From: Firmicutes bacterium HGW-Firmicutes-7
Lineage (GTDB): Bacteria > Bacillota > Clostridia > Lachnospirales > Vallitaleaceae
Reading direction: 5' to 3'
NCBI GenBank assembly: GCA_002841375.1
Contig: PGZO01000015.1
Location: 1-64,000, forward strand
Length of the DNA stretch: 64,000 nucleotides
Shown here: positions 1 through 64,000 of the stretch, piece by piece
Position numbering within the stretch: position 1 is the stretch's first letter
Layout of the letters: each line of letters opens with the position of its first letter
Notes under the pieces: generated by a model
Told to the model about the DNA's origin: nothing
Seen by the model: only the letters and a program-made list of their open reading frames with translations
Databases searched by the model: none
Translations under genes and position numbers: made by a program

Positions 1-109
1 CATAACTCTATTATGAAGGATTATGGCACAAAAATAAAGCCCTTTCCCCTCAAGATTGAGGGGCAGGGGAGTTGATGTGGCAAAGCCACTCTTTTTGTTA
101 TAGGTTGAA

Positions 110-1525
110 CTATTGAGAATATATTTGGTTTTTACCATCTGCTTTTGCTTGATAGAGTGCTTCATCAACTCTATTAAAGACAAGCTTTTTAGTATCATTA
201 CTGCGTATTTCAGTAACGCCGATGCTTAAAGAAACAGGTGCATTGTCTTTCCAGTGAATCTCATGGGCGTTGTTCAGTATTCTTTGAGCGAGTTGTAGTG
301 TATTTTCAAGGTTAGATCTTACAATTAAGCCAAACTCATCGCCGCCCCAACGAAATAAAATATCATTCTTACGTTTGCTTTCTTCAAGAAGACGGGCAAT
401 TTTGAAAATTATTTCATCGCCTATTGTGTGACCCATTTCATCATTTATCATCTTGAAATTATCAATATCAATAAAAATAAAAGATGAAACAATATTATAA
501 TGGGCGCAAAGCTCGATGGCTTCACTGAGTTTAATATTAAATATTGAACGATTATATATTTCTGTTAGTGGATCAAGTGCGGCTTGGTCTAGAATTTTCC
601 TATTTGAGTAATCTACCACCTTTAAGGTTGCAAGTAAAATACAGGCGAGTAAGAATATGATTATCAGAAGTGTAATGATGAAAATATAAAAAATTGAAGA
701 GGAAAGGTCTTGCTTAATAACTAAGTAACCATTAACCTCTTCAATGTATTTAAAAGAGATTGATGTATTGTCTTGTATTATTTGGACAAAATTATTGGTG
801 GAATTAGAAGTGATCAGAGACATATCAAAGGACTGCGGTAAGGGTCCACTAGTATCAGCTTTGTTAAGTAATTCAAACATAGCATTTTCTATTTGACCAT
901 CCTGACTGACAATATAAACTGAAGCATCTAAAGCATTAATAGATTCTTTGATTTTTTCTAAAGATTTTGTGTAGTCTAATCCAATTAGGATAAAGCCTTT
1001 TTTGTTGCCTACGTTGTCTTGAATCATATGAATGTTGTTAAATATAATTTGATCACCATTTTTGATCACCATCGGTACATAGCCTTTATTTGACACTGAC
1101 GAGTTTAATATATCAAAAAACCACTTATCATTTAGGCTTTCTTTACTAAAGGTAGAGACTAAACCATTTTGAGAATAGTAGTTATAACTATCAAAAGATG
1201 CCATATGTACAATATCAAAAGAATATATATTTTTTATGTTATTTAAATAGGATTGAATATGTTCAGTATTGTTCAATTCATTTTCGAATAAGTCATTACA
1301 TAAGAATGGGTCGTTGCCGATAAATGTAACGAGTTGAGCCGAATTAAAAATATTATCATTTAGCGCAATATAAATTGAGTTGGCTACTGAAAAAGCAGAT
1401 TCCTTCGCATTGTCATAAAGTGTGTTTTGAATTGCGGCATATAATATAAACATTACCAGCATTAGTAATAATAGGAATGCGACAGAAATATAAAGGATTA
1501 ACCTTTTTCTTAAGAATTTTACCAT
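110..1525 (-). CDS. Membrane-anchored diguanylate cyclase (GGDEF)
   Basis: Makes cyclic di-GMP from two GTP at the inner face of the membrane. A basic N-terminus (MVKFLRKR) leads into one membrane segment, then an extracytoplasmic sensor region of about 270 residues (Cache-like by layout), a second membrane segment (around SIFYIFIITLLIII) and a C-terminal GGDEF domain. The active-site motif WGGDEF is intact. An RKND sequence lies exactly five residues before it, the usual inhibitory I-site, so product inhibition is likely. The ATG at 1525 is chosen because a GGGGA Shine-Dalgarno lies 8 bases upstream; the frame stays open to 1642, but that stretch carries a TATAAT and looks like promoter. About 471 aa. 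Divergent from an HD-GYP gene, so a c-di-GMP synthesis/breakdown pair is possible. Confidence 0.9.
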   Translation of the reverse strand: MVKFLRKRLILYISVAFLLLLMLVMFILYAAIQNTLYDNAKESAFSVANSIYIALNDNIFNSAQLVTFIGNDPFLCNDLFENELNNTEHIQSYLNNIKNIYSFDIVHMASFDSYNYYSQNGLVSTFSKESLNDKWFFDILNSSVSNKGYVPMVIKNGDQIIFNNIHMIQDNVGNKKGFILIGLDYTKSLEKIKESINALDASVYIVSQDGQIENAMFELLNKADTSGPLPQSFDMSLITSNSTNNFVQIIQDNTSISFKYIEEVNGYLVIKQDLSSSIFYIFIITLLIIIFLLACILLATLKVVDYSNRKILDQAALDPLTEIYNRSIFNIKLSEAIELCAHYNIVSSFIFIDIDNFKMINDEMGHTIGDEIIFKIARLLEESKRKNDILFRWGGDEFGLIVRSNLENTLQLAQRILNNAHEIHWKDNAPVSLSIGVTEIRSNDTKKLVFNRVDEALYQAKADGKNQIYSQ

Positions 1526-1714
1526 TGCAGTTTTCCCCGTCATCTTAAGCATTTTTGATTGAACTTCTTGTAGAATATTATATAAGATCAGCAAAAGAAT
1601 GTAAAGCTTTCTAGTTGAAAGGTGGCTATTATAAAACATCAATTACTAGACATGAATGTAAAATAATGTTATAATTCGTATCATTAATCAATTAAAAATA
1701 GGTAGGTGAATTAT

Positions 1715-2773
1715 TTGAGGCTTATTCCAATTGCTGAAGCAAAAGAGGGTATGATTGTTGGGCAAACTATTTATGGTATTAATGGAGAAATCCTTATTAA
1801 AATTCGATCCTTCATTACAAATAAGCAAATTGAAAAATTAAAAAGTTTTTACTGGCAATATATTTATATTGAGGATGAATATTCGAAGGATGTAGAAATT
1901 AAATGTACAATTTCAACAGAGGTTAGAAACAAATCAATTCAATTTATTAAGGCCTTGTACTTAACGATTCAAGCTGCTAATAAAGACGATTACATGATGG
2001 AGAAGTACGCAAGGGTGCTTCATAATCAAATGCAAAGCTGTTTAGGTAGTATAGATATGATTTTAGATGACATCATTACAGAAAATATAACCTTGATAGA
2101 CGTTTTTGATGTTAAACTATTAGAGAATTATAAATATGCGCATAGTGTAAATGTATGTATTATATCCTTGGTACTTGGTAAGTCCCTTGGGCTAAATACG
2201 TATGATTTATACAAACTTGGGGTAGGTGCATTTTTTCACGATATGGGTCAGATGTTTATACCTCTTGAGGTCTTAAATAAAGACGAAACCTATACAGATT
2301 CGGATTACAAAATAATGAATCAACATACTGAGCTTGGATATAGATATGCGAAGGATCAATTTAACTTACCGACTACAAGTTACCTCGCTATTTTGCAGCA
2401 TCATGAGAGATTTGATGGTACAGGGTATCCACAAGGTAAGCCAGGAGAGGATATTAGTCTTTTTGGGCGTATCGTAGCTGTCGCAGATGTATTTGATGCT
2501 TTGACTGCACCTAAGAAATACAGAGAAGCAATGACACCTGTTGATGCATTTAAATATTTAATAAATAATAGTGGAAAAGCCTTTGATCCTAAAATAGTTA
2601 AGTTATTTATATCCAAGGTGTCACCATATCCAATTGGATTTTCCCTTGAATTAGGTAACAAGACGGAAGCTATCGTTATAGAGAATTATGAGAACAAACC
2701 TTTTAATCCTAAGCTTCTTATTTTTAAAGAACAAGGTGAACTATTAGAAAAACCATATACAAAACGGCTCTGA
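1715..2773 (+). CDS. HD-GYP domain protein, probable c-di-GMP phosphodiesterase
   Basis: Cytoplasmic protein of about 352 aa with a C-terminal HD-GYP domain, which in this family hydrolyses c-di-GMP. Visible signatures are the HD pair (FFHDMGQ), a further metal His in NQHTELGY, and HHERFDGTGYP holding the GYP motif. The usual Lys of HDIGK is Gln here. The N-terminal 120 residues are an uncharacterised domain seen in many clostridial HD-GYP proteins. The TTG at 1715 is preferred because AGGTAGGTG (1700-1708) sits 6 bases before it; a GTG at 1706 overlaps that ribosome binding site. It ends 24 bases before deoD, so co-transcription is possible. Confidence 0.88.
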   Translation: MRLIPIAEAKEGMIVGQTIYGINGEILIKIRSFITNKQIEKLKSFYWQYIYIEDEYSKDVEIKCTISTEVRNKSIQFIKALYLTIQAANKDDYMMEKYARVLHNQMQSCLGSIDMILDDIITENITLIDVFDVKLLENYKYAHSVNVCIISLVLGKSLGLNTYDLYKLGVGAFFHDMGQMFIPLEVLNKDETYTDSDYKIMNQHTELGYRYAKDQFNLPTTSYLAILQHHERFDGTGYPQGKPGEDISLFGRIVAVADVFDALTAPKKYREAMTPVDAFKYLINNSGKAFDPKIVKLFISKVSPYPIGFSLELGNKTEAIVIENYENKPFNPKLLIFKEQGELLEKPYTKRL

Positions 2774-2797
2774 TAAAAAAATAATGGAGGTATTATA

Positions 2798-3511
2798 ATG
2801 AGTATTCCTACACCACATATTGAGACAAAGGATAAGCACATGATTGCTGAAACGGTTTTAATGCCAGGAGATCCTTTAAGAGCAAAATTTATTGCAGAAA
2901 ATTTTTTGGAAAATGTAACACAAATTAATAGTGTGCGTAATATGCTTGGTTATACTGGAACCTATAAGGGAAGAGAAATTACTGTAATGGGATCTGGTAT
3001 GGGAATGGCAAGCATAGGTATTTATTCTTATGAATTATTTGCATTTTATGATGTGAAGAAAATTATTCGAATTGGTTCATGTGGTGCATATTCCAAAGAT
3101 TTAAATTTATATGACGTACTTCTTGTAGATGATTGTTGGTCGGAATCTTCCTATGCCAAGGTTCAAAGCGGTTATGATAAAGATGTGGTCGAAGCAACTG
3201 TTGCATTAAATGATCAAGTTGTTAAGGTTGCTAAGGAATTAGAAATACCTATTCATAGAGGGCGCATACATTCATCAGATGTTTTTTACCGACAAGATTT
3301 TGATTCATTTAAAAATATACGAGATGAACATGGTTGCATCGCGGTTGAAATGGAATCCTTTGCACTTTTTGCAAATGCAAAAATATTAAATAAAGAGGCA
3401 ACCTGCCTTTTAACGGTATCAGATTCATTGGTTAGTGGGGAATTAACTACAAGTGATGAAAGACAAAATGCATTTACGAAGATGATGACAATTGCACTTG
3501 AATTGGCATAA
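2798..3511 (+). CDS. deoD: Purine nucleoside phosphorylase, DeoD type
   Basis: Cleaves purine (deoxy)nucleosides with phosphate to free base plus (deoxy)ribose-1-phosphate for purine salvage. The 237 aa length matches the hexameric DeoD family. Recognisable parts are the N-terminal TPHIETK, the phosphate-site segment MPGDPLRAKF, GSGMGMASIGIYS, RIGSCGAY, the substrate motif VEMESFALF and the catalytic-Asp region TVSDSL. The start is set by GGAGG with 8 bases spacing. It sits alone between an HD-GYP gene and a ZIP transporter. Confidence 0.96.
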   Translation: MSIPTPHIETKDKHMIAETVLMPGDPLRAKFIAENFLENVTQINSVRNMLGYTGTYKGREITVMGSGMGMASIGIYSYELFAFYDVKKIIRIGSCGAYSKDLNLYDVLLVDDCWSESSYAKVQSGYDKDVVEATVALNDQVVKVAKELEIPIHRGRIHSSDVFYRQDFDSFKNIRDEHGCIAVEMESFALFANAKILNKEATCLLTVSDSLVSGELTTSDERQNAFTKMMTIALELA

Positions 3512-3562
3512 TAATATCCTTAAATAAAAAGTGCGTAAGATTTTATTATTAGGAGGTAGTAC

Positions 3563-4375
3563 ATGGTTGAATGGTTTACAAACTTAGATATTGTACTTCA
3601 AGCGCTTATTGCGACCCTATTTACTTGGGGTTTAACTGCACTTGGCGCATCCCTTGTTTTTTTTATGAAGGAGATCGATCAAAAGGTATTAGATGGCATG
3701 CTAGGATTTGCTGCGGGTGTAATGATTGCTGCAAGTTTTTGGTCTTTGCTTGCACCAGCAATTGATATGGCCGAAGGTGGCCCGTTACCTCCTTGGTTAG
3801 TAGTAGCGATAGGCTTTTTACTAGGCGCTTTCTTTTTAAGAATTGTTGATCGATACTTACCCCATCTTCATATAGGGGAACCAATCGAAAATGCAGAGGG
3901 TGTTAAGAGCCATTTTCAAAAAAGTGCTTTACTAGTGCTTGCAATTACTTTGCATAATATTCCCGAAGGTCTAGCCGTAGGCGTAGCTTTTGGAGCTGTA
4001 ACGGGTAATCTTGGCGGTGCTACACTTGCTAGCGCTATTGCATTAGCAATTGGTATAGGAATACAAAATTTTCCTGAAGGTGCAGCAGTATCGATGCCTT
4101 TGCGCAGAGAGGGTCTTTCAAGAAGAAAAAGTTTTATGTATGGTCAAGCATCTGGAATCGTTGAACCAATTGCAGGCGTAATTGGTGCCATCGCTGTTAT
4201 ATCTATGAAGGCAATTTTACCTTATGCGTTAGCCTTCGCTGCAGGAGCAATGATATTTGTAGTTGTTGAGGAGCTTATTCCAGAATCTCAAGCAAACAAT
4301 AATACACATATTGCTACGATGGGCGCCATAGTTGGCTTCACGGTAATGATGATCTTAGATGTAGCATTAGGTTAA
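3563..4375 (+). CDS. ZIP family divalent metal transporter (GufA/ZupT-like)
   Basis: Integral membrane protein of 270 aa with about eight membrane segments, predicted to move Zn2+ or other divalent metals into the cytoplasm. Diagnostic metal-site motifs are present in paired helices: [14 protein letters not shown] and [10 protein letters not shown], plus a third acidic helix (VVEELIPES). There is no long His-rich cytoplasmic loop, as in the GufA subgroup. The start follows AGGAGG. A weak hairpin downstream separates it from the ABC uptake genes. Substrate specificity cannot be read from the sequence. Confidence 0.9.
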
Positions 4376-4392
4376 ATTACTATTTAGCATTC

Positions 4393-4422
4393 AAAGCCAT
4401 AGCACTTATGTGATATGGCTTT
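4393..4422 (+). terminator. Weak hairpin after the ZIP gene
   Basis: Nine-base arms AAAGCCATA / TATGGCTTT are separated by 12 bases. There is no proper T-tract after it, so termination may be partial or absent. Confidence 0.35.
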
Positions 4423-4450
4423 TAGTGAATAAATAAAAAGGAGGAAATAA

Positions 4451-5377
4451 ATGAAGAAATTGTTATTAATACTTTTAAGCACACTAACAGTAATATTATT
4501 AGTTACTAGCTGTAAGCGTGAGAAAGTTATTGAAGATAGAGAACAACAAGAGGTGGTTGGGTCTTATCCAATAACCATTATAGATAAATTTGGGAATGAA
4601 ATTATTATAGAAAACGAACCTATAAGCGTTATTTCTTTTTCGCCAGAATTGGTTGAAATTATGTATGCACTTGGCGTAGAGGAAAAGCTTATAGGTAGAT
4701 CAACTTACTGTGATTATCCTGAGCAAGCAATTGAAATTCCCGATATGGGAGATTTGCTTAGCTTAAATCTTGAAAGTATTGTAGAAAGTAACCCAGATCT
4801 TGTACTATTATCCTCAATGGTTAGTGAAGATCGTGTTACAGCCTTAAAGAATCAAGGCATTGAAGTTTTGGTTTTAGACGCCGATGCAAATGTTGACGGT
4901 GTATTTGAATATATTGATATGCTAGGTAACATTTTCAATGTGCAAAATCAAGCAAAACAGTTGGCTAACAATATGAAAACGGATATTGATCAAATCGTAT
5001 CCAAGATAGAGGGACTTGAACCACCATCAGCGTACTTTATTATTGGATTTGGTGAATTTGATTCTGCAGCAACCGGAGATACTTTTATTGGACAGCTTAT
5101 TGAGTTAGCTGGTGCAAAAAATGCTGCTGCGGATGGTAGCAACTGGGTGTATAGTATTGAACAATTACTTGATAAAGATCCTGATATTTTAATTTGTTCA
5201 AATGCTTATTATTCAAAGGCAGAAATTTTAATTACAGAAGGATATAAAGATCTTACAGCTGTAAAAGAAGGCAGATTATATGAAGTAGACGAAGATGTAT
5301 TTTATAGACAAGGGCCTAGAATAGTTGAAGCATTACAAACATTAGCCCAGTATTTCCATCCTGAAGTTTTTAACTAA
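4451..5377 (+). CDS. Substrate-binding lipoprotein of cobalamin/iron-complex ABC transporter
   Basis: Extracellular binding protein, 308 aa, of the Peripla_BP_2 (BtuF/FepB/FhuD) family. A lipoprotein signal is clear: MKKLLLILLSTLTVILLVTSC, with the lipobox Cys near residue 21. The mature part shows the two-lobe family pattern, including FSPELVEIMYALG and STYCDYPEQA, the latter typical of clostridial BtuF-like proteins. It forms a contiguous unit with a permease (20 bases downstream) and an ATPase. Substrate could be cobalamin, haem or a siderophore. No cobalamin riboswitch or convincing Fur box was seen upstream, so the ligand is left open. Confidence 0.9.
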   Translation: MKKLLLILLSTLTVILLVTSCKREKVIEDREQQEVVGSYPITIIDKFGNEIIIENEPISVISFSPELVEIMYALGVEEKLIGRSTYCDYPEQAIEIPDMGDLLSLNLESIVESNPDLVLLSSMVSEDRVTALKNQGIEVLVLDADANVDGVFEYIDMLGNIFNVQNQAKQLANNMKTDIDQIVSKIEGLEPPSAYFIIGFGEFDSAATGDTFIGQLIELAGAKNAAADGSNWVYSIEQLLDKDPDILICSNAYYSKAEILITEGYKDLTAVKEGRLYEVDEDVFYRQGPRIVEALQTLAQYFHPEVFN

Positions 5378-5397
5378 AAAAGAAAAAGAGTGATTAT

Positions 5398-6444
5398 ATG
5401 AAGGCGAAGCAGGACGCAACGTTAGTTTATAAAATAATGATCATGCTATTTATATTAATAGCTGTTACAGTAGGTTCAATCATGTTTGGAGCTGTTCAAA
5501 TATCTATTACTGACAGCTTGAAAATATTAGGAAGCCATATTCCAGGAGTAAATCAATTCATTAATACTGATGCCATAAAGGAATCGCATATTATAATTAT
5601 TATGAATTTGAGACTTCCTAGAATTATCCTCGCATTATTTGTTGGGATGGGGCTTTCGGCAGCAGGTTGTGTTTATCAGGGTGTATTTTCGAACCCAATG
5701 GCTGATCCATATTTAATTGGTATATCGTCTGGCGCAGCGCTTGGAGCTACTATTGCAATGCTATTTCCAATTTTTAATAAATTTTTAGCTTTTGGTTCTG
5801 TCAGCACTATGGCATTTATAGGGTCTATTTCAGTCATGCTTTTAGTGTTTTTTATAGCAAAAAACAAAGGATCGTTACCTAAGACAACTTTAATACTTGC
5901 AGGTATTGCAATTAATTATTTTATCTCATCTTTTATTGCACTGCTGATGATGTTTAATAAGGAAAAGCTTGAAAATGTATATTTTTGGACACTTGGAAGC
6001 TTTAAAGATGCAAACTGGTTGAAGATTGGGTTTTTAGGCGTGATTGTTTTAGTTGCTTTAGTTATTATTTATAAATACTATATGGAATTAAATATGATTA
6101 TGGTTAGCGAAGAACAAGCATTTACACTCGGAGTATCAACGGAAAAGGTTAAGAAAATATTGTTAGTTGTTTCGTCCTTAATGGTTGCGGTTATTGTATC
6201 TACCTGTGGGATTATTGGATTTGTAGGCCTCATTACACCCCACGCGACGCGACTAGTTGTAGGGCCAAATCATAAGGTACTACTTCCAATGTCAACAATA
6301 TTTGGTGGGATTTTTACAGTAGCGGCAGACACAATAGCCAGAAGTATTTTACCAAATGCTGAAATATCAGTTGGTATTATAACCGCACTTTTCGGCGTTC
6401 CTTTTTTCTTAATATTATTATACAAAAACAAAAATTTAAGGTGA
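5398..6444 (+). CDS. FecCD/BtuC-type ABC transporter permease
   Basis: 348 aa, about ten membrane segments, FecCD family. The opening helix (IMIMLFILIAVTVGSIMFG) and the conserved segments RLPRIILALFVGMGLSAAG, YQGVFSNPMADPYLIGISSGA and GIIGFVGLITPHATRL match the family, the last including the coupling-helix region that contacts the ATPase. It lies 20 bases after the binding protein and 4 bases before the ATPase, so it is the membrane channel of a three-gene uptake operon. The ribosome binding site is a modest GAGTGA. Confidence 0.93.
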   Translation: MKAKQDATLVYKIMIMLFILIAVTVGSIMFGAVQISITDSLKILGSHIPGVNQFINTDAIKESHIIIIMNLRLPRIILALFVGMGLSAAGCVYQGVFSNPMADPYLIGISSGAALGATIAMLFPIFNKFLAFGSVSTMAFIGSISVMLLVFFIAKNKGSLPKTTLILAGIAINYFISSFIALLMMFNKEKLENVYFWTLGSFKDANWLKIGFLGVIVLVALVIIYKYYMELNMIMVSEEQAFTLGVSTEKVKKILLVVSSLMVAVIVSTCGIIGFVGLITPHATRLVVGPNHKVLLPMSTIFGGIFTVAADTIARSILPNAEISVGIITALFGVPFFLILLYKNKNLR

Positions 6445-6448
6445 TTAT

Positions 6449-7210
6449 ATGTCCATTTCAATTAAACAATTAGAACATTTATATGGTAATAGAAAAGTTT
6501 TAAAAAATATTATTCATGAATTTGAAAAAGGCCAGTTTTATGGAATTATTGGTCCTAATGGTTCAGGGAAAACAACACTGCTTAAGCTTATCGCAAACTT
6601 GTTAAAACCTTCCAACGAAACAATATGGATTTCAGGGCAAGATGTTACAACTTTAAGAGAAAAGGTTAGAGCTAGAGAAATGGCGATGGTTCCACAAATC
6701 TTTAATATTGATCTTGCATTTTCTGTTGAAGAAATTGTTGCAATGGGAAGATATCCATACAAAAAGGGGCTTGGTGATCTGACAGAAAATGACCAAGCGG
6801 TTATTTATCAGGCCTTAGATAAAACAAATCTACTTAATAATCGCTTGAGGGACGTGAATACTTTAAGTGGAGGAGAGCTCCAACGAGTAATATTAGCAAG
6901 GGCAATCGCGCAACAAACGAGTATTTTATTATTAGATGAACCCCTTTCTCATTTAGATATACATCATCAGATAGATATGCTGAATTTGACTAAAAAATTA
7001 AGCAAAGAAGAAGACAAGACGATTCTTTGTGTTATGCACGACCTCAACTTGACAATGAAATATTGTGATCAAGTATTGCTCTTAAGTGATGGAGAAATAT
7101 ATGCCTCTGGAAAAACGAAGGAAGTGCTCACAGAAGAAAATATTCGTAGTGTCTATGGTATCAACGCGGAAATCGTAGAGATTAATGGACATAATATTAT
7201 TATATATTAA
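6449..7210 (+). CDS. FecE/BtuD-type ABC transporter ATPase
   Basis: 253 aa nucleotide-binding subunit powering the preceding permease. Walker A GPNGSGKTT (near residue 38), Q-loop in MAMVPQIF, signature LSGGELQRV, Walker B ILLLDEPLSHLD and the switch His in CVMHDLN are all intact. It starts 4 bases after the permease stop with GGTGAT as ribosome binding site. Third gene of the uptake operon; no TonB or outer membrane parts, as expected in a Gram-positive. Confidence 0.94.
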   Translation: MSISIKQLEHLYGNRKVLKNIIHEFEKGQFYGIIGPNGSGKTTLLKLIANLLKPSNETIWISGQDVTTLREKVRAREMAMVPQIFNIDLAFSVEEIVAMGRYPYKKGLGDLTENDQAVIYQALDKTNLLNNRLRDVNTLSGGELQRVILARAIAQQTSILLLDEPLSHLDIHHQIDMLNLTKKLSKEEDKTILCVMHDLNLTMKYCDQVLLLSDGEIYASGKTKEVLTEENIRSVYGINAEIVEINGHNIIIY

Positions 7211-7245
7211 CTTAACAAACCAAGACGAGGGAATATTACTTTGTG

Positions 7246-7274
7246 TTGATATAGTTGGAAAAATTTGGTATAAT
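7246..7274 (+). promoter_or_regulatory. Sigma-A type promoter
   Basis: TTGATA, 17 base spacer, perfect TATAAT, ending 34 bases before the ATG of the next gene. One of the clearest promoters in the window. Confidence 0.85.
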
Positions 7275-7308
7275 GTGAACGAATAAGAGAAAAGTGAGGG
7301 AGTTATAT

Positions 7309-7695
7309 ATGAGTGAGTACAATAATCAAGAAAATGATCAAGTTGTTGAAACGTATGTTGATGTTACCCCCGATGGTAATGCAGAGGGACCGCTTATTAA
7401 CAATAAGGGGTTTGGTATTGCTTCGTTAGTATTAGGTATCACCGCATTTTTTCCAGGATGTTGCTGTACACAAATTGGGATGATTATATTGGGGATACTA
7501 GCTATTGTTTTTGCAATATTATTTTTAAATGCGAACAAAGATATTACTGTTGGAAAAGGGTTGGCTAAAGCAGGTTTAATTCTTGGGATAATCGCTATAG
7601 TATTAGCAATCGTATTATTCTTTTTAAGTCTTGCATTCGGATCCTTTAACTATAGTACTGACTATGAAACGTATATTGAAGACATTTTTAACTAG
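7309..7695 (+). CDS. Small DUF4190-like membrane protein
   Basis: About 128 aa. A hydrophilic acidic N-terminus (residues 1-38) is followed by two long hydrophobic stretches, GIASLVLGITAFFPGCCC through LAIVFAILFLNANKD and then GLAKAGLILGIIAIVLAIVLFF. This arrangement is typical of DUF4190-type proteins. Function unknown. The ATG at 7309 is chosen because GAGGGAG lies 6 bases upstream; an in-frame GTG at 7294 overlaps that site. It has its own strong promoter and a downstream intrinsic terminator, so it is a one-gene unit. Confidence 0.75.
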   Translation: MSEYNNQENDQVVETYVDVTPDGNAEGPLINNKGFGIASLVLGITAFFPGCCCTQIGMIILGILAIVFAILFLNANKDITVGKGLAKAGLILGIIAIVLAIVLFFLSLAFGSFNYSTDYETYIEDIFN

Positions 7696-7727
7696 TATAT
7701 TCTATAGACATGGTAAAAATCATATAG

Positions 7728-7765
7728 TAACCGTATCATTTATAATTGGATGCGGTTATTTTTTT
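7728..7765 (+). terminator. Intrinsic terminator
   Basis: Ten-base stem (TAACCGTATC with GATGCGGTTA, one G-T pair), 11 base loop, then seven T residues. Confidence 0.8.
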
Positions 7766-7800
7766 AAGATTTGTCAAAATGAAAAGCTACATATTATTTA

Positions 7801-8250
7801 TTGAAAGGTAACGGTACAAATATCTTGAGAAGATTAATTGACATTAGAACATTACATTTATTATCGTTATTATCAATATTAGCCATCTTAATAGTTGGCG
7901 CTGTTGCATTTGTTGAAAAGGATGTTGCCTATATTAGCGTTTTCAATATGGAGAATATTGAAATCGGAAAGTGTTTTTATAAATCAAATTTTGGATTGGA
8001 ATGTCCTTCATGTGGTCTTACGAGAAGTTTTATATCAATTGAGAACTTTGATTTTATGGAGGCAATTAGATATAATAGAGTAGGAATTTTCGTTTATTTA
8101 CTTATGATATTTTTAATGATTTTTAATATTATGGGATTATTCAAAGCAAAGGTTACGTTAAAATATGGAAAATTTGTTGCAGCATATGGCTTTGTTGTAT
8201 GCATTTTACTAATAATCAGTTGGTCTATAAAGATGTTTTTTTTAACCTAA
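7801..8250 (+). CDS. DUF2752 membrane protein
   Basis: About 149 aa with three membrane segments. The DUF2752 hallmark CPSCGLTRS is present, followed by the usual amphipathic segment and NRVGIFVYLLMIFLMIF helix. Function of the family is unknown. The start is uncertain: TTG at 7801 has no good Shine-Dalgarno, and TTG at 7825 has a GAAAGG that is rather far away. In Clostridia DUF2752 genes often sit beside DUF4190-like genes, as here. Confidence 0.72.
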   Translation: MKGNGTNILRRLIDIRTLHLLSLLSILAILIVGAVAFVEKDVAYISVFNMENIEIGKCFYKSNFGLECPSCGLTRSFISIENFDFMEAIRYNRVGIFVYLLMIFLMIFNIMGLFKAKVTLKYGKFVAAYGFVVCILLIISWSIKMFFLT

Positions 8251-8356
8251 TAGAAAGTTCCTCACTTCTATAAATGGAGGACAGTGCGCATATGTGTATC
8301 ATATGATTAAGAAGTGCATATAAAATAACAGAAGGTTATCGATTGGAGAAGCAAAG

Positions 8357-8719
8357 ATGGGATGTTTAGGAAATATAGTGTGGATTGTATTTGGAGGGCT
8401 GATTTCAGCAGTCATGTGGTTACTATGTGGTTTGTTATGTTGTGTTACAGTAGTTGGTATACCTTTTGGATTACAGTGCTTTAAAATTGCTGGATTAGTA
8501 CTTGCACCATTTGGAAGAGATGTTCAAGTGGGAGAGTTTGGCGCAGGGGGGCTGATAGGAAATGTTATTTGGCTCATCGTTTTAGGTTGGGAGTTGGCAC
8601 TTAGTCACTTGGTTTTTGCAGCTTTATTTTGTGTGACGATTGTTGGTATACCTTTTGGGTTACAACATATTAAACTTGCTAAATTAGCCCTATTACCATT
8701 TGGAGCGAGAATATATTAA
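8357..8719 (+). CDS. YccF-family inner membrane protein
   Basis: 120 aa, built from two copies of the YccF domain (DUF307). The repeat shows in CCVTVVGIPFGLQCFKIAGL near residue 30 and FCVTIVGIPFGLQHIKLAKL near residue 95, each followed by a PFG motif. Four hydrophobic segments. Function unknown. The start GGAGAAGCAAAGATG has an acceptable GGAG. Confidence 0.88.
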   Translation: MGCLGNIVWIVFGGLISAVMWLLCGLLCCVTVVGIPFGLQCFKIAGLVLAPFGRDVQVGEFGAGGLIGNVIWLIVLGWELALSHLVFAALFCVTIVGIPFGLQHIKLAKLALLPFGARIY

Positions 8720-8814
8720 TTAAATTGATATGGGTATGATTATAACATTCAGAGGGAAACTACTTTGGGTGTTTAATTTTTATTCTAGCGAAGAATGTTT
8801 TCCACCTCTTTAAC

Positions 8815-8853
8815 TTTACATGAACTTAACATTTGCATTATATGATATTTACT
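8815..8853 (+). promoter_or_regulatory. Pho box upstream of pstB (four repeats, 11 bp period)
   Basis: TTTACA, TTAACA, ATTATA and TTTACT start at 8815, 8826, 8837 and 8848, i.e. exactly one helical turn apart. This matches the tandem TT(A/C/T)A(C/T)A hexamers bound by the PhoP-type regulators of Gram-positives. It lies about 100 bases before the pstB start, so an ATG at 8859 inside the promoter is ruled out as the translation start. Confidence 0.85.
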
Positions 8854-8954
8854 AGAAAATGATATATTATAAATCTCCTTTAACAAATTTTGATAAGAAT
8901 CGCTTTTGTGAAGGATTATTTTCAAAAGCCACGAATATGAATAGAGGTGAAGGT

Positions 8955-9725
8955 GTGAACAATAAAATGAATAATAATATTAAGTTTTTGGTTGAAAAAT
9001 TAGATTTTTACTATGGCGATCTTCATGCTTTGAAAAATATTAATTTGAATATTATGCAAAATGAAATTACTGCATTTATTGGCCCCTCTGGATGTGGAAA
9101 ATCAACATTTCTTAGAACGCTTAATCGAATGAATGATTTGATAGAAGGGGTTAGAGTAGAAGGGAATATTCGATTAGATGGTGAGGACATCTATGGTAAT
9201 ACAGATGTTATTAAGCTCAGATCAAGGGTGGGGATGGTTTTTCAAAAACCGAATCCATTTCCAATGAGTGTTTATGATAACATAGCCTACGGGCCAAGAA
9301 CACATGGTATTAAGAAAAAAGCAATATTAGATGAAATTGTAGAGAGTAGCTTGAGAAAAGCTGCTATATGGGATGAAGTTAGTGAGCGGTTAAAAAAGAA
9401 TGCACTTAGCTTTTCAGGAGGGCAACAACAACGGATTTGTATTGCTAGAGCCCTTGCAGTAGAACCAGAAGTATTGTTAATGGATGAACCGACTTCAGCA
9501 CTAGATCCCATTTCAACATTAAAAATAGAAGACTTGGCGTCTGAGTTAAAAAAGGATTATACTATTGTTATGGTGACGCATAATATGCAGCAAGCGGCTA
9601 GAATTTCCGATAAAACTGCATTCTTTCTTTTAGGAGAATTGCTTGAAATTGATGGTACTGAGAAGATATTTAGTAATCCAACAAATCAAAAAACCGAAGA
9701 TTATATTACAGGACGTTTTGGGTGA
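8955..9725 (+). CDS. pstB: Phosphate ABC transporter ATPase PstB
   Basis: ATPase of the high-affinity phosphate importer, about 256 aa. Walker [11 protein letters not shown]-loop [16 protein letters not shown] (diagnostic of PstB), signature [10 protein letters not shown], Walker [12 protein letters not shown] and the switch in MVTHNMQQA are all present. GTG 8955 is preferred (AGAGG 8943-8947, 7 bases spacing); ATG 8967 is the alternative. Unusually, pstB is not next to pstSCA, which lie about 17.6 kb downstream with a separate Pho box. Here it heads pstB-phoU-phoB-phoR. Confidence 0.96.
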
Positions 9726-9765
9726 TTTAAATATAGTGTACCTATTATAAATGGAGGAATTATTT

Positions 9766-10410
9766 ATGCCAGAAAGATATGAATTTCAAAGAGAGCTAGA
9801 TGTACTGCATAAAGATTTGACAAAGATGGGTGCAGTGATTGAAAAAACCATGGACGACATGATTGAGGCATTAATTACACAAAATACACAATTAGCGCAA
9901 GAAATCATTGAAAGAGATGAAGAAATTAATAAAATGGAGCTTCAGGTCGAAAAAGAGTGTATACTATTAATAGCTAGACAACAACCTATTGCTTCTGACC
10001 TTAGAGATATTGCGGCTGTTCTTAAAATCATTACTGACTTGGAGAGAATTGCAGATCATTGTGCAGATATTTCAGAATATACCATTAAGTTATCAAAAGA
10101 GCACTATTTGAAACCAATTATTCATATTCCTGAAATGGTAGAAAAAGTGAAAGCTATGGTTAAAGATGCAATAGACAGTTCAGTGAAAAAAGATTTAGAA
10201 CTAGCCAAATCTATTTGTGAACGAGATGATGAGGTGGACAATTATTTTGATACCATCATTGAAGAACTCATTGATCTCATGAAGGAAGATAGTGAAAATA
10301 TTAGACAATGCAAGGATTTTATGTTTATTGTTAAATATTTAGAAAGAATGGGAGACCATGCTACCAATATTGCAGAATGGGTAATATATACAGTAACAGG
10401 TAGTCACTAG
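9766..10410 (+). CDS. phoU: Phosphate signalling regulator PhoU
   Basis: Cytoplasmic three-helix-repeat protein of about 214 aa that links the Pst transporter to the PhoR kinase and represses the Pho regulon when phosphate is ample. Two PhoU repeats are visible, with the metal-binding pattern DLERIADHCADIS in the first and YLERMGDHATNIAEW in the second. ATG 9766 is set by GGAGGA 6 bases upstream; the ATG at 9751 lies inside that site. It lies 40 bases after pstB and 32 before phoB. Confidence 0.95.
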   Translation: MPERYEFQRELDVLHKDLTKMGAVIEKTMDDMIEALITQNTQLAQEIIERDEEINKMELQVEKECILLIARQQPIASDLRDIAAVLKIITDLERIADHCADISEYTIKLSKEHYLKPIIHIPEMVEKVKAMVKDAIDSSVKKDLELAKSICERDDEVDNYFDTIIEELIDLMKEDSENIRQCKDFMFIVKYLERMGDHATNIAEWVIYTVTGSH

Positions 10411-10442
10411 TTAGGGTCTAACGGTAAAGGAGTGTAGAAGCG

Positions 10443-11165
10443 ATGAAAAAAGTAATCCTTACAGTGGATGATGAAGAAAACATTTTAGAGTTACTTAAAT
10501 ATAACTTAGAAAAAAATGGCTTTGACGTCCTTCAAGCTAAAACTGGTGAAGATGGACTTAGTATTTTAGAAGAAAAACATGTAGATATGATTTTACTAGA
10601 TTTAATGCTGCCTGGTATAGATGGCTTAGAGGTTCTTAAGACCATTAGAATAAACAAAAAATTTGCGAACATACCCATTATTATGCTGACTGCAAAGAGC
10701 GAGGAAATTGATAAGGTTCTTGGACTTGAAATGGGCGCAGATGATTATTTAGCGAAACCCTTTGGTGTACATGAATTAATAGCAAGAATAAAAGCAGTCT
10801 CAAGAAGGACAGAAGAATTAGCTAAAAGAAATGCTGTAAATAATGAACATTCAGAAGATATAATAAATTGTGCGGGTTTAGTTATCAATAAGTCTACACA
10901 TGTAGTAACAGTTAGAGAAAAGGTTATTGAATTGGCTTTAAAGGAATTTGAGTTGCTTTTTTTGCTTGCAAAAAATCAAGGAAGGGTTTTCGATCGAGAA
11001 TACCTTCTTGAAAGAATTTGGGGCTATGATTATTCTGGCGAAACTAGAACGGTTGATGTTCACATAAGAAATATTAGAAAAAAGATAGAGGTTGATGATA
11101 GTAATCCGATCTATATAAAAACAGTTCGTGGTATTGGATATAAGTTCTCTTCAGCAAAGGAGTGA
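10443..11165 (+). CDS. phoB: Phosphate response regulator PhoB/PhoP
   Basis: 240 aa OmpR/PhoB-family transcription factor. The receiver domain (residues 1-120) has the acidic DDEEN pocket, phosphoacceptor Asp in MILLDLMLPG, Thr/Ser in IIMLTAKSEE and Lys in YLAKPF. The C-terminal winged helix (about 145-238) contains ELALKEFELLFLLAKNQGRV and RTVDVHIRNIRKKI. The partner kinase follows directly. The Pho boxes at 8815, 27210 and 30452 are its likely targets (inference from box type and gene content). Confidence 0.93.
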   Translation: MKKVILTVDDEENILELLKYNLEKNGFDVLQAKTGEDGLSILEEKHVDMILLDLMLPGIDGLEVLKTIRINKKFANIPIIMLTAKSEEIDKVLGLEMGADDYLAKPFGVHELIARIKAVSRRTEELAKRNAVNNEHSEDIINCAGLVINKSTHVVTVREKVIELALKEFELLFLLAKNQGRVFDREYLLERIWGYDYSGETRTVDVHIRNIRKKIEVDDSNPIYIKTVRGIGYKFSSAKE

Positions 11166-11169
11166 TACT

Positions 11170-12924
11170 GTGAAAAAGAAATTATTAGGAACGTATTTAT
11201 TAATCATTACAGTTACAATGTTGGTTACAGTGCTATTTTCATGGAATAAGACAAAGGACTATTTTTTTGACAGAGTTGCTAAAGAATCAGAAACAAGAAT
11301 TCATCTATTATTAGATGTCTTAAGGTATAATCAACAGCATGATCCTTCTTCTTTACAGGATTTTGTTAACATATATTCACCTAAGACTGGCTCAAGGATT
11401 ACCATTGTTGATGCAGAAGGAAAAGTTGTTGCTGAATCAGATCAAATTGCTGATGAGATGGATAATCATAAAAGTAGAGAAGAGATTTTTATGTCTCTTA
11501 AAAACGGTGACATTTATGCAAGCTTAAGATATAGTACGACTATGAAAAGTTACTATCAATATGTCGCCATTCCAATTAATTTTGACGATTTCAATGGCGT
11601 ATTAAGAACTGCAACACCTTTAAAGGAAATTGAAGAAATTATATTAGATATGCTGATGATGGTCGTTGTTGGTATTATTATTGGTGCGATCGTGGCTATT
11701 GTGATTGCATATTTTATTACCAAAAAAATCATGTTACCTATTAATGAATTGACGGATGCAGCCATAAAAGTATCTAAAGGAAATTATGAAGAGAAAATTT
11801 ACATAAATCAACAGGATGAAATTGGACAGCTAGCAGATGCTTTTAATAACATGACGGTTACATTAAGAATGAATATGTGGAAATTAGAAAATAAAAATGC
11901 TGAATTAGAGTCAATTTTAAGTAGCATGGGCAATGGAATCATTGCAATTGATCATGAAATGCGAGTAGGTATTTATAATGACAAGTTTTTATCTTTGTTC
12001 GACATTGAAGATGAAAACATTGAAGGCAAGCTATTTTATGAGGTAACTAGAAATCTTGTTATTTTTGATTTGTTAGAAAGATCTTTAGAGCTTAGCGAGA
12101 TGATTGTAAAGGAAGCTAAAATATATGATGCATCAGGTGAAAAAACCTACTTAATTTATGCAAATCCAATTAGATCGAGCGTAGATGTTAAGAAAAGTTT
12201 AGGAATTCTCCTTGTAGTTTCTGACGTTACACAAGTAAGAAAATTAGAAAGCATGAGAAGTGATTTCGTATCAAATGTTACCCATGAATTAAAAACGCCG
12301 CTTACGTCCATTAGGGGGTTTGTTGATACCTTGAAACAGGGCGCAATTCATGAGGAAGAGGTTGCAACAAGGTTCTTAGATATTATTGATATTGAAGCTG
12401 AAAGATTAGAAGGATTAATTGATGACATCTTAATATTATCTGAAATAGAGGCAATGGTTGGAGATAAAAACATCGGGTTACACAGCATTGGTGAAATCAT
12501 TAATGAAGTGGTTGAGCTATTGTTACCTGAGGCAAAGGAAAAGAATTTGCAAATTGAAATTTTTATTGATGACGTAGTTGGTCCATTTAAATGCAATAAA
12601 AATAGAATTAAGCAATTATTGATTAATGTGATTGCAAATGCAATTAAATATACAGATGCTGGATTTGTTAAGATTAGTCTTAGAGAAGAGTTTAAGTTTA
12701 TTGTTATTGAAGTTGAGGATTCAGGAATAGGTATTGACAAAAAACATATTCCAAGGTTATTTGAAAGATTTTATCGTGTAGATCGAGGCCGTTCAAGAGC
12801 AACAGGTGGAACTGGACTGGGATTATCCATTGCAAAGCATATTGTAGAGTTATACAATGGGCGGATCAAGGTTGATAGTAAAGTAGGAGAAGGTACTAAA
12901 ATGACAATCAGATTGCCTTATTAA
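11170..12924 (+). CDS. phoR: Phosphate sensor histidine kinase PhoR
   Basis: About 584 aa membrane kinase. Order: TM1 (residues 5-22), extracellular loop of about 135 aa, TM2 (MMVVVGIIIGAIVAIVIAYF), HAMP, PAS (ESILSSMGNGIIAIDHEMRV), HisKA with the phosphorylated His in SNVTHELKTPLTS, and HATPase_c with N box NVIANAIKYT, DSGIGID and GGTGLGLSIAKHIVE. The GTG start at 11170 has AAGGAGTG just upstream, within the phoB stop region; ATG 11128 inside phoB is unlikely. This domain order is typical of Gram-positive PhoR. Confidence 0.93.
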   Translation: MKKKLLGTYLLIITVTMLVTVLFSWNKTKDYFFDRVAKESETRIHLLLDVLRYNQQHDPSSLQDFVNIYSPKTGSRITIVDAEGKVVAESDQIADEMDNHKSREEIFMSLKNGDIYASLRYSTTMKSYYQYVAIPINFDDFNGVLRTATPLKEIEEIILDMLMMVVVGIIIGAIVAIVIAYFITKKIMLPINELTDAAIKVSKGNYEEKIYINQQDEIGQLADAFNNMTVTLRMNMWKLENKNAELESILSSMGNGIIAIDHEMRVGIYNDKFLSLFDIEDENIEGKLFYEVTRNLVIFDLLERSLELSEMIVKEAKIYDASGEKTYLIYANPIRSSVDVKKSLGILLVVSDVTQVRKLESMRSDFVSNVTHELKTPLTSIRGFVDTLKQGAIHEEEVATRFLDIIDIEAERLEGLIDDILILSEIEAMVGDKNIGLHSIGEIINEVVELLLPEAKEKNLQIEIFIDDVVGPFKCNKNRIKQLLINVIANAIKYTDAGFVKISLREEFKFIVIEVEDSGIGIDKKHIPRLFERFYRVDRGRSRATGGTGLGLSIAKHIVELYNGRIKVDSKVGEGTKMTIRLPY

Positions 12925-12993
12925 CTGAATTGAACAAAGGAATTAAGACTATAATATACTGTATAGGTTTATTACTTGAAACTTGAGGTATAT

Positions 12994-13815
12994 ATGAGTA
13001 GAAAAATAAAAGTCCTTTTATTAAGTCTTATTATAGGTATTATTATTATAAGTCCATTTTTTCAATTTTTAAAAAGTGTTACAGTTATGTCAATTAGTAG
13101 TGCTGTTCAACGAAAAAATAGTTTGCTAAAAGAAGAAGGGATAAAAATTAAAATCCCTGGAGGATTATCAACAACTAAAAAAGATTGGTATCCTTTTGTT
13201 ATGACCTTTAATTCTTCAAAAGGCTTTTCAAATTATATTGGAAAGGATGTTCAGTTAAGCATATTATATAATTTTGGTGCCTTTGATTTTATCAATGGTG
13301 CATCGACATTTTACGATAGCTCATCAAAATACTATAATGCTTTTTATGGTGCCTATGTGATTAAAGGACAAAACTTTTCTTTTGGATACAATATAGATCA
13401 AACACCTAATTATGATGAAATGGCGCTCGTTGCAAAATACGATATGACAGAACTGGTATTAAATAGTTTAAGGTGTTTTAATCCTACCTTTTTTTTGAAA
13501 TTAGAGGAAGGACGTTCTATGGATTCGCTTATTGGATATGAAAATTGGGAAGTTATTGATGCTACAGTAATTACCAACGCTCCTATGCATAAGAAAAAGT
13601 CTAATTTACAATCATATATTCAATATGGCTCGCCCCCAAAGAAACTGTATAAAGGAAAGGATTTTCCTCTCGTTGAGATGAAAGGAAGGTTCTATGCAAG
13701 GTATTTTAAAGAAAATGGGTGTAGTATATTTTTCTATATATTTGCTACGGATATTAATACGATAGAAGAATGGGAGAAAGATATTTTGCCAAACACGAAG
13801 TTAAGTGTTGAGTAA
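12994..13815 (+). CDS. Hypothetical membrane-anchored or secreted protein
   Basis: About 273 aa, family not recognised. An N-terminal basic residue pair precedes a long hydrophobic segment (VLLLSLIIGIIIISPFFQFL), so it is either a signal-anchor or secreted. The rest is an aromatic-rich extracellular domain (many Tyr/Phe in FNSSKGFSNYIGKD and STFYDSSSKYYNAFYGAY) with no clear catalytic motif. ATG 12994 has GAGG 6 bases upstream; TTG at 12976 has none. It follows phoR by 69 bases on the same strand, so it could be read through from the Pho operon, but no Pho box is seen directly before it. Confidence 0.7.
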   Translation: MSRKIKVLLLSLIIGIIIISPFFQFLKSVTVMSISSAVQRKNSLLKEEGIKIKIPGGLSTTKKDWYPFVMTFNSSKGFSNYIGKDVQLSILYNFGAFDFINGASTFYDSSSKYYNAFYGAYVIKGQNFSFGYNIDQTPNYDEMALVAKYDMTELVLNSLRCFNPTFFLKLEEGRSMDSLIGYENWEVIDATVITNAPMHKKKSNLQSYIQYGSPPKKLYKGKDFPLVEMKGRFYARYFKENGCSIFFYIFATDINTIEEWEKDILPNTKLSVE

Positions 13816-13880
13816 AGTAATAAGTCGTATACTATAGACATTTTTTTATCCGAACATTATCTCCATATTGTTAAAAAATG

Positions 13881-13910
13881 TTTGCATTTAAATAGATATT
13901 CATGTATGAT
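13881..13910 (+). promoter_or_regulatory. Probable guaA promoter
   Basis: TTTGCA, 18 base spacer, TATGAT, about 68 bases before the guaA start. No purine riboswitch fold was recognised in the leader. Confidence 0.5.
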
Positions 13911-13977
13911 AAAAGTCTGTAAATAGAGAAATTAGATGAATACTGTATCAATTTTTGTTTTTTAGGAGGCAATATAA

Positions 13978-15513
13978 ATGAAGCATGAGTTAATTATAGT
14001 ACTTGATTTTGGCGGTCAATACAACCAATTGATTGCAAGACGTGTCAGAGAGACAAACGTGTATTGTGAAGTTATACATTATGACACACCTATTGAAGAA
14101 ATTATTGCAAAGAATCCAAAAGGAATTATCTTTACGGGCGGACCAAGTGTTGTTTTTGAAGAGGGAGCGCCTTTAGTTGGTAAAGAGTTTTTTGAACTTG
14201 GCATTCCAATACTAGGAATTTGCTATGGGACTCAAATAATGGGATACGTACTTGATGCTGAAGTTTCAAAGGCTGAACATAGAGAATATGGTAAAACAGA
14301 TATAGAACTTAACACGGAAAGTCTATTATTTAAAGGTATTGAAAAAGAAACTATTTGTTGGATGAGCCATACTTATTATGTTAGTGCACCACCAGCAGGC
14401 TTTGAAATTATAGGCTCTACGAAAACTTGCCCAGTTGCTGCAATGGCGCATGTAGAAAAGAAGCTATATGGTGTACAATTCCACCCAGAGGTAGTACATA
14501 CACCAAGAGGCAAAGATATATTAAAGAACTTTTTATATAATATCTGCGAATGTAGCGGTGATTGGATCATGTCCGATTTTGCAAAAGAACAGATTGAAAA
14601 GATCAAAGAAAAAATTGGAGACAAAAAGGTACTATGTGCTTTATCAGGTGGCGTTGATTCATCTGTAGCGGCTGTTCTTATTCATAAAGCAGTTGGAAAG
14701 CAATTAACTTGTATATTTGTTGACCATGGACTGCTTCGTAAAGACGAAGGCGATGAAGTTGAAACGATTTTTTCTAGAGAATTCGATATGAATCTTATTC
14801 GTGTAAATTGTGAGGATCAGTTTTTGGATAAGCTAGTTGGCATATCAGATCCTGAAACAAAAAGAAAAATTATAGGTGAGGAATTCATTCGTGTTTTTGA
14901 AGCTGAAGCAAAAAAAATCGGCGTCGTTGATTACCTCGTACAAGGTACTATTTATCCTGATGTTATTGAAAGTGGAACGAAGAATGCTGCCGTAATTAAA
15001 AGTCATCATAATGTCGGAGGACTACCTGACCATGTTGATTTTAAAGAAATCATTGAACCGCTTAGAGACTTATTTAAGGACGAGGTTCGTGAAGTTGGAC
15101 GTGCCATCGGTATCCCAGAATTCTTAGTTGCTAGACAACCTTTCCCGGGACCTGGTCTTGCAATTCGTATCATTGGTGATATTACAAAAGAAAAGCTAGA
15201 TACCCTTCGCGATGCAGATTTTATTTTCAGAGAAGAAGTACAAAATGCTGGCATTGCAGCTGGCTTAGGACAATACTTTGCAGTATTGACTAATATAAGA
15301 AGCGTAGGCGTAATGGGGGATGAAAGAACCTATAGTCATACTATAGCCCTTAGATCAGTCGATACCTCAGACTTTATGACCGCTGATTGGTCAAGAATAC
15401 CCCATGAAATACTTGCTAAGGTAAGTAATAGAATTGTAAATGAAGTACAGAATGTAAATAGAATCGTGTATGATATCACGAGTAAACCGCCCGCTACGAT
15501 TGAGTGGGAATGA
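13978..15513 (+). CDS. guaA: GMP synthase (glutamine-hydrolysing)
   Basis: Converts XMP to GMP with ATP and glutamine, 511 aa, full length. The N-terminal class I amidotransferase has the nucleophile Cys in GICYGTQ (near residue 81) and the His-Glu pair in QFHPEVVHT. Then the PP-loop [10 protein letters not shown] (near 222) and the GMP synthase dimerisation domain with [12 protein letters not shown], ending in the conserved [14 protein letters not shown] sets the start. The last codons plus stop form an 18/19 match with a sequence at 17353, which marks the 3' end as an integration site (see att entries). Confidence 0.97.
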
Positions 15514-15519
15514 TGTAAA
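15501..15519 (+). repeat. att-like repeat, left copy (guaA 3' end)
   Basis: TGAGTGGGAATGATGTAAA overlaps the last codons and stop of guaA and recurs with one change at 17353-17371 in the same orientation. The 3' end of guaA is a known target for integrative elements. Confidence 0.65.
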
Positions 15520-15521
15520 GA

Positions 15522-15566
15522 AACGCTACAACCCAGTAATATTAAGGGTTGTAGCGTTATTTTTTT
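15522..15566 (+). terminator. guaA intrinsic terminator
   Basis: Perfect 13-base arms (AACGCTACAACCC / GGGTTGTAGCGTT), 11 base loop, then a run of seven T after one A. Confidence 0.93.
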
Positions 15567-15571
15567 GGGAG

Positions 15572-15591
15572 TGATTCTAGTTTGATTCTAA
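15572..15591 (+). repeat. Arm-type direct repeat, left pair
   Basis: TGATTCTA occurs twice with an 11 base period (15572 and 15583). The same doubled motif is found at 17233 and 17244, 19 of 20 bases alike overall. Position just inside the att-like repeats suggests recombinase arm sites (inference). Confidence 0.5.
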
Positions 15592-15663
15592 TTTTATTCA
15601 ATCTATGATATTGATGTAATCTTAATTTCATAAATATGGACAAGTTTCACCTTGCTGATAAAA

Positions 15664-15843
15664 ATGAACATCCGCACAACGGAGCAGTCACTGACAAAGC
15701 TGCATAGATTACTGGAAAATAATCCAATTGAATATGTTGCAATGGCACTGTCAGGAGAAATGCAGGCATATTTTGATATTGATGCTGAAATGGTTAAAGA
15801 TATGTTTGGAAATAATATAGGGGTATTTGAAAAAGGGATATAA
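15664..15843 (+). pseudogene. Short ORF, probable gene remnant
   Basis: An open frame of about 60 codons (MNIRTTEQSLTKLHRLLENN to the end VFEKGI) reads like genuine protein, but there is no ribosome binding site and the frame opens only ten codons further upstream. No family recognised. Its position just inside the guaA att-like repeat suggests debris of an integrated element. Confidence 0.35.
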
Positions 15844-15930
15844 TCCGGCAACAGCAAAGATGATGGCGAGGGAGTTTTTTCGATATGAAAGTTGAAAAAT
15901 AAAATGAAAAAAGTAGTAGCATTACTAATT

Positions 15931-15955
15931 CTTGTACGGTATAATTATGTACAAG
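15931..15955 (+). promoter_or_regulatory. Inverted repeat over a -10 box before the fic gene
   Basis: Perfect arms CTTGTAC / GTACAAG flank an 11 base spacer that contains TATAAT (15940-15945). A repressor bound here would block the promoter. The ATG of the Fic gene is 62 bases downstream. Confidence 0.5.
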
Positions 15956-16016
15956 TGATAAAAAGTTTTAATGTATGAATTTTGAAAGTGCAAACTAGCA
16001 CGAAGTGAGGAAAAAT

Positions 16017-17006
16017 ATGAGCGAAAAAGGTTATATTCCACCATATACAATATCAGATAAAATAGTAAATTTGATTTCTGATATTACTGAAATAATAACC
16101 AAAATAACAATAAATGATAATATGAGTAATAATCCAAGGCTTAGAAGAGATAATCGTATCCGCACAATTCATGCATCCTTAGCGATAGAAAACAATTCAT
16201 TGTCATTGGATCAGGTTACCGACATCATTAACGGAAAGCGGATTCTTGGAGCACCAGATGAAATATGTGAAGTAAAGAATGCATTTGAAGCATATAACAA
16301 ACTTTTGGAGCTGAATCCATATTCAGTTAAAGACATGTTGTTAGCCCATAAAGTATTGATGAATGAGTTGACAAAAGAAGCTGGTACATTTCGAAGTGGT
16401 GGCGTAGGAATTTTTGCAGGGAAGCAACTGGTTCATATGGCACCTCCCACAAACCAGGTACCACATTTGATCAAAGACTTGGTAGATTGGGCAGAAAAGG
16501 CAGAAGTTCATCCGTTGATAAAAAGTTGTGTATTTCATTATGAATTTGAATTTATTCATCCATTTGCAGATGGCAATGGCAGAATGGGGCGCATGTGGCA
16601 AACATTATTGTTGTATAAATGGAAGTCGCTGTTTGGGTGGTTGCCAATAGAGACACTGATTAGAGAACGTCAGGAAGAATATTATAAAGCACTTGGAGAA
16701 TGTGATCATAGTGCAGATTCGGGTAAATTTGTGGAGTTTTTACTTACTACAGTTTATGATGCATTAAGCCAAATAGCAGATACCGAACAAGTTACCGCAC
16801 AAGTAACCGAACAAGTTGAAAAGGTAATAGATGTTATTGGTGACAAGGAATATTCAACTAAAGAGCTTATGGAATTGTTAGGATTAAAACACAGACCAAC
16901 ATTTAGGGATAATTATTTGTTACCAGCGTTGGAACTTGGGTTGCTTGAGATGACGGTACCTGATAAGCCTAATAGTAGTAAGCAGAAGTATCGGAAGGTG
17001 AAGTGA
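16017..17006 (+). CDS. Fic family protein (putative AMPylator) with N-terminal inhibitory motif
   Basis: About 329 aa. The Fic catalytic motif HPFADGNGRMGR is complete (near residue 185), so nucleotidyl transfer to a protein is plausible. An (S/T)xxxE(G/N) inhibitory motif is present upstream as SLAIEN (near residue 60), the class II arrangement in which the inhibitory helix is in the same chain. The family flap (GGVGIFAGKQLVHMAPP) is visible. The C-terminus holds TEQVTAQVTEQVEKVID and a winged-helix-like segment (STKELMELLGLKHRPTFRD), usual for larger Fic/DUF4172-like proteins. ATG 16017 follows GTGAGG. Located between the two guaA att-like copies, so it is cargo of a small island. Confidence 0.9.
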   Translation: MSEKGYIPPYTISDKIVNLISDITEIITKITINDNMSNNPRLRRDNRIRTIHASLAIENNSLSLDQVTDIINGKRILGAPDEICEVKNAFEAYNKLLELNPYSVKDMLLAHKVLMNELTKEAGTFRSGGVGIFAGKQLVHMAPPTNQVPHLIKDLVDWAEKAEVHPLIKSCVFHYEFEFIHPFADGNGRMGRMWQTLLLYKWKSLFGWLPIETLIRERQEEYYKALGECDHSADSGKFVEFLLTTVYDALSQIADTEQVTAQVTEQVEKVIDVIGDKEYSTKELMELLGLKHRPTFRDNYLLPALELGLLEMTVPDKPNSSKQKYRKVK

Positions 17007-17016
17007 GGATAATTAA

Positions 17017-17187
17017 TGTGTCTCATATTATGATAGAAAAAATACTGGTATTGAGAATAAGGGCTCACATTACGAAGATGAACAAAAGGAATTTGATCGA
17101 CCGGATGATAAAATTGTTTTGGAGCATCTACAAAAACTAGATGACTTGGTTAGAAATGTTAAGGTTGTACAAAGCGCAACTGTGTGA
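17017..17187 (+). pseudogene. C-terminal gene fragment after fic
   Basis: An in-frame stretch of about 54 codons (TCA TAT TAT GAT... ending QKLDDLVRNVKVVQSATV then TGA) lacks a start codon and ribosome binding site; a stop precedes it. It reads as a real acidic, helical protein tail, not random sequence. Family not recognised; remnant of an element gene. Confidence 0.35.
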
Positions 17188-17232
17188 AGCGATAATTTGC
17201 ATTATTATAGTTCGGTAAGTTGTATGCAAACA

Positions 17233-17252
17233 TGATTCTATTTTGATTCTAA
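17233..17252 (+). repeat. Arm-type direct repeat, right pair
   Basis: Second doubled TGATTCTA (17233 and 17244, 11 base period), matching 15572-15591 in 19 of 20 positions, same orientation. Confidence 0.5.
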
Positions 17253-17352
17253 AATTCATTCGGGCCATATGAAAAATAAAATAATATACGGAATTCTGCG
17301 ATTCAAAAACACGAAATAGGAACAAATGTATCTGCAAAACAATTCTAGGCGC

Positions 17353-17371
17353 TGAGTGGGAGTGATGTAAA
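17353..17371 (+). repeat. att-like repeat, right copy of guaA 3' end
   Basis: TGAGTGGGAGTGATGTAAA matches the guaA 3' end at 15501-15519 in 18 of 19 bases. It encodes the same Glu-Trp-Glu-stop codons except for one base, outside any gene, as expected for a displaced guaA tail left by site-specific integration. Confidence 0.65.
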
Positions 17372-17561
17372 CACCTTGAAAAAGCCAGTATTTATGCGAC
17401 TTTCAAACAAATTTGTTTAGAGATTGGCAACGATTTGGCAGCATTTGGCGTTCACTCAGAGCGTAAACTTTATCTTTATATTGAATAGAAAAGCCTTGCT
17501 GATTTTCGAAAAAATGAAAGTCGGTAAGGTGTTTTTGTGCTTCTATTACTTTTTCTTTTTC

Positions 17562-17778
17562 TTATCTGTTTTTTTCTTGTTTCTTAAATTCTTCTAACAG
17601 CATATCACTATGCTCTTGCGATGGAACCTTAGACCTACGACTGACCTGATCTGATTCCGGATATTTATGTTGTCATTCATCATATTCTTCTTTTAAGATT
17701 TCACCAGCTTCTAACCTGGCAGCCTGCAGACTAGTTGTTATAATATTCTTTCCCAGAATCGGATTCCAGTGTAGGTCT
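17562..17778 (-). pseudogene. Decayed reading frame downstream of the HAD gene
   Basis: Reading leftwards, one frame gives a protein-like sequence: IDLHWNPILGKNIITT, then AARLEAGEILKEEYDE, a stop (TGA where Trp would fit), QHKYPESDQ, PSQEHSDMLLEEFKKQ and a final stop at 17562. There is no start codon or ribosome binding site. It looks like the C-terminal end of a lost gene of unknown family. The rest of 17188-17561 holds only the two repeats noted above and nothing else I can support. Confidence 0.35.
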
Positions 17779-18400
17779 ATAGATTGTACAGCTTCAGCAG
17801 AACCTCAGGCGATGAAAAAATATAATCTGCATCAGGCACTAAAACAGATGAATGGTTCCAGGTCACAAGTCCAGAAGCAAAACCAGCCGCATTTGCACAT
17901 GCAATATCTGTCGGCATATCGCCGATATAGATGCATGAATCGGGGGATGCACCGGACTTTTCTGCATAATAAAGAAGCGGCTCAGGATCCGGTTTGTGCT
18001 GCAGTGTATCATCCGCACAGACAATCAGATCAAATATTTGTTCAAGATTAAATTTGCGGAAATAACTTTCATATTCCGTTTTCTTTCTGGAAGTGACAAC
18101 GCCAAGATGTAATCCACTTTTTTTCATAAACTGCAGCATATCTTTTGCACCGGGGAAAAATACGGCCTGATCTGAGAACTTGCTGTAATTCTGTATCCAT
18201 TTATTTTCAAAATACTGATCTACAGATGCACCAAGCAGTTCAAGGGCATCAAGCGTCGGAATTCCCAACACGATCCGAAGATTTTCAAGGGAATACTTAA
18301 GACCATATGTTTCAAGTGTGTACCGCCAGGTCTTAAAAATGGCATTTTCGGTATCAATCAGTGTTCCATCCAAATCAAATACGATATGATTATATTGCAT
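17777..18400 (-). CDS. HAD superfamily hydrolase (Gph/PGM-like)
   Basis: About 207 aa haloacid dehalogenase-type phosphatase or phosphoglucomutase. Motif I is FDLDGTLIDTE, motif II VVTSRKKTEYES, motif III Lys in LQHKPDPEPLLYY, and motif IV YIGDMPTDIACANAAG. The helical cap between residues 15 and 80 fits subclass IA. The ATG at 18400 has AAAGGAG 6 bases upstream; a longer frame from GTG 18472 is open but lacks this signal. It follows a PTS EIIC gene, so it may act on the phosphosugar that system delivers (inference). GC content here is visibly above that of the surrounding core genes. Confidence 0.85.
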   Translation of the reverse strand: MQYNHIVFDLDGTLIDTENAIFKTWRYTLETYGLKYSLENLRIVLGIPTLDALELLGASVDQYFENKWIQNYSKFSDQAVFFPGAKDMLQFMKKSGLHLGVVTSRKKTEYESYFRKFNLEQIFDLIVCADDTLQHKPDPEPLLYYAEKSGASPDSCIYIGDMPTDIACANAAGFASGLVTWNHSSVLVPDADYIFSSPEVLLKLYNL

Positions 18401-18422
18401 AAGCGTCTCCTTTGTGGTGAGT

Positions 18423-18551
18423 TCAATCAGTTGCAGTGCATAATCCAGATATAACTTTCGATAGGTAGTCACATTTGCTGTCCTGAGCCAGATATATCAT
18501 ATTTGAGATCATGGTGCGGCGGACACAGCTATGTACGATAGGAAGAGACAT
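18423..18551 (-). CDS. Small ORF translationally coupled to the EIIC gene
   Basis: 42 codons starting with an ATG that overlaps the EIIC stop (TGATG), with AAAGGAGG in the EIIC tail 9 bases before it. The ribosome signal is as good as any in the cassette. The peptide begins MSLPIVHSCVRRTMISNMIY and contains four Cys. No family recognised. Near its 3' half the +1 frame becomes the N-terminal extension of the HAD gene, so this may be a frameshifted remnant of a third gene and not a true small protein. Confidence 0.4.
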   Translation of the reverse strand: MSLPIVHSCVRRTMISNMIYLAQDSKCDYLSKVISGLCTATD

Positions 18552-18553
18552 CA

Positions 18554-19684
18554 GCTAAGACCTCCTTTTGATAAGGTGCTGATATCGGCAACAGGAGTAT
18601 CAGAAACTAAGAAAAGTGTAAGAAAAAATCCAATCATAAACCCTGAAAGGCATCCGGTCAGATAAAGTATAAAGTGATCACCATAATAGATTGGTAATGC
18701 TATAAGACTCGGAAAAACAAAAGCGGGCGTTTCGATTTTGGAAAGTCCAGCCAGTAGCCCACCAACCGCACCGCCGATGCATCCAAAAAAGAAAGGCTTC
18801 TTTCTGGGAAGATTTATATTAAATAATACAGGTTCAGTTATTCCAAACAGTGCAGAAAGAATTGCAGGGGCACATAATGATCGAAAAGGAATATTTCTGC
18901 TTTTTACCATAACAGCAAGGGCTGCACCGGCCTGAGCAAAAACAGCAGGAGCCATGATCGGAAGAATACTGTCATGTCCCGTAACGCCAATGTTATTTAT
19001 TGCTACAAGAATTAATCCCCACTGAAAGCCGAAGATTACCATCGGCTGAATCAGTACACCGAGCAGCATACCGGCAGCTGCAGAGGAAAAGGTATAAAGT
19101 GATGCATAACCGGCTGCAAGAGCATCTCCAATTATGGCGCCGATTGGTCCGAAAACAAAAAGTGTGACCAGACTGACTATACTGAGACAGAGGAGCGGGG
19201 TAAGAAAACCTCTGACCAGCTCGGGGAGTATCCGTTCAAGAAAATGCTCGGTAACAGCCAGAAGAGCACTCGCCATGATAATTGGAATGATGCTGGAGTG
19301 GTAAGTTACAGCTTTAATCGGAAGATTGAAAAAATGAAGAGTTGTACCGGTTTCAAAAGCTTTTGTTAATGATGGATACAACAGAATCAGGGCAATTACT
19401 GTACTGTAAAACGGATTGGCGTGGAATGTTTTTGCTGAAGTAATTGCCAGCAGCACTGGAAGAAAATAAAAAGTGCTGTCGGATATTGCATTCAGTATGA
19501 GATAGGTTTCACTGCTGTCAGAAAGAAAGGAGGCCGTTGTTAATATAAGCAGAGCGCCTTTCATAATTCCACCTGCGCACAGTAAATTCATAAGGGGCAT
19601 AAACATATCAGAAATGGCGGCTATCAACTTAGAAAGTAATTTTTTTTCGTCATCATACTTCACTATATTTGACCATCCTTTCAT
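18554..19684 (-). CDS. Orphan PTS EIIC component (glucoside/sucrose family)
   Basis: 377 aa, about ten hydrophobic segments, EIIC of the glucose-glucoside PTS superfamily. The conserved segment SALFGITEPVLFNINLPRKK (near residue 275) is the substrate-site signature of BglF/ScrA-type EIIC, and the N-terminal FMPLMNLLCAGGIMKG also fits. EIIB and EIIA domains are absent from the chain and from the neighbourhood, so it must borrow them from elsewhere or be inactive. The divergent AraC gene is its likely regulator. Higher GC than flanking core genes; probably acquired with the HAD and AraC genes. Confidence 0.85.
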
Positions 19685-19745
19685 TTGAATATTTTATTTA
19701 CTTTCATTTATGTTTTGTAAGTATAATTATAGCGAATAAAATACG

Positions 19746-19774
19746 TTGCGTCTTTTTGATATGCGACATATAAT
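19746..19774 (+). promoter_or_regulatory. Promoter of the AraC gene
   Basis: TTGCGT, 17 base spacer, perfect TATAAT, about 70 bases before the gene. Confidence 0.65.
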
Positions 19775-19789
19775 ATAATTAATGCGACA
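19761..19789 (+). promoter_or_regulatory. Direct repeat operator candidate in the araC/EIIC gap
   Basis: ATGCGACA occurs at 19761 and 19782, same orientation, 21 bases (two helical turns) apart, one copy overlapping the -10 region of the AraC gene. This spacing is typical for AraC-family half sites. Confidence 0.5.
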
Positions 19790-19842
19790 GACATAGGATT
19801 CATAGGATTCATGTTGGATAGAGGATAAGGAGATGACGAAGG

Positions 19843-20772
19843 ATGTTGTCGACCGTTAATACAATTCCTTTGAATGATGAAGGAAAAGAAATCATGAAGC
19901 GAGGAACACCAGGGTTTCCCTGCAATGCTTACATCGGTGATATTCATAATTATATCGAAGGTGAAATATCGCTGCATTGGCATAGTGACCTTGAAATGTT
20001 TGTGCTAGATGAGGGAATGGTGCAGATCATATTTGCAGATCATTCATATGTTCTGCGACCGGGCGAGGGGTATTTCGTGAATTCGGATGTCCTGCATGGA
20101 ATAATCTGTAATACTGATCAGCCCTGCCGATACCGCTCTGTTGTATTTGACCAGTCCGTTATATCAGGACGTACCGGAAGCGTGTTTGATGAAAAATATA
20201 TCAGCCCCTTTCTAAAGGGAGGCGCATCATCCTGGGCACTTAATCTGATTGATGCAAGCAGTGCGGCAGTGATTTCTCTTTTCAATGCAGCGTTCAATGC
20301 CTGCGAATTGGAGCCGGAAGGCTATGAATTTACAGTAAGGGATGCAATGTCGAAGATTATCATGTTATTGAACGGACACAAGGAAAAGCAGGTAGTCAGG
20401 GTTGAGACGATGCAAGAACAGCGCCTGAAGCAGATGCTGAACTGGATTGATGAACATTACATGGATAAAGTAACAGTTGAACATATTGCGGATGCAGCCG
20501 GAATATGTGTACGTGAATGTCAGAGGACATTTGCAACAGTTATCCAGGATACTCCGATAAGGTATCTGATGCGAAGGAGAATTGCTATTGCAGCGGATAT
20601 GTTGAAGTCATCAAACGCTGCCAATAGTGAAATCTGTGCACAGTGTGGTTTTGAAAGTCAGAGCTATTTTACAAAACAGTTTCGACTTATTATAGGCGTT
20701 ACGCCTAAACAGTATCAGAGAAATGTACGCACCAATTGGCAGACAGTAACTGGGCGCATACATGATAAATAA
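19843..20772 (+). CDS. AraC family transcriptional regulator
   Basis: 309 aa. The N-terminal cupin (residues 45-105, with HWHSDLEMF and LRPGEGYFVNSDVLHGI) probably senses a sugar. The C-terminal HTH_18 pair spans about 205-300, with KVTVEHIADAAGICVRECQR as first helix-turn-helix and SEICAQCGFESQSYFTKQFR as second, followed by the GVTPKQYQR end. It is transcribed away from the EIIC-HAD genes, the usual arrangement for a local activator. The start follows AAGGAGATGACGAAGG. Higher GC than the core genome. Confidence 0.9.
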   Translation: MLSTVNTIPLNDEGKEIMKRGTPGFPCNAYIGDIHNYIEGEISLHWHSDLEMFVLDEGMVQIIFADHSYVLRPGEGYFVNSDVLHGIICNTDQPCRYRSVVFDQSVISGRTGSVFDEKYISPFLKGGASSWALNLIDASSAAVISLFNAAFNACELEPEGYEFTVRDAMSKIIMLLNGHKEKQVVRVETMQEQRLKQMLNWIDEHYMDKVTVEHIADAAGICVRECQRTFATVIQDTPIRYLMRRRIAIAADMLKSSNAANSEICAQCGFESQSYFTKQFRLIIGVTPKQYQRNVRTNWQTVTGRIHDK

Positions 20773-20808
20773 TATTATTTATTAACAAGAATAAGTCTAG
20801 GGTATGAG

Positions 20809-21495
20809 CTATTGAATTACACCGTCTCGTACAGTAATTACCCGGCTACTGCTTTTGGCCGCCTCCAGCGAATGAGTAACCATAATAATTGTTTGTCCCC
20901 TTTCCTTGTTTATATCCCGTAGCAGGCTCATAATTTCTGCCCCGGTCTTACTGTCAAGATTTCCGGTCGGTTCATCTGCAAATAAGATTTCAGGATTTCC
21001 AATTAAAGCACGAGCGATTGCCACACGCTGTTGCTGTCCGCCTGACAGTTCACGAGGGGTATGCTTTCGCCTGTCCGATAAGCCTACAACTTCTAAAATG
21101 TAATTTAATTGTTTTTTATACGCTCTCATTTTCTTACCATCCAATAATAGTGGAAGCATGATATTTTCTTCTAAATTCAAGTTTGGAATGAGATTATAAA
21201 ACTGAAATACAAAACCTATTTTTTGTCGTCTGATTTTACTCATTTTTTCGTCGCCCAATTGGGATATATCTGTGCCATTTATGAAAACGGAGCCGCTTGT
21301 TGGAGCGTCCAGACCACCGAGAATATAAAGCAGGGTACTTTTTCCCGATCCGGATTGCCCCATAACAGAAACAAAATCCCCTTGTATGACTTTCAATGAT
21401 ACGTCTTTCAACACCCTTGTGGTGGTATCTCCAAGCCCAAAATCTTTTACTATGTTCTTACCCTCAATAGCAATATTATCAATCAATGTTTTCAT
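20809..21495 (-). CDS. MacB/LolD-type ABC transporter ATPase
   Basis: About 228 aa. Walker A GQSGSGKST, signature LSGGQQQRVAIARA, Walker B ILFADEPTGNLD and MVTHSLEAA place it in the group that works with FtsX-fold permeases for lipoprotein or peptide export, or mechanotransmission. The ATG at 21495 is preferred because TTGGAGG lies 8 bases upstream; an in-frame TTG at 21510 is part of that site. It follows the permease by 22 bases and ends convergent with the AraC gene. Confidence 0.92.
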   Translation of the reverse strand: MKTLIDNIAIEGKNIVKDFGLGDTTTRVLKDVSLKVIQGDFVSVMGQSGSGKSTLLYILGGLDAPTSGSVFINGTDISQLGDEKMSKIRRQKIGFVFQFYNLIPNLNLEENIMLPLLLDGKKMRAYKKQLNYILEVVGLSDRRKHTPRELSGGQQQRVAIARALIGNPEILFADEPTGNLDSKTGAEIMSLLRDINKERGQTIIMVTHSLEAAKSSSRVITVRDGVIQ

Positions 21496-21517
21496 TTTAT
21501 AGACCTCCAATCTATTA

Positions 21518-23989
21518 TTAAAATTTGATTTCCTCGACTAACTTCATTTTGCGGCTTTTGAAAATGGGTACTACAGAACCAAGCAAGGTGACAATAATCC
21601 CCAATGCCCCCGCTGTAAGAAAAGTCCAAGCGTCCAGTTCTGGCACCATTGAGATTTTGGGGCCTGCCACAATGAAAATCGTTTGTATTTCCATATAAGA
21701 AACGAAAATGGCAATTATCGAACCAATCAAGCCAGAAGTAAAGCCCTCAATCAATATCATTTTCATATTCTGCTTGTTACTCAACCCAATGGATTTATAC
21801 ATGGCAATCGTGCGCCTCTTCTGTATATAGTTAATCAACAAATTATTGATAACGCCCATGGTTGCAAGCAATAAAATGAAGTAGGTCATACTGTGCATTG
21901 GTTCTAAAAAAGCTTCCACGGTGGAAAGGGCATCGGTGTTAAATTCCTCTACCGTTCGGCTCCAATTTGAAGTATCGCCGAATAAATCTCTAATTTGAAC
22001 AATGATAGCGTCAGGGTCAGCGGCGGTATAGGCTAAGAAGTCATAGGCAGTTGCGCCAAAATCTGAAATGGCATAGGTTGAAGAAATAACGGCTTCCACA
22101 TCGGTCGCCCTTGATTTGAAACTACCCGTTACCAGATAGGGCTTTTCAATGTCTCCATTTGACAAAATGATTGTGTCACCTATGAAAAATCCGGTACGCT
22201 CCATGCAGTTTTCGCTTAATATCAATGACCGTTCCCGTGCAAATGAGGAAATAGAGTATCCTTGCATGGCATTTTCTGTGTAGTGTAGTGCGAACATAGA
22301 GCTATGCCATTCTAGATTGTACGTAGCTTCCAAACGAGAAAAAGTAATGTCATTTCCCTGTATTTTGTTTTCAAACACATGAACAGGCAATACCTTTTCA
22401 ATCCCGTCCAGGTTTTCTACCTGCGCTACAAAGCCCGGTTCCATATGTCCGTCCGCAAAGCCCTGAAGCTCTGCACCGTGGAAAACATCACTGATATAAG
22501 TCGTTACAAAGTTTCCAACAACGCTGATAGCAATAACAGCAGAAATGCTAATAAACAGCAAGGTGATATTCTGTGCGATGTTCTTGTTATCGCGCATATT
22601 CCGGGCGGCAAGTCTGCCCTCGTTTTTGAAGATCAGTCCGTATAAGCGTTCCAATCCCATAGCGATTAAATTTGTAACAAGCGGTATAATAAGTATGGTA
22701 GCGGAAATTAAGCCCAACAGTGAAAAACCGCCTGCTAAATATAACATATTGCCGGAAGCCATTTTCGGCAGAAAAGCAGAAACAACGAAAAGAACAACCC
22801 CAACCCCAATGATAAAGCGCCGGGGGATATGTTTTTCTTCTACGATTCCAAGTACAACAGCTTTTATTGGCAAACGGCTTGCACGGCGTATAGGCAACCA
22901 TGCACTCAATAGGGAAACAACAACTGCTACGCAAAAGGAAAGAAGCACGGCAGGTAAAGAAATGACAACTGGAATCTCAATGCCTTGTGTTAAAGATTGC
23001 CCCATTCCGTGTAAAATCATTTTTAATACAAGCATTCCTATGGGAATGCCAATCAGCCCACCCAAGCAACCGTATAACATGCTTTCAGATAAAAAAATAT
23101 GGGTTACATTTTTTTCAGTTGCTCCGATACTGCGGAATGTCCCAATGATTGGTAGACGGTCTAATGTGATTACCTTGTAACTACTGTAAATGATGAAAAT
23201 ACTCATAGTTAATGAGAAAAAGCTAATTAGGAAAAACGGCATAGACTTTTGTCTTGCGTCAGCCGTTATCCCAGCTTCGTTTACAATTTCAGAAACCCGA
23301 TATTCATCGTAAGAGAGCGCATCCTCCAGTTGGTTTATGAGTTCATACGTCTGGGTGTCCTCAGTGGATTCAAGCAAGATTTCACTATATCCATTAGTCT
23401 GGCCCAAAAGTCCCGCTAATGTGGTCAGTGGCAAAAGAGCCGTTGCACCTCTTGTATGACGTAGAAAGACAGTATCATAGGCGGCAATTTCTACCACTTC
23501 AAACCGAATAAGGGTTCCACTGATTTGCAGGGTAATGGTATCGCCTTTTTCAATTCCATATTTTGAAGTAAACCGTTCCGGCAAAATAACCTGATTGCCG
23601 GAAAAATCGGAAATGTCCCCGCCATTGAGTAAACGTGGTTTGTTAATCTGATTTAACTCGGAAAGATTAGCAGCAATCAGGTCAACCGTTTCATAATAGC
23701 CGCTTTCGGCATAAAGGGAAGTACCCTCCAACATACCTACTTTTGCCCGAATTGAGGATAAATCAGGAATATCGTTTGTATCTATACTGCTATCAATTGC
23801 ACAAACGGAAACAGTAGCGCTTCCGGCCATGCCCTTCGCCATTTTACGCTGTGCGCTTTCATACGACACGCCGATAGAGAAGGACACAAACAGCAGCATA
23901 GTGGAAAGAAGTATTGACAGGAGCATAACGGCAGTTCTTACCTTGCGCTCTTTTACATTCGTTAAAATATATTTTAGAATGATTTTCAA
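21518..23989 (-). CDS. Large FtsX-fold ABC permease
   Basis: 823 aa. One N-terminal membrane segment (VRTAVMLLSILLSTMLLF), a large extracytoplasmic domain (about 45-250), a three-segment FtsX core (around 255-380), a fourth to sixth hydrophobic group (390-500), a second extracytoplasmic domain and a C-terminal FtsX core ending RKMKLVEEIKF. The double-FtsX layout is that of MacB-like exporters of Firmicutes. Starts at TTG with AGTAGGTG upstream. Coupled to the ATPase gene and preceded by a two-component system in the same direction: a likely sensing/resistance module for a peptide or antibiotic (inference). Confidence 0.88.
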   Translation of the reverse strand: MKIILKYILTNVKERKVRTAVMLLSILLSTMLLFVSFSIGVSYESAQRKMAKGMAGSATVSVCAIDSSIDTNDIPDLSSIRAKVGMLEGTSLYAESGYYETVDLIAANLSELNQINKPRLLNGGDISDFSGNQVILPERFTSKYGIEKGDTITLQISGTLIRFEVVEIAAYDTVFLRHTRGATALLPLTTLAGLLGQTNGYSEILLESTEDTQTYELINQLEDALSYDEYRVSEIVNEAGITADARQKSMPFFLISFFSLTMSIFIIYSSYKVITLDRLPIIGTFRSIGATEKNVTHIFLSESMLYGCLGGLIGIPIGMLVLKMILHGMGQSLTQGIEIPVVISLPAVLLSFCVAVVVSLLSAWLPIRRASRLPIKAVVLGIVEEKHIPRRFIIGVGVVLFVVSAFLPKMASGNMLYLAGGFSLLGLISATILIIPLVTNLIAMGLERLYGLIFKNEGRLAARNMRDNKNIAQNITLLFISISAVIAISVVGNFVTTYISDVFHGAELQGFADGHMEPGFVAQVENLDGIEKVLPVHVFENKIQGNDITFSRLEATYNLEWHSSMFALHYTENAMQGYSISSFARERSLILSENCMERTGFFIGDTIILSNGDIEKPYLVTGSFKSRATDVEAVISSTYAISDFGATAYDFLAYTAADPDAIIVQIRDLFGDTSNWSRTVEEFNTDALSTVEAFLEPMHSMTYFILLLATMGVINNLLINYIQKRRTIAMYKSIGLSNKQNMKMILIEGFTSGLIGSIIAIFVSYMEIQTIFIVAGPKISMVPELDAWTFLTAGALGIIVTLLGSVVPIFKSRKMKLVEEIKF

Positions 23990-24068
23990 ACTTACACCTA
24001 CTTTCTGATAGAATTATGCTATTTCAATGCGTTTTTGATTGCTTTAAAAACGGTATTGCTAGTAAACG

Positions 24069-24115
24069 AAAAAAGGTTGGCAGCTGTCATAATGTAATGA
24101 TAAGCTGTCAACCTT
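24069..24115 (-). terminator. Terminator between kinase and permease genes
   Basis: On the minus strand AAGGTTG-A-CAGCT pairs with AGCTG-C-CAACCTT (12 of 13 pairs) and runs into six T. It may also act as a partial attenuator, separating regulator from transporter expression. Confidence 0.75.
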
Positions 24116-24145
24116 AATCTATTTTTTAGGCAACCTTAATTAACC

Positions 24146-25558
24146 TTAATTCGTCGGAAAATAAATCAGAAAAACCGTTCCGAAGTCAAGAACGCTTGAA
24201 ACGGAAATTGTACCACCGTGAAGTTCGACAATGTCTTTTGCAATGGCAAGCCCTAAACCCGTTCCCTCTGGTTTATGTCTTGTATTAGTTCCTCGGTAAT
24301 ATCGTTCAAAAAGTTTGCTTGTTTCCTCTGTGGTCATACCTTTACCGTTGTCCGCCACCGTTATTTTTACGCCGTTTTCAGAAACAGAAATTTGCAAGGT
24401 GACTTCCGCATTGTGTTGTCCATGTACAAGGGCATTGATCATTAGATTTTGAAATGCCCTCGTTAAAAGTTTTGGGTCGAAAGAAAACAGGATTGTTTCC
24501 TCTGTGCTCTCAAAATGAATACTACGGCTTTCATATTCAGGATTGTTCAAAATATCAATCACCAATTCTTTTGAAAAGCGGATCAAGTTTTGTTCTTGCC
24601 GATTGACGGGAACCATGCCGTTTTCCAATTGATACGTTAATTTCAAATCATCAATCAGGTTTTCCATATGCACAGCATTTTTAAGCATAACCCCTGCATA
24701 CCGCTTGTATTGTTCATCCGTTTTTATTGTATCATCTTGTAAAATTTCAGCGTAGCCCTTAATTGGCGATAAAGGCGTTTTTAAGTCGTGAGTTATATTT
24801 GCAATCCAGTCCCTGCGCATTTTTTCTGTCTGTTGACGTAATCTGTCACTTGCTTTGATTTCTGTATCCAAGGTATTTAGACTATCGTAAAGGTCGCTAA
24901 AAGCTCCGCGGTTTTGGATTGGAAGATAGCTGCGTTTTGAAATATCCTTAATTGACATAGTAAGGCGACTGATGACCCTTGCTATGCAAAATCCATATAT
25001 AATTCCTGAAATAAGTATCACACTAAGTAATATCGCAACTATGGAAATGATAACAGTTTTCCCACCTGTAAACCTTTCCCCATTCAAATACATGGTAACT
25101 TTTTTGACTTCTATAGGGAAATATATAATATAAGCATAACCATTTTCCTTATTCGTGATTTCCCCGATAAAAGATGTTATTTTATCATCCCCCAAATTGC
25201 TGGAATGGAAAAGTCGCACAATATCCGTATTAGAGTAATAGTTTAATGCTTTTTTAGGCTTCCCATAACTGTATATCTCATATCCGGTGTCATCTAAAAT
25301 TTGAAGTCCGATACTGTTATCCTGCAGTAACTCTATGCCGGATTGTTTTACTTGTGGCTTATCATCAATAAATATAATCTGCTCCCTGAAATTTTCTGTA
25401 AAAATTTTAGGCCAATCGCTTCTTACCGTTGCACCGTCCGACGTTTGAACGGTAATCAACAAAAGAAAAAGTCCAATCGCTGAAAGGGTAGTCCCAAGTA
25501 GCGATAAAAAGAAAATCAGGTAAATATGAAAAATAGTGCGGTAGCCGGATTTTTTCAT
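24146..25558 (-). CDS. Sensor histidine kinase (VanS-like)
   Basis: 470 aa. TM1 (residues 9-33), extracytoplasmic sensor of about 120 aa, TM2 (around VIISIVAILLSVILISGIIY), HAMP, HisKA with the phosphorylated His in NITHDLKTPLSPIKGYAE, and HATPase_c with NLMINALVHGQ, VADNGKGM and GTGLGLAIAKDIVELHGG. The ATG directly follows the response regulator stop, so the two are co-transcribed. In this genome context the pair most likely controls the downstream exporter. Confidence 0.92.
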   Translation of the reverse strand: MKKSGYRTIFHIYLIFFLSLLGTTLSAIGLFLLLITVQTSDGATVRSDWPKIFTENFREQIIFIDDKPQVKQSGIELLQDNSIGLQILDDTGYEIYSYGKPKKALNYYSNTDIVRLFHSSNLGDDKITSFIGEITNKENGYAYIIYFPIEVKKVTMYLNGERFTGGKTVIISIVAILLSVILISGIIYGFCIARVISRLTMSIKDISKRSYLPIQNRGAFSDLYDSLNTLDTEIKASDRLRQQTEKMRRDWIANITHDLKTPLSPIKGYAEILQDDTIKTDEQYKRYAGVMLKNAVHMENLIDDLKLTYQLENGMVPVNRQEQNLIRFSKELVIDILNNPEYESRSIHFESTEETILFSFDPKLLTRAFQNLMINALVHGQHNAEVTLQISVSENGVKITVADNGKGMTTEETSKLFERYYRGTNTRHKPEGTGLGLAIAKDIVELHGGTISVSSVLDFGTVFLIYFPTN

Positions 25559-26272
25559 TTAATCAGTCCTTTTCTTTAGCTTATAGCCTAACCCTTTTAT
25601 AGTAATTAACTGCTGCGGATTTGAGGGGGTGTCCTCAATCTTTTCACGGATATGCCGAATATGTACCATAATGGTGTTATCACAAATACTGCTAAATTCC
25701 CCCCAAACCTGTTCGTAAAGATGTTCCTTGCTGATAATCTTATCAGGATTTTCCATAAAATAAGACAATAGTAGAAATTCCCGCCCGGTTAGATTGATCT
25801 CCTGTCCCGCTTTATAAACCCGGCAGCTTTCTTTATCCATTGTGAGCGTTTCAGTTGTCAACAAATAATTATTGCTTGACTGTGTAACAGTCTGATATTG
25901 TTGACGGCGGAGCTGGGCTTTAATTCGATAGACAATCTCCCTTGGACTAAATGGCTTTGTGACATAGTCGTCACCGCCGCAGGAAAGACCGAGAATTTTA
26001 TCAATATCATCATTTTTGGAAGAAAGGAACAGGATTGAGCAAAAGGAAAATTCCCGTATTCTTTTACATACTTCCATACCGTCAATATCCGGCAGCATAA
26101 TATCCAAAACCATTACGTCAGGCTGATATTCTTTGCATGCTTGAAGTGCGTCCATACCTGTATATACTTTTTGAATGAATTGAAAACCGTCCTGACGTAG
26201 CACTTCTTCTATTAAATCAACGATATCTTTTTCATCATCTACCAACAGTATTTTGCTATTCAACTTTATCAC
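25559..26272 (-). CDS. OmpR-family response regulator (VanR-like)
   Basis: About 237 aa. The receiver domain has DDEKD, phosphoacceptor Asp in VMVLDIMLPDIDG, LFLSSKNDD and the Lys in YVTKPFSPRE. The winged-helix DNA-binding domain spans about 135-235 with INLTGREFLLLSYFMENPDK and MVHIRHIREKIED. GTG 26272 has a GAGGAAAAAGG nearby; TTG 26263 is an alternative, and the frame is open to 26329. Partner of the kinase that starts immediately after it. Confidence 0.9.
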   Translation of the reverse strand: MIKLNSKILLVDDEKDIVDLIEEVLRQDGFQFIQKVYTGMDALQACKEYQPDVMVLDIMLPDIDGMEVCKRIREFSFCSILFLSSKNDDIDKILGLSCGGDDYVTKPFSPREIVYRIKAQLRRQQYQTVTQSSNNYLLTTETLTMDKESCRVYKAGQEINLTGREFLLLSYFMENPDKIISKEHLYEQVWGEFSSICDNTIMVHIRHIREKIEDTPSNPQQLITIKGLGYKLKKRTD

Positions 26273-26454
26273 CCTTTTTCCTCTTTGTTCTGCCATTAAT
26301 GGGCTTGTCGCCGTTTTTAGGTATTCCATATATGGCTAAAATGGGTATACATTACCCCTATATTATAGTCGGACAACCGAGTGATAGCAAGAATTGATTT
26401 GTTTTGATATTTTATTACAAAAATATATTGCTAATATATAATTACTGATACATA

Positions 26455-26547
26455 ATGAATAAAGTAATAGAAGCTTTCACTCATGAACTTAAAGGTGAGG
26501 ATTACTATAAATTTGAAGCTTTAGAGATAGTGAAAGGAGTACAATAA
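26455..26547 (+). other. 30-codon ORF ending in the start of the next gene
   Basis: MNKVIEAFTHELKGEDYYKF and ten more residues, stop overlapping the next ATG (TAATG). It has no ribosome binding site. It may be a leader peptide or the tail of a lost gene. Confidence 0.25.
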
Positions 26548-27119
26548 TGACCATTATGGAAAGGTTAGATTTGATGCTTACACGGATAAAAGGCATGAGA
26601 AGATATATTTTGTTTTTTATGATGTATGCTATGTTTGGATGGATTTATGAGGTATTTCTTGAAGTTGTTGTATATCGCTGGGGTTTTTCAAATCGGGGGT
26701 TTTTATTTGGTCCCTATTGTCCCGTATACGGATTTGGCGCACTTCTTTTTTTGTTTTGCGTTTATCCGATGATTAAAGATAAAAAGTTGCCCCAAAAGTT
26801 ACTATGGTTCTTGCCGGTATTCTTGGCATGTATGGTTGCAGCCACTTTGTTAGAACTGCTCACAAGTTATTTGATGGAATGGACAATTGGCAGCTGGCCA
26901 TGGAATACATATGCAGATTATGCCATTCATTTTCAGGCTAGAATTGCACTTTCACCATCCATACGTTTCGGCATTGGTGGGGTGATTTTTCTATATATAT
27001 TCCAGCCATTTTTCGAAAAAGCTGTGGGTAAATTGAGCGATAAGAAAATAACAGTTATATCTATTATGGTTCTAGTTGTTTTGATGGTAGATCTGGTCTA
27101 TACTATTTTCTTTCGTTAA
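26547..27119 (+). CDS. Putative ABC transporter permease, CmpB family (PF06541-like)
   Basis: 190 aa, five membrane segments. The conserved family pattern is visible: FMMYAMFGWIYEVFLEVVVY, NRGFLFGPYCPVYGFGALL, LLELLTSYLMEW and WPWNTYADYAIHFQARIALS. Function unknown; the name comes from a loose relation to transport proteins. GAAAGGAG sets the start. It lies at the right edge of the accessory region, just before the pst genes. A second, more divergent member is at 32938. Confidence 0.85.
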   Translation: MTIMERLDLMLTRIKGMRRYILFFMMYAMFGWIYEVFLEVVVYRWGFSNRGFLFGPYCPVYGFGALLFLFCVYPMIKDKKLPQKLLWFLPVFLACMVAATLLELLTSYLMEWTIGSWPWNTYADYAIHFQARIALSPSIRFGIGGVIFLYIFQPFFEKAVGKLSDKKITVISIMVLVVLMVDLVYTIFFR

Positions 27120-27161
27120 ATAAAGATTCGTAAGCAAACAATAAAACAAAATATCCTTAAT

Positions 27162-27197
27162 CAAAAGAACTCGGATGCATGCCTTCGAGTTCTTTTG
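27162..27197 (+). terminator. Hairpin after the CmpB-like gene
   Basis: Perfect 12-base arms CAAAAGAACTCG / CGAGTTCTTTTG, 12 base loop. The T run is inside the stem, and the following bases are not T-rich, so strength is uncertain. Confidence 0.55.
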
Positions 27198-27209
27198 TGA
27201 TTTATAACC

Positions 27210-27248
27210 TTAACATAGAATTAACAATGAACTTATATGAGATTTACA
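27210..27248 (+). promoter_or_regulatory. Pho box upstream of pstS (four repeats, 11 bp period)
   Basis: TTAACA, TTAACA, CTTATA and TTTACA begin at 27210, 27221, 27232 and 27243. A possible -10 (TAGTAT, 27267-27272) follows after 18 bases. Textbook Gram-positive Pho box. Confidence 0.9.
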
Positions 27249-27352
27249 ATGAGGTGATAAATTAAGTAGTATAGTCAATAAGAAAATTTCCGAATGACAC
27301 TAAGAATTTTCTTGAACTAAAAATAGCTATTAAATTAAAAGGAGAACTAAAA

Positions 27353-28384
27353 ATGAAAAATATTAAATTATTAGCAATTTTAACAGCGTTTGTAGTTTTG
27401 GGTAGTTCCTTAGTTGGTTGTACAGGGGGTACAAAGGATGATCTCGATACGACAGAAACACCAGTAACAGAAACACCAACAACAGAAGTGCCAGAAACAA
27501 CGGCAGAACTTGAAGGTAAAGTAATTGTTGATGGATCTGGTACAGTGTATCCATTGATGGCTAATATTGCTGAAGAATATATGGTTACTGTACAACCAAA
27601 TGTAAGTGTACAGGTTGGTAGAGCAGGTTCTAGTGCAGGTTTTAAGAAATTCATACCAGGTGAATTAGACTTTTCTGATGCATCAAGAAAAATCAAAGAT
27701 GAAGAAGTAGAGCAACTAGCAGAAAAAGGGTTAAAATTTGGTGAAGATGTATTTGAATTCAAATTAGCGCTTGATGGTTTAACTATGGTAATCAATAAAG
27801 ATAATTCTTGGGCAACAGAGATGACAAAAGAAGAAATCGTTGCGATGTACTTATCAGGAACCTATAGCGCAGAGGATAAAGTTCTTTGGTCTGATATTAG
27901 ATCAGATTGGCCAAACGAAGAAGTTAAATTTTATGGACCAAATGAAAACCACGGAACATATGAATTTTTCTATGAAACTATTCTTGGAAAAGAAGAGATG
28001 GTTAAGACAGCGAACCTACAACAAGAATACTCAACATTGGTTGACTTAGTATCAACAGATAAAAATGCAATCGCATTCTTCGGATTTGGTTATTATGTGA
28101 GCAATACTGACAAACTTGTTGCAGTAAAAGTAGACTTTGGTAATGGGCCAGTTGAACCTACTTTAGAAACAATTGGTGAAGATCTTCCTTATGCTGGATT
28201 TACTCGTCCTGTATTTACATACTTAAATGTAAACTATGCAAAGGAAAGACCACAAGTTCTTGATTATGCCAAGTATGTTGTATCTTCAGAAGGTGCGAAA
28301 AGATTAGCAGGACAAAATGGATTTGCACCATTGCCAGATTCTGTATATGAAGAATATCAAAAACAATTAGAAGCGATTAAATAA
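27353..28384 (+). CDS. pstS: Phosphate-binding lipoprotein PstS
   Basis: 343 aa. Lipoprotein signal with lipobox LVGC (Cys near residue 22), then a Thr/Glu-rich linker (TTETPVTETPTTEVPETT) and a PBP-like domain. Phosphate-loop elements DGSGTVYPL, QVGRAGSSAGFKKF and DFSDASRKI match PstS. It captures phosphate at the cell surface and hands it to PstCA. GGAG with spacing of 7 sets the start. First gene of pstS-pstC-pstA; the ATPase PstB is encoded elsewhere (8955). Confidence 0.95.
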   Translation: MKNIKLLAILTAFVVLGSSLVGCTGGTKDDLDTTETPVTETPTTEVPETTAELEGKVIVDGSGTVYPLMANIAEEYMVTVQPNVSVQVGRAGSSAGFKKFIPGELDFSDASRKIKDEEVEQLAEKGLKFGEDVFEFKLALDGLTMVINKDNSWATEMTKEEIVAMYLSGTYSAEDKVLWSDIRSDWPNEEVKFYGPNENHGTYEFFYETILGKEEMVKTANLQQEYSTLVDLVSTDKNAIAFFGFGYYVSNTDKLVAVKVDFGNGPVEPTLETIGEDLPYAGFTRPVFTYLNVNYAKERPQVLDYAKYVVSSEGAKRLAGQNGFAPLPDSVYEEYQKQLEAIK

Positions 28385-28429
28385 TAGGAGTTAAGAAGCC
28401 AACTATTTAACCAATACCTATATGATCTT

Positions 28430-28459
28430 AAGGCGAGTAGATTTCATTCTTCTCGTCTT
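28430..28459 (+). terminator. Hairpin between pstS and pstC
   Basis: AAGGCGAG pairs with CTCGTCTT (one G-T pair), 14 base loop, no T-tract. It could stabilise the pstS mRNA end or reduce read-through to pstC. Confidence 0.4.
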
Positions 28460-28525
28460 ATACTGATTAAATAAAACATAAACAATTAGCAAATTTATGC
28501 TATTTGTTGAAATGGAGTGTTTTTT

Positions 28526-29440
28526 ATGATAAACCTTGCAAAAGGGATGAAGAAGAAAAATGAAAACTTAAAATTATTTGAAAAGATTATACCGACTATT
28601 TTATTAATAATTGCATCCATTTCTGTGCTTACTTCTATTGGTATTGTTCTGACTTTGATAGTTGACGCAGTTCATTTTTTCAAAGAAATACCTTTTAGAG
28701 AAATATTCAGTACAGAATTGGCCCCATTAAAAGCAGAAAACGCGTCTTTTGGGTTTTTACCGTTAATAGCTGGTACGTTTATTACATCAGCAATTGCAAT
28801 GTTTGTGGCGATTCCAATAGGACTAACCGCTGCAATATATTTAAGTGAGTTTTCAACAGTCACAAGAAGAAAAATCATTAAACCAATTATTGAAGTGTTA
28901 GCTGGAATTCCTACTATAGTGTATGGATTTTTTGCGTATTCTTTTGTGACACCGTTGTTAATGAAGCTTATTCCAAGCTTAGAAGCAAAGAATGCGCTCA
29001 GCCCTGGTATCGTTATGGGGATCATGATTATTCCAATTGTTACTTCTCTTTCGGAAGATGCTATGAATGCTGTACCTAGCTCAATTAGAGAGGGCGCTTT
29101 AGCACTTGGTGCAACAAAATTAGAAGTTGCGTTTAAAGTGATTGTCCCAGCTGCTATTTCCGGGATTATTACTTCTTTTGTATTAGCAATTTCAAGAGCC
29201 ATCGGAGAGACCATGATTGTTACAATTGCAAGTGGGAGTGCAAAGAATTTTACACTTGACGTTACAAAGCCAATGCAAACCATGACAGCGTATATCGTTG
29301 AGTTTACAAGTGGGGATGCTGGTAGTGGGACAACTGGATACTATAGTTTATATGCAGTCGGCCTGATTCTTTTTATCTTCACGCTTTTAATGAACCTACT
29401 TGCAAAATATATTACGAAAAAATATAGAAAGGAATATTAG
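28526..29440 (+). CDS. pstC: Phosphate ABC transporter permease PstC
   Basis: About 304 aa, six membrane segments, BPD_transp_1 fold. PstC-typical features are FLPLIAGTFITSAIAMFVAIPIG, YLSEF, EVLAGIPTIVYGFFA, the EAA-like loop NAVPSSIREGALALGATKLE and the end AISRAIGETMIVTIASG. ATG 28526 has GGAG 8 bases upstream. It is followed after 3 bases by pstA. Confidence 0.95.
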   Translation: MINLAKGMKKKNENLKLFEKIIPTILLIIASISVLTSIGIVLTLIVDAVHFFKEIPFREIFSTELAPLKAENASFGFLPLIAGTFITSAIAMFVAIPIGLTAAIYLSEFSTVTRRKIIKPIIEVLAGIPTIVYGFFAYSFVTPLLMKLIPSLEAKNALSPGIVMGIMIIPIVTSLSEDAMNAVPSSIREGALALGATKLEVAFKVIVPAAISGIITSFVLAISRAIGETMIVTIASGSAKNFTLDVTKPMQTMTAYIVEFTSGDAGSGTTGYYSLYAVGLILFIFTLLMNLLAKYITKKYRKEY

Positions 29441-29443
29441 AGA

Positions 29444-30394
29444 ATGAATAATAATTCATATATTCTTGATCAACAGTTTAAGAACCAACAATGTAGTGGG
29501 AAAGGAATGAAAGCATACATTGATATGGAAGTGGCTCATAAGAGAATGAAACGAAGAATTTTACTAGATAAAGTAATGAGAAGGCTGTTTTCATTTACAA
29601 TTGTATTTGCATTATTGGTATTAGGGCTATTACTATATCAAGTGGTTAGTCAAAGTCTTGGATGGTTAGATATTCAATTTCTAACAAGCAGATTATCCAT
29701 TTCTGCAGAGAAGGCAGGAATAAAAGGTGTTATTATTGGCTCTATTTTATTAATGGTGGTTGTAGCACCAGTAACGTTGTTTTTAGGGGTAGGGACGGCA
29801 GTTTATATGGAAGAGTATTCTAAAAAAGGCGCTCTTCAATCCCTCATAAATATGAACATATCTAATTTGTCAGGCGTCCCTTCGGTAATATTTGGTCTGC
29901 TAGGGTTAACCGTTTTTGGGAGGTTATTTCAATTGGGTTCTAGTGTCCTTGCAGGTGGGTTAACCTTATCGTTACTCGTTCTTCCAATTATCGTTGTATC
30001 CAGTCAGGAAGCGTTACGATCAGTACCAAATTTTCTAAGAGAGGCGTCCTATGCTTTAGGTGCGACGAAGTGGACAACGGTATGGAAAATTGTTTTGCCT
30101 ACGGCGCTACCAGGTATTATGACGGGTGCAATTTTATCTTTATCCAGGGCCATCGGAGAAACAGCACCTTTGGTTGTGCTTGGAATACCAACGTTAATTT
30201 TAAGAACGCCATCAAATATAATGGATGATTTTACATCTCTTCCAATTCAAATATATTATTGGACATTAGATACTGTGCTCACAAAGGAATATGCAAATCT
30301 TGCTGCAGCAACGATTGTCGTATTACTGGTACTACTATTTATTATGAATTCTGTAGCAATAGTTATACGAAATAAGTTTCAAACGAGGTATTAA
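29444..30394 (+). CDS. pstA: Phosphate ABC transporter permease PstA
   Basis: 316 aa, six membrane segments. Family features are GVIIGSILLMVVVAPVTLFLG, YMEEYSKKGALQSLINMNIS, SGVPSVIFGLLGL, the coupling loop RSVPNFLREASYALGATKWT and SRAIGETAPLVVLG. The N-terminal 35 residues (NNNSYILDQQFKNQQCSGKG) are a hydrophilic extension longer than usual. No pstB follows, unlike the standard order; a chemoreceptor gene follows instead. Confidence 0.95.
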   Translation: MNNNSYILDQQFKNQQCSGKGMKAYIDMEVAHKRMKRRILLDKVMRRLFSFTIVFALLVLGLLLYQVVSQSLGWLDIQFLTSRLSISAEKAGIKGVIIGSILLMVVVAPVTLFLGVGTAVYMEEYSKKGALQSLINMNISNLSGVPSVIFGLLGLTVFGRLFQLGSSVLAGGLTLSLLVLPIIVVSSQEALRSVPNFLREASYALGATKWTTVWKIVLPTALPGIMTGAILSLSRAIGETAPLVVLGIPTLILRTPSNIMDDFTSLPIQIYYWTLDTVLTKEYANLAAATIVVLLVLLFIMNSVAIVIRNKFQTRY

Positions 30395-30451
30395 GATAAC
30401 AGGTGTATTCCTCAAAATTCATACGAATGATTCTCTTTCATAACATTACAA

Positions 30452-30479
30452 CTTACATAGAATTAACATAAAATCAACC
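30452..30479 (+). promoter_or_regulatory. Pho box upstream of a chemoreceptor gene
   Basis: CTTACA, TTAACA and TCAACC start at 30452, 30463 and 30474 (11 base steps). A -10 box TATGAT (30495-30500) follows, so the box replaces the -35. An ATAACA at 30440 is off the period by one base. Confidence 0.75.
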
Positions 30480-30544
30480 AGTTGTTTTCATTGTTATGAT
30501 AAACTTCCTTCATAAGATGTAACACATCTAGGAGGAATCAGTGA

Positions 30545-32725
30545 ATGAAAAATAGTTTGTTCAAAAAGAATAAGCATAAGAATGAATTATATCCAATAAG
30601 AAAGTTTACGTTAACAAAGTATATCAAGAAGGTTATTCATTTAGATGATTTTAGAATCCGTACAAAATTATTATGTATGGTTATTCTAACCAGTTTATTG
30701 CCGATCATTATATTGAGCTGGTTAAATATAAGTAATTCTAGTAATGAAATAAAAAACGAAATATACAAAGGGAATCAGTTATATACTACATTAACAAAGG
30801 ATAGACTTCATCAATACTTTTTCACAAGAGAGGGTGATGCTGAATTATTAGCTGAGACAAAAATTATAAAAGAGGGGATTGAGAAAATAAACAGTTTTAA
30901 TATTGGGGATGAAGAGAATGAAAAAATTATGGATGAGTTTGGAAAAATATTAACTATTCCGCTGAATAAGTATAATTATACAGACGTTTTTCTAACGAAT
31001 AAATATGGAGAAGTTGCTTTTAGTATGAATTACAACAAGCTTGATTTAGCACCATTAGTGATTTCGGGTGACTTTACAAATAAGGCTATGGCAGGAGAGC
31101 AAAATTGGTCAGAAGTGTTTCGAAATAGTTTTATAGATGATAATATAATGGTATTAGCTACACCAGTTTATTCCTATGCTGATATGAATGAGCCTACACC
31201 TATCGGCACTTTGAATATCGTTTTAAACCAAAGAGAAATCAGTGCTATTGTTCAAAATTCAGTAGATAGACTTGGTATAACAGGGGATTCATATTTGATA
31301 GATTCCGAAGGCTTATTTCTTACAAATACTATGAAAGAACCATATATTCATGGAGCTGCTTTAAATGAAGTTCTTGAAACTGAGAACGTAAATATCTTAT
31401 CGGAACCTATAATTAATGGAGATATGGATTTTAATCAAACAACAAGTTACGAAGGATATATGGGCAAGAAGGTAATAGGAACATTGTCCGTTTCAAAAGT
31501 TGGGGATACATTAGTGGGACTTGTTACTGAAGTTGAAGAAGAAGAGGCACTTGGCGCAATAGAGGATCTTCGTAGAAACTTATTAATTATCGCTGCCATT
31601 ATACTTGTCGTAGCATCATTACTTGCTATTCGCATTGCGTTTTCTATAAGTAAACCAATCGGCAAGGTTATAACGATTATCAATAAAATAGCAGATTATA
31701 ATTTGAACATACCAATTCATATAGAAGAGGTAGTAAGAAAAGATGAAATTGGTGATTTAGAGAGAGCAATCGTTAAAATCGTTAATAATTTAAAGCGTGT
31801 TATTGTAGAAGTTGAAAAATCTGCAAGGGAAGTTGTTGCTTCTTCAAATGATCTGAAATTAAGTTCCATACATTCATCTAGAGCTGGAGATGAGGTTGCT
31901 AAAGAAATAAATGAAATATCAAAGGGGTCACTAGCACAGGCACAAAGTGCAGAAGGTAGTTTTAATAAAACAACAGCGTTAAGTCATATATTATCAACTG
32001 ATTATGAAAATTTGGAACAAATGACGATGGCTACGAAACAAGTGGGTAAATTAGCAGATTCTGGCTTAGCAGTAATAGCGGTATTATCTGAAGTGAATGA
32101 TCAATCCAGTGAAACAAACAGGGAACTCCGACGTAGTATAACGAAGTCTCATGAAAGTTCTAGAAAAATTGAAGATGCAAGCAAACTAATTATGGATATT
32201 GCGAATAAAACAAATTTACTTTCTTTAAATGCTTCTATTGAGGCAGCAAGGGCTGGGGAACATGGCAGAGGATTTGCAGTAGTAGCAAGTGAAATAAGAA
32301 TTCTGGCAGCCCAATCACAAGCGTATAGTGGAACAATTAACATGATTATTGATGAATTACGTCATGACACGATAGAAGTTGAAGAACGCGTAGATAATCT
32401 AATCCAAATATCAGAGGAGCAAATGAATAGCGTAAGCTTAACCAAAGACAAATATATTGAAATTGCTGAAGCGATTAGCGTGGCAGAAGCTAAAGTAGGT
32501 ATTTTAAATGAATCTCGTATTTTAATAGATAAAATGAGACGAGAGGTTGAAGAGGGAATTCAAATATTGGCTACAGTAAGTGAGCAAAACTCTGCAAGCA
32601 CACAAAATGTATCTGCAGCAGTAGAAGAGCAAGTGACGACCATAGAGGAGATTTCAACTGCAAGTTACAATTTAGATCTACTTGCAAATAATCTTAACAA
32701 ATTAGTAAGCGTTTTTAAATTATAA
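30545..32725 (+). CDS. Methyl-accepting chemotaxis protein, probably Pho-regulated
   Basis: 726 aa receptor. TM1 near residues 43-62 ([19 protein letters not shown]), extracellular double-Cache-like sensor (about 65-345), TM2 ([20 protein letters not shown]), HAMP ([28 protein letters not shown]) and a cytoplasmic signalling domain whose hairpin tip [20 protein letters not shown] is intact. There is no C-terminal CheR-tethering pentapeptide. It stands directly after pstA but with its own three-hexamer Pho box, so it should be made under phosphate limitation. Ligand unknown. The basic cytoplasmic N-terminus of about 40 residues is long for the family. Confidence 0.92.
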
Positions 32726-32747
32726 ATTGAGAAAACAAAGTACTGTC

Positions 32748-32777
32748 AGCATTTCTTTAAAGAGAAGTGCTTTTTTT
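32748..32777 (+). terminator. Intrinsic terminator after the chemoreceptor
   Basis: AGCATTTCT pairs with AGAAGTGCT (one G-T), 6 base loop, seven T. Confidence 0.85.
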
Positions 32778-32937
32778 GTGCTTGTACAACCGTTTGATCC
32801 TATGCAGAAAAAATGTTTCATATGATCGATATTTTCATACTATGGTAAAGCTAGTTGTTAACAAGTACCATGTATCTATTTGGGTGGACTCACAAATAAT
32901 AGAAATATCAATCAACAACATAGGATGGTGCATAATT

Positions 32938-33438
32938 ATGAGTAAAATTTATTTTGTATTACAACAAATAATTATCTTTATTGCCTTTGGTTCAATTTAT
33001 TACTTGATAGAAATACTTTATGATGGGACTAGTCATTGGGCGATGTTTGTCTGTGCTGGCCTTACTGGAAATGTAGCAGATTACCTTCACAAGTTTCATG
33101 CAAGAATGAATTATATTAAAAAGGCCTTTTTTATTACATCAGTAATTTTAGTACTTGAATATGTTTCAGGTTATATTCTTAATATATATTATCAATTGAA
33201 TATATGGGATTATAGTAATATGGGCTTTAACCTACATGGGCAAGTATGTTTGACTTTCGCATTTATTTGGTTTTTTATTTTTAGTCCTTTAATTATTTGG
33301 TTTGTGGCTGGCATTAGATACGTGATTTTTGGAGAAAGAAGGCCATTACATGTATGGCATATTTACAGTTTATTTTTTACAGAAGTATTAGGATTAATAG
33401 GGTTAAAGGTGCTTGAACCAAAGAATTTAACTTTTTAG
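32938..33438 (+). CDS. Membrane protein resembling CmpB/PF06541 permeases
   Basis: About 166 aa with four to five membrane segments. LEYVSGYILNIYYQLNIWDY followed by NLHGQVCLTFAFIWFFI is the conserved C-terminal pattern of the CmpB-like family also seen at 26547. Function unknown. ATG 32938 is chosen (AGGATGG, 9 bases upstream); a longer frame from 32767 lies over the preceding terminator and is not credible. Confidence 0.65.
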   Translation: MSKIYFVLQQIIIFIAFGSIYYLIEILYDGTSHWAMFVCAGLTGNVADYLHKFHARMNYIKKAFFITSVILVLEYVSGYILNIYYQLNIWDYSNMGFNLHGQVCLTFAFIWFFIFSPLIIWFVAGIRYVIFGERRPLHVWHIYSLFFTEVLGLIGLKVLEPKNLTF

Positions 33439-33472
33439 TCTAACGAACGTGGAGGTTTTATATCATTGACTC

Positions 33473-33500
33473 TTTACTTTTTGCGCTTTTTTGATATAAT
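33473..33500 (+). promoter_or_regulatory. Promoter of the SLH gene
   Basis: TTTACT, 16 base spacer, TATAAT, 54 bases before the start; a second TATAAT lies at 33503. Confidence 0.6.
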
Positions 33501-33554
33501 AATATAATGATACTATTAAAAAATGATAAAAAATGAATTAGGGGGAGAATTATA

Positions 33555-34472
33555 GTGAAAAAAGTCGGAATTTCAGTTATTATGATTGCATTAATTTTGG
33601 TATTTACTTTTAATACAGGAAAAGGGTTAGGTATATTTAAGGATTTAAAAGAATCAGACTGGTTTTATGAGAATGTGGTGGTACTGGTGGGCAAAGGAAT
33701 CATTGAAGGTTATACAGATGGTGAATTCAAGCCTACTATCGCAATGACAACAGATCAATTTATTAAAACCATGGTGGTAGCCCTTGGACATAAGCTTGAA
33801 AATGGTAGGGAATATTGGGCAGAGCCTTATATAGAGAAAGCGCTAGATCTGGGTATCGTAAAGAATGGAGATTTTACATCCTATAATAACACTATCACAC
33901 GAGCTGAAATGGCAATGTTAACAGTTCGAGTGGTTGAAATGCTGGAAGGAGTAAAGACCTATACATATGTTGGTTCAGAAGAAGAAAAAATTACAAGTAC
34001 TATTTCGGATTATAGTAGCGCCAGTGCTAGTCTAAAGCCTTATATTATAAAGGCCTACGAGCTTGGTACGATTACCGGATATCCCGATGGGAAATTCAAA
34101 CCAAGGGATTCTCTAAAGAGAAGTGAGGCGTGTACAGTTATTAGAAGAGTTATAGATGAAAAAATGAGAGATCGATTTGTTTTTTATGGTATTGAGATAA
34201 TAGATAACTTAGATGGTCATGATCCGGATTTGGTGGATTTTGTTATTAGAATAAACGTTTTATCACCGCTTGAAGCACAATATGATAAGACAAAGACGTT
34301 CTTGTTAGATGCTGTTGGTGAAAAGCTTACTAATGAGATAATGATATTAGTAAAGACTAAAACTGATTTTCAAGACATTATACCGTCAAAGTTCTTTGAG
34401 TGGAAAGGTGACAAAAAAATTGAAGTAGCCTCTCCAGGAGGATATACGGACATATCGATAAGTGGATGGTAG
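33555..34472 (+). CDS. Secreted SLH-domain protein
   Basis: 305 aa. Signal peptide (residues 1-25, VGISVIMIALILVFTFNTG), then three S-layer homology repeats: WFYENVVVLVGKGIIEGYTD with FKPTIAMTTDQF, YIEKALDLGIVKNGDF with TITRAEMAM, and YIIKAYELGTITGYPDGKFK with SLKRSEACTV. These bind pyruvylated secondary cell-wall polymer and hold proteins at the surface. The C-terminal 100 residues are of unknown type. GGGGGAG sets the start. 12 bases before the large secreted protein, so the two are one operon and perhaps partners. Confidence 0.9.
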   Translation: MKKVGISVIMIALILVFTFNTGKGLGIFKDLKESDWFYENVVVLVGKGIIEGYTDGEFKPTIAMTTDQFIKTMVVALGHKLENGREYWAEPYIEKALDLGIVKNGDFTSYNNTITRAEMAMLTVRVVEMLEGVKTYTYVGSEEEKITSTISDYSSASASLKPYIIKAYELGTITGYPDGKFKPRDSLKRSEACTVIRRVIDEKMRDRFVFYGIEIIDNLDGHDPDLVDFVIRINVLSPLEAQYDKTKTFLLDAVGEKLTNEIMILVKTKTDFQDIIPSKFFEWKGDKKIEVASPGGYTDISISGW

Positions 34473-34484
34473 GAGGATAATATT

Positions 34485-37304
34485 ATGCTTAAAAGATTAA
34501 TAATGATAGCTATAACTATTTGTATTATTACTAAAAGTAGTATAATAAGTTCTGCTCAATTGATAGATCCAACATTAGAACAAGTTATTGATATAGTAAA
34601 TGATGAATTTAAAGATAAATATGATTTTCCAAGCGATTTCTATAATGGTACATATCCAGTTAGTAAAGAGATTTATGATAATTATAACATTCTAGTATGT
34701 TCAAAAAATGGAGTGACGAGACATGGAAATAAAGATTTAAATGGTGAATATAGGTTTTTGGGATATGATCCATATGGCGAAAGTATAGAAAATCCTGATT
34801 ATTACTATGATGCATTAGATGGTACTGACTTTGATACGTTTGACTGGTTTGATTATCCATGGGACAAGAAAGCAGTCAAGGATATGTATGCAATTAATAA
34901 ATCTCACTTTGATCACTATTCCTCCGATTTCCTGGAAATCTTTCTCTACGGTTTCAACTACTATCACGGAACGAATGGAATATACGGAAACCACCTTGGC
35001 CCGAACTGGAAGGATTTACCTTGGGAAACCTATTATCATATTCCGATAGCACCAACACAAAATACACGTGGTGTTGCATGGCTATTTCATAAAGAAAGTG
35101 ATGGGAGTGTATGGTATACAAGTGCTTGGTTACCCCCTCTTCATGTTTTAGAAGAAGAAGAGTCGGTGATTGTAGAAGTGGAGCTTTCTTCGGAAGGTGC
35201 AGTAATCGCGCATAATGAAAAGGGCGCATCAACCTTTGATGTAGTAAAGGGAATACCAACCAGCGAACAGCTCTATGTAAATGTATTAGCAAATGAATAT
35301 TTGGTCGAGCTAAGCATTAATAAAATACAAGGCGTTCATAAGTATACAGAAAAAATCTTTGCAGGAAACGATAGTAATGGAAATCCAACCTACACTTACA
35401 TAACAACCCATACACCGTATACATATTACAAGATCGATAATTTTAAATTGTATGGATTAGCGGATGCAATCGTAAACAACTATGCCCTTCCTAATGGAAG
35501 TGTTCGTATTGAACCTAATAGCAATTACTACGCAGGTCCTATGGTTGCATATAACCAATTAGGTGGTATGTCAACAAATAAATCACATGTAACGGTATGG
35601 AATGACAAATTAATCATTGATGGACAAGTAATATTAGATAGTATTTCAGTAAGTCAATTTGCACCTGAACCTAAGCCTGTAAGAATACCTTTAACCCATG
35701 AAAATGCGTTATATTTGAAAGATCTATTAATTGAATCTAGGCTTTTAAATAAGTCAGCAACACCTAGTACCACAACGATTAATTATCATTATATAGCAGG
35801 TATTGGTACGGGTGGAATAAAGACAAGGATTATACCAACGAATAATGTTACAGTACATACGCCAGTAGTATGTGATGGAGGAATTTTGAGTGACAACCCC
35901 TTTGACCAATCTTTAGAACCTGATGCATCAAGAGCGGCGGTTATTCTTGGACGACCTTCTATAATTCAACTTAAAACGAAAGGACAACATATAAATATTG
36001 AGGGGTATGGAAATAAAGACTATGCAAAATATACAACAGATAAGCAAGTGAAATTTCCTTTTGATGTATATACAGATACGAAAGTTCAGAACAATAGTAG
36101 TTATTTAAAATCAAACACTTGGTACAGTGTTCCACTAGATCAAGACACACTTGATATTTACGTGCCAACTTGGGTAACAGAAGGGGAATATACAATTGAA
36201 TATCGTACAATTGCGATTAACGCACCTAATCATGATCCAGCTGAAAAAGATGCTAATCTTAATTTAGTAAATTATGTTGCAACAGATCTTAGCCATGTGA
36301 AGGTCATTGGACGACTATACGGATTTAGAATTTATGACATTGAAAATTATCCGCTGTGGGAAGAGGTCTTTAGAGTAGAAAACAAGTCATTAGTACACAC
36401 TAATAATTATTATAGTGTTGGATTATTGGATGAAAACGGCATACCTAATGGAAACAAACCCATTTTAACGCTACCCATTTTACAAGGAAGTCATCCAACA
36501 GTTATTAATCAAGGTGCATTGCCAACCGGATACACTTTTAAATTTGAATGTGAGACAATTGGTAATTACTCAGGCGATAAGGACTGTATTGAAATAACAC
36601 CTCATTTCTATTATATAAGTGCAGATGGAAAAACCAAGAAAGAAGTAGACTTATGGTATAGTGAATATTTTAATGGGAAGAACAACTATTTTATTCAAAT
36701 CGGTAGTAAAGCAGATGAAGAAAATGTGAAATATATAAAAATAGGTGATCCCGATAGAAGTGTTTCCGAACAAGAAATTAAGGATACCAGCAAAATTTTA
36801 GGTATTACAGAAAGCGTATTTAAGACGCAAAAAGCAAAATTGGGCTGGTTTGATAGAATAATATTAGCTAAACCTTTAAGAACCTTTGTTGGGAATACGG
36901 ATAGTTTGCCAAGCAATTTAACAACTTCCTTCGTTAAAAAATCAGTTCAGCATTGGTATGGGGAATATTATTTGCCAAATTCGCTTTATATAGCACCAAA
37001 AGGGTTTGATGTACTTTCTTATTCAAAAGCCAACAATGGTCTTGATGGAAAAGAGCGCTTCTGGCTTAATAAAGGGTATGTTGTTGTAAATTTTGATTTG
37101 GTTACTGTAAAGAATGGAGCGTTTGATAATCCCGTGCTGAGTTACTATGATTCACCAAGAAGTAATATGTGGAAAATAGAAGGGTATCAAAATATTAAAA
37201 ACGATTACAAGGGCGTGCCTTTTCATTTGTTAGATGGAGATATAATCTTTTATGATACAGATCATCAAGCAACAGAGGACTATACAACAGAAGGTACGCA
37301 CTAA
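34485..37304 (+). CDS. Large secreted protein, DUF5704-like
   Basis: 939 aa with signal peptide (residues 1-24, ending SSIISSAQ). The middle to C-terminal part (about 510-830) shows segments I associate with DUF5704, a secreted domain of Firmicutes: INIEGYGNKDYAKY, KFPFDVYTDT, YVPTWVTEGEYTIEYRTIAI, VIGRLYGFRIYDIENYPLWE and FYYISADGKTKKEVDLWYSE. The N-terminal 250 residues are Tyr/Asp-rich. No protease, glycosidase or anchor motif was seen; it probably relies on the upstream SLH protein for surface attachment (inference). AGGAGG sets the start. Confidence 0.75.
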   Translation: MLKRLIMIAITICIITKSSIISSAQLIDPTLEQVIDIVNDEFKDKYDFPSDFYNGTYPVSKEIYDNYNILVCSKNGVTRHGNKDLNGEYRFLGYDPYGESIENPDYYYDALDGTDFDTFDWFDYPWDKKAVKDMYAINKSHFDHYSSDFLEIFLYGFNYYHGTNGIYGNHLGPNWKDLPWETYYHIPIAPTQNTRGVAWLFHKESDGSVWYTSAWLPPLHVLEEEESVIVEVELSSEGAVIAHNEKGASTFDVVKGIPTSEQLYVNVLANEYLVELSINKIQGVHKYTEKIFAGNDSNGNPTYTYITTHTPYTYYKIDNFKLYGLADAIVNNYALPNGSVRIEPNSNYYAGPMVAYNQLGGMSTNKSHVTVWNDKLIIDGQVILDSISVSQFAPEPKPVRIPLTHENALYLKDLLIESRLLNKSATPSTTTINYHYIAGIGTGGIKTRIIPTNNVTVHTPVVCDGGILSDNPFDQSLEPDASRAAVILGRPSIIQLKTKGQHINIEGYGNKDYAKYTTDKQVKFPFDVYTDTKVQNNSSYLKSNTWYSVPLDQDTLDIYVPTWVTEGEYTIEYRTIAINAPNHDPAEKDANLNLVNYVATDLSHVKVIGRLYGFRIYDIENYPLWEEVFRVENKSLVHTNNYYSVGLLDENGIPNGNKPILTLPILQGSHPTVINQGALPTGYTFKFECETIGNYSGDKDCIEITPHFYYISADGKTKKEVDLWYSEYFNGKNNYFIQIGSKADEENVKYIKIGDPDRSVSEQEIKDTSKILGITESVFKTQKAKLGWFDRIILAKPLRTFVGNTDSLPSNLTTSFVKKSVQHWYGEYYLPNSLYIAPKGFDVLSYSKANNGLDGKERFWLNKGYVVVNFDLVTVKNGAFDNPVLSYYDSPRSNMWKIEGYQNIKNDYKGVPFHLLDGDIIFYDTDHQATEDYTTEGTH

Positions 37305-37310
37305 GAAATT

Positions 37311-37319
37311 GGGGACAGG
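37311..37319 (+). repeat. Possible single REP end (GGGGACAGG)
   Basis: Nine bases shared with the REP-like hairpins at 42072, 43512 and 54119. No mate arm nearby, so it may be chance or a decayed copy. The rest of 37320-37518 contains no gene I can support. Confidence 0.25.
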
Positions 37320-37518
37320 TAAAAAAATTTCATCAGCTGGAAGTTTGTCGCAGATAAAGACATCATCAGGTGCGAAATATAGCCCAATATGTGGTTTTGC
37401 TGTAGGTTGTGGTGACTTTGTACCAACTACATCTTATTTTATTAATAACTTTTTGTAGAATAAATATCTTGAAATTAGTAGGTTCATGGTGTAATATTAT
37501 AGCATAACAATTAAATAT

Positions 37519-37629
37519 TATCTGTATGACTGGCGGAAAGTGGGAGTACCCACAGGGAGTACAGATTTGTAAAATGCCGACCGCCTGGGCAAAAGATCGT
37601 CTATACATCTTTTTCCCAGGCGGTCTTTT
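37519..37629 (+). promoter_or_regulatory. ZTP (pfl) riboswitch with terminator
   Basis: The leader contains ATGACTGGCGGAAAGTGGGA, a short ACCCACAGGGAG helix and, after about 22 bases, GCCGACCGCCTGGGC, the conserved halves of the pfl-motif aptamer that binds ZTP/ZMP. The 3' half GACCGCCTGGG (37579-37589) can instead pair perfectly with CCCAGGCGGTC (37615-37625) to make a terminator followed by TTTT. Ligand binding should prevent that and switch pflB on when 10-formyl-THF is scarce. Confidence 0.93.
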
Positions 37630-37662
37630 CATTTCTGATTTTAGAAAAGGAGTGTAGGCATT

Positions 37663-39894
37663 ATGGAATATTTAGCGTGGCAAGACTTTAAAGAAGGTAA
37701 TTGGACAAAGACAATTGATGTGAGGGATTTTATTTTAAAAAATATAACCCCTTATTACGGTGATGAAAGTTTTTTAGCAGGCGCAACCAAGCGAACAAAA
37801 GAAGTGCTTGCAAAATTAGAGCAATTGCTAGAAGCGGAAGCGGCAAAAGATGGTGTATTAGAAATTGACACGAAAACTGTATCTTCATTATTAACCTTTG
37901 AACCGGGTTATATTGACAAGGATCAGGAAATCATAGTAGGTTTACAAACAGATAAGCCACTTAAAAGAGCAATTAATCCCTTCGGTGGCATTAAAATGAC
38001 AAGAAGTGCCTGTAAAGCATATGGCTATGAACTAGATGATAAAGTAGAGCAGGAATTTGCGTATAAAACCACACACAATGATGGTGTATTTAGAGTATAT
38101 ACGGAAGAAATGCGCGCAGTTAGAAAAAATGGTATTATTACCGGTCTACCAGATGCATATGGAAGAGGAAGAATTATTGGCGACTATCGAAGAGTAGCAT
38201 TATACGGCGTAAATACTTTAATTGAACATAAAGAAAAAGACCAAGCATCACTGGGTAACGGTCAAATGACAGAAAAAAATATCCGACTCATGGAAGAAGT
38301 GTTCCGACAAATAGACTTTTTGGATAAGCTAAAAGCTATGGCGAAAATGTACGGACATGATATTTCACTACCAGCAACAAATGCTAAAGAAGCAATACAA
38401 TGGACATATTATGGATATCTTGCTGCGATTAAGGAACAAAATGGTGCAGCAATGTCTCTTGGAAGAGTAAGTACATTTTTTGATATCTTCATTGAAAGAG
38501 ATATAAAAAATGGTATTCTAAATGAAGAAGATGCGCAAGAACTAATAGATGATTTCGTTATTAAACTTAGAATGGCTAGACAACTAAGAACGCCTGATTA
38601 TAATGAGCTTTTTGCAGGAGATCCAACCTGGGTAACTGAATCAATTGGAGGAATTAGTGAAGATGGGCGAATGCTTGTAAGCAAGAGCTCTTATAGATTT
38701 CTTAACACCCTATATACGCTTAAGCCATCACCAGAACCTAATTTGACCGTTCTATGGTCAAATGATTTACCAGATTCCTTCAAGAAATATTGTGCAAAAG
38801 TATCAATGGATACGGATTCTATTCAATATGAAAATGATGATATTATGAGGGCGCGTTATGGGGATGATTATGGTATTGCTTGCTGTGTATCTGCGATGAA
38901 GCTTGGGGAACAAATGCAGTATTTTGGCGCAAGATGTAACTTACCTAAAGTCTTTTTATTGGCACTCAATGGGGGCATTGATGAATTAAGTGGGATGAAG
39001 ATTGGCCCGCAAATGGCGCCTATTGGTGACGGTACGTTAGATTTCGAAGAAGTAATGCTTAGATTCAAGCATTATCAAAGTTGGTTGTGTAAACTATATG
39101 TAAATACAATGAATGTTATTCATTATATGCATGATAAATACGCGTATGAAAAAATACAAATGGCACTTCATAATACTGAGGTAGAACGATTTATGGCATT
39201 TGGAATGGCAGGTTTATCCGTAATGGCAGACTCTTTAAGTGCTATTAAGTATGCGAAAGTAAAGCCCATTAAGAATGAAAATGGCCTAATTGTTGATTTT
39301 GAAATTCAAGGGGAGTTTCCTAAGTTTGGTAATAACAATGACCAAGTGGATCAACTCTCTGTTGATTTAACAAATGACTTCATTAATGAATTGCGTAAGT
39401 ATCCTACTTATCGTGAAGCAATTCATACGCTATCAATATTGACGATTACATCAAATGTTGTATATGGTAAAAAAACAGGCGCAACACCAGATGGTCGAAA
39501 AGCAGGTGAAGCCTATGCACCAGGTGCAAATCCTATGCATAATAGAGATGAAATGGGTGCCTTGGCATCATTAGAATCAGTAGCAAAAATTCCTTACGAA
39601 GCATGCAGGGACGGTATATCTTGTACCTTTACCATACAACCAAAAACTTTAGGCAAAACTGAAGAAGATAAAAAAGTTAATTTGGCAGGTATACTAGATG
39701 GCTATTTTAGCAAAAAAGCGCATCATCTTAATGTGAACGTATTGAATAAAGAGACTTTAGTTGATGCAATGGATCACCCAGAAAATTATCCTAATTTAAC
39801 GATTAGGGTGTCGGGTTATGCGGTAAACTTTATTAAATTGAGTAAGAAGCAACAACTTGAGGTTATTTCAAGAACGTTTCATGAAAAGATTTAG
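37663..39894 (+). CDS. pflB: Pyruvate formate-lyase
   Basis: 743 aa glycyl-radical enzyme making acetyl-CoA and formate from pyruvate and CoA. The adjacent active-site cysteines are in [10 protein letters not shown] (near residue 408) and the glycyl radical site RVSGYAVNF near the C-terminus, as in E. coli PflB (760 aa). Other family segments are [17 protein letters not shown] and [19 protein letters not shown]. No activase (pflA) is adjacent. The ZTP riboswitch upstream and purH 109 bases downstream tie the formate to purine synthesis. Confidence 0.96.
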
Positions 39895-39945
39895 TTGTAA
39901 CTGTAGCAAATGCATATCGTTTGAATGAATGTTTTTTATTATCAA

Positions 39946-39967
39946 ACTAGTGGTTATAACAACTAGT
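39946..39967 (+). repeat. 22 bp near-perfect palindrome before purH
   Basis: Arms ACTAGT-N-GTTA / TAAC-N-ACTAGT, one mismatched pair. It lacks a T-tract, so an operator or mRNA hairpin is more likely than a terminator. Confidence 0.4.
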
Positions 39968-40003
39968 AAAAATAAATTTAACCTAATGAAGGAGGCGTAA
40001 CAA

Positions 40004-41557
40004 ATGAGAGCTTTAATTAGCGTATCAGACAAAACAGGTATTGTAGAATTTGCAAGAGAGTTAACAGGGTTAGGCGTAGAGATTATTTCAACAGGGGGAA
40101 CAGCAGCAGCGCTTGAAAAGGCAGGAATTAAAGTGATTGGAATATCTGAAATTACTGGCTTTCCAGAATGTTTAGATGGACGCGTAAAAACCCTTGATCC
40201 CCATATTCACGCTGGTTTATTAGCAATAAGAAGCAATGAAGAGCACATGAAGCAAATTAAAAGCTTAGGGGTAAGTCCTATTGATATTGTAGTAGTAAAT
40301 TTATATCCTTTTAAACAAACGATTTTAAAGGAAGGCGTACGCCTAGAGGAAGCGATAGAAAACATTGATATTGGCGGCCCAACAATGTTGCGATCAGCGG
40401 CAAAAAACTATCAAGATGTTTCAGTTATAATTGATCCAGCTGATTATGAAAAAGTGTTATCCGAGCTTAAGGAAAATAAAAAAGTTTGCAAAGCAACGAA
40501 TTTCTATCTTGCCTCAAAGGTTTTTGAGCATACATCTCATTATGATACGCTGATTGCTAATTATATGAGACAACAAAGAAGTGCGCAGGTATTACCTGAT
40601 ATTATGACGATGACTTTTGAAAAGGTTCAAGAAATGCGTTACGGAGAAAATCCTCATCAAAAGGCAGCTTTTTATAAAGAAATTGGCAATACAAAAGGGT
40701 TCTTAACAAATGCTGTTCAGCTTCATGGAAAAGAACTTTCATTTAATAACATCAATGATACGAATGGTGCACTTGAACTGTTAAAGGAATACGAAGAAGC
40801 AACGGTTGTTGCATGTAAGCATGCAAATCCATGTGGTGTTGGTAGCGGTGATACAATTTATGAAGCATACATGAGAGCCTACACTTCAGACCCTAAATCG
40901 ATTTTTGGTGGTATCGTCGTTGCAAATAGAGAAATAGATTTAAAAGTTGCTGAAGAAATCAACAAAATTTTCATTGAAATTGTTGTTGCACCAAGTTTTA
41001 GTGAAGAAGCGTTAACAGTTTTAAAAAGCAAGAAAAATATTAGATTATTACAATTAGAAAACATTGAAAATAAACAACCAAATACTGCATATGATTTGAA
41101 AAAAGTAAGTGGTGGACTATTGGTGCAAACAGTAGACAATGCACTTTTTGAACAATCAGAGTTAAAGGTTGTAACGAAAAGAAAACCTACAGCGAAGGAA
41201 ATGGACGATTTAATTTTTACTTGGAAAATAGTGAAGTATGCTAAATCAAATGGTATTGCAATAGGTAAAGACAAGCAATCACTTGGCGTAGGTCCTGGAC
41301 AGGTTAACCGTATTTGGGCATGTACGCAAGCGATTGATCATGCAAAGGAAGCGCTTGGAGCAGAAATCCTTAAAGGTGCTTCTCTTGCTTCAGATGCTTT
41401 CTTCCCATTTGCTGATTGCGTTGAAGAAGCAGCAAAGGAAGGGATCACATGCATTATTCAGCCAGGTGGTTCTATGAAAGATCAAGATTCTATAGATTTG
41501 TGTGACCAACATGGAATTGCAATGGTATTTACTGGAATGAGACACTTTAAGCATTAG
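40004..41557 (+). CDS. purH: Bifunctional AICAR transformylase / IMP cyclohydrolase
   Basis: 517 aa, last two steps of purine synthesis. The N-terminal MGS-like cyclohydrolase (1-195) has [29 protein letters not shown] and [15 protein letters not shown]. The C-terminal transformylase has the Lys-His catalytic pair in [13 protein letters not shown] (near 270) and [17 protein letters not shown]. It uses 10-formyl-THF, whose formyl group can come from PFL-derived formate. Standalone, not in a pur operon. GGAGG 7 bases before ATG. Confidence 0.96.
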
Positions 41558-41608
41558 TCAATATTTGCTCACTTTTTAGTAAAATATGCATAAAAAAATT
41601 TAATTATG

Positions 41609-41637
41609 TTGACTTTGAATGGTTAATGTGCTACAAT
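41609..41637 (+). promoter_or_regulatory. cspA promoter with long leader
   Basis: TTGACT, 17 base spacer, TACAAT. Transcription would start near 41644, giving a 5' leader of about 160 bases before cspA, as is usual for thermoregulated cold-shock mRNAs. Confidence 0.7.
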
Positions 41638-41803
41638 GTCTCTAGTGGTAATTGGCCTAAGGAACAAAATAGGTTGATTGTTTTAAACAGTCTATAAGGT
41701 TATAACAAGCATAAATGTGTGTAATTATTTATATTACGTTTCATGTTGAGACCTAGGATTAATTGCTACAAAATATTTTTAGTTAATTTTAGGAGGAAAA
41801 AGA

Positions 41804-42004
41804 ATGAAACAAGGAACAGTGAAATGGTTTGATGCAAAGAAAGGTTTTGGTTTTATTTCTGTAGATGGAGAAAATGATGTATTTGTTCATTTTTCAGCTA
41901 TCCAAGGCGATGGATTCAAAGCTTTAGAAGAAGGCGACGCAGTAGAATTTGAAGTTGTTGACGGTTCAAAAGGACCTCAAGCAGCTAGCGTTACTAAATT
42001 ATAA
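41804..42004 (+). CDS. Cold-shock protein, CspA family
   Basis: 66 aa single OB-fold RNA chaperone. RNP1 (KGFGFIS) and RNP2 (VFVHFSAI) are intact, and the length is standard. AGGAGG sets the start. Long leader, strong terminator. Confidence 0.95.
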
Positions 42005-42021
42005 TTTAAACATACTAATAG

Positions 42022-42048
42022 ATCCCCAACTTACGTTGGGGATTTTTT
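42022..42048 (+). terminator. cspA intrinsic terminator
   Basis: ATCCCCAAC / GTTGGGGAT, 4 base loop, T run. Confidence 0.92.
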
Positions 42049-42071
42049 GGCGGGGAAAAAGGCAGACAGAA

Positions 42072-42110
42072 CAAGGGGGACAGGCACTTTTTAAGTGCCT
42101 GTCCCCCTTG
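42072..42110 (+). repeat. REP-like palindrome A
   Basis: Perfect 18-base arms containing GGGGGACAGGCAC, loop of three T. Outer GGCAG / CTGCC extends the stem. Compact relative of the elements at 43512 and 54119. Confidence 0.85.
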
Positions 42111-42200
42111 CCTTCTCTGCCTTTTTATTTCCTGCACCTTGATTTTTTGAGGCTAATATTATATACTTAAGTTTCATAATTAAAAAATGGAGGAATAAAG

Positions 42201-42773
42201 ATGAAAAATTCAATCAAGGTATTAATTGGGATAGGTGTTATAGCCTTTCTATTTATATTAAGTTTTATTGGTGGCTATAATAATTTGGTTTCAAAAAGCG
42301 AAGGTATTCAAGCTGCGCTTGGGCAAATTGATAATCAATTACAAAGAAGAAACGATTTAATTCCTAATCTAGTAGAAACAGTAAAACAATTTGCAGCTCA
42401 AGAAGAAGAGGTATTTTTAGGTGTCTCAGAAGCAAGAGCCAAGTTAGCTGGTGCAACTACTGTTGCAGAGCAAGCAGAAGGTGATGCTGCTGTTACTTCA
42501 GCATTGTCTAGACTATTGGCTATTTCAGAAGCATATCCTGAATTAAAATCGAACCAAAACTTTTTACAGCTTCAAGATGAATTAGCAGGAACCGAGAATA
42601 GAATCGCTACAGCAAGAATGGATTACAATAATGTAGTGAAAGCTTTTAACGAAAGAATTCGTAGATTTCCAACAGTTATCTATGCGGGCATGTTAGGTTT
42701 TGACAAAGCAGATTATTTTGAAGCATCTGAAGGAGCTAGAACTAATCCGGATGTAGGTGATCTTTTTGAGTAA
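42201..42773 (+). CDS. lemA: LemA family protein
   Basis: 190 aa. One N-terminal membrane segment (VLIGIGVIAFLFILSFIGGY), then the helical LemA domain with YNNLVSKSEGIQAALGQIDN, the hallmark QRRNDLIPNLVETVKQFA, and FNERIRRFPTVIYAGMLGF. Membrane-bound, with a long coiled helical part outside. Its partner in many genomes is a TPM-domain protein, which follows here with an 8 base overlap. Role unclear. Confidence 0.94.
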   Translation: MKNSIKVLIGIGVIAFLFILSFIGGYNNLVSKSEGIQAALGQIDNQLQRRNDLIPNLVETVKQFAAQEEEVFLGVSEARAKLAGATTVAEQAEGDAAVTSALSRLLAISEAYPELKSNQNFLQLQDELAGTENRIATARMDYNNVVKAFNERIRRFPTVIYAGMLGFDKADYFEASEGARTNPDVGDLFE

Positions 42774-43509
42774 TAGGTCCAAAAGAGGCATTAGACTTTT
42801 TTCTATTATAGGTATTTTAGTACTGGTTTTTTCTACCATCGTATTTGCAAAAGAATATCCAGCTCCTACAAATGAATTTTATGTTAATGACTTTGCAAAT
42901 GTATTAGATGATCGTACTGAAAGCTATATTTATTCGATGAACAATGCCTTAGAAAAAGCTACTGACGCACAAGTTGTTGTGGTGACTGTAAATGATATTC
43001 AAGAACAAGCGTTAGAGGAGTTTTCTCTTGGTTTGTTTCGAGAATGGGGAATAGGAGATGCTCAGAAAAATAATGGTGTCTTAATACTTCTTGATGTTGC
43101 AGGAAAAATGTCTCGTATAGAGGTTGGATACGGTCTTGAAGGCGCTTTGCCCGATGGAAAAACTGGTAGGATTCAAGATAAATTTATGGTTCCTTACTTT
43201 AAGGAAGGGGATTATAACACTGGAATAACAGAAGGCTTTAATGCAATTATAAATGAGGTTTACTTAGAATATGGCTATGATGCACCCATTGAAGGAGATT
43301 ATAGTACAGACTCAAAACCAACCAATCCCTTATTAATGGTTATTGGTATTATATTTGCTATTGGTCTAATAATTTTAGATTTTAGATTCACAGGCGGAAT
43401 GTTTACTTTTATGATACTAAGAGGTATAGGCCGTGGCGGCGGTGGCGGTTCAGGTCGCTCAGGCGGTGGCGGAAGCGGCGGTGGCGGTGGAAGCTCTAGA
43501 GGATGGTAA
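42766..43509 (+). CDS. TPM-domain (YgcG-like) membrane protein
   Basis: About 247 aa. Signal peptide (LFSIIGILVLVFSTIVFA), TPM domain (residues 25-165) with FANVLDDRTESYIYSMNNAL, WGIGDAQKNNGVLILLD and RIEVGYGLEGALPDGKTGRI, one membrane segment (PLLMVIGIIFAIGLIILDF), then a Gly/Ser-rich tail with Arg. This layout fits YgcG/Psb32-like proteins. TTG 42766 follows AGGTGA; GTG 42757 is inside that signal. Translationally coupled to lemA. Confidence 0.9.
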   Translation: MSNRSKRGIRLFSIIGILVLVFSTIVFAKEYPAPTNEFYVNDFANVLDDRTESYIYSMNNALEKATDAQVVVVTVNDIQEQALEEFSLGLFREWGIGDAQKNNGVLILLDVAGKMSRIEVGYGLEGALPDGKTGRIQDKFMVPYFKEGDYNTGITEGFNAIINEVYLEYGYDAPIEGDYSTDSKPTNPLLMVIGIIFAIGLIILDFRFTGGMFTFMILRGIGRGGGGGSGRSGGGGSGGGGGSSRGW

Positions 43510-43511
43510 GA

Positions 43512-43638
43512 CAAAGGGGACAGGCACTTTTGGCTCATGGAGCTTAAAGTACTAGTTCCCTTTGTATTCCCTTTATCTTTGCTTTTTGATTGTGTTTTGC
43601 TTTTGTGGCTATTAAGTCAAAAGTACCTGTCCCCTTTG
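43512..43638 (+). repeat. REP-like element B (about 127 bp)
   Basis: Ends are inverted: CAAAGGGGACAGGCACTTTT at the left and its near-complement at the right. The interior is unique except for homology to element C at 54119, including CTCATGGAG. No coding content. Confidence 0.85.
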
Positions 43639-43752
43639 ACTGTGGACTGCCCTTTGACTGCTTGACACAATCAACACAATAAGTCCTATTGACTATTTAT
43701 TTTTTGTGTGATAGTATGAAAACTAATATGACACTATATTCAGGAGAATAAC

Positions 43753-44472
43753 ATGCTAAACAGAAAGGATCCAATACCATTATATGTCCAATTATATCGT
43801 AGATTAAAACAAGATATTATTAAAGGTACTTATTCCAATGGTAGTATGATTCCATCTGAGGCTCAACTAATTAAACAATATAATGTTACGCGTACAACTA
43901 TTAGAAAAGCTGTATCAACGTTAGCACAAGAAGGTTTGGTAGAAACAATTCATGGTAAAGGTACCGTAGTATCTTTAAGAGAGTTGGATTACAATGTATG
44001 GAATTTTGGTAGTTTTACAGATTATTTAAGAATGTATAATGAAACACCTAAATCATTGGTGATTGAAAATAAAGTAGTAGTGCATGATGAAAAAAAATAT
44101 TTCAAGCTTTTAAGAGGCAGAGGCATAAATAAAAATGGCGAAATAGTTTATTTAACTTTAGATAATTCGCTTATTCCATATGATTTGTTTCCGGGTATAG
44201 AAAAATATGATTTTTCAGTAGAATCCTTTTACAACATAATGAAGACGGTATATAATATTAAGCCTGATCATGTAAATATTAGAATTTTTCCTGTTATTGC
44301 AAGTGGACTTGCTCAAGAATTATTTAAAATTAATGAAACGACGCCTATACTCAGAGTTGAAGGAACACTCTATTCAAAAGATAGTATTGAGCTTGAAAAG
44401 ATTAGTTTAACCTATAGTCCTAATATTAACTTTAACATTGTAAGTAGTGTTGGTGATAGGACGCAATATTAA
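43753..44472 (+). CDS. GntR/HutC-type transcriptional regulator
   Basis: 239 aa. N-terminal winged helix (residues 8-75) with PLYVQLYRRLKQDIIKGTY, MIPSEAQLIKQYNVTRTTIR and GLVETIHGKGTVV. C-terminal UTRA effector domain with LLRGRGINKNGEIVYLTLD and ILRVEGTLYSKDSIELEKI. UTRA regulators usually sense a phosphosugar. It leads the polyol cluster and is the likely regulator of the operators at 44516 and 46909 (inference). CAGGAGA sets the start. Confidence 0.9.
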   Translation: MLNRKDPIPLYVQLYRRLKQDIIKGTYSNGSMIPSEAQLIKQYNVTRTTIRKAVSTLAQEGLVETIHGKGTVVSLRELDYNVWNFGSFTDYLRMYNETPKSLVIENKVVVHDEKKYFKLLRGRGINKNGEIVYLTLDNSLIPYDLFPGIEKYDFSVESFYNIMKTVYNIKPDHVNIRIFPVIASGLAQELFKINETTPILRVEGTLYSKDSIELEKISLTYSPNINFNIVSSVGDRTQY

Positions 44473-44515
44473 AAAATCATACTATAAAGTCGGTCAAATA
44501 TATTTTTTGTCATAA

Positions 44516-44537
44516 CTTATACGTACGACCGTACGAC
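44516..44537 (+). promoter_or_regulatory. Operator candidate 1, dha operon
   Basis: CTTATACG-N6-CGTACGAC, preceded by AA; shares 20 of 22 bases with the site at 46909. About 85 bases before the DhaM-like gene. Also contains a direct GTACGACC repeat. Confidence 0.6.
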
Positions 44538-44621
44538 CCAAGGAATTAGGACGAAATTTGGTTTATTTTAGTAGTTTTGCCTGAGGGTGGCATAATAAAA
44601 CACAAGATTGGAGGTATAAAC

Positions 44622-45020
44622 ATGGTTGGAATTGTCATCGTATCTCACAGCAAACAAGCGGCAGAGGGTATTAGAGAATTATCCATGCAAATGGCAGGTC
44701 ATGAGCAAAAGATTATAGCTGTAGGGGGCACAGACGATGGTCGCATAGGTACCGATGCACTTAAAATATATGAAGCTATCCAAAATGCTGATTGTGGAAA
44801 GGGTGTTGTCGTTTTAGTAGATCTAGGAAGTGCAGTATTAAGTACTACAGCAGCAATGGATTTATTAACTGAAGAGGGTATCATCATTGATGTTAGACTT
44901 GCTGATGCACCAGTTTTAGAAGGAAGTGTAAGTGCTGCAGTTCAAGCATTTATAGGTGGAACTATAGAGGAGGTTGTAGCAGCGGCAGAACTCGCTAGGC
45001 AAATATCAAAACAGCTTTAA
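44622..45020 (+). CDS. dhaM: PTS-dependent dihydroxyacetone kinase phosphotransferase, DhaM-like
   Basis: About 132 aa, EIIA-mannose-type fold. The phosphorylated His is in GIVIVSHSKQAAEG (residue 9). DGRIGTDALKIYEAI and VVVLVDLGSAVLSTTAAMDLL match DhaM. Only the EIIA-like domain is present; HPr and EI domains found in enterobacterial DhaM are absent, as usual in Firmicutes. It passes phosphate from HPr to the ADP bound to DhaL. ATG 44622 follows GGAGG; the frame is open further upstream. First gene of dhaM-dhaK-dhaL. Confidence 0.88.
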   Translation: MVGIVIVSHSKQAAEGIRELSMQMAGHEQKIIAVGGTDDGRIGTDALKIYEAIQNADCGKGVVVLVDLGSAVLSTTAAMDLLTEEGIIIDVRLADAPVLEGSVSAAVQAFIGGTIEEVVAAAELARQISKQL

Positions 45021-45076
45021 TGAGTAAGTTAATGATGGATCAGCAAAAGGGCATAAGCACCTTTTTAACTGATAAA

Positions 45077-45095
45077 TGATATATGAAATATATCA
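45077..45095 (+). promoter_or_regulatory. Perfect inverted repeat before dhaK
   Basis: TGATATAT-GAA-ATATATCA, 57 bases before the dhaK start. Operator or weak hairpin. Confidence 0.35.
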
Positions 45096-45151
45096 AAGAA
45101 ACAGGCAATCAGAAACCACAAACAATATTTTGAAATGGAGGGTTTAGTTTT

Positions 45152-46147
45152 ATGAGAAGATTAATCAATGATCCGTACGAAATTGTTGAAGAAATGTTAG
45201 ACGGTTACTGTAGAGCATTTGGTGACCATGTGAAATTACTTGAACATGATGGTAGAGTTGTTGTAAGTAAAAATGCACCAAAGAAAGACAAAGTAGGCGT
45301 TATTGTTGGTGGTGGGTCTGGACATGAGCCTTTATTCTTAGGGTATGTTGGAGAGGGATTTGCAGATGCAGCGGTTATTGGCAATATTAATACATCTCCA
45401 TCACCTGAACCATGTTATAACTCAGTAAAAGCAGTTGATGCAGGTAAAGGTTGTATTTATCTATATGGAAATTATGCAGGGGATGTAATGAACTTTGATA
45501 TTGGTGCAGAAATGGCTGCAGAAGAGGGTATCAGAGTAGAAACAGTTTTAATTACTGATGATGTAATCTCATCTAAAAACGTTGCAGACAGAAGAGGTAT
45601 TGCTGGAGATTTCTTTGTATTTAAAGCAGCAGCAGCAAAAGCAGAAGAAGGTTCAGATCTTGACGGAGTAGTAGCTGCAGCTAAGAAAGCGAATGAAAAC
45701 TGCGCAACTATGGGCGTTGCTTTAGGCGCTGCAGAACATCCAACAACAGGCAGTGAAATGTTTGAAATGGAATCTGGAGATATGGAAATCGGTATGGGTA
45801 TTCACGGCGAGCCGGGCGTAAGAAGAGGGAAAACTGAACCAGCTGATGCAGTAGTTACAGAAATTATGGATGTATTAGTGCCTGAACTTAAGTTAGCAAA
45901 AGGCGATGAGGTGTGTGTACTTGTTAATAGCCTTGGTGCCACACCAATGATGGATCTCTTTGTTGCTTTTAGAAAAGTATCTATGATTCTTGAAGAAAAA
46001 GGGGTAACTGTCCATAAAACATTTATCGGTACATATGCTTCTACAATGAATATGCCAGGAACTTCAGTTACATTATTAAAAGTTGATGATGAACTTAAGA
46101 AATTAATTGATTATCCTACAAACGCACCTTACTTTATTCAAAAATAA
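45152..46147 (+). CDS. dhaK: Dihydroxyacetone kinase subunit DhaK (or ketotetrose homologue)
   Basis: 331 aa. Binds dihydroxyacetone covalently through a His, here in MGIHGEPGVRR (near residue 218), with a second substrate His in GGGSGHEPLFLGYVG (near 56). Other family segments are GNYAGDVMNFD and RRGIAGDFFVFKAAA. Catalytic residues appear complete. Some DhaK homologues phosphorylate erythrulose, so substrate should not be assumed from the name given the isomerases in this cluster. GGAGG sets the start. Confidence 0.9.
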   Translation: MRRLINDPYEIVEEMLDGYCRAFGDHVKLLEHDGRVVVSKNAPKKDKVGVIVGGGSGHEPLFLGYVGEGFADAAVIGNINTSPSPEPCYNSVKAVDAGKGCIYLYGNYAGDVMNFDIGAEMAAEEGIRVETVLITDDVISSKNVADRRGIAGDFFVFKAAAAKAEEGSDLDGVVAAAKKANENCATMGVALGAAEHPTTGSEMFEMESGDMEIGMGIHGEPGVRRGKTEPADAVVTEIMDVLVPELKLAKGDEVCVLVNSLGATPMMDLFVAFRKVSMILEEKGVTVHKTFIGTYASTMNMPGTSVTLLKVDDELKKLIDYPTNAPYFIQK

Positions 46148-46194
46148 CCTTTGACATTAGGTTTATATGAAAATAAATTATAGGGGACCTGATT

Positions 46195-46845
46195 ATGTAT
46201 AAAAATTATATATTAGATAAAGATTATTTTATTCAAGTCGTAAAAGATTTGGCAGTAATGGCTGAAGTGGAGAGGGATTATCTTACTAAATTGGACTCAT
46301 TAATTGGAGACAGTGATCACGGTATAAATCTTTCAATAGGCTTCAGAGAAGTTACTAAAAAATTACCTGAATGGGAAAATGAAAATATTACAGCCTTCTT
46401 TAAAAAAGTAGGTATGACACTTCTAGGTAAAGTTGGAGGAGCTGCTGGTCCTTTATACGGTGGTTTTTTTATGAAATTAGGAGAACCTGCAAATAACAAA
46501 GAGGAAGTTGATTTTGGAGAATTTTGTAACATGATTAAGAATGGAGTGGAGGCAGTTGAGAGTCGCGGAAAAGCTATTATTGCTGATAAAACCATGGTGG
46601 ATACTTTTAGACCGGCACTAGATGCACTTATGGCAGCAGTAGAAGCAGGTCAACAACCACTAGATGCATTTGACAAATGTGTTAAGGCTGGAGAAATTGG
46701 AAGAGATTCTACAATACCACTTATTGCAAAAAAAGGAAGAGCGCTCCGCCTAGGAGAAAGAGCAATTGGTCATATGGATCCGGGTTCTGCATCTTCGTAT
46801 ATGATTCTGAACATATTTTACGAAAATATGAAGAAAAGATTCTGA
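46195..46845 (+). CDS. dhaL: Dihydroxyacetone kinase subunit DhaL
   Basis: 216 aa, all-helical barrel holding ADP-Mg. The metal-binding Asp trio is in LIGDSDHGINLSIGF (usual GDGDHG, so one Gly is Ser). LGKVGGAAGPLYGGFF and DKTMVDTFRPALDAL are the conserved nucleotide-binding parts, and GRALRLGERAIGHMDPGSAS closes the domain. It receives phosphate from DhaM and passes it to substrate on DhaK. 47 bases after dhaK. Confidence 0.92.
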   Translation: MYKNYILDKDYFIQVVKDLAVMAEVERDYLTKLDSLIGDSDHGINLSIGFREVTKKLPEWENENITAFFKKVGMTLLGKVGGAAGPLYGGFFMKLGEPANNKEEVDFGEFCNMIKNGVEAVESRGKAIIADKTMVDTFRPALDALMAAVEAGQQPLDAFDKCVKAGEIGRDSTIPLIAKKGRALRLGERAIGHMDPGSASSYMILNIFYENMKKRF

Positions 46846-46849
46846 AATA

Positions 46850-46879
46850 GAAATCACTGCCCGAACGGGTAGTGATTTC
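46850..46879 (+). terminator. Hairpin after dhaL
   Basis: Fourteen-base arms GAAATCACTGCCCG / CGGGTAGTGATTTC with one G-T pair and a tiny loop. No T-tract follows; probable mRNA end or weak terminator. Confidence 0.45.
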
Positions 46880-46908
46880 ATAAATAATAAAATTATTATA
46901 TGTCAAAA

Positions 46909-46930
46909 CTTATACGTACAACCGTACAAG
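46909..46930 (+). promoter_or_regulatory. Operator candidate 2, kinase/redox operon
   Basis: CTTATACG-N6-CGTACAAG, arms 7 of 8 complementary; near-identical to the site at 44516. Lies 255 bases before the kinase. The remainder of 46931-47184 has a TATAAT at 47011 without a clear -35, and no gene. Confidence 0.65.
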
Positions 46931-47184
46931 ATTGCATCGAATCTTAGATTATTAATTATAGTTGTTTAAGCTATAAAGTAGAACATACTAGATAGGTATT
47001 TTGTAAAGGCTATAATGAAATATTGAATTACTTATGGGGTAGGATTCAATAAATTCATCATACGTACTTTTATAAATTCTTATATAGGGTCATAGTAGAG
47101 CTTTGTTGATTTATTATGAACATTTGTGTAGAAATATGCACAAGGAACCAGTAAAACTCATTTTGAATTGGAGGGAAAAGGCAA

Positions 47185-48675
47185 ATGGGAAACTATGTAT
47201 TAGTAATGGATCAGGGTACAACAAGTTCAAGGGCTGCTATTTTTAATGAAAGAGGAGAAAGAATAGCAATGGATAACAAGGAGTTCAACCAAATATATCC
47301 AAAGCCAGGTTGGTTTGAACACGATGGTACAGCTATTTGGAATGTAACACTTGAAGTATCTAAAAATGCGCTTAAAAAAGCAAATTTAACAGGAAAAGAT
47401 ATTTCAGCAATAGGAATTACAAATCAACGTGAAACTACCACTATGTGGGATAAGGAAACAGGTACACCTGTTTACAATTCTATTGTTTGGGCATGTAGAA
47501 GAGGTAGCGAAATCTGTTCAGATTTAATTGACAAGGGATATGATAATACCTTTAATAAAAAAACTGGTTTAGTCATAGACGCAACCTATTCAGCTTCAAA
47601 AATTAAATGGATATTTGACAATGTTCCTGGAACAAAAGAAAAAGCCGCTGAAGGTAAATTATTATTTGGAACAATTGATACCTGGCTGCTTTGGAATTTG
47701 ACAAAAGGTAAAGTACATGCGACAGATCCATCGAATGCTTCACGAACAATGCTTTACAATGTTTATGATTTAAAGTGGGATGAAGAATTGCTTGATATTC
47801 TTAATATTCCTAAAAATATATTTCCAGAAGTCAAGGATTCAATTGGCATCTTTGGATATGCTGACAAAGAATGGTTTGGTCATGAAATTCCAATTTCAGG
47901 TATCGCAGGGGATCAACAAGCTGCTCTTTTTGGTCAAGCATGTAATGAACCTGGAGATGCTAAAAATACATATGGAACGAGCTGTGTACCACTCATGTTT
48001 ATTGGCGATAAACCAGTATATAGTGAAAAAGGGCTTTTAACCTTAGCTTGGGGTATAAATGGAAAGGCTCAATATTCAACAGGCGCAAGTATTCTTACTG
48101 GTGGAGCAGCAGTTCAGTGGCTAAGAGATGGACTTAAAATTATCAAAACTACACCTGAATCTGAGGCGCTTGCAAGAAGTGTTGAAGATACAGCTGGTGT
48201 ATATTTTGTTCCAGCTTTTCAAGGTCTAGCAGCTCCCCATTGGGATATGTATGCAAGAGGTATGATTATCGGAATCACTGCGGGTGTTACGGGTGCTCAT
48301 ATTGCCAGAGCTACGCTTGATTCTATGGCTTATCAAACGAGAGACCTTCTTGATCAAATGGAAAAAGAATCAGGAACAAAGCTTAAATCACTTAAGGTAG
48401 ATGGTGGTGCAGCAAATAATGATTATTTAATGCAATTCCAAGCAGATATATTAAATGTTCCAGTAATTAGACCTGCTGACGTGGAAACAACATCATTGGG
48501 CACTGCATATCTTGCTGGGCTTGGCGTAGGTATTTGGAAAGATCAAAGTGAATTAAAAGAACTTTGGAAAGCAGAAAAAACTTTTTATCCTACCATGGAT
48601 GAAGAGAAAAGAGAAGAATTATATGCTGGATGGAAGAGAGCGGTCGAATTCTCTAAAGGCTGGATAGAAAGATAG
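47185..48675 (+). CDS. FGGY-family polyol kinase, glycerol kinase-like
   Basis: 496 aa, overall closest to GlpK: DQGTTSSRAAIFNERGE, GITNQRETTTMWDKETG, VWACRR, SGIAGDQQAALFGQAC and VDGGAANNDYLMQFQ. Catalytic Asp (GDQ) and the Arg-Glu pair are kept. However, by alignment to E. coli GlpK the glycerol-pocket residue Tyr135 (IDPYFS) is Thr here (IDATYS) and Phe270 (GTGCF) is Val (GTSCV). Both changes shrink side chains, which would fit a longer polyol such as a tetritol. Could still be glycerol kinase. GGAGG sets the start. Confidence 0.88.
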   Translation: MGNYVLVMDQGTTSSRAAIFNERGERIAMDNKEFNQIYPKPGWFEHDGTAIWNVTLEVSKNALKKANLTGKDISAIGITNQRETTTMWDKETGTPVYNSIVWACRRGSEICSDLIDKGYDNTFNKKTGLVIDATYSASKIKWIFDNVPGTKEKAAEGKLLFGTIDTWLLWNLTKGKVHATDPSNASRTMLYNVYDLKWDEELLDILNIPKNIFPEVKDSIGIFGYADKEWFGHEIPISGIAGDQQAALFGQACNEPGDAKNTYGTSCVPLMFIGDKPVYSEKGLLTLAWGINGKAQYSTGASILTGGAAVQWLRDGLKIIKTTPESEALARSVEDTAGVYFVPAFQGLAAPHWDMYARGMIIGITAGVTGAHIARATLDSMAYQTRDLLDQMEKESGTKLKSLKVDGGAANNDYLMQFQADILNVPVIRPADVETTSLGTAYLAGLGVGIWKDQSELKELWKAEKTFYPTMDEEKREELYAGWKRAVEFSKGWIER

Positions 48676-48793
48676 TTCATTAAATAGGGGATAGGATGCT
48701 TATCAAAAGTGATATAAGTCTGAAAAGTATTCCTTTACCCCATTTATTTTAGGAAAATTGGATTGAATTTGTGCATGAAGCACTAGGAAAGGA

Positions 48794-50263
48794 ATGGGAA
48801 AAATGCAAGAATTTGATGTTATAGTTATTGGCGGTGGTATCGTTGGTACGGCAATAGCAAGAGAATTATCTAGATTTAAGTTGAGAACGGCGCTACTTGA
48901 AGCCAATGTTGATATCGGAGCTGCTTCTACTAAAGGGAATGGCGGGGTTACACATTCTGGTTATGATCCTAAACAAGGAACATTAAAATCTAAAATAAAT
49001 GTTAAAGGCACTTTGATGATTCCAAAGCTTTCTAAAGAGCTTGGATTTAAATTCATTAATTCAGGTACAATGACGCTTGGCTTTGAAGACAGTGATTTGT
49101 CTGTTTTGCAAAAATTATATAAAAATGGTTTAGCAAATGGAGTACCTGGTATTAAATTAATAGGAAGAGATGAAATATTAAAAATTGATAAAAAAGCTAA
49201 CCCAAAAGCAACAATGGCGTTACATGCTCCGACAGCAGGCGTTGTTGATCCATTTGAGTTTGCAATTGCGCTTGCTGAGAATGCGAGTGAAAACGGTGTT
49301 GAATTCTTTAGAAGCCAAAAGGTAATAGGTATTGAAAAAGAGAAAAATCATTTTGTAGTTAAAACACAAAATAATTCTTATAAAACGAACTACATAGTAA
49401 ATGCAGCAGGTGTTTATGGAAGTGAAGTGGCAAATATGGTAGGTATTTATGATTATGAGGTTAAACCAAGATATGGAGAAATTTTAGTGATTGATAAGGC
49501 TATTGGTTTTCAATTAAGCAGCGTTTTCTTTCCAGTCCCAGGTAATCATACGAAGGGTGTTGCAGTGATACCTACACCAGATGGAAATATTATTGTTGGA
49601 TCTACAGCAAGAATGACGGAGGATAAGGAAGATGTGTCCGTTACTAGGGAAGGTATATCAGAGCTATTAAAAGGTGCTAAGCTGTTGGTACCTGATATTG
49701 ATGAAAGATATCTTATTAGGGAATTTGCAGGATTACGTCCTGTTGCAATAAATAATAATGACGATTTTGTGATAGCAGCTTCAAAAGAAGTAAAGGGTTT
49801 TATTAATGCGATAGGTATCCAATCCCCTGGAGTGGGTGCAGCACCCGCAATTGCAGAATATGTAATGGATATTTTATCTAATGAAGGACTTGAATTGAAA
49901 GAAAAAGAAGATTTTAATCCATACAGAACAGCGATCGTTGATTTTAGTGAAGCGAATGATCAAGAGAAATCAAAGCTGATAAAAGAGAATCTAATGTATG
50001 GCAATGTAATTTGTAGATGTGAATGTGTGACTGAGGCAGAAATAGTGCAGGCAATTCATAGACCAGTTGGGGCTACAACGGTGGATGGTGTTAAGCGGAG
50101 AGTTAGAGCTGGTATGGGACGTTGTCAAGGTGGATTTTGCCAACCTAAGGTAGTATCGATTCTTGCTAGAGAATTAAGAATACCGCTTGAAGCAGTGTTG
50201 TTAGAGAATAAAAATTCAAACATTGTTATTGGAAAGTTAAAGCATCAGGAGGTGAAGGGATAA
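48794..50263 (+). CDS. FAD-dependent polyol-phosphate dehydrogenase, GlpA-like, with BFD [2Fe-2S] domain
   Basis: 489 aa. The N-terminal Rossmann motif VIVIGGGIVGTAIARELSRF starts a DAO-type oxidoreductase domain (to about residue 380, with EFAGLRPVAI near 315). The C-terminal Fer2_BFD-like domain has four Cys in CRCECV and CQGGFCQ. Such proteins are commonly named glycerol-3-phosphate dehydrogenase/oxidase in Clostridia and oxidise the phosphate ester made by the preceding kinase. ATG 48803 is an alternative start. The stop overlaps the next ATG (TAATG). Confidence 0.88.
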   Translation: MGKMQEFDVIVIGGGIVGTAIARELSRFKLRTALLEANVDIGAASTKGNGGVTHSGYDPKQGTLKSKINVKGTLMIPKLSKELGFKFINSGTMTLGFEDSDLSVLQKLYKNGLANGVPGIKLIGRDEILKIDKKANPKATMALHAPTAGVVDPFEFAIALAENASENGVEFFRSQKVIGIEKEKNHFVVKTQNNSYKTNYIVNAAGVYGSEVANMVGIYDYEVKPRYGEILVIDKAIGFQLSSVFFPVPGNHTKGVAVIPTPDGNIIVGSTARMTEDKEDVSVTREGISELLKGAKLLVPDIDERYLIREFAGLRPVAINNNDDFVIAASKEVKGFINAIGIQSPGVGAAPAIAEYVMDILSNEGLELKEKEDFNPYRTAIVDFSEANDQEKSKLIKENLMYGNVICRCECVTEAEIVQAIHRPVGATTVDGVKRRVRAGMGRCQGGFCQPKVVSILARELRIPLEAVLLENKNSNIVIGKLKHQEVKG

Positions 50264-51513
50264 TGGAATTCAATTATGATGTAGTGGTTGTTGGAGGTGG
50301 TCCTGCAGGTTTAGGTGCGGCAGCGAAAGCAAAGGAAAGTGGATTGAAGGTTGCCATTTTAGAAAGAAACTTTGAACTAGGAGGTATATTAAATCAGTGC
50401 ATTCATAGTGGCTTTGGATTAGGTTACTTTGGAGAAGATTTAACGGGTCCAGAATATTCGGAAAGATTTATTGATCTTATCAATGAACAAGATATTGAAA
50501 TCTTATTAAACACAATGGTTATAGAAATAACATCGGATAGAGAAATAACTGCGGTAAATAAAAATGGTTTATTAAAAATTAAAGCGGGTGCAATTATATT
50601 AGCTATGGGTTGTCGTGAACGAACAAGAGGTGCAATAAAGATACCAGGTTCAAGGCCATCAGGTGTTTTTACAGCAGGGCAGGCCCAACGCTATATGAAT
50701 TTAGAAAACCTCAAGCCAGGTAAAAAAGTTGTTATACTTGGATCTGGAGACATTGGACTTATTATGGCAAGAAGAATGACGCTTGAGGGTATAAAGGTTC
50801 TTGGCGTTTATGAACTTATGCCATATGCCAATGGCCTTCAAAGAAATATCAAACAATGTTTAGATGATTTTAAGATTCCTCTTCATCTCTCAACTACAGT
50901 TATAGATATTATTGGTAAGAATAGGCTTGAAGCAGTAATAGTAGCTCAGGTAGATGAGAAGGGAAATCCTATTGAAGGAACTGAAGAAAAGATAGAATGC
51001 GATACGCTTCTTTTATCCACTGGTTTAATACCTGAAAATGAACTTTCTGTTAAAACGGGTATCATACTTAATAAATTAACGAATGGTCCGCTTGTAAATG
51101 CAAATCTTGAGACAAATATTAGAGGAATATTTGCTTGTGGTAATGCACTTCATGTGCATGATCTTGTAGATTATGTTACAAAAGAAGCTGAACTTGCTGG
51201 ACAAAAAGCAGCGGATTTTGTTAGAGGAAAAACATCATTATCTGAAAATATTGAAGTAACTCCAGGTGAAAATGTGAGATATACAGTGCCTAATTATATA
51301 CCTACTCATATTGATGGAGCAATCAAGCTCTATTTTAGGGTAACAAAACCAATTGAATCAGGCAGAATTGTTGTAAAAGCCAATGGAAAAACAATTTTTA
51401 CTGGAAAAGAAGATGCATTTAAACCTAGTGAAATGATGATCTTTTATTTAACACCTAAAGTAGTAGCAGAAAATCTTTCTGATTTAACAGTTGCTATAAA
51501 GGAGGAAAAATAA
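50263..51513 (+). CDS. FAD/NAD(P)-dependent oxidoreductase partner
   Basis: 416 aa. FAD motif VVVGGGPAGLGAAAKAKES at the N-terminus, GCRERTRGAIKIPGSRPSG, a second dinucleotide motif VVILGSGDIGLIMARRM (near 160) and a closing FAD motif GIFACGNALHVHDLVDYVT. A CIHSGFGLGYF segment is conserved in this group. It probably transfers electrons from the GlpA-like subunit to NAD(P)+ or another carrier. Translationally coupled on both sides. This three-gene set (GlpA-like, this, DUF1667) recurs in Firmicutes. Confidence 0.88.
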   Translation: MEFNYDVVVVGGGPAGLGAAAKAKESGLKVAILERNFELGGILNQCIHSGFGLGYFGEDLTGPEYSERFIDLINEQDIEILLNTMVIEITSDREITAVNKNGLLKIKAGAIILAMGCRERTRGAIKIPGSRPSGVFTAGQAQRYMNLENLKPGKKVVILGSGDIGLIMARRMTLEGIKVLGVYELMPYANGLQRNIKQCLDDFKIPLHLSTTVIDIIGKNRLEAVIVAQVDEKGNPIEGTEEKIECDTLLLSTGLIPENELSVKTGIILNKLTNGPLVNANLETNIRGIFACGNALHVHDLVDYVTKEAELAGQKAADFVRGKTSLSENIEVTPGENVRYTVPNYIPTHIDGAIKLYFRVTKPIESGRIVVKANGKTIFTGKEDAFKPSEMMIFYLTPKVVAENLSDLTVAIKEEK

Positions 51514-51882
51514 ATGAATAGTGAAATATTAGTTTGCATCATTTGTCCAAAAGCATGTATTTTGAATATTGAAATGGAAAATGAAAAAATAATCAGTATA
51601 TTAGGAAATAAGTGCAAAAGAGGGGTAGACTACGCAGAAAAAGAGTTAACCAATCCTGAACGAGCGCTTTCTAGTACTGTGCTCATTAAGGGAGGGGTGC
51701 TTCCACTTTTACCAGTTCGTTCAAGTAAAGCGCTTCCAAAGGATAGTCTAATAAAGGTGATGGAAGTTATTGATAAAACAGAAGTAGTAGCGCCAGTTAA
51801 AATTGGGGATATCATTGTAAAAAATGTATCAAACCTTGGTGTGGATATCATTGCTTCTAGGAGTATGAGAAAGGTAATATAA
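51514..51882 (+). CDS. DUF1667 protein, Cys-rich redox partner
   Basis: 122 aa. Four Cys in the N-terminal half: CIICPKAC and NKCKRGVDYA, suitable for an iron-sulfur cluster or metal. DUF1667 is known to accompany GlpA/GlpB-like flavoproteins. The rest (VLPLLPVRSSKALPKD, VVAPVKIGDIIVKNV) is a small beta-rich domain. Starts immediately after the upstream stop, with AGGAGG in the previous gene's tail. Likely third subunit of the anaerobic polyol-phosphate oxidising complex. Confidence 0.88.
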   Translation: MNSEILVCIICPKACILNIEMENEKIISILGNKCKRGVDYAEKELTNPERALSSTVLIKGGVLPLLPVRSSKALPKDSLIKVMEVIDKTEVVAPVKIGDIIVKNVSNLGVDIIASRSMRKVI

Positions 51883-51922
51883 AGAATAGAAGATTAGTAA
51901 ATTTGTTATTAGGAGGAATGAA

Positions 51923-52846
51923 ATGGCATTAGTTAATTTGCAAGAAATATTAAAAGATGCAAGGGAAAAGAAATATGCGGTTGGAGCATTTGATGTAAGC
52001 AATTATGAGATGATTAGAGCTGTAATTGAGGTTGCAGAGGAAGAAAAATCACCAGTTATTTTAATGGGATTAAAATTAGATTTAGAAGGAATAGGGATTG
52101 AGTACCTTATGTCAATGATGAAGTTAGCTGCTGAAGGAGCTTCAGTACCTGTATGTATTCATCTAGATCATGCCACAGAATATGATTTGATTAAAAGAGC
52201 AATTGACCATGGCTTTACTTCAGTAATGTATGATGGCTCAATACTTTCATTAGAAGAAAATATTATTAATACAAAGAGAGTTTGCGAGCTTGCACATAAA
52301 TATGGTGTTAATGTTGAAGCGGAACTTGGCCATGTAGGTGATGGTATAACTGGAAATTCGGAAACAGCTTCAGATGAAATAGTGAAAGAAAAGCTTACAT
52401 TACCAGAAGAAATGGCAAGGTTTATTAATGAAACAGAAGTAGATGCATTAGCTGTATCCATTGGAACAGCACATGGTGTGTATGTATCAGAACCTAAGCT
52501 TGATTTTAAAAGACTTGAAATTCTAAATAAAATTTCTACGGTTCCACTTGTACTGCATGGTGGTTCAGGAACACCTGACAACGATATTAGAAAATCAATT
52601 GAGCTTGGGATTTCAAAAATCAATATTTATTCAGAAGTTCTAAATGCTTATTACTCGGAATTAAAAAGAGCGTTAAATGCTTCAACCAATATGTCTCTTT
52701 GGCCAAGTGTAGTAAATAAAGAGCCAGTGGAAAATATGAAAAAAGTGATTAGATCTAAAATAAGATTATTTGGGTCAAACAATAGGGCAATGAATAAAGA
52801 TCTTAAGGATTCACATCAAAAGGATATAAAAAAGGGAGATTTTTAA
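51923..52846 (+). CDS. Class II ketose-bisphosphate aldolase
   Basis: 307 aa, zinc-dependent aldolase of the FbaA/GatY/KbaY group. Metal and active-site parts are VCIHLDHATEYDLIKRAI, NVEAELGHVGD, AVSIGTAHGVY and VLHGGSGTPD, with the phosphate site INIYSEVLNAYYSELK. The C-terminal 25 residues (RLFGSNNRAMNKDLKD onward) are a basic extension not usual in the family. Substrate may be fructose-, tagatose- or sedoheptulose-bisphosphate. If the cluster yields erythrose-4-phosphate, condensation with DHAP to sedoheptulose-1,7-bisphosphate would be fitting (inference). AGGAGG start. Confidence 0.88.
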   Translation: MALVNLQEILKDAREKKYAVGAFDVSNYEMIRAVIEVAEEEKSPVILMGLKLDLEGIGIEYLMSMMKLAAEGASVPVCIHLDHATEYDLIKRAIDHGFTSVMYDGSILSLEENIINTKRVCELAHKYGVNVEAELGHVGDGITGNSETASDEIVKEKLTLPEEMARFINETEVDALAVSIGTAHGVYVSEPKLDFKRLEILNKISTVPLVLHGGSGTPDNDIRKSIELGISKINIYSEVLNAYYSELKRALNASTNMSLWPSVVNKEPVENMKKVIRSKIRLFGSNNRAMNKDLKDSHQKDIKKGDF

Positions 52847-52847
52847 A

Positions 52848-53615
52848 ATGAGAAAGAAAATTGTATGCTTTAGCTGGAAAATGCATATCAATACGCGGCA
52901 AGAGGTTGATACTTTAGCTACAGGTATAAGAGATTTAACCAAAGCTATGACAGAGCTTGAAATATTTTTGCTGCCTACGTTTCCATTAATTCCTCATTTA
53001 TCACAAATTTTAGAAGGCAGTCATATCGGTTGGGGTGCTCAAAATATGGCATTTGCTGATTACGGTGCTTATACAGGTGAAGTTCCACCTATAACACTAA
53101 TAGATTTAGGGTGCAAGTATGTTGAAATTGGGCATGCAGAACGTAGAATGTATTTTAATGAAAGTGATCAGGATGTGAATAAGAAGGTTAAGCTTTGCTT
53201 AAAGTTTGGAATGACACCATTAGCTTGTGTGGGTGAAACAGAAAGCGAAAAAGAGGAAGGAAATGGGTATGTTAAAATTAGAACCCAAGTTCTATGGGCA
53301 CTAGAAGGATTAAGTGAAGAAGAAATAAAAAAAGTAATACTTGTTTATGAGCCTGTATGGGCGATAGGAAAGCAAGAAGGCGCAAGTGCAGAATATGTAG
53401 AAGAGATCCATAGCTTCATCCGTGGCGTTGTTGCTCAGGAACATGGCAGTGAAGCTGCTAAAGCTGTTCGAATTATATATGGAGGCTCAGTAAAACTTGA
53501 AAGTGCACAAAAGCTTATGAAAAAAGAAAACATTGATGGTCTGTTTGCAGGTAGATTTGCTTTATGGCCAGATAAGTTTGCTGCAATAGCCGCTACAGCA
53601 TTAAGGAAGGAATAA
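52848..53615 (+). CDS. TIM-family isomerase, EryH/TpiA2-like paralogue
   Basis: 255 aa TIM barrel. The catalytic Lys (SWKMH), His (GHAERR) and Glu (VYEPVWAIG) are all kept, so it should be an active isomerase. Residues normally fixed in triosephosphate isomerase differ: Asn of NWK is Ser, Ser of GHSERR is Ala, the loop 6 GTG is replaced by GKQEG, and the phosphate loop VGGASL is AGRFAL. The SWKM and DGLFxGR patterns recall TpiA2/EryH of rhizobia and Brucella, which isomerise an erythrulose phosphate. Starts 2 bases after the aldolase stop. Confidence 0.85.
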   Translation: MRKKIVCFSWKMHINTRQEVDTLATGIRDLTKAMTELEIFLLPTFPLIPHLSQILEGSHIGWGAQNMAFADYGAYTGEVPPITLIDLGCKYVEIGHAERRMYFNESDQDVNKKVKLCLKFGMTPLACVGETESEKEEGNGYVKIRTQVLWALEGLSEEEIKKVILVYEPVWAIGKQEGASAEYVEEIHSFIRGVVAQEHGSEAAKAVRIIYGGSVKLESAQKLMKKENIDGLFAGRFALWPDKFAAIAATALRKE

Positions 53616-53661
53616 TAAAGACAGTACATAACAATAAACTTATAGAAAAGAGGGATAATAT

Positions 53662-54114
53662 ATGAAGATCGGAATTGGTAGTGATCAAAATGCCTATGCT
53701 TTAAAAATGATAATTATAAAACATCTTGAAGCAAAAGGTTATGAATGTGTTGATTTTGGAAGTGCTGAAGGAGAGTGCGTATTATATCCCGATGTTGCAC
53801 TAAAAGTATCTGAAGAGGCAGCAAAGGGAAGTTTTGAAAGAGGTATATTGGTTTGTGGCACAGGTATTGGTATGGCAATTGTAGCTAACAAGGTACCAGG
53901 TGTAAGAGCAGCAGTATGCCATGATGTTTATTCCGCTCAACGTGCAAGAAAAAGTAATGATGCTCAGATCATGACCCTTGGAGCAGAAATTGTTGGCCCA
54001 GCCTTAGCGAGAGAATTGGTAGATGCTTGGCTAGATTCAGAGTTTCAGGGTGGTGGTTCCCAACCCAAAGTTGACTTGATTAATGAGATAGATAATAAAT
54101 ATAAAACAAAATAA
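53662..54114 (+). CDS. RpiB/LacA-family sugar-phosphate isomerase, divergent
   Basis: 150 aa. The catalytic Cys is present (LVCGTGIGMAI). Compared with E. coli RpiB, His10 is Gln (GSDQNAY), the ring-opening His99 is Ser (ARKSND), and phosphate-site Arg133/His134/Arg137 are Gly/Ser/Lys. These changes argue against plain ribose-5-phosphate isomerase. Loss of the ring-opening His suits a substrate that cannot cyclise, such as a tetrose phosphate, as in EryI. Last gene of the cluster; a REP-like element follows. Confidence 0.87.
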   Translation: MKIGIGSDQNAYALKMIIIKHLEAKGYECVDFGSAEGECVLYPDVALKVSEEAAKGSFERGILVCGTGIGMAIVANKVPGVRAAVCHDVYSAQRARKSNDAQIMTLGAEIVGPALARELVDAWLDSEFQGGGSQPKVDLINEIDNKYKTK

Positions 54115-54118
54115 AAAA

Positions 54119-54240
54119 AGACAAAGGGGACAGGCACTTTTGACTCATGGAGTTAAATGGACTTGTTCCTTTTGTCTTTTCGTTTTGTTTGTAATTTAAC
54201 TTTGTGATAATTAAGTCAAAAGTACCTGTCCCCTTTGTCT
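54119..54240 (+). repeat. REP-like element C (about 122 bp)
   Basis: Ends AGACAAAGGGGACAGG and CCTGTCCCCTTTGTCT are perfect inverted repeats of 16. It shares its ends and CTCATGGAG core with element B, in the same orientation. Confidence 0.87.
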
Positions 54241-54376
54241 ACCATTTGGCTATGGAATTTATGGAATAATATGGTATAATATTTTTATGACTTTGCTGCA
54301 TACCTTGTATTATATAGTTGTGTATGGGCAAAATAAACATACAGATTTGCATCTTAAATTGAAAAGGAGCTGTAAA

Positions 54377-57283
54377 ATGCATAAAGATTATAAATTATTA
54401 GAAAAAAGAAACATAGAAGAGCTTAATGCTGTTGGACAATTGTTCATTCATAGTAAAAGTGGCGCTAAATTATTTTTTGTTACGAATGATGACAACAATA
54501 AAGCATTTTCAATATCATTTAGAACACCGCCAGTTGATGATACAGGATTGCCACATATACTTGAACATTCGGTTTTATGTGGATCTAGAAAATTTCCGAT
54601 CAAAGACCCTTTTGTTGAACTTGCAAAAGGATCCCTTAACACATTTTTAAACGCAATGACCTTCTCTGATAAAACCATGTATCCGGTAGCGAGTTGTAAC
54701 GATAAAGATTTTGAAAACCTCATGGATGTTTATTTAGATGCAGTTCTTTACCCTAATATCAATAGAGAAGATAAAATTCTTAAGCAAGAGGGTTGGCATT
54801 ATGAATTATATGAAGAAGGAGAAGAACTCAATATTAAGGGTGTTGTTTATAATGAAATGAAAGGAGTTTTTTCTTCTCCAGAACAAACCTTATTTAGGAA
54901 AATACAGCAGTCATTATTTCCAGATAATGCTTATCATTTTGAGTCGGGTGGAGATCCGGATTTTATACCTGATTTGACGCAAGAGGATTTTATTGAATTT
55001 CATAAAAAATATTATCATCCATCAAATAGTTATATTTTTATTTATGGAGATGCCAATGTAGAAGAGAAGCTTCATTGGTTGCATGAAAACTATTTAAAAG
55101 ATTTTGATGCGATAGAGGTAGATTCAAGAATTCCTATGCAAAATGCCTTTGGGCAACAAAAAGAAATTATTGAATATTATCCGATTTCTAGTAATGAATC
55201 AAAGGATAATAAAACATATCTTTCCCTTAATTTTGTTGCGGGAGAGATTACGAATAAGTGTGAATATGTCGGTCTAGAAATATTGGAATATATTTTATTA
55301 GAAGCGCCGGGTGCGCCGCTTAAAATGGCTTTACTAGAGGCCGGAATTGGCAAAGATGTTTTTGGATCCTATGATAATAGTATTTTACAACCTACCTTTA
55401 GTATAGTTGTGAAGAACTCAGATGAAACAAAGAAAAGTCAATTTTTAGAGGTTGTATATAAAACTCTTCAGAAGTTATCAGAAGAGGGAATAGATAAAAA
55501 GAAAATTGAGGCTGCTATAAATCATTTTGAATTTAAAACAAAAGAGGCTGATTATGGTAGATATCCAAAAGGTGTAATTTATGCTATGAAAGCAATGGAT
55601 AGTTGGTTATATGATGCAAGTCCTTATGAACATCTTGCATTTAATAAAACCTTTGAAGAACTTAAGGAAGGTATAAGTAATGGTTGTTTTGATAATTTAA
55701 TTAGAAAATATTTCTTAAACAACAACCATTCGAGTGTTTTAATTTTAAAGCCAGATCAAGAGATGCCTGCAAACAAAGAAATGGAGCTTAAGAATAAGCT
55801 TAAGGCATATAAGGAAAGTTTATCATCTGATCAGCTCAAGAAGTTAGTTAGTGAAACGAAGGATCTTGAAAATTTTCAAAATGAAAAAGAAGATAAGGAA
55901 GATGTTGAATCAATTCCATTATTATCTATTGATGATATTAAAAAGGAAATTGATCCAATGATTATTGATGAAAAGGTTATTAACAATGTAAGATGGTTAA
56001 GACATATAAATTTTACGAATAACATTGTATATGTACAATTTGATTTTGATACTACAAAGGTTCCAATGCACTTAGTACCATATATTGGTTTATTAACAGG
56101 CATATTTGGGAAAATGAATACTAAAAATTACGATTATGGCGACTTATCTACAGAAATTAACATCAATACCGGTGGTATTAAATTTGATGTGAATGTTTAT
56201 GGTGTAAACGATGAAGTAGAAGTATATAGGCCTAAAATTGAACTTAGTGGAAAATGCTTTTCTGATAAAGTACCAAAGTTGTTTGAGTTATCTCATGAAA
56301 TGCTGTTTAACACATTATTTGATGATAAAAAAAGATTATCTGAAATCGTTTCTGAATTAAAATCTCGTATGCAAATGCATTTAAGTAGCAACGGGCATAT
56401 GACAGCAGCAAATAGAGCAGAATCCTATTTCTTGAAATCCTCTTACTATAGAGAAAGGGTTAGCGGAATTTCATATTATGAATTTTTAGAAAAACACGAT
56501 AATAAGTTTGATGAGTTAGCAGATGAAATGATTAAAAGTCTGAAACAATTGGTTCATATTATTTTTAGACCTGAGAATTTAATTGTTGGCGTGACTTGTG
56601 AAAAAGAAGCACTTAATGTACTCGACCATGAAATGAATTTATTTGTTGAAGCCCTTGATCATAATGTTTTAAGTTTTGATGATATTTCATTTGAATTAGA
56701 ACAAAGAAATGAAGGTTTTATGACTTCAGGTAAAGTTCAATATGTGGCAAAGGCAGGAAATTTCATGTTAGAAGGGTATAAGTATTCTGGTTATTTGAGA
56801 GTGCTACAAACGATTCTCAGCCTAGATTATTTGTGGCATAATGTTAGAGTAAAAGGTGGAGCATATGGCTGCATGGCAAGCTTTAAACGAAGTGGTAGTA
56901 TGTATTTTGTATCATATAGGGATCCTAATTTAAAGGAAACAATAAATGTTTATGATAATATGTATAGCTATATTTCAACATTAAGCAGTGATGAAAGGGA
57001 AATGAGAAAATATATTATTGGTACGATAAGTAAGCTAGACCAACCGTTGACGCCTTCGATGAAAAATGATAAGATGATTTCTCTTTATTTTGGAAATATT
57101 TCTCAAGAACATTTGCAAAAAGAGCGAGATGAAGTGTTAAGTACAACACCAGAACAAATAAGAGCGCTTGCACCAATTATTAAAGATACTTTAAAACAAG
57201 GGAATATTTGTGTTTTAGGTAATGAGAAAAAAGTTGAAGAATTTAAAGAACTATTTGGTGAAACAAAACATTTATTTAGTTAA
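54377..57283 (+). CDS. M16C zinc metallopeptidase (PreP/insulinase family)
   Basis: About 968 aa, the usual size for presequence-protease-like enzymes. The inverted zinc motif is LPHILEHSVLCGS (HxxEH, near residue 56), and the third ligand Glu lies in VVYNEMKGVFS about 75 residues later. The chain continues through an inactive M16 half and the M16C-associated linker to VKGGAYGCMASF and RKYIIGTISKLDQPLTP. No signal peptide, so it degrades peptides in the cytoplasm. ATG 54377 has AAAAGGAG upstream; an earlier ATG at 54287 is only 7 bases after a TATAAT and is too close to the transcription start. Confidence 0.93.
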   Translation: MHKDYKLLEKRNIEELNAVGQLFIHSKSGAKLFFVTNDDNNKAFSISFRTPPVDDTGLPHILEHSVLCGSRKFPIKDPFVELAKGSLNTFLNAMTFSDKTMYPVASCNDKDFENLMDVYLDAVLYPNINREDKILKQEGWHYELYEEGEELNIKGVVYNEMKGVFSSPEQTLFRKIQQSLFPDNAYHFESGGDPDFIPDLTQEDFIEFHKKYYHPSNSYIFIYGDANVEEKLHWLHENYLKDFDAIEVDSRIPMQNAFGQQKEIIEYYPISSNESKDNKTYLSLNFVAGEITNKCEYVGLEILEYILLEAPGAPLKMALLEAGIGKDVFGSYDNSILQPTFSIVVKNSDETKKSQFLEVVYKTLQKLSEEGIDKKKIEAAINHFEFKTKEADYGRYPKGVIYAMKAMDSWLYDASPYEHLAFNKTFEELKEGISNGCFDNLIRKYFLNNNHSSVLILKPDQEMPANKEMELKNKLKAYKESLSSDQLKKLVSETKDLENFQNEKEDKEDVESIPLLSIDDIKKEIDPMIIDEKVINNVRWLRHINFTNNIVYVQFDFDTTKVPMHLVPYIGLLTGIFGKMNTKNYDYGDLSTEININTGGIKFDVNVYGVNDEVEVYRPKIELSGKCFSDKVPKLFELSHEMLFNTLFDDKKRLSEIVSELKSRMQMHLSSNGHMTAANRAESYFLKSSYYRERVSGISYYEFLEKHDNKFDELADEMIKSLKQLVHIIFRPENLIVGVTCEKEALNVLDHEMNLFVEALDHNVLSFDDISFELEQRNEGFMTSGKVQYVAKAGNFMLEGYKYSGYLRVLQTILSLDYLWHNVRVKGGAYGCMASFKRSGSMYFVSYRDPNLKETINVYDNMYSYISTLSSDEREMRKYIIGTISKLDQPLTPSMKNDKMISLYFGNISQEHLQKERDEVLSTTPEQIRALAPIIKDTLKQGNICVLGNEKKVEEFKELFGETKHLFS

Positions 57284-57293
57284 AAAGTAATCT

Positions 57294-57322
57294 AAAAAAG
57301 TGACATCTTTGTCACTTTTTTT
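57294..57322 (+). terminator. Intrinsic terminator after the peptidase
   Basis: Stem with GTGACA / TGTCAC extended by A/T pairs, 4 base loop, seven T. Confidence 0.85.
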
Positions 57323-57413
57323 GATAGGAAATTCTGCAAGAATGAAAATGTCGACGGTTAATGAGGCTTTTAACGTAGCACACGGTTTCTTGCAGTAGGA
57401 AGGCTTTTCATAT

Positions 57414-57569
57414 TTAATTAAGCTTTTTATCTTTGACATCTTCCATTTTATTCATAAAATAAGGACAATCGGTATCATTATTTCTTGAATTTGTTAAAGT
57501 TATGGAAAATAAAAGATTACATTTACCTTCTTCTTGATAAATACAGTCATGTGTACAGTTGATATCCAT
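57414..57569 (-). CDS. Cys-rich mini-protein (51 aa)
   Basis: MDINCTHDCIYQEEGKCNLL... ending CPYFMNKMEDVKDKKLN, with four Cys in C-x3-C-x7-C and a later CPYF. Such small proteins are conserved in Clostridia, often misnamed as hydroxymyristoyl-ACP dehydratase; real role unknown. The Cys pattern suggests metal binding. ATG 57569 has a perfect AGGAGG nine bases upstream, which decides the start against a longer frame. Convergent with the peptidase gene, divergent from the chemoreceptor. Confidence 0.75.
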   Translation of the reverse strand: MDINCTHDCIYQEEGKCNLLFSITLTNSRNNDTDCPYFMNKMEDVKDKKLN

Positions 57570-57772
57570 ATGATAATACCTCCTATGTAGCATTATTTTA
57601 TCCAATAACATAAAAAATAAACATAAGCATTTTAAAGAGGTGTTCATATTTTGAAATATTATTAGGATCAACCAAATTTTTCAAGTAATTATCTACAAAA
57701 AAAAATAAAAAGCCTATGGAGTTTTGGCCAAATTGTGATATAATGTTACATAATAACATGATGGAGGTCAAT

Positions 57773-59506
57773 ATGCATAAAAAAATCAAGCTCCCTAAAT
57801 CTATCAGATCCAGATCAACGCAAAGAAAAGTCGGGGTTCAGAAAAAGATCCTAACAACTGTCGTTTTAATCATACTAGTTTTAGGAATGACAAATGTTTT
57901 TGCAATCTATAATAGTTTTAATACGAACAAGCAGTACAATGAGGTTTTGACGAATATCAGTATGTCCTATGATACAATTTTATTAATTAATTCAATAGAA
58001 CCTGACTTAACGAAATTTGTACTAAATGACAAAAGTGGTGGTGAACTTCAATATGTACAATCTACCGAAAAAGCAAAAAGTATTATACAAGAGTTAATGC
58101 AAACAACAAATATAAAAGAAGAAATAAGTACATTAGATTCTGCTTTACGCATAATTGTTTCAATAGAAGAATCTATTGCCAATACGGAGGGATTCATAAG
58201 TAAATCTGAGTTAGGTAATGCTGTTCAAGAGAAGGATAAAGTTAAAAAGGTAACGGGATTTGCAGTGGAAAGTATGCAACAATTTACATTCATGCAACTT
58301 GACCATATCGAGCAAATAAAATCCGATATTGGTGCCAGTAATCGTGCATTAGTAGGTATTTCACTTTTTTTACTTGTAGTTGCTTTTATAGGATCTATCA
58401 CGATTATTTTAAAAATAACAAAAGACATAACAAAACCTTTAAACGATTTATGTGTAAGCGCCAACACTGTTGCGGATGGTGACCTAACCATTGATTCTTT
58501 GCAAGTTAAGACAAAGGATGAATTGAAAGATTTGGCTACTTCTTTTAATACGATGGTTGATAATATACGTAACAGTATTGACAATATAAGACAATTGAGT
58601 GGTAAAGTACATACGACATCTTCCCAACTATCTATCATTGCAGAACAAAACACCAAAGCGGGTGAAGATATTTCCGTATCAGTTATTAGTATGGTAGACG
58701 GTATTAAGCTTCAAAGTAATGAATCTTATGAAATAAGCAATAACATTAAAAATATTTATAATATAGCGAATCAAATTGATACGAACAATGAAAACGTGTT
58801 AGCAAGTACGAATAAGTCTGTTGAATTGGCTTCTAAAGGTACGAACTATATAAATGATTTTGTAGTTCAAATGGATACGATTACAAAGAAGATGGGATCC
58901 TTAGTTGAAAAAACGGAGAAATTAAATAAACATTCTGAAGAAATGTATCTAATATTAGGTTCGATTTCAGATATATCCTCACAAACAAATTTACTATCTT
59001 TAAATGCTTCTATTGAAGCTGCAAGAGCAGGAGATGCAGGTAAGGGATTTGCCGTTGTAGCTGAGGAGATAAGAAAATTAGCGACGAATTCTAGCGAGTT
59101 TGCAAGAAAAATTGGTGATATCATTAAAGCATTTGAATCATCACTGAAAGAAATGAGTGTTCAAATGACAGAAAATGCCACTCAGATAGAAGAAGGAAAT
59201 AAAATTGTACATACAACTCAGGAATATTTTGTTTCTATTAAAGAAGGCAATAGTAATGTAGATAATGAAATTAGAACAAATTCAAAGGAATTACAACATT
59301 TAACAAAAAGATTAGAAGCTATGGATGGTAGTATCCAAAAGAATACTGATATTGTAAAAGAAAATGAATTTGCAAGTGAAAATATTTCAGCAGCTGTACA
59401 GCAACAACTCGCAAGCTTAGAGGAATTAACATCTGAATCATTGCTTCTAAGCGACTTAGCTTCTGAAATGGATAAAATTGTTCAACGATTTAAATTAGAT
59501 AAATAA
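57773..59506 (+). CDS. Methyl-accepting chemotaxis protein
   Basis: About 577 aa. Basic N-terminus, TM1 ([20 protein letters not shown], near 30-50), an extracellular helical domain of only about 130 residues (four-helix-bundle size), TM2 ([20 protein letters not shown]), HAMP, and a signalling domain with intact tip [20 protein letters not shown]. No CheR pentapeptide. ATG 57773 follows GGAGG by 5 bases; an earlier ATG at 57716 lies before a TATAAT (57739-57744) and is not used. No Pho box here, unlike the receptor at 30545. Confidence 0.92.
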
Positions 59507-59531
59507 CAAAATCAAATAGTATTATAAGTAA

Positions 59532-59572
59532 AGATCTTCATCCTAAAGAAAATAAGGATGAAGGTCTTTTTT
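59532..59572 (+). terminator. Intrinsic terminator after the chemoreceptor
   Basis: AGATCTTCATCCT / AGGATGAAGGTCT (one G-T pair), 10 base loop, T run. Confidence 0.9.
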
Positions 59573-59689
59573 ATCTTTCAAAAAGAAAGTTGATTAAAAA
59601 TGGAAAAATCATGTAATAATACGGATGATATTAGCCAATAATAAAGCGATGTGATGAATTACCATGAGAATGGAAAGGATGAGGATGCA

Positions 59690-60217
59690 ATGACAAAACA
59701 GCAAGCAATTAGCGTTACAACGCCAATGACACAAGACCTACCAAAAGAAAAATTTGACGAGCTTGAAACTTTTATCGATCAGATGGAAACAACAAAAGGT
59801 GCTTTAATTGAGATCCTGCATAAAGCACAGAACTTATTTGGATATTTACCACGAGATGTACAGTTATTTGTTGCTCGTAAACTAGGTATTCCCGGTGCAG
59901 AAGTTTACGGTGTCGTTAGCTTTTATTCTTACTTCACAACTAAACCAAGAGGTAAGTATACCATCAGCTGTTGTATGGGGACAGCCTGCTTTGTTAGAGG
60001 TGCAGATAAAATTATTGAACGCCTAAAGGAAATTCTTGGTATAGAATCTAATGAAATTACAGAAGACGGTCTTTTTACGCTAATAGATGTAAGATGTATT
60101 GGCGCGTGCGGTCTTGCGCCAATTGTAAAGGTAGATGAAAAAGTATATGGGCGTGTGAAGGAAGAAGAGCTAGAAGATATAATAAATACCTATCGGCTTT
60201 TGGAGGGGAAGAAATGA
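59690..60217 (+). CDS. hydC: NAD-linked [FeFe] hydrogenase subunit HydC (NuoE-like)
   Basis: About 175 aa. Thioredoxin-like [2Fe-2S] protein with N-terminal helical bundle (LIEILHKAQNLFGYLPRDVQ). Four cluster ligands are in CMGTAC and CIGAC. ATG 59690 has GATGAGG upstream; an earlier ATG at 59654 is possible. Its stop overlaps the next start (ATGA). Passes electrons within a bifurcating hydrogenase that uses NADH and ferredoxin to make H2 (or the reverse). Confidence 0.92.
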   Translation: MTKQQAISVTTPMTQDLPKEKFDELETFIDQMETTKGALIEILHKAQNLFGYLPRDVQLFVARKLGIPGAEVYGVVSFYSYFTTKPRGKYTISCCMGTACFVRGADKIIERLKEILGIESNEITEDGLFTLIDVRCIGACGLAPIVKVDEKVYGRVKEEELEDIINTYRLLEGKK

Positions 60218-60606
60218 AAATTAAATCAATAGATGAGTTGAGAAAAATTAAAGAACAATATCAAGACTTTGTGCAACTTCGTAAGCAAGGGGAAGGAAAT
60301 TCTGAGCATGTAGAGGTTTTAGTAGGTATGGCAACTTGTGGTATTTCCTCTGGAGCAAGAGAAACTCTTAACGCATTTGTAACACAATTAGCAAAAGAAA
60401 AAATTGTTGGTGCAAAGGTTATATCTGTTGGATGTATTGGATATTGCCACGCAGAGCCAACAGTGCAGATCAATATTAAAGGTCAAAAGCCAATACTGTA
60501 TGGCAATGTAACAGAAGCAAATGTTTCAAAGATTATAGAACAGCACATAAAAGGTGGAAAACCTGTAGAGGATCTTGTTTTGCAGGTTGATTTTGAAAGG
60601 GCATAA
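60214..60606 (+). CDS. Thioredoxin-like [2Fe-2S] ferredoxin-type subunit with three Cys
   Basis: 130 aa, same fold as the N-terminus of HydB. Only three Cys are seen: MATCGISSG and CIGYC; the position of the first ligand (VCxxxxC in HydB) is Gly-Met. Either the cluster uses another ligand or the protein is not a standard [2Fe-2S] carrier. Small proteins of this type are common between hydC and hydB in Clostridia. ATGA overlap with hydC means coupled translation. Confidence 0.85.
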   Translation: MKIKSIDELRKIKEQYQDFVQLRKQGEGNSEHVEVLVGMATCGISSGARETLNAFVTQLAKEKIVGAKVISVGCIGYCHAEPTVQINIKGQKPILYGNVTEANVSKIIEQHIKGGKPVEDLVLQVDFERA

Positions 60607-60629
60607 GAAATAGTATTTGGAGGTTAAAT

Positions 60630-62276
60630 ATGGAAGGTATACGAACACATATTTTAGTCTGTGGTGGTACAGGCTGTATGGCAAGTGAAAGTGAAAAGGT
60701 TATAAAAAACTTGGGACTCATTTTAAAGGCCAGAGAGTATAAAGAAGAAGTGAAAATTGTTCAAACAGGATGTTTTGGTTTTTGTGAGCAAGGGCCTATT
60801 GTAAAAATTGAACCTGATGATGTATTTTATGTACGTGTATCTCCAAAAGATGCAAAAGATATCATTGATGAGCACGTTATAAAAGGAAGAATTGTTGAAA
60901 GATTGCTCTATAAAGAACCGAGTAACGAAAATACAATTAACAAACAGGAAGATATACCTTTTTATAAAAAACAGCTTCGAATTGCGCTTCGAAATTGTGG
61001 TCTTATTAACCCAGAAGATATTTATGAATATATTGCACTAGGTGGTTATGAGGCATTAGGAAAAGCGCTTACTGAAATGACAAAGGACGCGGTGCTTGAT
61101 GAGGTTAAAAAATCAGGATTGAGAGGTCGTGGAGGAGGAGGATTTCCTACAGGATTAAAATGGGAAATTACAAAAAAACAAGAAAGTGATGTGAAGTTTA
61201 TTATTTGTAATGCAGACGAAGGAGATCCGGGCGCTTTTATGGATAGGAGTATATTAGAAGGAGATCCACACGCCGTTTTAGAGGCAATGGCAATCGGGGC
61301 CTACGTTATTGGAGCTGATAAGGGAATTATTTATATTCGAGCTGAATATCCTCTAGCCATTGAACGACTTAACATTGCATTAAAACAGGCAAGAGATGTT
61401 GGGTTGCTAGGGAAAAATATATTTGGAACCAATTTTAATTTTGATATTGATATCAAGTTTGGAGCAGGTGCCTTTGTATGTGGAGAAGAAACTGCATTAA
61501 TTAATTCCTGTGAAGGCAAACGGGGAGAACCTAACTATAAGCCACCTTATCCAGCAGAAAAAGGATATTGGGGGCATCCGACTTGTGTTAACAATGTGGA
61601 AACCTTTGCCAATATTACGGCCATAATTAATAGAGGGGCACAGTGGTTTGCATCTATTGGAACAGAAAAAAGCAAAGGTACGAAAGTATTTGCCCTAGCA
61701 GGTAAGATTAACAATGTGGGTCTTGTAGAAGTACCTATGGGCATTACCCTCCGGGAAATTATTTATGATATAGGTGGAGGTATTCAAGGTGGAAGAAAAT
61801 TTAAAGCATTACAGACTGGAGGCCCTTCTGGTGGCGTTTTAACTGAAGATAACTTAGATACTAAAATTGATTATGATAGTCTTATTGAGATAGGTTCGAT
61901 GATGGGGTCTGGAGGAATGATTGTTATGGATGAGAAAGATAATATGGTCAACATAGCAAAGTTTTATTTAGAGTTTACGATGGATGAATCCTGTGGTAGA
62001 TGTACCCCTTGTCGTATTGGGACAAAAAGGATGTATGAAATACTCAATAAAATAACAAGTAAAAAAGGAACAATGGCCGACTTGGATGCGTTAAAACAAT
62101 TGTGTTATATGATTAAGGATAGCTCTCTTTGTGGTCTTGGGCAAACAGCACCAAATCCAGTAATTAGCACTATGAAACATTTTTGGCATGAATATTTAGC
62201 ATTTATAAAAGATGTTGATCATCCACAAGGTGAGGGTAAATATGTACCAAAAAATAAAATTGGGATTAAATCCTAA
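60630..62276 (+). CDS. hydB: Hydrogenase flavoprotein subunit HydB (NuoF-like)
   Basis: 548 aa. N-terminal Trx-like [2Fe-2S] domain (CGGTGC, CFGFC), FMN/NADH-binding domain (GLRGRGGGGFPTGLKW, NADEGDPGAFMDRS, GAGAFVCGEETALI), SLBB and the 4Fe-4S domain (ESCGRCTPCRIGTKR, SLCGLGQ). The C-terminal two-cluster ferredoxin domain of longer HydB proteins (about 600 aa or more) is absent; the chain stops 15 codons before hydA. This shortens the electron path and may place ferredoxin interaction elsewhere. GGAGG sets the start. Confidence 0.93.
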   Translation: MEGIRTHILVCGGTGCMASESEKVIKNLGLILKAREYKEEVKIVQTGCFGFCEQGPIVKIEPDDVFYVRVSPKDAKDIIDEHVIKGRIVERLLYKEPSNENTINKQEDIPFYKKQLRIALRNCGLINPEDIYEYIALGGYEALGKALTEMTKDAVLDEVKKSGLRGRGGGGFPTGLKWEITKKQESDVKFIICNADEGDPGAFMDRSILEGDPHAVLEAMAIGAYVIGADKGIIYIRAEYPLAIERLNIALKQARDVGLLGKNIFGTNFNFDIDIKFGAGAFVCGEETALINSCEGKRGEPNYKPPYPAEKGYWGHPTCVNNVETFANITAIINRGAQWFASIGTEKSKGTKVFALAGKINNVGLVEVPMGITLREIIYDIGGGIQGGRKFKALQTGGPSGGVLTEDNLDTKIDYDSLIEIGSMMGSGGMIVMDEKDNMVNIAKFYLEFTMDESCGRCTPCRIGTKRMYEILNKITSKKGTMADLDALKQLCYMIKDSSLCGLGQTAPNPVISTMKHFWHEYLAFIKDVDHPQGEGKYVPKNKIGIKS

Positions 62277-62290
62277 AGGGGGGGGATCGC

Positions 62291-64000
62291 ATGGTAGAAA
62301 CTAAAAAAATGATTAAAATCATTATTAATGATCAAGAGCTCTCAGTACCTGAGGGAATCACAATATTAGAAGCAGCACATCAAGTTGGTGTTAAAATTCC
62401 AACGTTATGTCACTTGGACTTACATGATCTTAAAATGGTCAATCAGACAGCATCTTGTAGAGTATGTATGGTTGAAGCACCTGGTAGAAACAGTCTAGTT
62501 CCAGCTTGTGTTACAAAAGTATCGGAAGGTATGGAAGTCAATACGCATACTACTAGAGCAATTACAGCTAGGAGAATGGCTGTTGAATTACTTCTATCTA
62601 ATCATCCAAACGAATGTTTTACGTGTCCAAAGAATCTTCAATGTGAACTTCAAGCCCTTGCCGCAGAGCTTGGGGTAAGAGAAATTCGTTGGGAAGGGGA
62701 GCGAATGGACTACCCTAAAGATTTGACCTCTGATGCCATTGTAAAGGATGCGAATAAATGTATTTATTGTAGAAGATGTGAAACAGCTTGCAATATCGTA
62801 CAAACTTGTGGAATATTGTCGGGTATTGGACGTGGATTTGATGTATTTGTTGGACCCTTTGCGAATATTCCAATGGTAGAATCTTCTTGTACCTATTGTG
62901 GGCAATGTGTTGCAGTATGTCCAACAGCCGCATTAACAGAAGTAAATCATACAGCAAAAGTATGGGAAGCACTTAATGATCCAGATAAGCATGTTATTGT
63001 ACAAACCGCTCCAGCCATTCGAGTAGCCATAGGGGAATTATTTGATATGGAACCTGGTACAATTGTAACAGGAAAGCTTGTAACATCATTAAAGCGAATG
63101 GGCTTTGACGCTGTTTTTGATACGGATTTTGGAGCTGATCTAACAATTATGGAAGAAGCATCAGAATTAATTTATCGAATTAAAAATAATAAAACGTTGC
63201 CTATACTTACTAGCTGTTGCCCAGCATGGGTTAAATTTATAGAACATCAATTTCCAGAACTTCTAGAAATACCATCTACTTGTAAGTCGCCACATATTAT
63301 GTTCGGTACAATTGTTAAAACTTTTTATGCAAAAAAACATGGACTTGATCCAGATAATATCGTAGTTGTTTCTATAATGCCTTGTATTGCTAAAAAAGCA
63401 GAAGCCAAAAGACCAGAGCTTACAAAAGATGCACATAATAATGTTGATATTGTTGTTACAACTAGGGAATTAGGTGCAATGATTAAAGAAGCTGGAATTG
63501 ACTTTGATAAGCTACCAGATAGTGAGTACGACAAGCCACTAGGTGAGACAACGGGCGCTTCTGTAATATTTGGAACAACAGGGGGCGTAATAGAAGCTGC
63601 CATTCGTACAACGTATGAATGGTTAACAGGAGAAGAATTAGTTGATGTTGAATTTACACAACTTAGAGGTATGGAAGGTGTACGCGAAGCAGTTGTAAAT
63701 ATTGGGGGTAAAGAGCTTAAAATTGGTATTGCTCATGGTCTTGGAAATGCACGCATTCTTCTGGAAGGGATAAGAGAAGGTACGTCACATTATGACGCTA
63801 TTGAAATTATGGCTTGTCCTGGTGGTTGTGTTGGCGGTGGCGGGCAACCATATCATCATGGAAATGAAGAAATAGTGAAAAAACGACAAGAAGCCATTTA
63901 TCAAGAAGATCGAAATAAAAAGATAAGAAAGTCTCATGAAAATGCTGAAGTATTAGAATTATATAGACAGTACTTAGGTGAACCATATGGAAAACTTGCA
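62291..64000 (+). CDS. hydA: [FeFe] hydrogenase catalytic subunit HydA (3' end cut by window)
   Basis: 570 codons without a stop reach the window edge; only the last few residues should be missing. N-terminal [2Fe-2S] (CHLDLHD, CRVC), His-ligated 4Fe-4S (HPNECFTCPKNLQC), two 4Fe-4S (CIYCRRCETACN, CTYCGQCVAVCPT), then the H-cluster domain with L1 TSCCPAWVKF, L2 MPCIAKKAEA and L3 MACPGGCVGGGGQP. All three H-cluster signatures are intact, so it should be active. A G-rich GGGGGGG precedes the ATG. Confidence 0.95.
   Translation, partial: MVETKKMIKIIINDQELSVPEGITILEAAHQVGVKIPTLCHLDLHDLKMVNQTASCRVCMVEAPGRNSLVPACVTKVSEGMEVNTHTTRAITARRMAVELLLSNHPNECFTCPKNLQCELQALAAELGVREIRWEGERMDYPKDLTSDAIVKDANKCIYCRRCETACNIVQTCGILSGIGRGFDVFVGPFANIPMVESSCTYCGQCVAVCPTAALTEVNHTAKVWEALNDPDKHVIVQTAPAIRVAIGELFDMEPGTIVTGKLVTSLKRMGFDAVFDTDFGADLTIMEEASELIYRIKNNKTLPILTSCCPAWVKFIEHQFPELLEIPSTCKSPHIMFGTIVKTFYAKKHGLDPDNIVVVSIMPCIAKKAEAKRPELTKDAHNNVDIVVTTRELGAMIKEAGIDFDKLPDSEYDKPLGETTGASVIFGTTGGVIEAAIRTTYEWLTGEELVDVEFTQLRGMEGVREAVVNIGGKELKIGIAHGLGNARILLEGIREGTSHYDAIEIMACPGGCVGGGGQPYHHGNEEIVKKRQEAIYQEDRNKKIRKSHENAEVLELYRQYLGEPYGKLA

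Follow-up and report, generated by a model that had tools for sequence, protein, structure and literature searches.

The RpiB-family protein encoded at positions 53662–54114 of the window, the 64,000-nucleotide stretch analyzed here, is very probably a DerI-type tetrose-phosphate isomerase and probably acts in a route of L-erythrulose use. Its sequence, a coupled residue signature, its clade, its gene neighbors and a motif shared by two gene units point to such a substrate and suggest a reaction direction, a pathway and a mode of regulation. The C4 substrate put forward by the first-pass annotation is supported by a clade that includes proteins passing the NCBIfam DerI model NF051858, by tetrose-pathway neighbors, by a LerI-like TIM upstream, and by the phosphate site of the Coccidioides immitis RpiB. 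The window isomerase is a further example of an already known kind of enzyme, found in an unusual gene cluster, the features of which are as follows.

43508–43641, unstranded: palindromic repeat on the left of the cluster
43753–44472, plus strand: GntR-UTRA regulator (family scan), probable regulator of both gene units
44516–44534, plus strand: 19-bp motif, first copy, ahead of dhaM (motif search)
44622–45020, plus strand: DhaM-like protein with a PTS EIIA-man domain (family scan), putative phosphoryl donor to DhaKL
45152–46147, plus strand: DhaK, one of two in the genome (homology)
46195–46845, plus strand: DhaL (family scan)
46850–46879, plus strand: hairpin of 13 pairs between dhaL and glpK (−21.6 kcal/mol, z −6.35)
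46909–46927, plus strand: 19-bp motif, second copy (CTTATACGTACRACCGTAC), ahead of glpK; probably serves as an operator
47185–48675, plus strand: GlpK glycerol kinase homolog, above the NCBIfam GlpK cut-off
48794–50263, plus strand: GlpA-like FAD polyol-phosphate dehydrogenase with a BFD-type [2Fe-2S] domain, below the NCBIfam cut-offs
50263–51513, plus strand: FAD/NAD(P) pyridine nucleotide-disulphide oxidoreductase (family scan)
51514–51882, plus strand: DUF1667 protein, perhaps a redox partner of the two preceding genes
51923–52846, plus strand: class II aldolase of the FBA/GatY/YdjI family, reading KINIYSEVL for KINIDTxxR
52848–53615, plus strand: TIM homolog, LerI/EryH-like, predicted to interconvert L-erythrulose 1-phosphate and D-erythrulose 4-phosphate
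53662–54114, plus strand: RpiB-family isomerase, probably of DerI type (signature, tree, alignment with a solved homolog); proposed phosphate site Arg94, Ser98, Ser133 and Lys136, with Cys65 as catalytic base by homology
54117–54242, unstranded: palindromic repeat flanking the cluster on the right; identity with the left repeat about 80%

The Isomerase and Its Proposed Phosphate Site

The reading frame of the isomerase is intact, encodes 150 amino acids with a plausible ribosome-binding site ahead of its ATG, and matches PF02502 with 176 bits in the family scan; a pseudogene is ruled out by the intact frame and by the presence of the core catalytic residues. The fold is settled by a full-length match to the solved structure 3he8 (1e-45), and a single-sequence structure model, which was poor (mean pLDDT 50.9), was not drawn on for any conclusion.

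The window protein was aligned with the RpiB of Escherichia coli K-12 (NC_000913.3, locus L107), with which it has 61 of 148 aligned residues in common. The alignment places Gln9, Ser98, Gly132 and Lys136 of the window isomerase at His10, His99, Arg133 and Arg137 of the E. coli enzyme, while Asp8, Tyr42, Cys65, Gly66 and Thr67 are retained. These are the four exchanges, with the catalytic Cys kept, that the first-pass annotation had listed, and the alignment confirms them; its list nevertheless left out two others that are good markers, Leu95 to Arg94 and His134 to Ser133, and included Arg133 to Gly, which is the weakest and in fact no marker, because Arg133 is present in 10 of the 32 Ser99 proteins compared below. 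As the ring-opening His and the phosphate residues His10, Arg133 and Arg137 are absent, we did not file the protein as an RpiB.

In other RpiBs, the ring is opened by His99 or His102, and the phosphate is bound by His11, Arg137 and Arg141 (PMC4783025, PMC3755991). In the C. immitis RpiB the ring-opening His is replaced by Ser109, and Ser109, Ser145 and Lys148 hold the phosphate, with a possible charge relay to Arg105, according to the available text of its structural description (PMC3212906). These four residues align with positions 99, 134, 137 and 95, that is, with Ser98, Ser133, Lys136 and Arg94 of the window isomerase, so that the two proteins have the same residues at these four positions; the solved enzyme (PDB 3QD5, 3SDW, 3SGW) differs in being fungal and in having Asp17 where the window protein has Gln9. 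Hence the earlier claim that the ring-opening His and the phosphate Arg are lost holds as far as it goes, but the phosphate site appears exchanged rather than merely lost: because Ser at position 99 contacts the phosphate in the C. immitis structure, the change from His to Ser is more than a relaxed need for ring opening.

A profile of 18 Ser99 proteins searched against solved structures ranked 5ifz first (197.3 bits), followed by 3he8 (187.2), 3ph3 (186.6), the C. immitis chains (184.9 and 184.4) and then E. coli RpiB (172.9), and the window isomerase alone found 3he8 first (158.5 bits) and 3qd5 thirteenth (91.5). The RpiBs of Clostridium thermocellum (3HE8) and E. coli have the family and the catalytic Cys, Thr, Asp and Tyr in common with the window isomerase but, unlike it, retain His10, His99, Arg133, His134 and Arg137.

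We propose that the window isomerase converts D-erythrulose 4-phosphate and D-erythrose 4-phosphate into each other through RpiB-type enediol chemistry, Cys65 being the base and Thr67 assisting, both assigned by homology. In this scheme, the clamp that RpiB forms around a C5 phosphate with His10, Arg133, His134 and Arg137 would give way to a shorter-chain clamp made of Ser98, Ser133 and Lys136, with Arg94 behind Ser98. A tetrose 4-phosphate cannot form a furanose, and the ring-opening His would be absent because the substrate has no such ring to open. On the other hand, E. coli RpiB potentially has DerI activity with its His99 in place (PMC10733421, available text), and C4 turnover may therefore not need the loss of this residue.

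A Coupled Signature Marks a Ser99 Clade

We aligned 107 distinct RpiB-family rows from the loci collected. Position 99 is Ser in 32 rows, His in 72 (LacA included) and Glu in one LacB, two rows being cut before the site. All 32 Ser99 rows have Arg95, Ser134 and Cys66, and 30 have Lys137, the two others (L108 from Rhizobium and L112 from Paracoccus) having Asn; position 10 varies among them (Glu 15, Gln 5, Asn 3, Ser 3, Asp 2, Pro 1, Val 1, gap 2). Among His99 rows, His10 is found in 71 of 72, Arg95 in 0 of 72, and His134 and Arg137 each in 70 of the 70 in which the site is present (2 gaps each). Positions 95, 99, 134 and 137 thus part the 32 Ser99 rows from the 72 His99 rows without exception where the site is present, which provides a simple test that matches a solved phosphate site, and the window isomerase carries the full combination of Ser99, Arg95, Ser134 and Lys or Asn137. 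No statement of this four-residue signature for DerI was found in the open literature, a weak sign of absence since most subscription papers lie outside that search.

The residue changes of the window isomerase are not due to chance, because they are common to a clade. In a maximum-likelihood tree of 104 rows, built without the 87-residue Ser99 fragment L067, 31 Ser99 rows lie on one side of a single branch (support 100/99) and the 72 His99 rows on the other, with the caveats of a small number of columns, an unsettled bootstrap and some long branches. The window isomerase falls on the same side as the L108 and L112 proteins, both of which pass NF051858, which makes it a member of the DerI/EryI clade in the wide sense. 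Within this clade, it groups with the L063–L065 proteins and with the protein of a tetritol-like PTS cluster, L123 (tree row L034), with support 100/94. Its nearest relatives, 71–85% identical, come from three Erysipelotrichaceae records and one Firmicutes bin (L063–L065, L067), and the isomerase of the same-class genome G357 (L034, L123) is 68% identical. In the metagenome record L067, the isomerase gene (9956–10445) is split over two reading frames, by either a sequencing error or a real frameshift.

The source genome has four other RpiB-family copies, all on other contigs, including His99 copies at C55:155695 and C35:203472. At one locus (L118/L160, C35:193000–212900), two isomerase genes adjoin each other (about 10446 and 10946), one of the His99 and one of the Ser99 class, with split transketolase homologs and sugar ABC genes as neighbors. 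Another locus (L117/L159, on C55) carries the gene of a third Ser99 isomerase, in which positions 10 and 103 are both Asn, next to an FGGY kinase, split transketolase homologs and an FBA-like gene; this locus possibly encodes another tetrose or pentose route.

Family Models and Known Isomerases

Nine Ser99 proteins were scanned with NCBIfam models. The rhizobial DerI equivalog NF051858, with a cut-off of 240 bits, is passed by two of them, Rhizobium L108 (255.7) and Paracoccus L112 (249.4); the window isomerase scores 159. In L108 (Rhizobium sp. N741 plasmid) the isomerase follows oiaX, a four-carbon acid sugar kinase gene and a TIM gene, and in L112 (Paracoccus sp. TOH), which we take to be an ery-like cluster, it accompanies TIM, G3P dehydrogenase, FGGY kinase, FBPase and fba genes. 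The rpiB equivalog TIGR01120 (cut-off 138.65) is passed by four of the nine, the window isomerase barely (140.1) and L063 (151.5), L109 (150.7) and L123 (146.1) with it, as well as by both His99 proteins scanned, L004 (172.8) and L005 (193.6). Since the rpiB equivalog accepts four of nine Ser99 proteins, one of which (L109) carries the label rpiB in its record, the label ribose-5-phosphate isomerase can conceal tetrose-phosphate pathways.

Some evidence favors reading the window protein as an ordinary ribose-5-phosphate isomerase B, which we consider very unlikely: it passes TIGR01120 and also PRK05571 (176.6, cut-off 135), and its best solved relative is the C. thermocellum RpiB. Yet it lacks His99, His134 and Arg137, residues invariant in the His99 class wherever the site is present; a His102 mutant of the Leishmania donovani RpiB had no ribose-5-phosphate activity (PMC4783025, available text); and the genome has separate His99 copies.

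Galactose-6-phosphate isomerase LacAB also belongs to PF02502, and of its two subunits LacB likewise lacks His99 while LacA lacks the Cys (PMC3755991, available text, and our alignment), which could suggest that the window protein is half of a similar heteromer whose partner supplies the His and Arg. This is hardly credible, for the cluster has no second RpiB-family gene, the other four copies lying on other contigs. Furthermore, His10 is gone as well, although its counterpart in LacB, His9, is needed, the H9A variant being inactive (PMC3755991, available text). The LacA and LacB equivalog cut-offs are far off (at best 95.6 against 164 and 113.9 against 234, respectively), and LacAB, an obligate heteromer, is without the Ser99/Arg95/Ser134 set, the Ser99 clade having phosphate residues of its own.

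DerI-type isomerization thus appears the best reading. The Brucella EryI and the mycobacterial DerI are D-erythrulose-4-phosphate isomerases, and Huang 2015 reportedly deals with DerI and LerI. PMC5992420, which cites Barbier 2014, describes EryI as the final isomerase in erythritol breakdown, and PMC10190533 states that the catalytic functions of the five ery enzymes had been demonstrated. With the DerI and EryI proteins, the window isomerase has in common the clade, the Ser99, Arg95 and Ser134 of the two members that pass NF051858, and an adjacent TIM-type partner. It differs from them by its score below the rhizobial cut-off, by having Lys at position 137 instead of the Asn of the Rhizobium and Paracoccus members, and by its association with PTS-type DhaMKL, GlpK/GlpA and an aldolase. 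The C4 reading is therefore well supported but not new: the authors of the C. immitis structure suspected shorter-chain substrates for this His-to-Ser RpiB as early as 2011 (PMC3212906, available text).

Gene Neighborhoods of Ser99 and His99 Loci

We counted neighbors within 8.5 kb of the isomerase gene at 31 Ser99 loci, window included, and 52 His99 loci. The count omits the short-flank loci L001–L062, 38 of these places having been refetched with wider flanks and used, and L124, a 3.9-kb Ser99 contig that carries the same gene as L035 and has neither DhaK nor TIM in view. A DhaK or TIM homolog is present at 23 of the 31 Ser99 loci (23 of 32 with L124) versus a single His99 locus out of 52 (L088, an ordinary TIM), a difference for which Fisher's test gives p = 9e-13, the loci being related and their flanks uneven in length. 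Several His99 loci have short flanks, so that their zero counts are partly so by default; at the 20 refetched His99 loci L137–L156, almost all of which have 8-kb flanks on both sides, neither gene was found (0/20). AlsE/Rpe-type epimerases show the opposite distribution (0/31 vs 8/52), and transketolase is found near 6/31 Ser99 and 3/52 His99 genes.

In L063–L065 and L067, genes for DhaK, DhaL, TIM and the isomerase stand in a row, and DhaK is 89–91% identical to that of the window. In G357 (L034/L123), tkt, tal and the isomerase gene face genes for a GpsA-like dehydrogenase, a LerI-like TIM, an EryC-like protein (28% identical to the Paracoccus one), a FucA/AraD-like protein and a galactitol-type PTS, along with a GlpA-like gene. 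At L121 and L122, a Ser99 isomerase and a TIM lie beside an OiaX homolog (25–26% identity), which resembles the Rhizobium oiaX cluster L108.

Eight of the 31 Ser99 loci have neither DhaK nor TIM, and four of these (L066, L127, L128, L135) also have no transketolase or transaldolase. Along with the breadth of the clade and the Ser99 copy that adjoins a His99 copy, split transketolase and sugar ABC genes in the source genome (L118), these four loci favor the idea of a clade isomerase for some other phosphate ester, such as a ketose phosphate of the C5 or C6 size with its phosphate seated differently. We regard this as quite unlikely for the window isomerase, given its well-supported grouping with L123 and with the L063–L065 proteins, whose genes stand beside DhaK, DhaL and TIM.

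The Cluster, Its Probable Regulation, and a Proposed Route

From GlpA onward, genes overlap by one base or are spaced by 0 to 46 bp, whereas dhaL and glpK are separated by a 339-bp gap that holds the strong hairpin 46850–46879. A 39-bp repeat, 85% identical between its copies, lies upstream of both dhaM and glpK. A search of the genome (4,076,706 bases, 89 contigs) that allowed two mismatches found the 19-bp core of the repeat, CTTATACGTACRACCGTAC, at these two sites and nowhere else. From this shared motif, the dha unit and the glpK-to-isomerase unit would form one regulon, probably under the GntR protein.

Palindromic repeats flank the cluster from the GntR gene to the isomerase gene, and the genome contains 10 exact copies of a 15-base core of theirs, of which 4 lie here. 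Movement of the cluster as a cassette is a possibility. A hairpin with a related core, AAGGGGGACAGGCACTT, and arms that are 88% complementary is found at 42056–42126, upstream of a gene that is LemA-like by inspection.

Elsewhere, the genome encodes a TIM with an ordinary loop (C48), two further GlpK with GlpA homologs nearby, and a second DhaK (C3) which, by inspection, is accompanied by DhaL, DhaM, EI and a NifA-type regulator. With His99 RpiBs, an ordinary-looking TIM and a further PTS-type dha operon present in the genome, the genes of the window cluster appear to be a dedicated, parallel set rather than a housekeeping one. No tetritol dehydrogenase or transporter was recognized among the family-scanned proteins of the cluster.

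The TIM homolog directly upstream of the isomerase reads DGLFAGRF in loop 8 where ordinary TIMs read DGxLVGGASL, and SWK for NWK. The loop 8 motif F-x-G-R is present in 14 of 14 TIMs found by Ser99 loci, versus GGASL in the three ordinary TIMs of the same alignment (3/3); Ser for Asn before Trp-Lys is not general, the L109 and L122 TIMs having Asn. We take the changed phosphate loop to be a feature of LerI, and together with the pairing with a DerI-type gene it suggests a partner of LerI/EryH type. The closest solved relative is not LerI, however: Thermotoga maritima TIM 1b9b scores 193.4 bits and LerI 11ef 145, ordinary TIMs scoring higher, and 11ef is not among the 33 matches at E ≤ 1e-50 with profile A1.

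In the route that we propose, DhaMKL would phosphorylate L-erythrulose to L-erythrulose 1-phosphate, the LerI-like TIM would convert it to D-erythrulose 4-phosphate, and the isomerase would probably act as the last step of L-erythrulose use, giving erythrose 4-phosphate. As GlpK is above the glycerol kinase cut-off, C3 use is probably also part of the role of the cluster.

The Class II Aldolase

Where seven FBA-type proteins read NIDT-(D/E)-x-R, the window aldolase reads KINIYSEVL, with Tyr236 and Leu240 in place of the Asp and Arg of six FBA-like proteins (L165, L184–L186, L192, L193) and of the Paracoccus FBA. The D and R of the NIDT motif presumably serve FBP specificity and the distal phosphate. 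Both are also absent from E. coli YdjI (KINIHTELC), annotated as an octuluronate-1-phosphate aldolase. The D/R pair offers no clean rule, because it varies in E. coli FbaA (NIDTDTQ, Asp/Gln), in KbaY and GatY (NVATELK, Ala/Lys) and in the own-genome copies L166 (Ala/Lys), L167 (Gly/Arg) and L117 (Ser/Lys); the genome contains five other matches to the window aldolase, of which one (L165) reads NIDTDLR. The motif hints weakly at a ketose-1-phosphate rather than FBP as substrate. Sedoheptulose-bisphosphate aldolase activity (DHAP + E4P) is another possible role. It would explain the place of the gene, and the Paracoccus locus L112 combines FBA, FBPase and transketolase; against it stand Tyr236 and Leu240, and such a bypass is not required because the genome has transaldolase-family genes (4 matches).

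Across 391 genomes of the class, 12 relatives of the aldolase were found at E ≤ 1e-75, own genome included, the other 11 being 47–53% identical. Six of them, at 51–53%, have NIYSDVL in common, and each has a SorC/EryD-like regulator gene beside it; no TIM or isomerase gene lies near these six within the 6 to 13 kb examined. At L187–L189, the NIYSDVL aldolase gene is followed by that of a zinc-type dehydrogenase (scanned for families in L189 alone, where it passes no cut-off), with a divergent SorC/DeoR-type regulator.

Among the loci examined, the order aldolase–TIM–isomerase is found in the window only. Elsewhere, aldolase-type genes near a TIM and a Ser99 isomerase are of the FBA kind in L112 and FucA/AraD-like, a superfamily that also includes decarboxylases and epimerases, in L121, L122 and L123. 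Counting all kinds together, DHAP-type aldolase homologs are present at 8 of 31 Ser99 loci versus 0 of 39 His99 loci (39 of the 52 used).

In the synthetic EuMP cycle, which is called new-to-nature, DHAP and formaldehyde are joined into erythrulose 1-phosphate, on which LerI and then DerI act; FbaA-, GatY- and KbaY-type aldolases should give the L isomer; and in E. coli the cycle was built with FucA or RhaD plus EryC, FbaA and YihT having failed in vivo (PMC10733421, available text). The distinctive enzymes of this cycle are an aldolase, LerI and DerI, and in the window a class II aldolase gene is directly followed by LerI-like and DerI-like genes; in contrast to the FucA or RhaD with EryC of the synthetic cycle, the candidate aldolase here is of the FBA family. 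It is conceivable, if doubtful, that the regulon is a natural counterpart of EuMP, in which the aldolase would join DHAP and formaldehyde as L-erythrulose 1-phosphate, or cleave it, the two isomerases would link this compound to erythrose 4-phosphate, and GlpK/GlpA and DhaMKL would supply or receive DHAP. An EryC epimerase would not be needed, because the L isomer is the expected product of FBA-family aldolases, and no EryC gene was found in 40001–64000 of the window; the related cluster L123 has its FucA/AraD-like aldolase together with an EryC-like gene. The authors of the synthetic cycle call for study of the co-occurrence of aldolases and isomerases (PMC10733421, available text), and the cluster places a candidate erythrulose-1-phosphate aldolase beside LerI- and DerI-like genes, the kind of co-occurrence they wanted studied.
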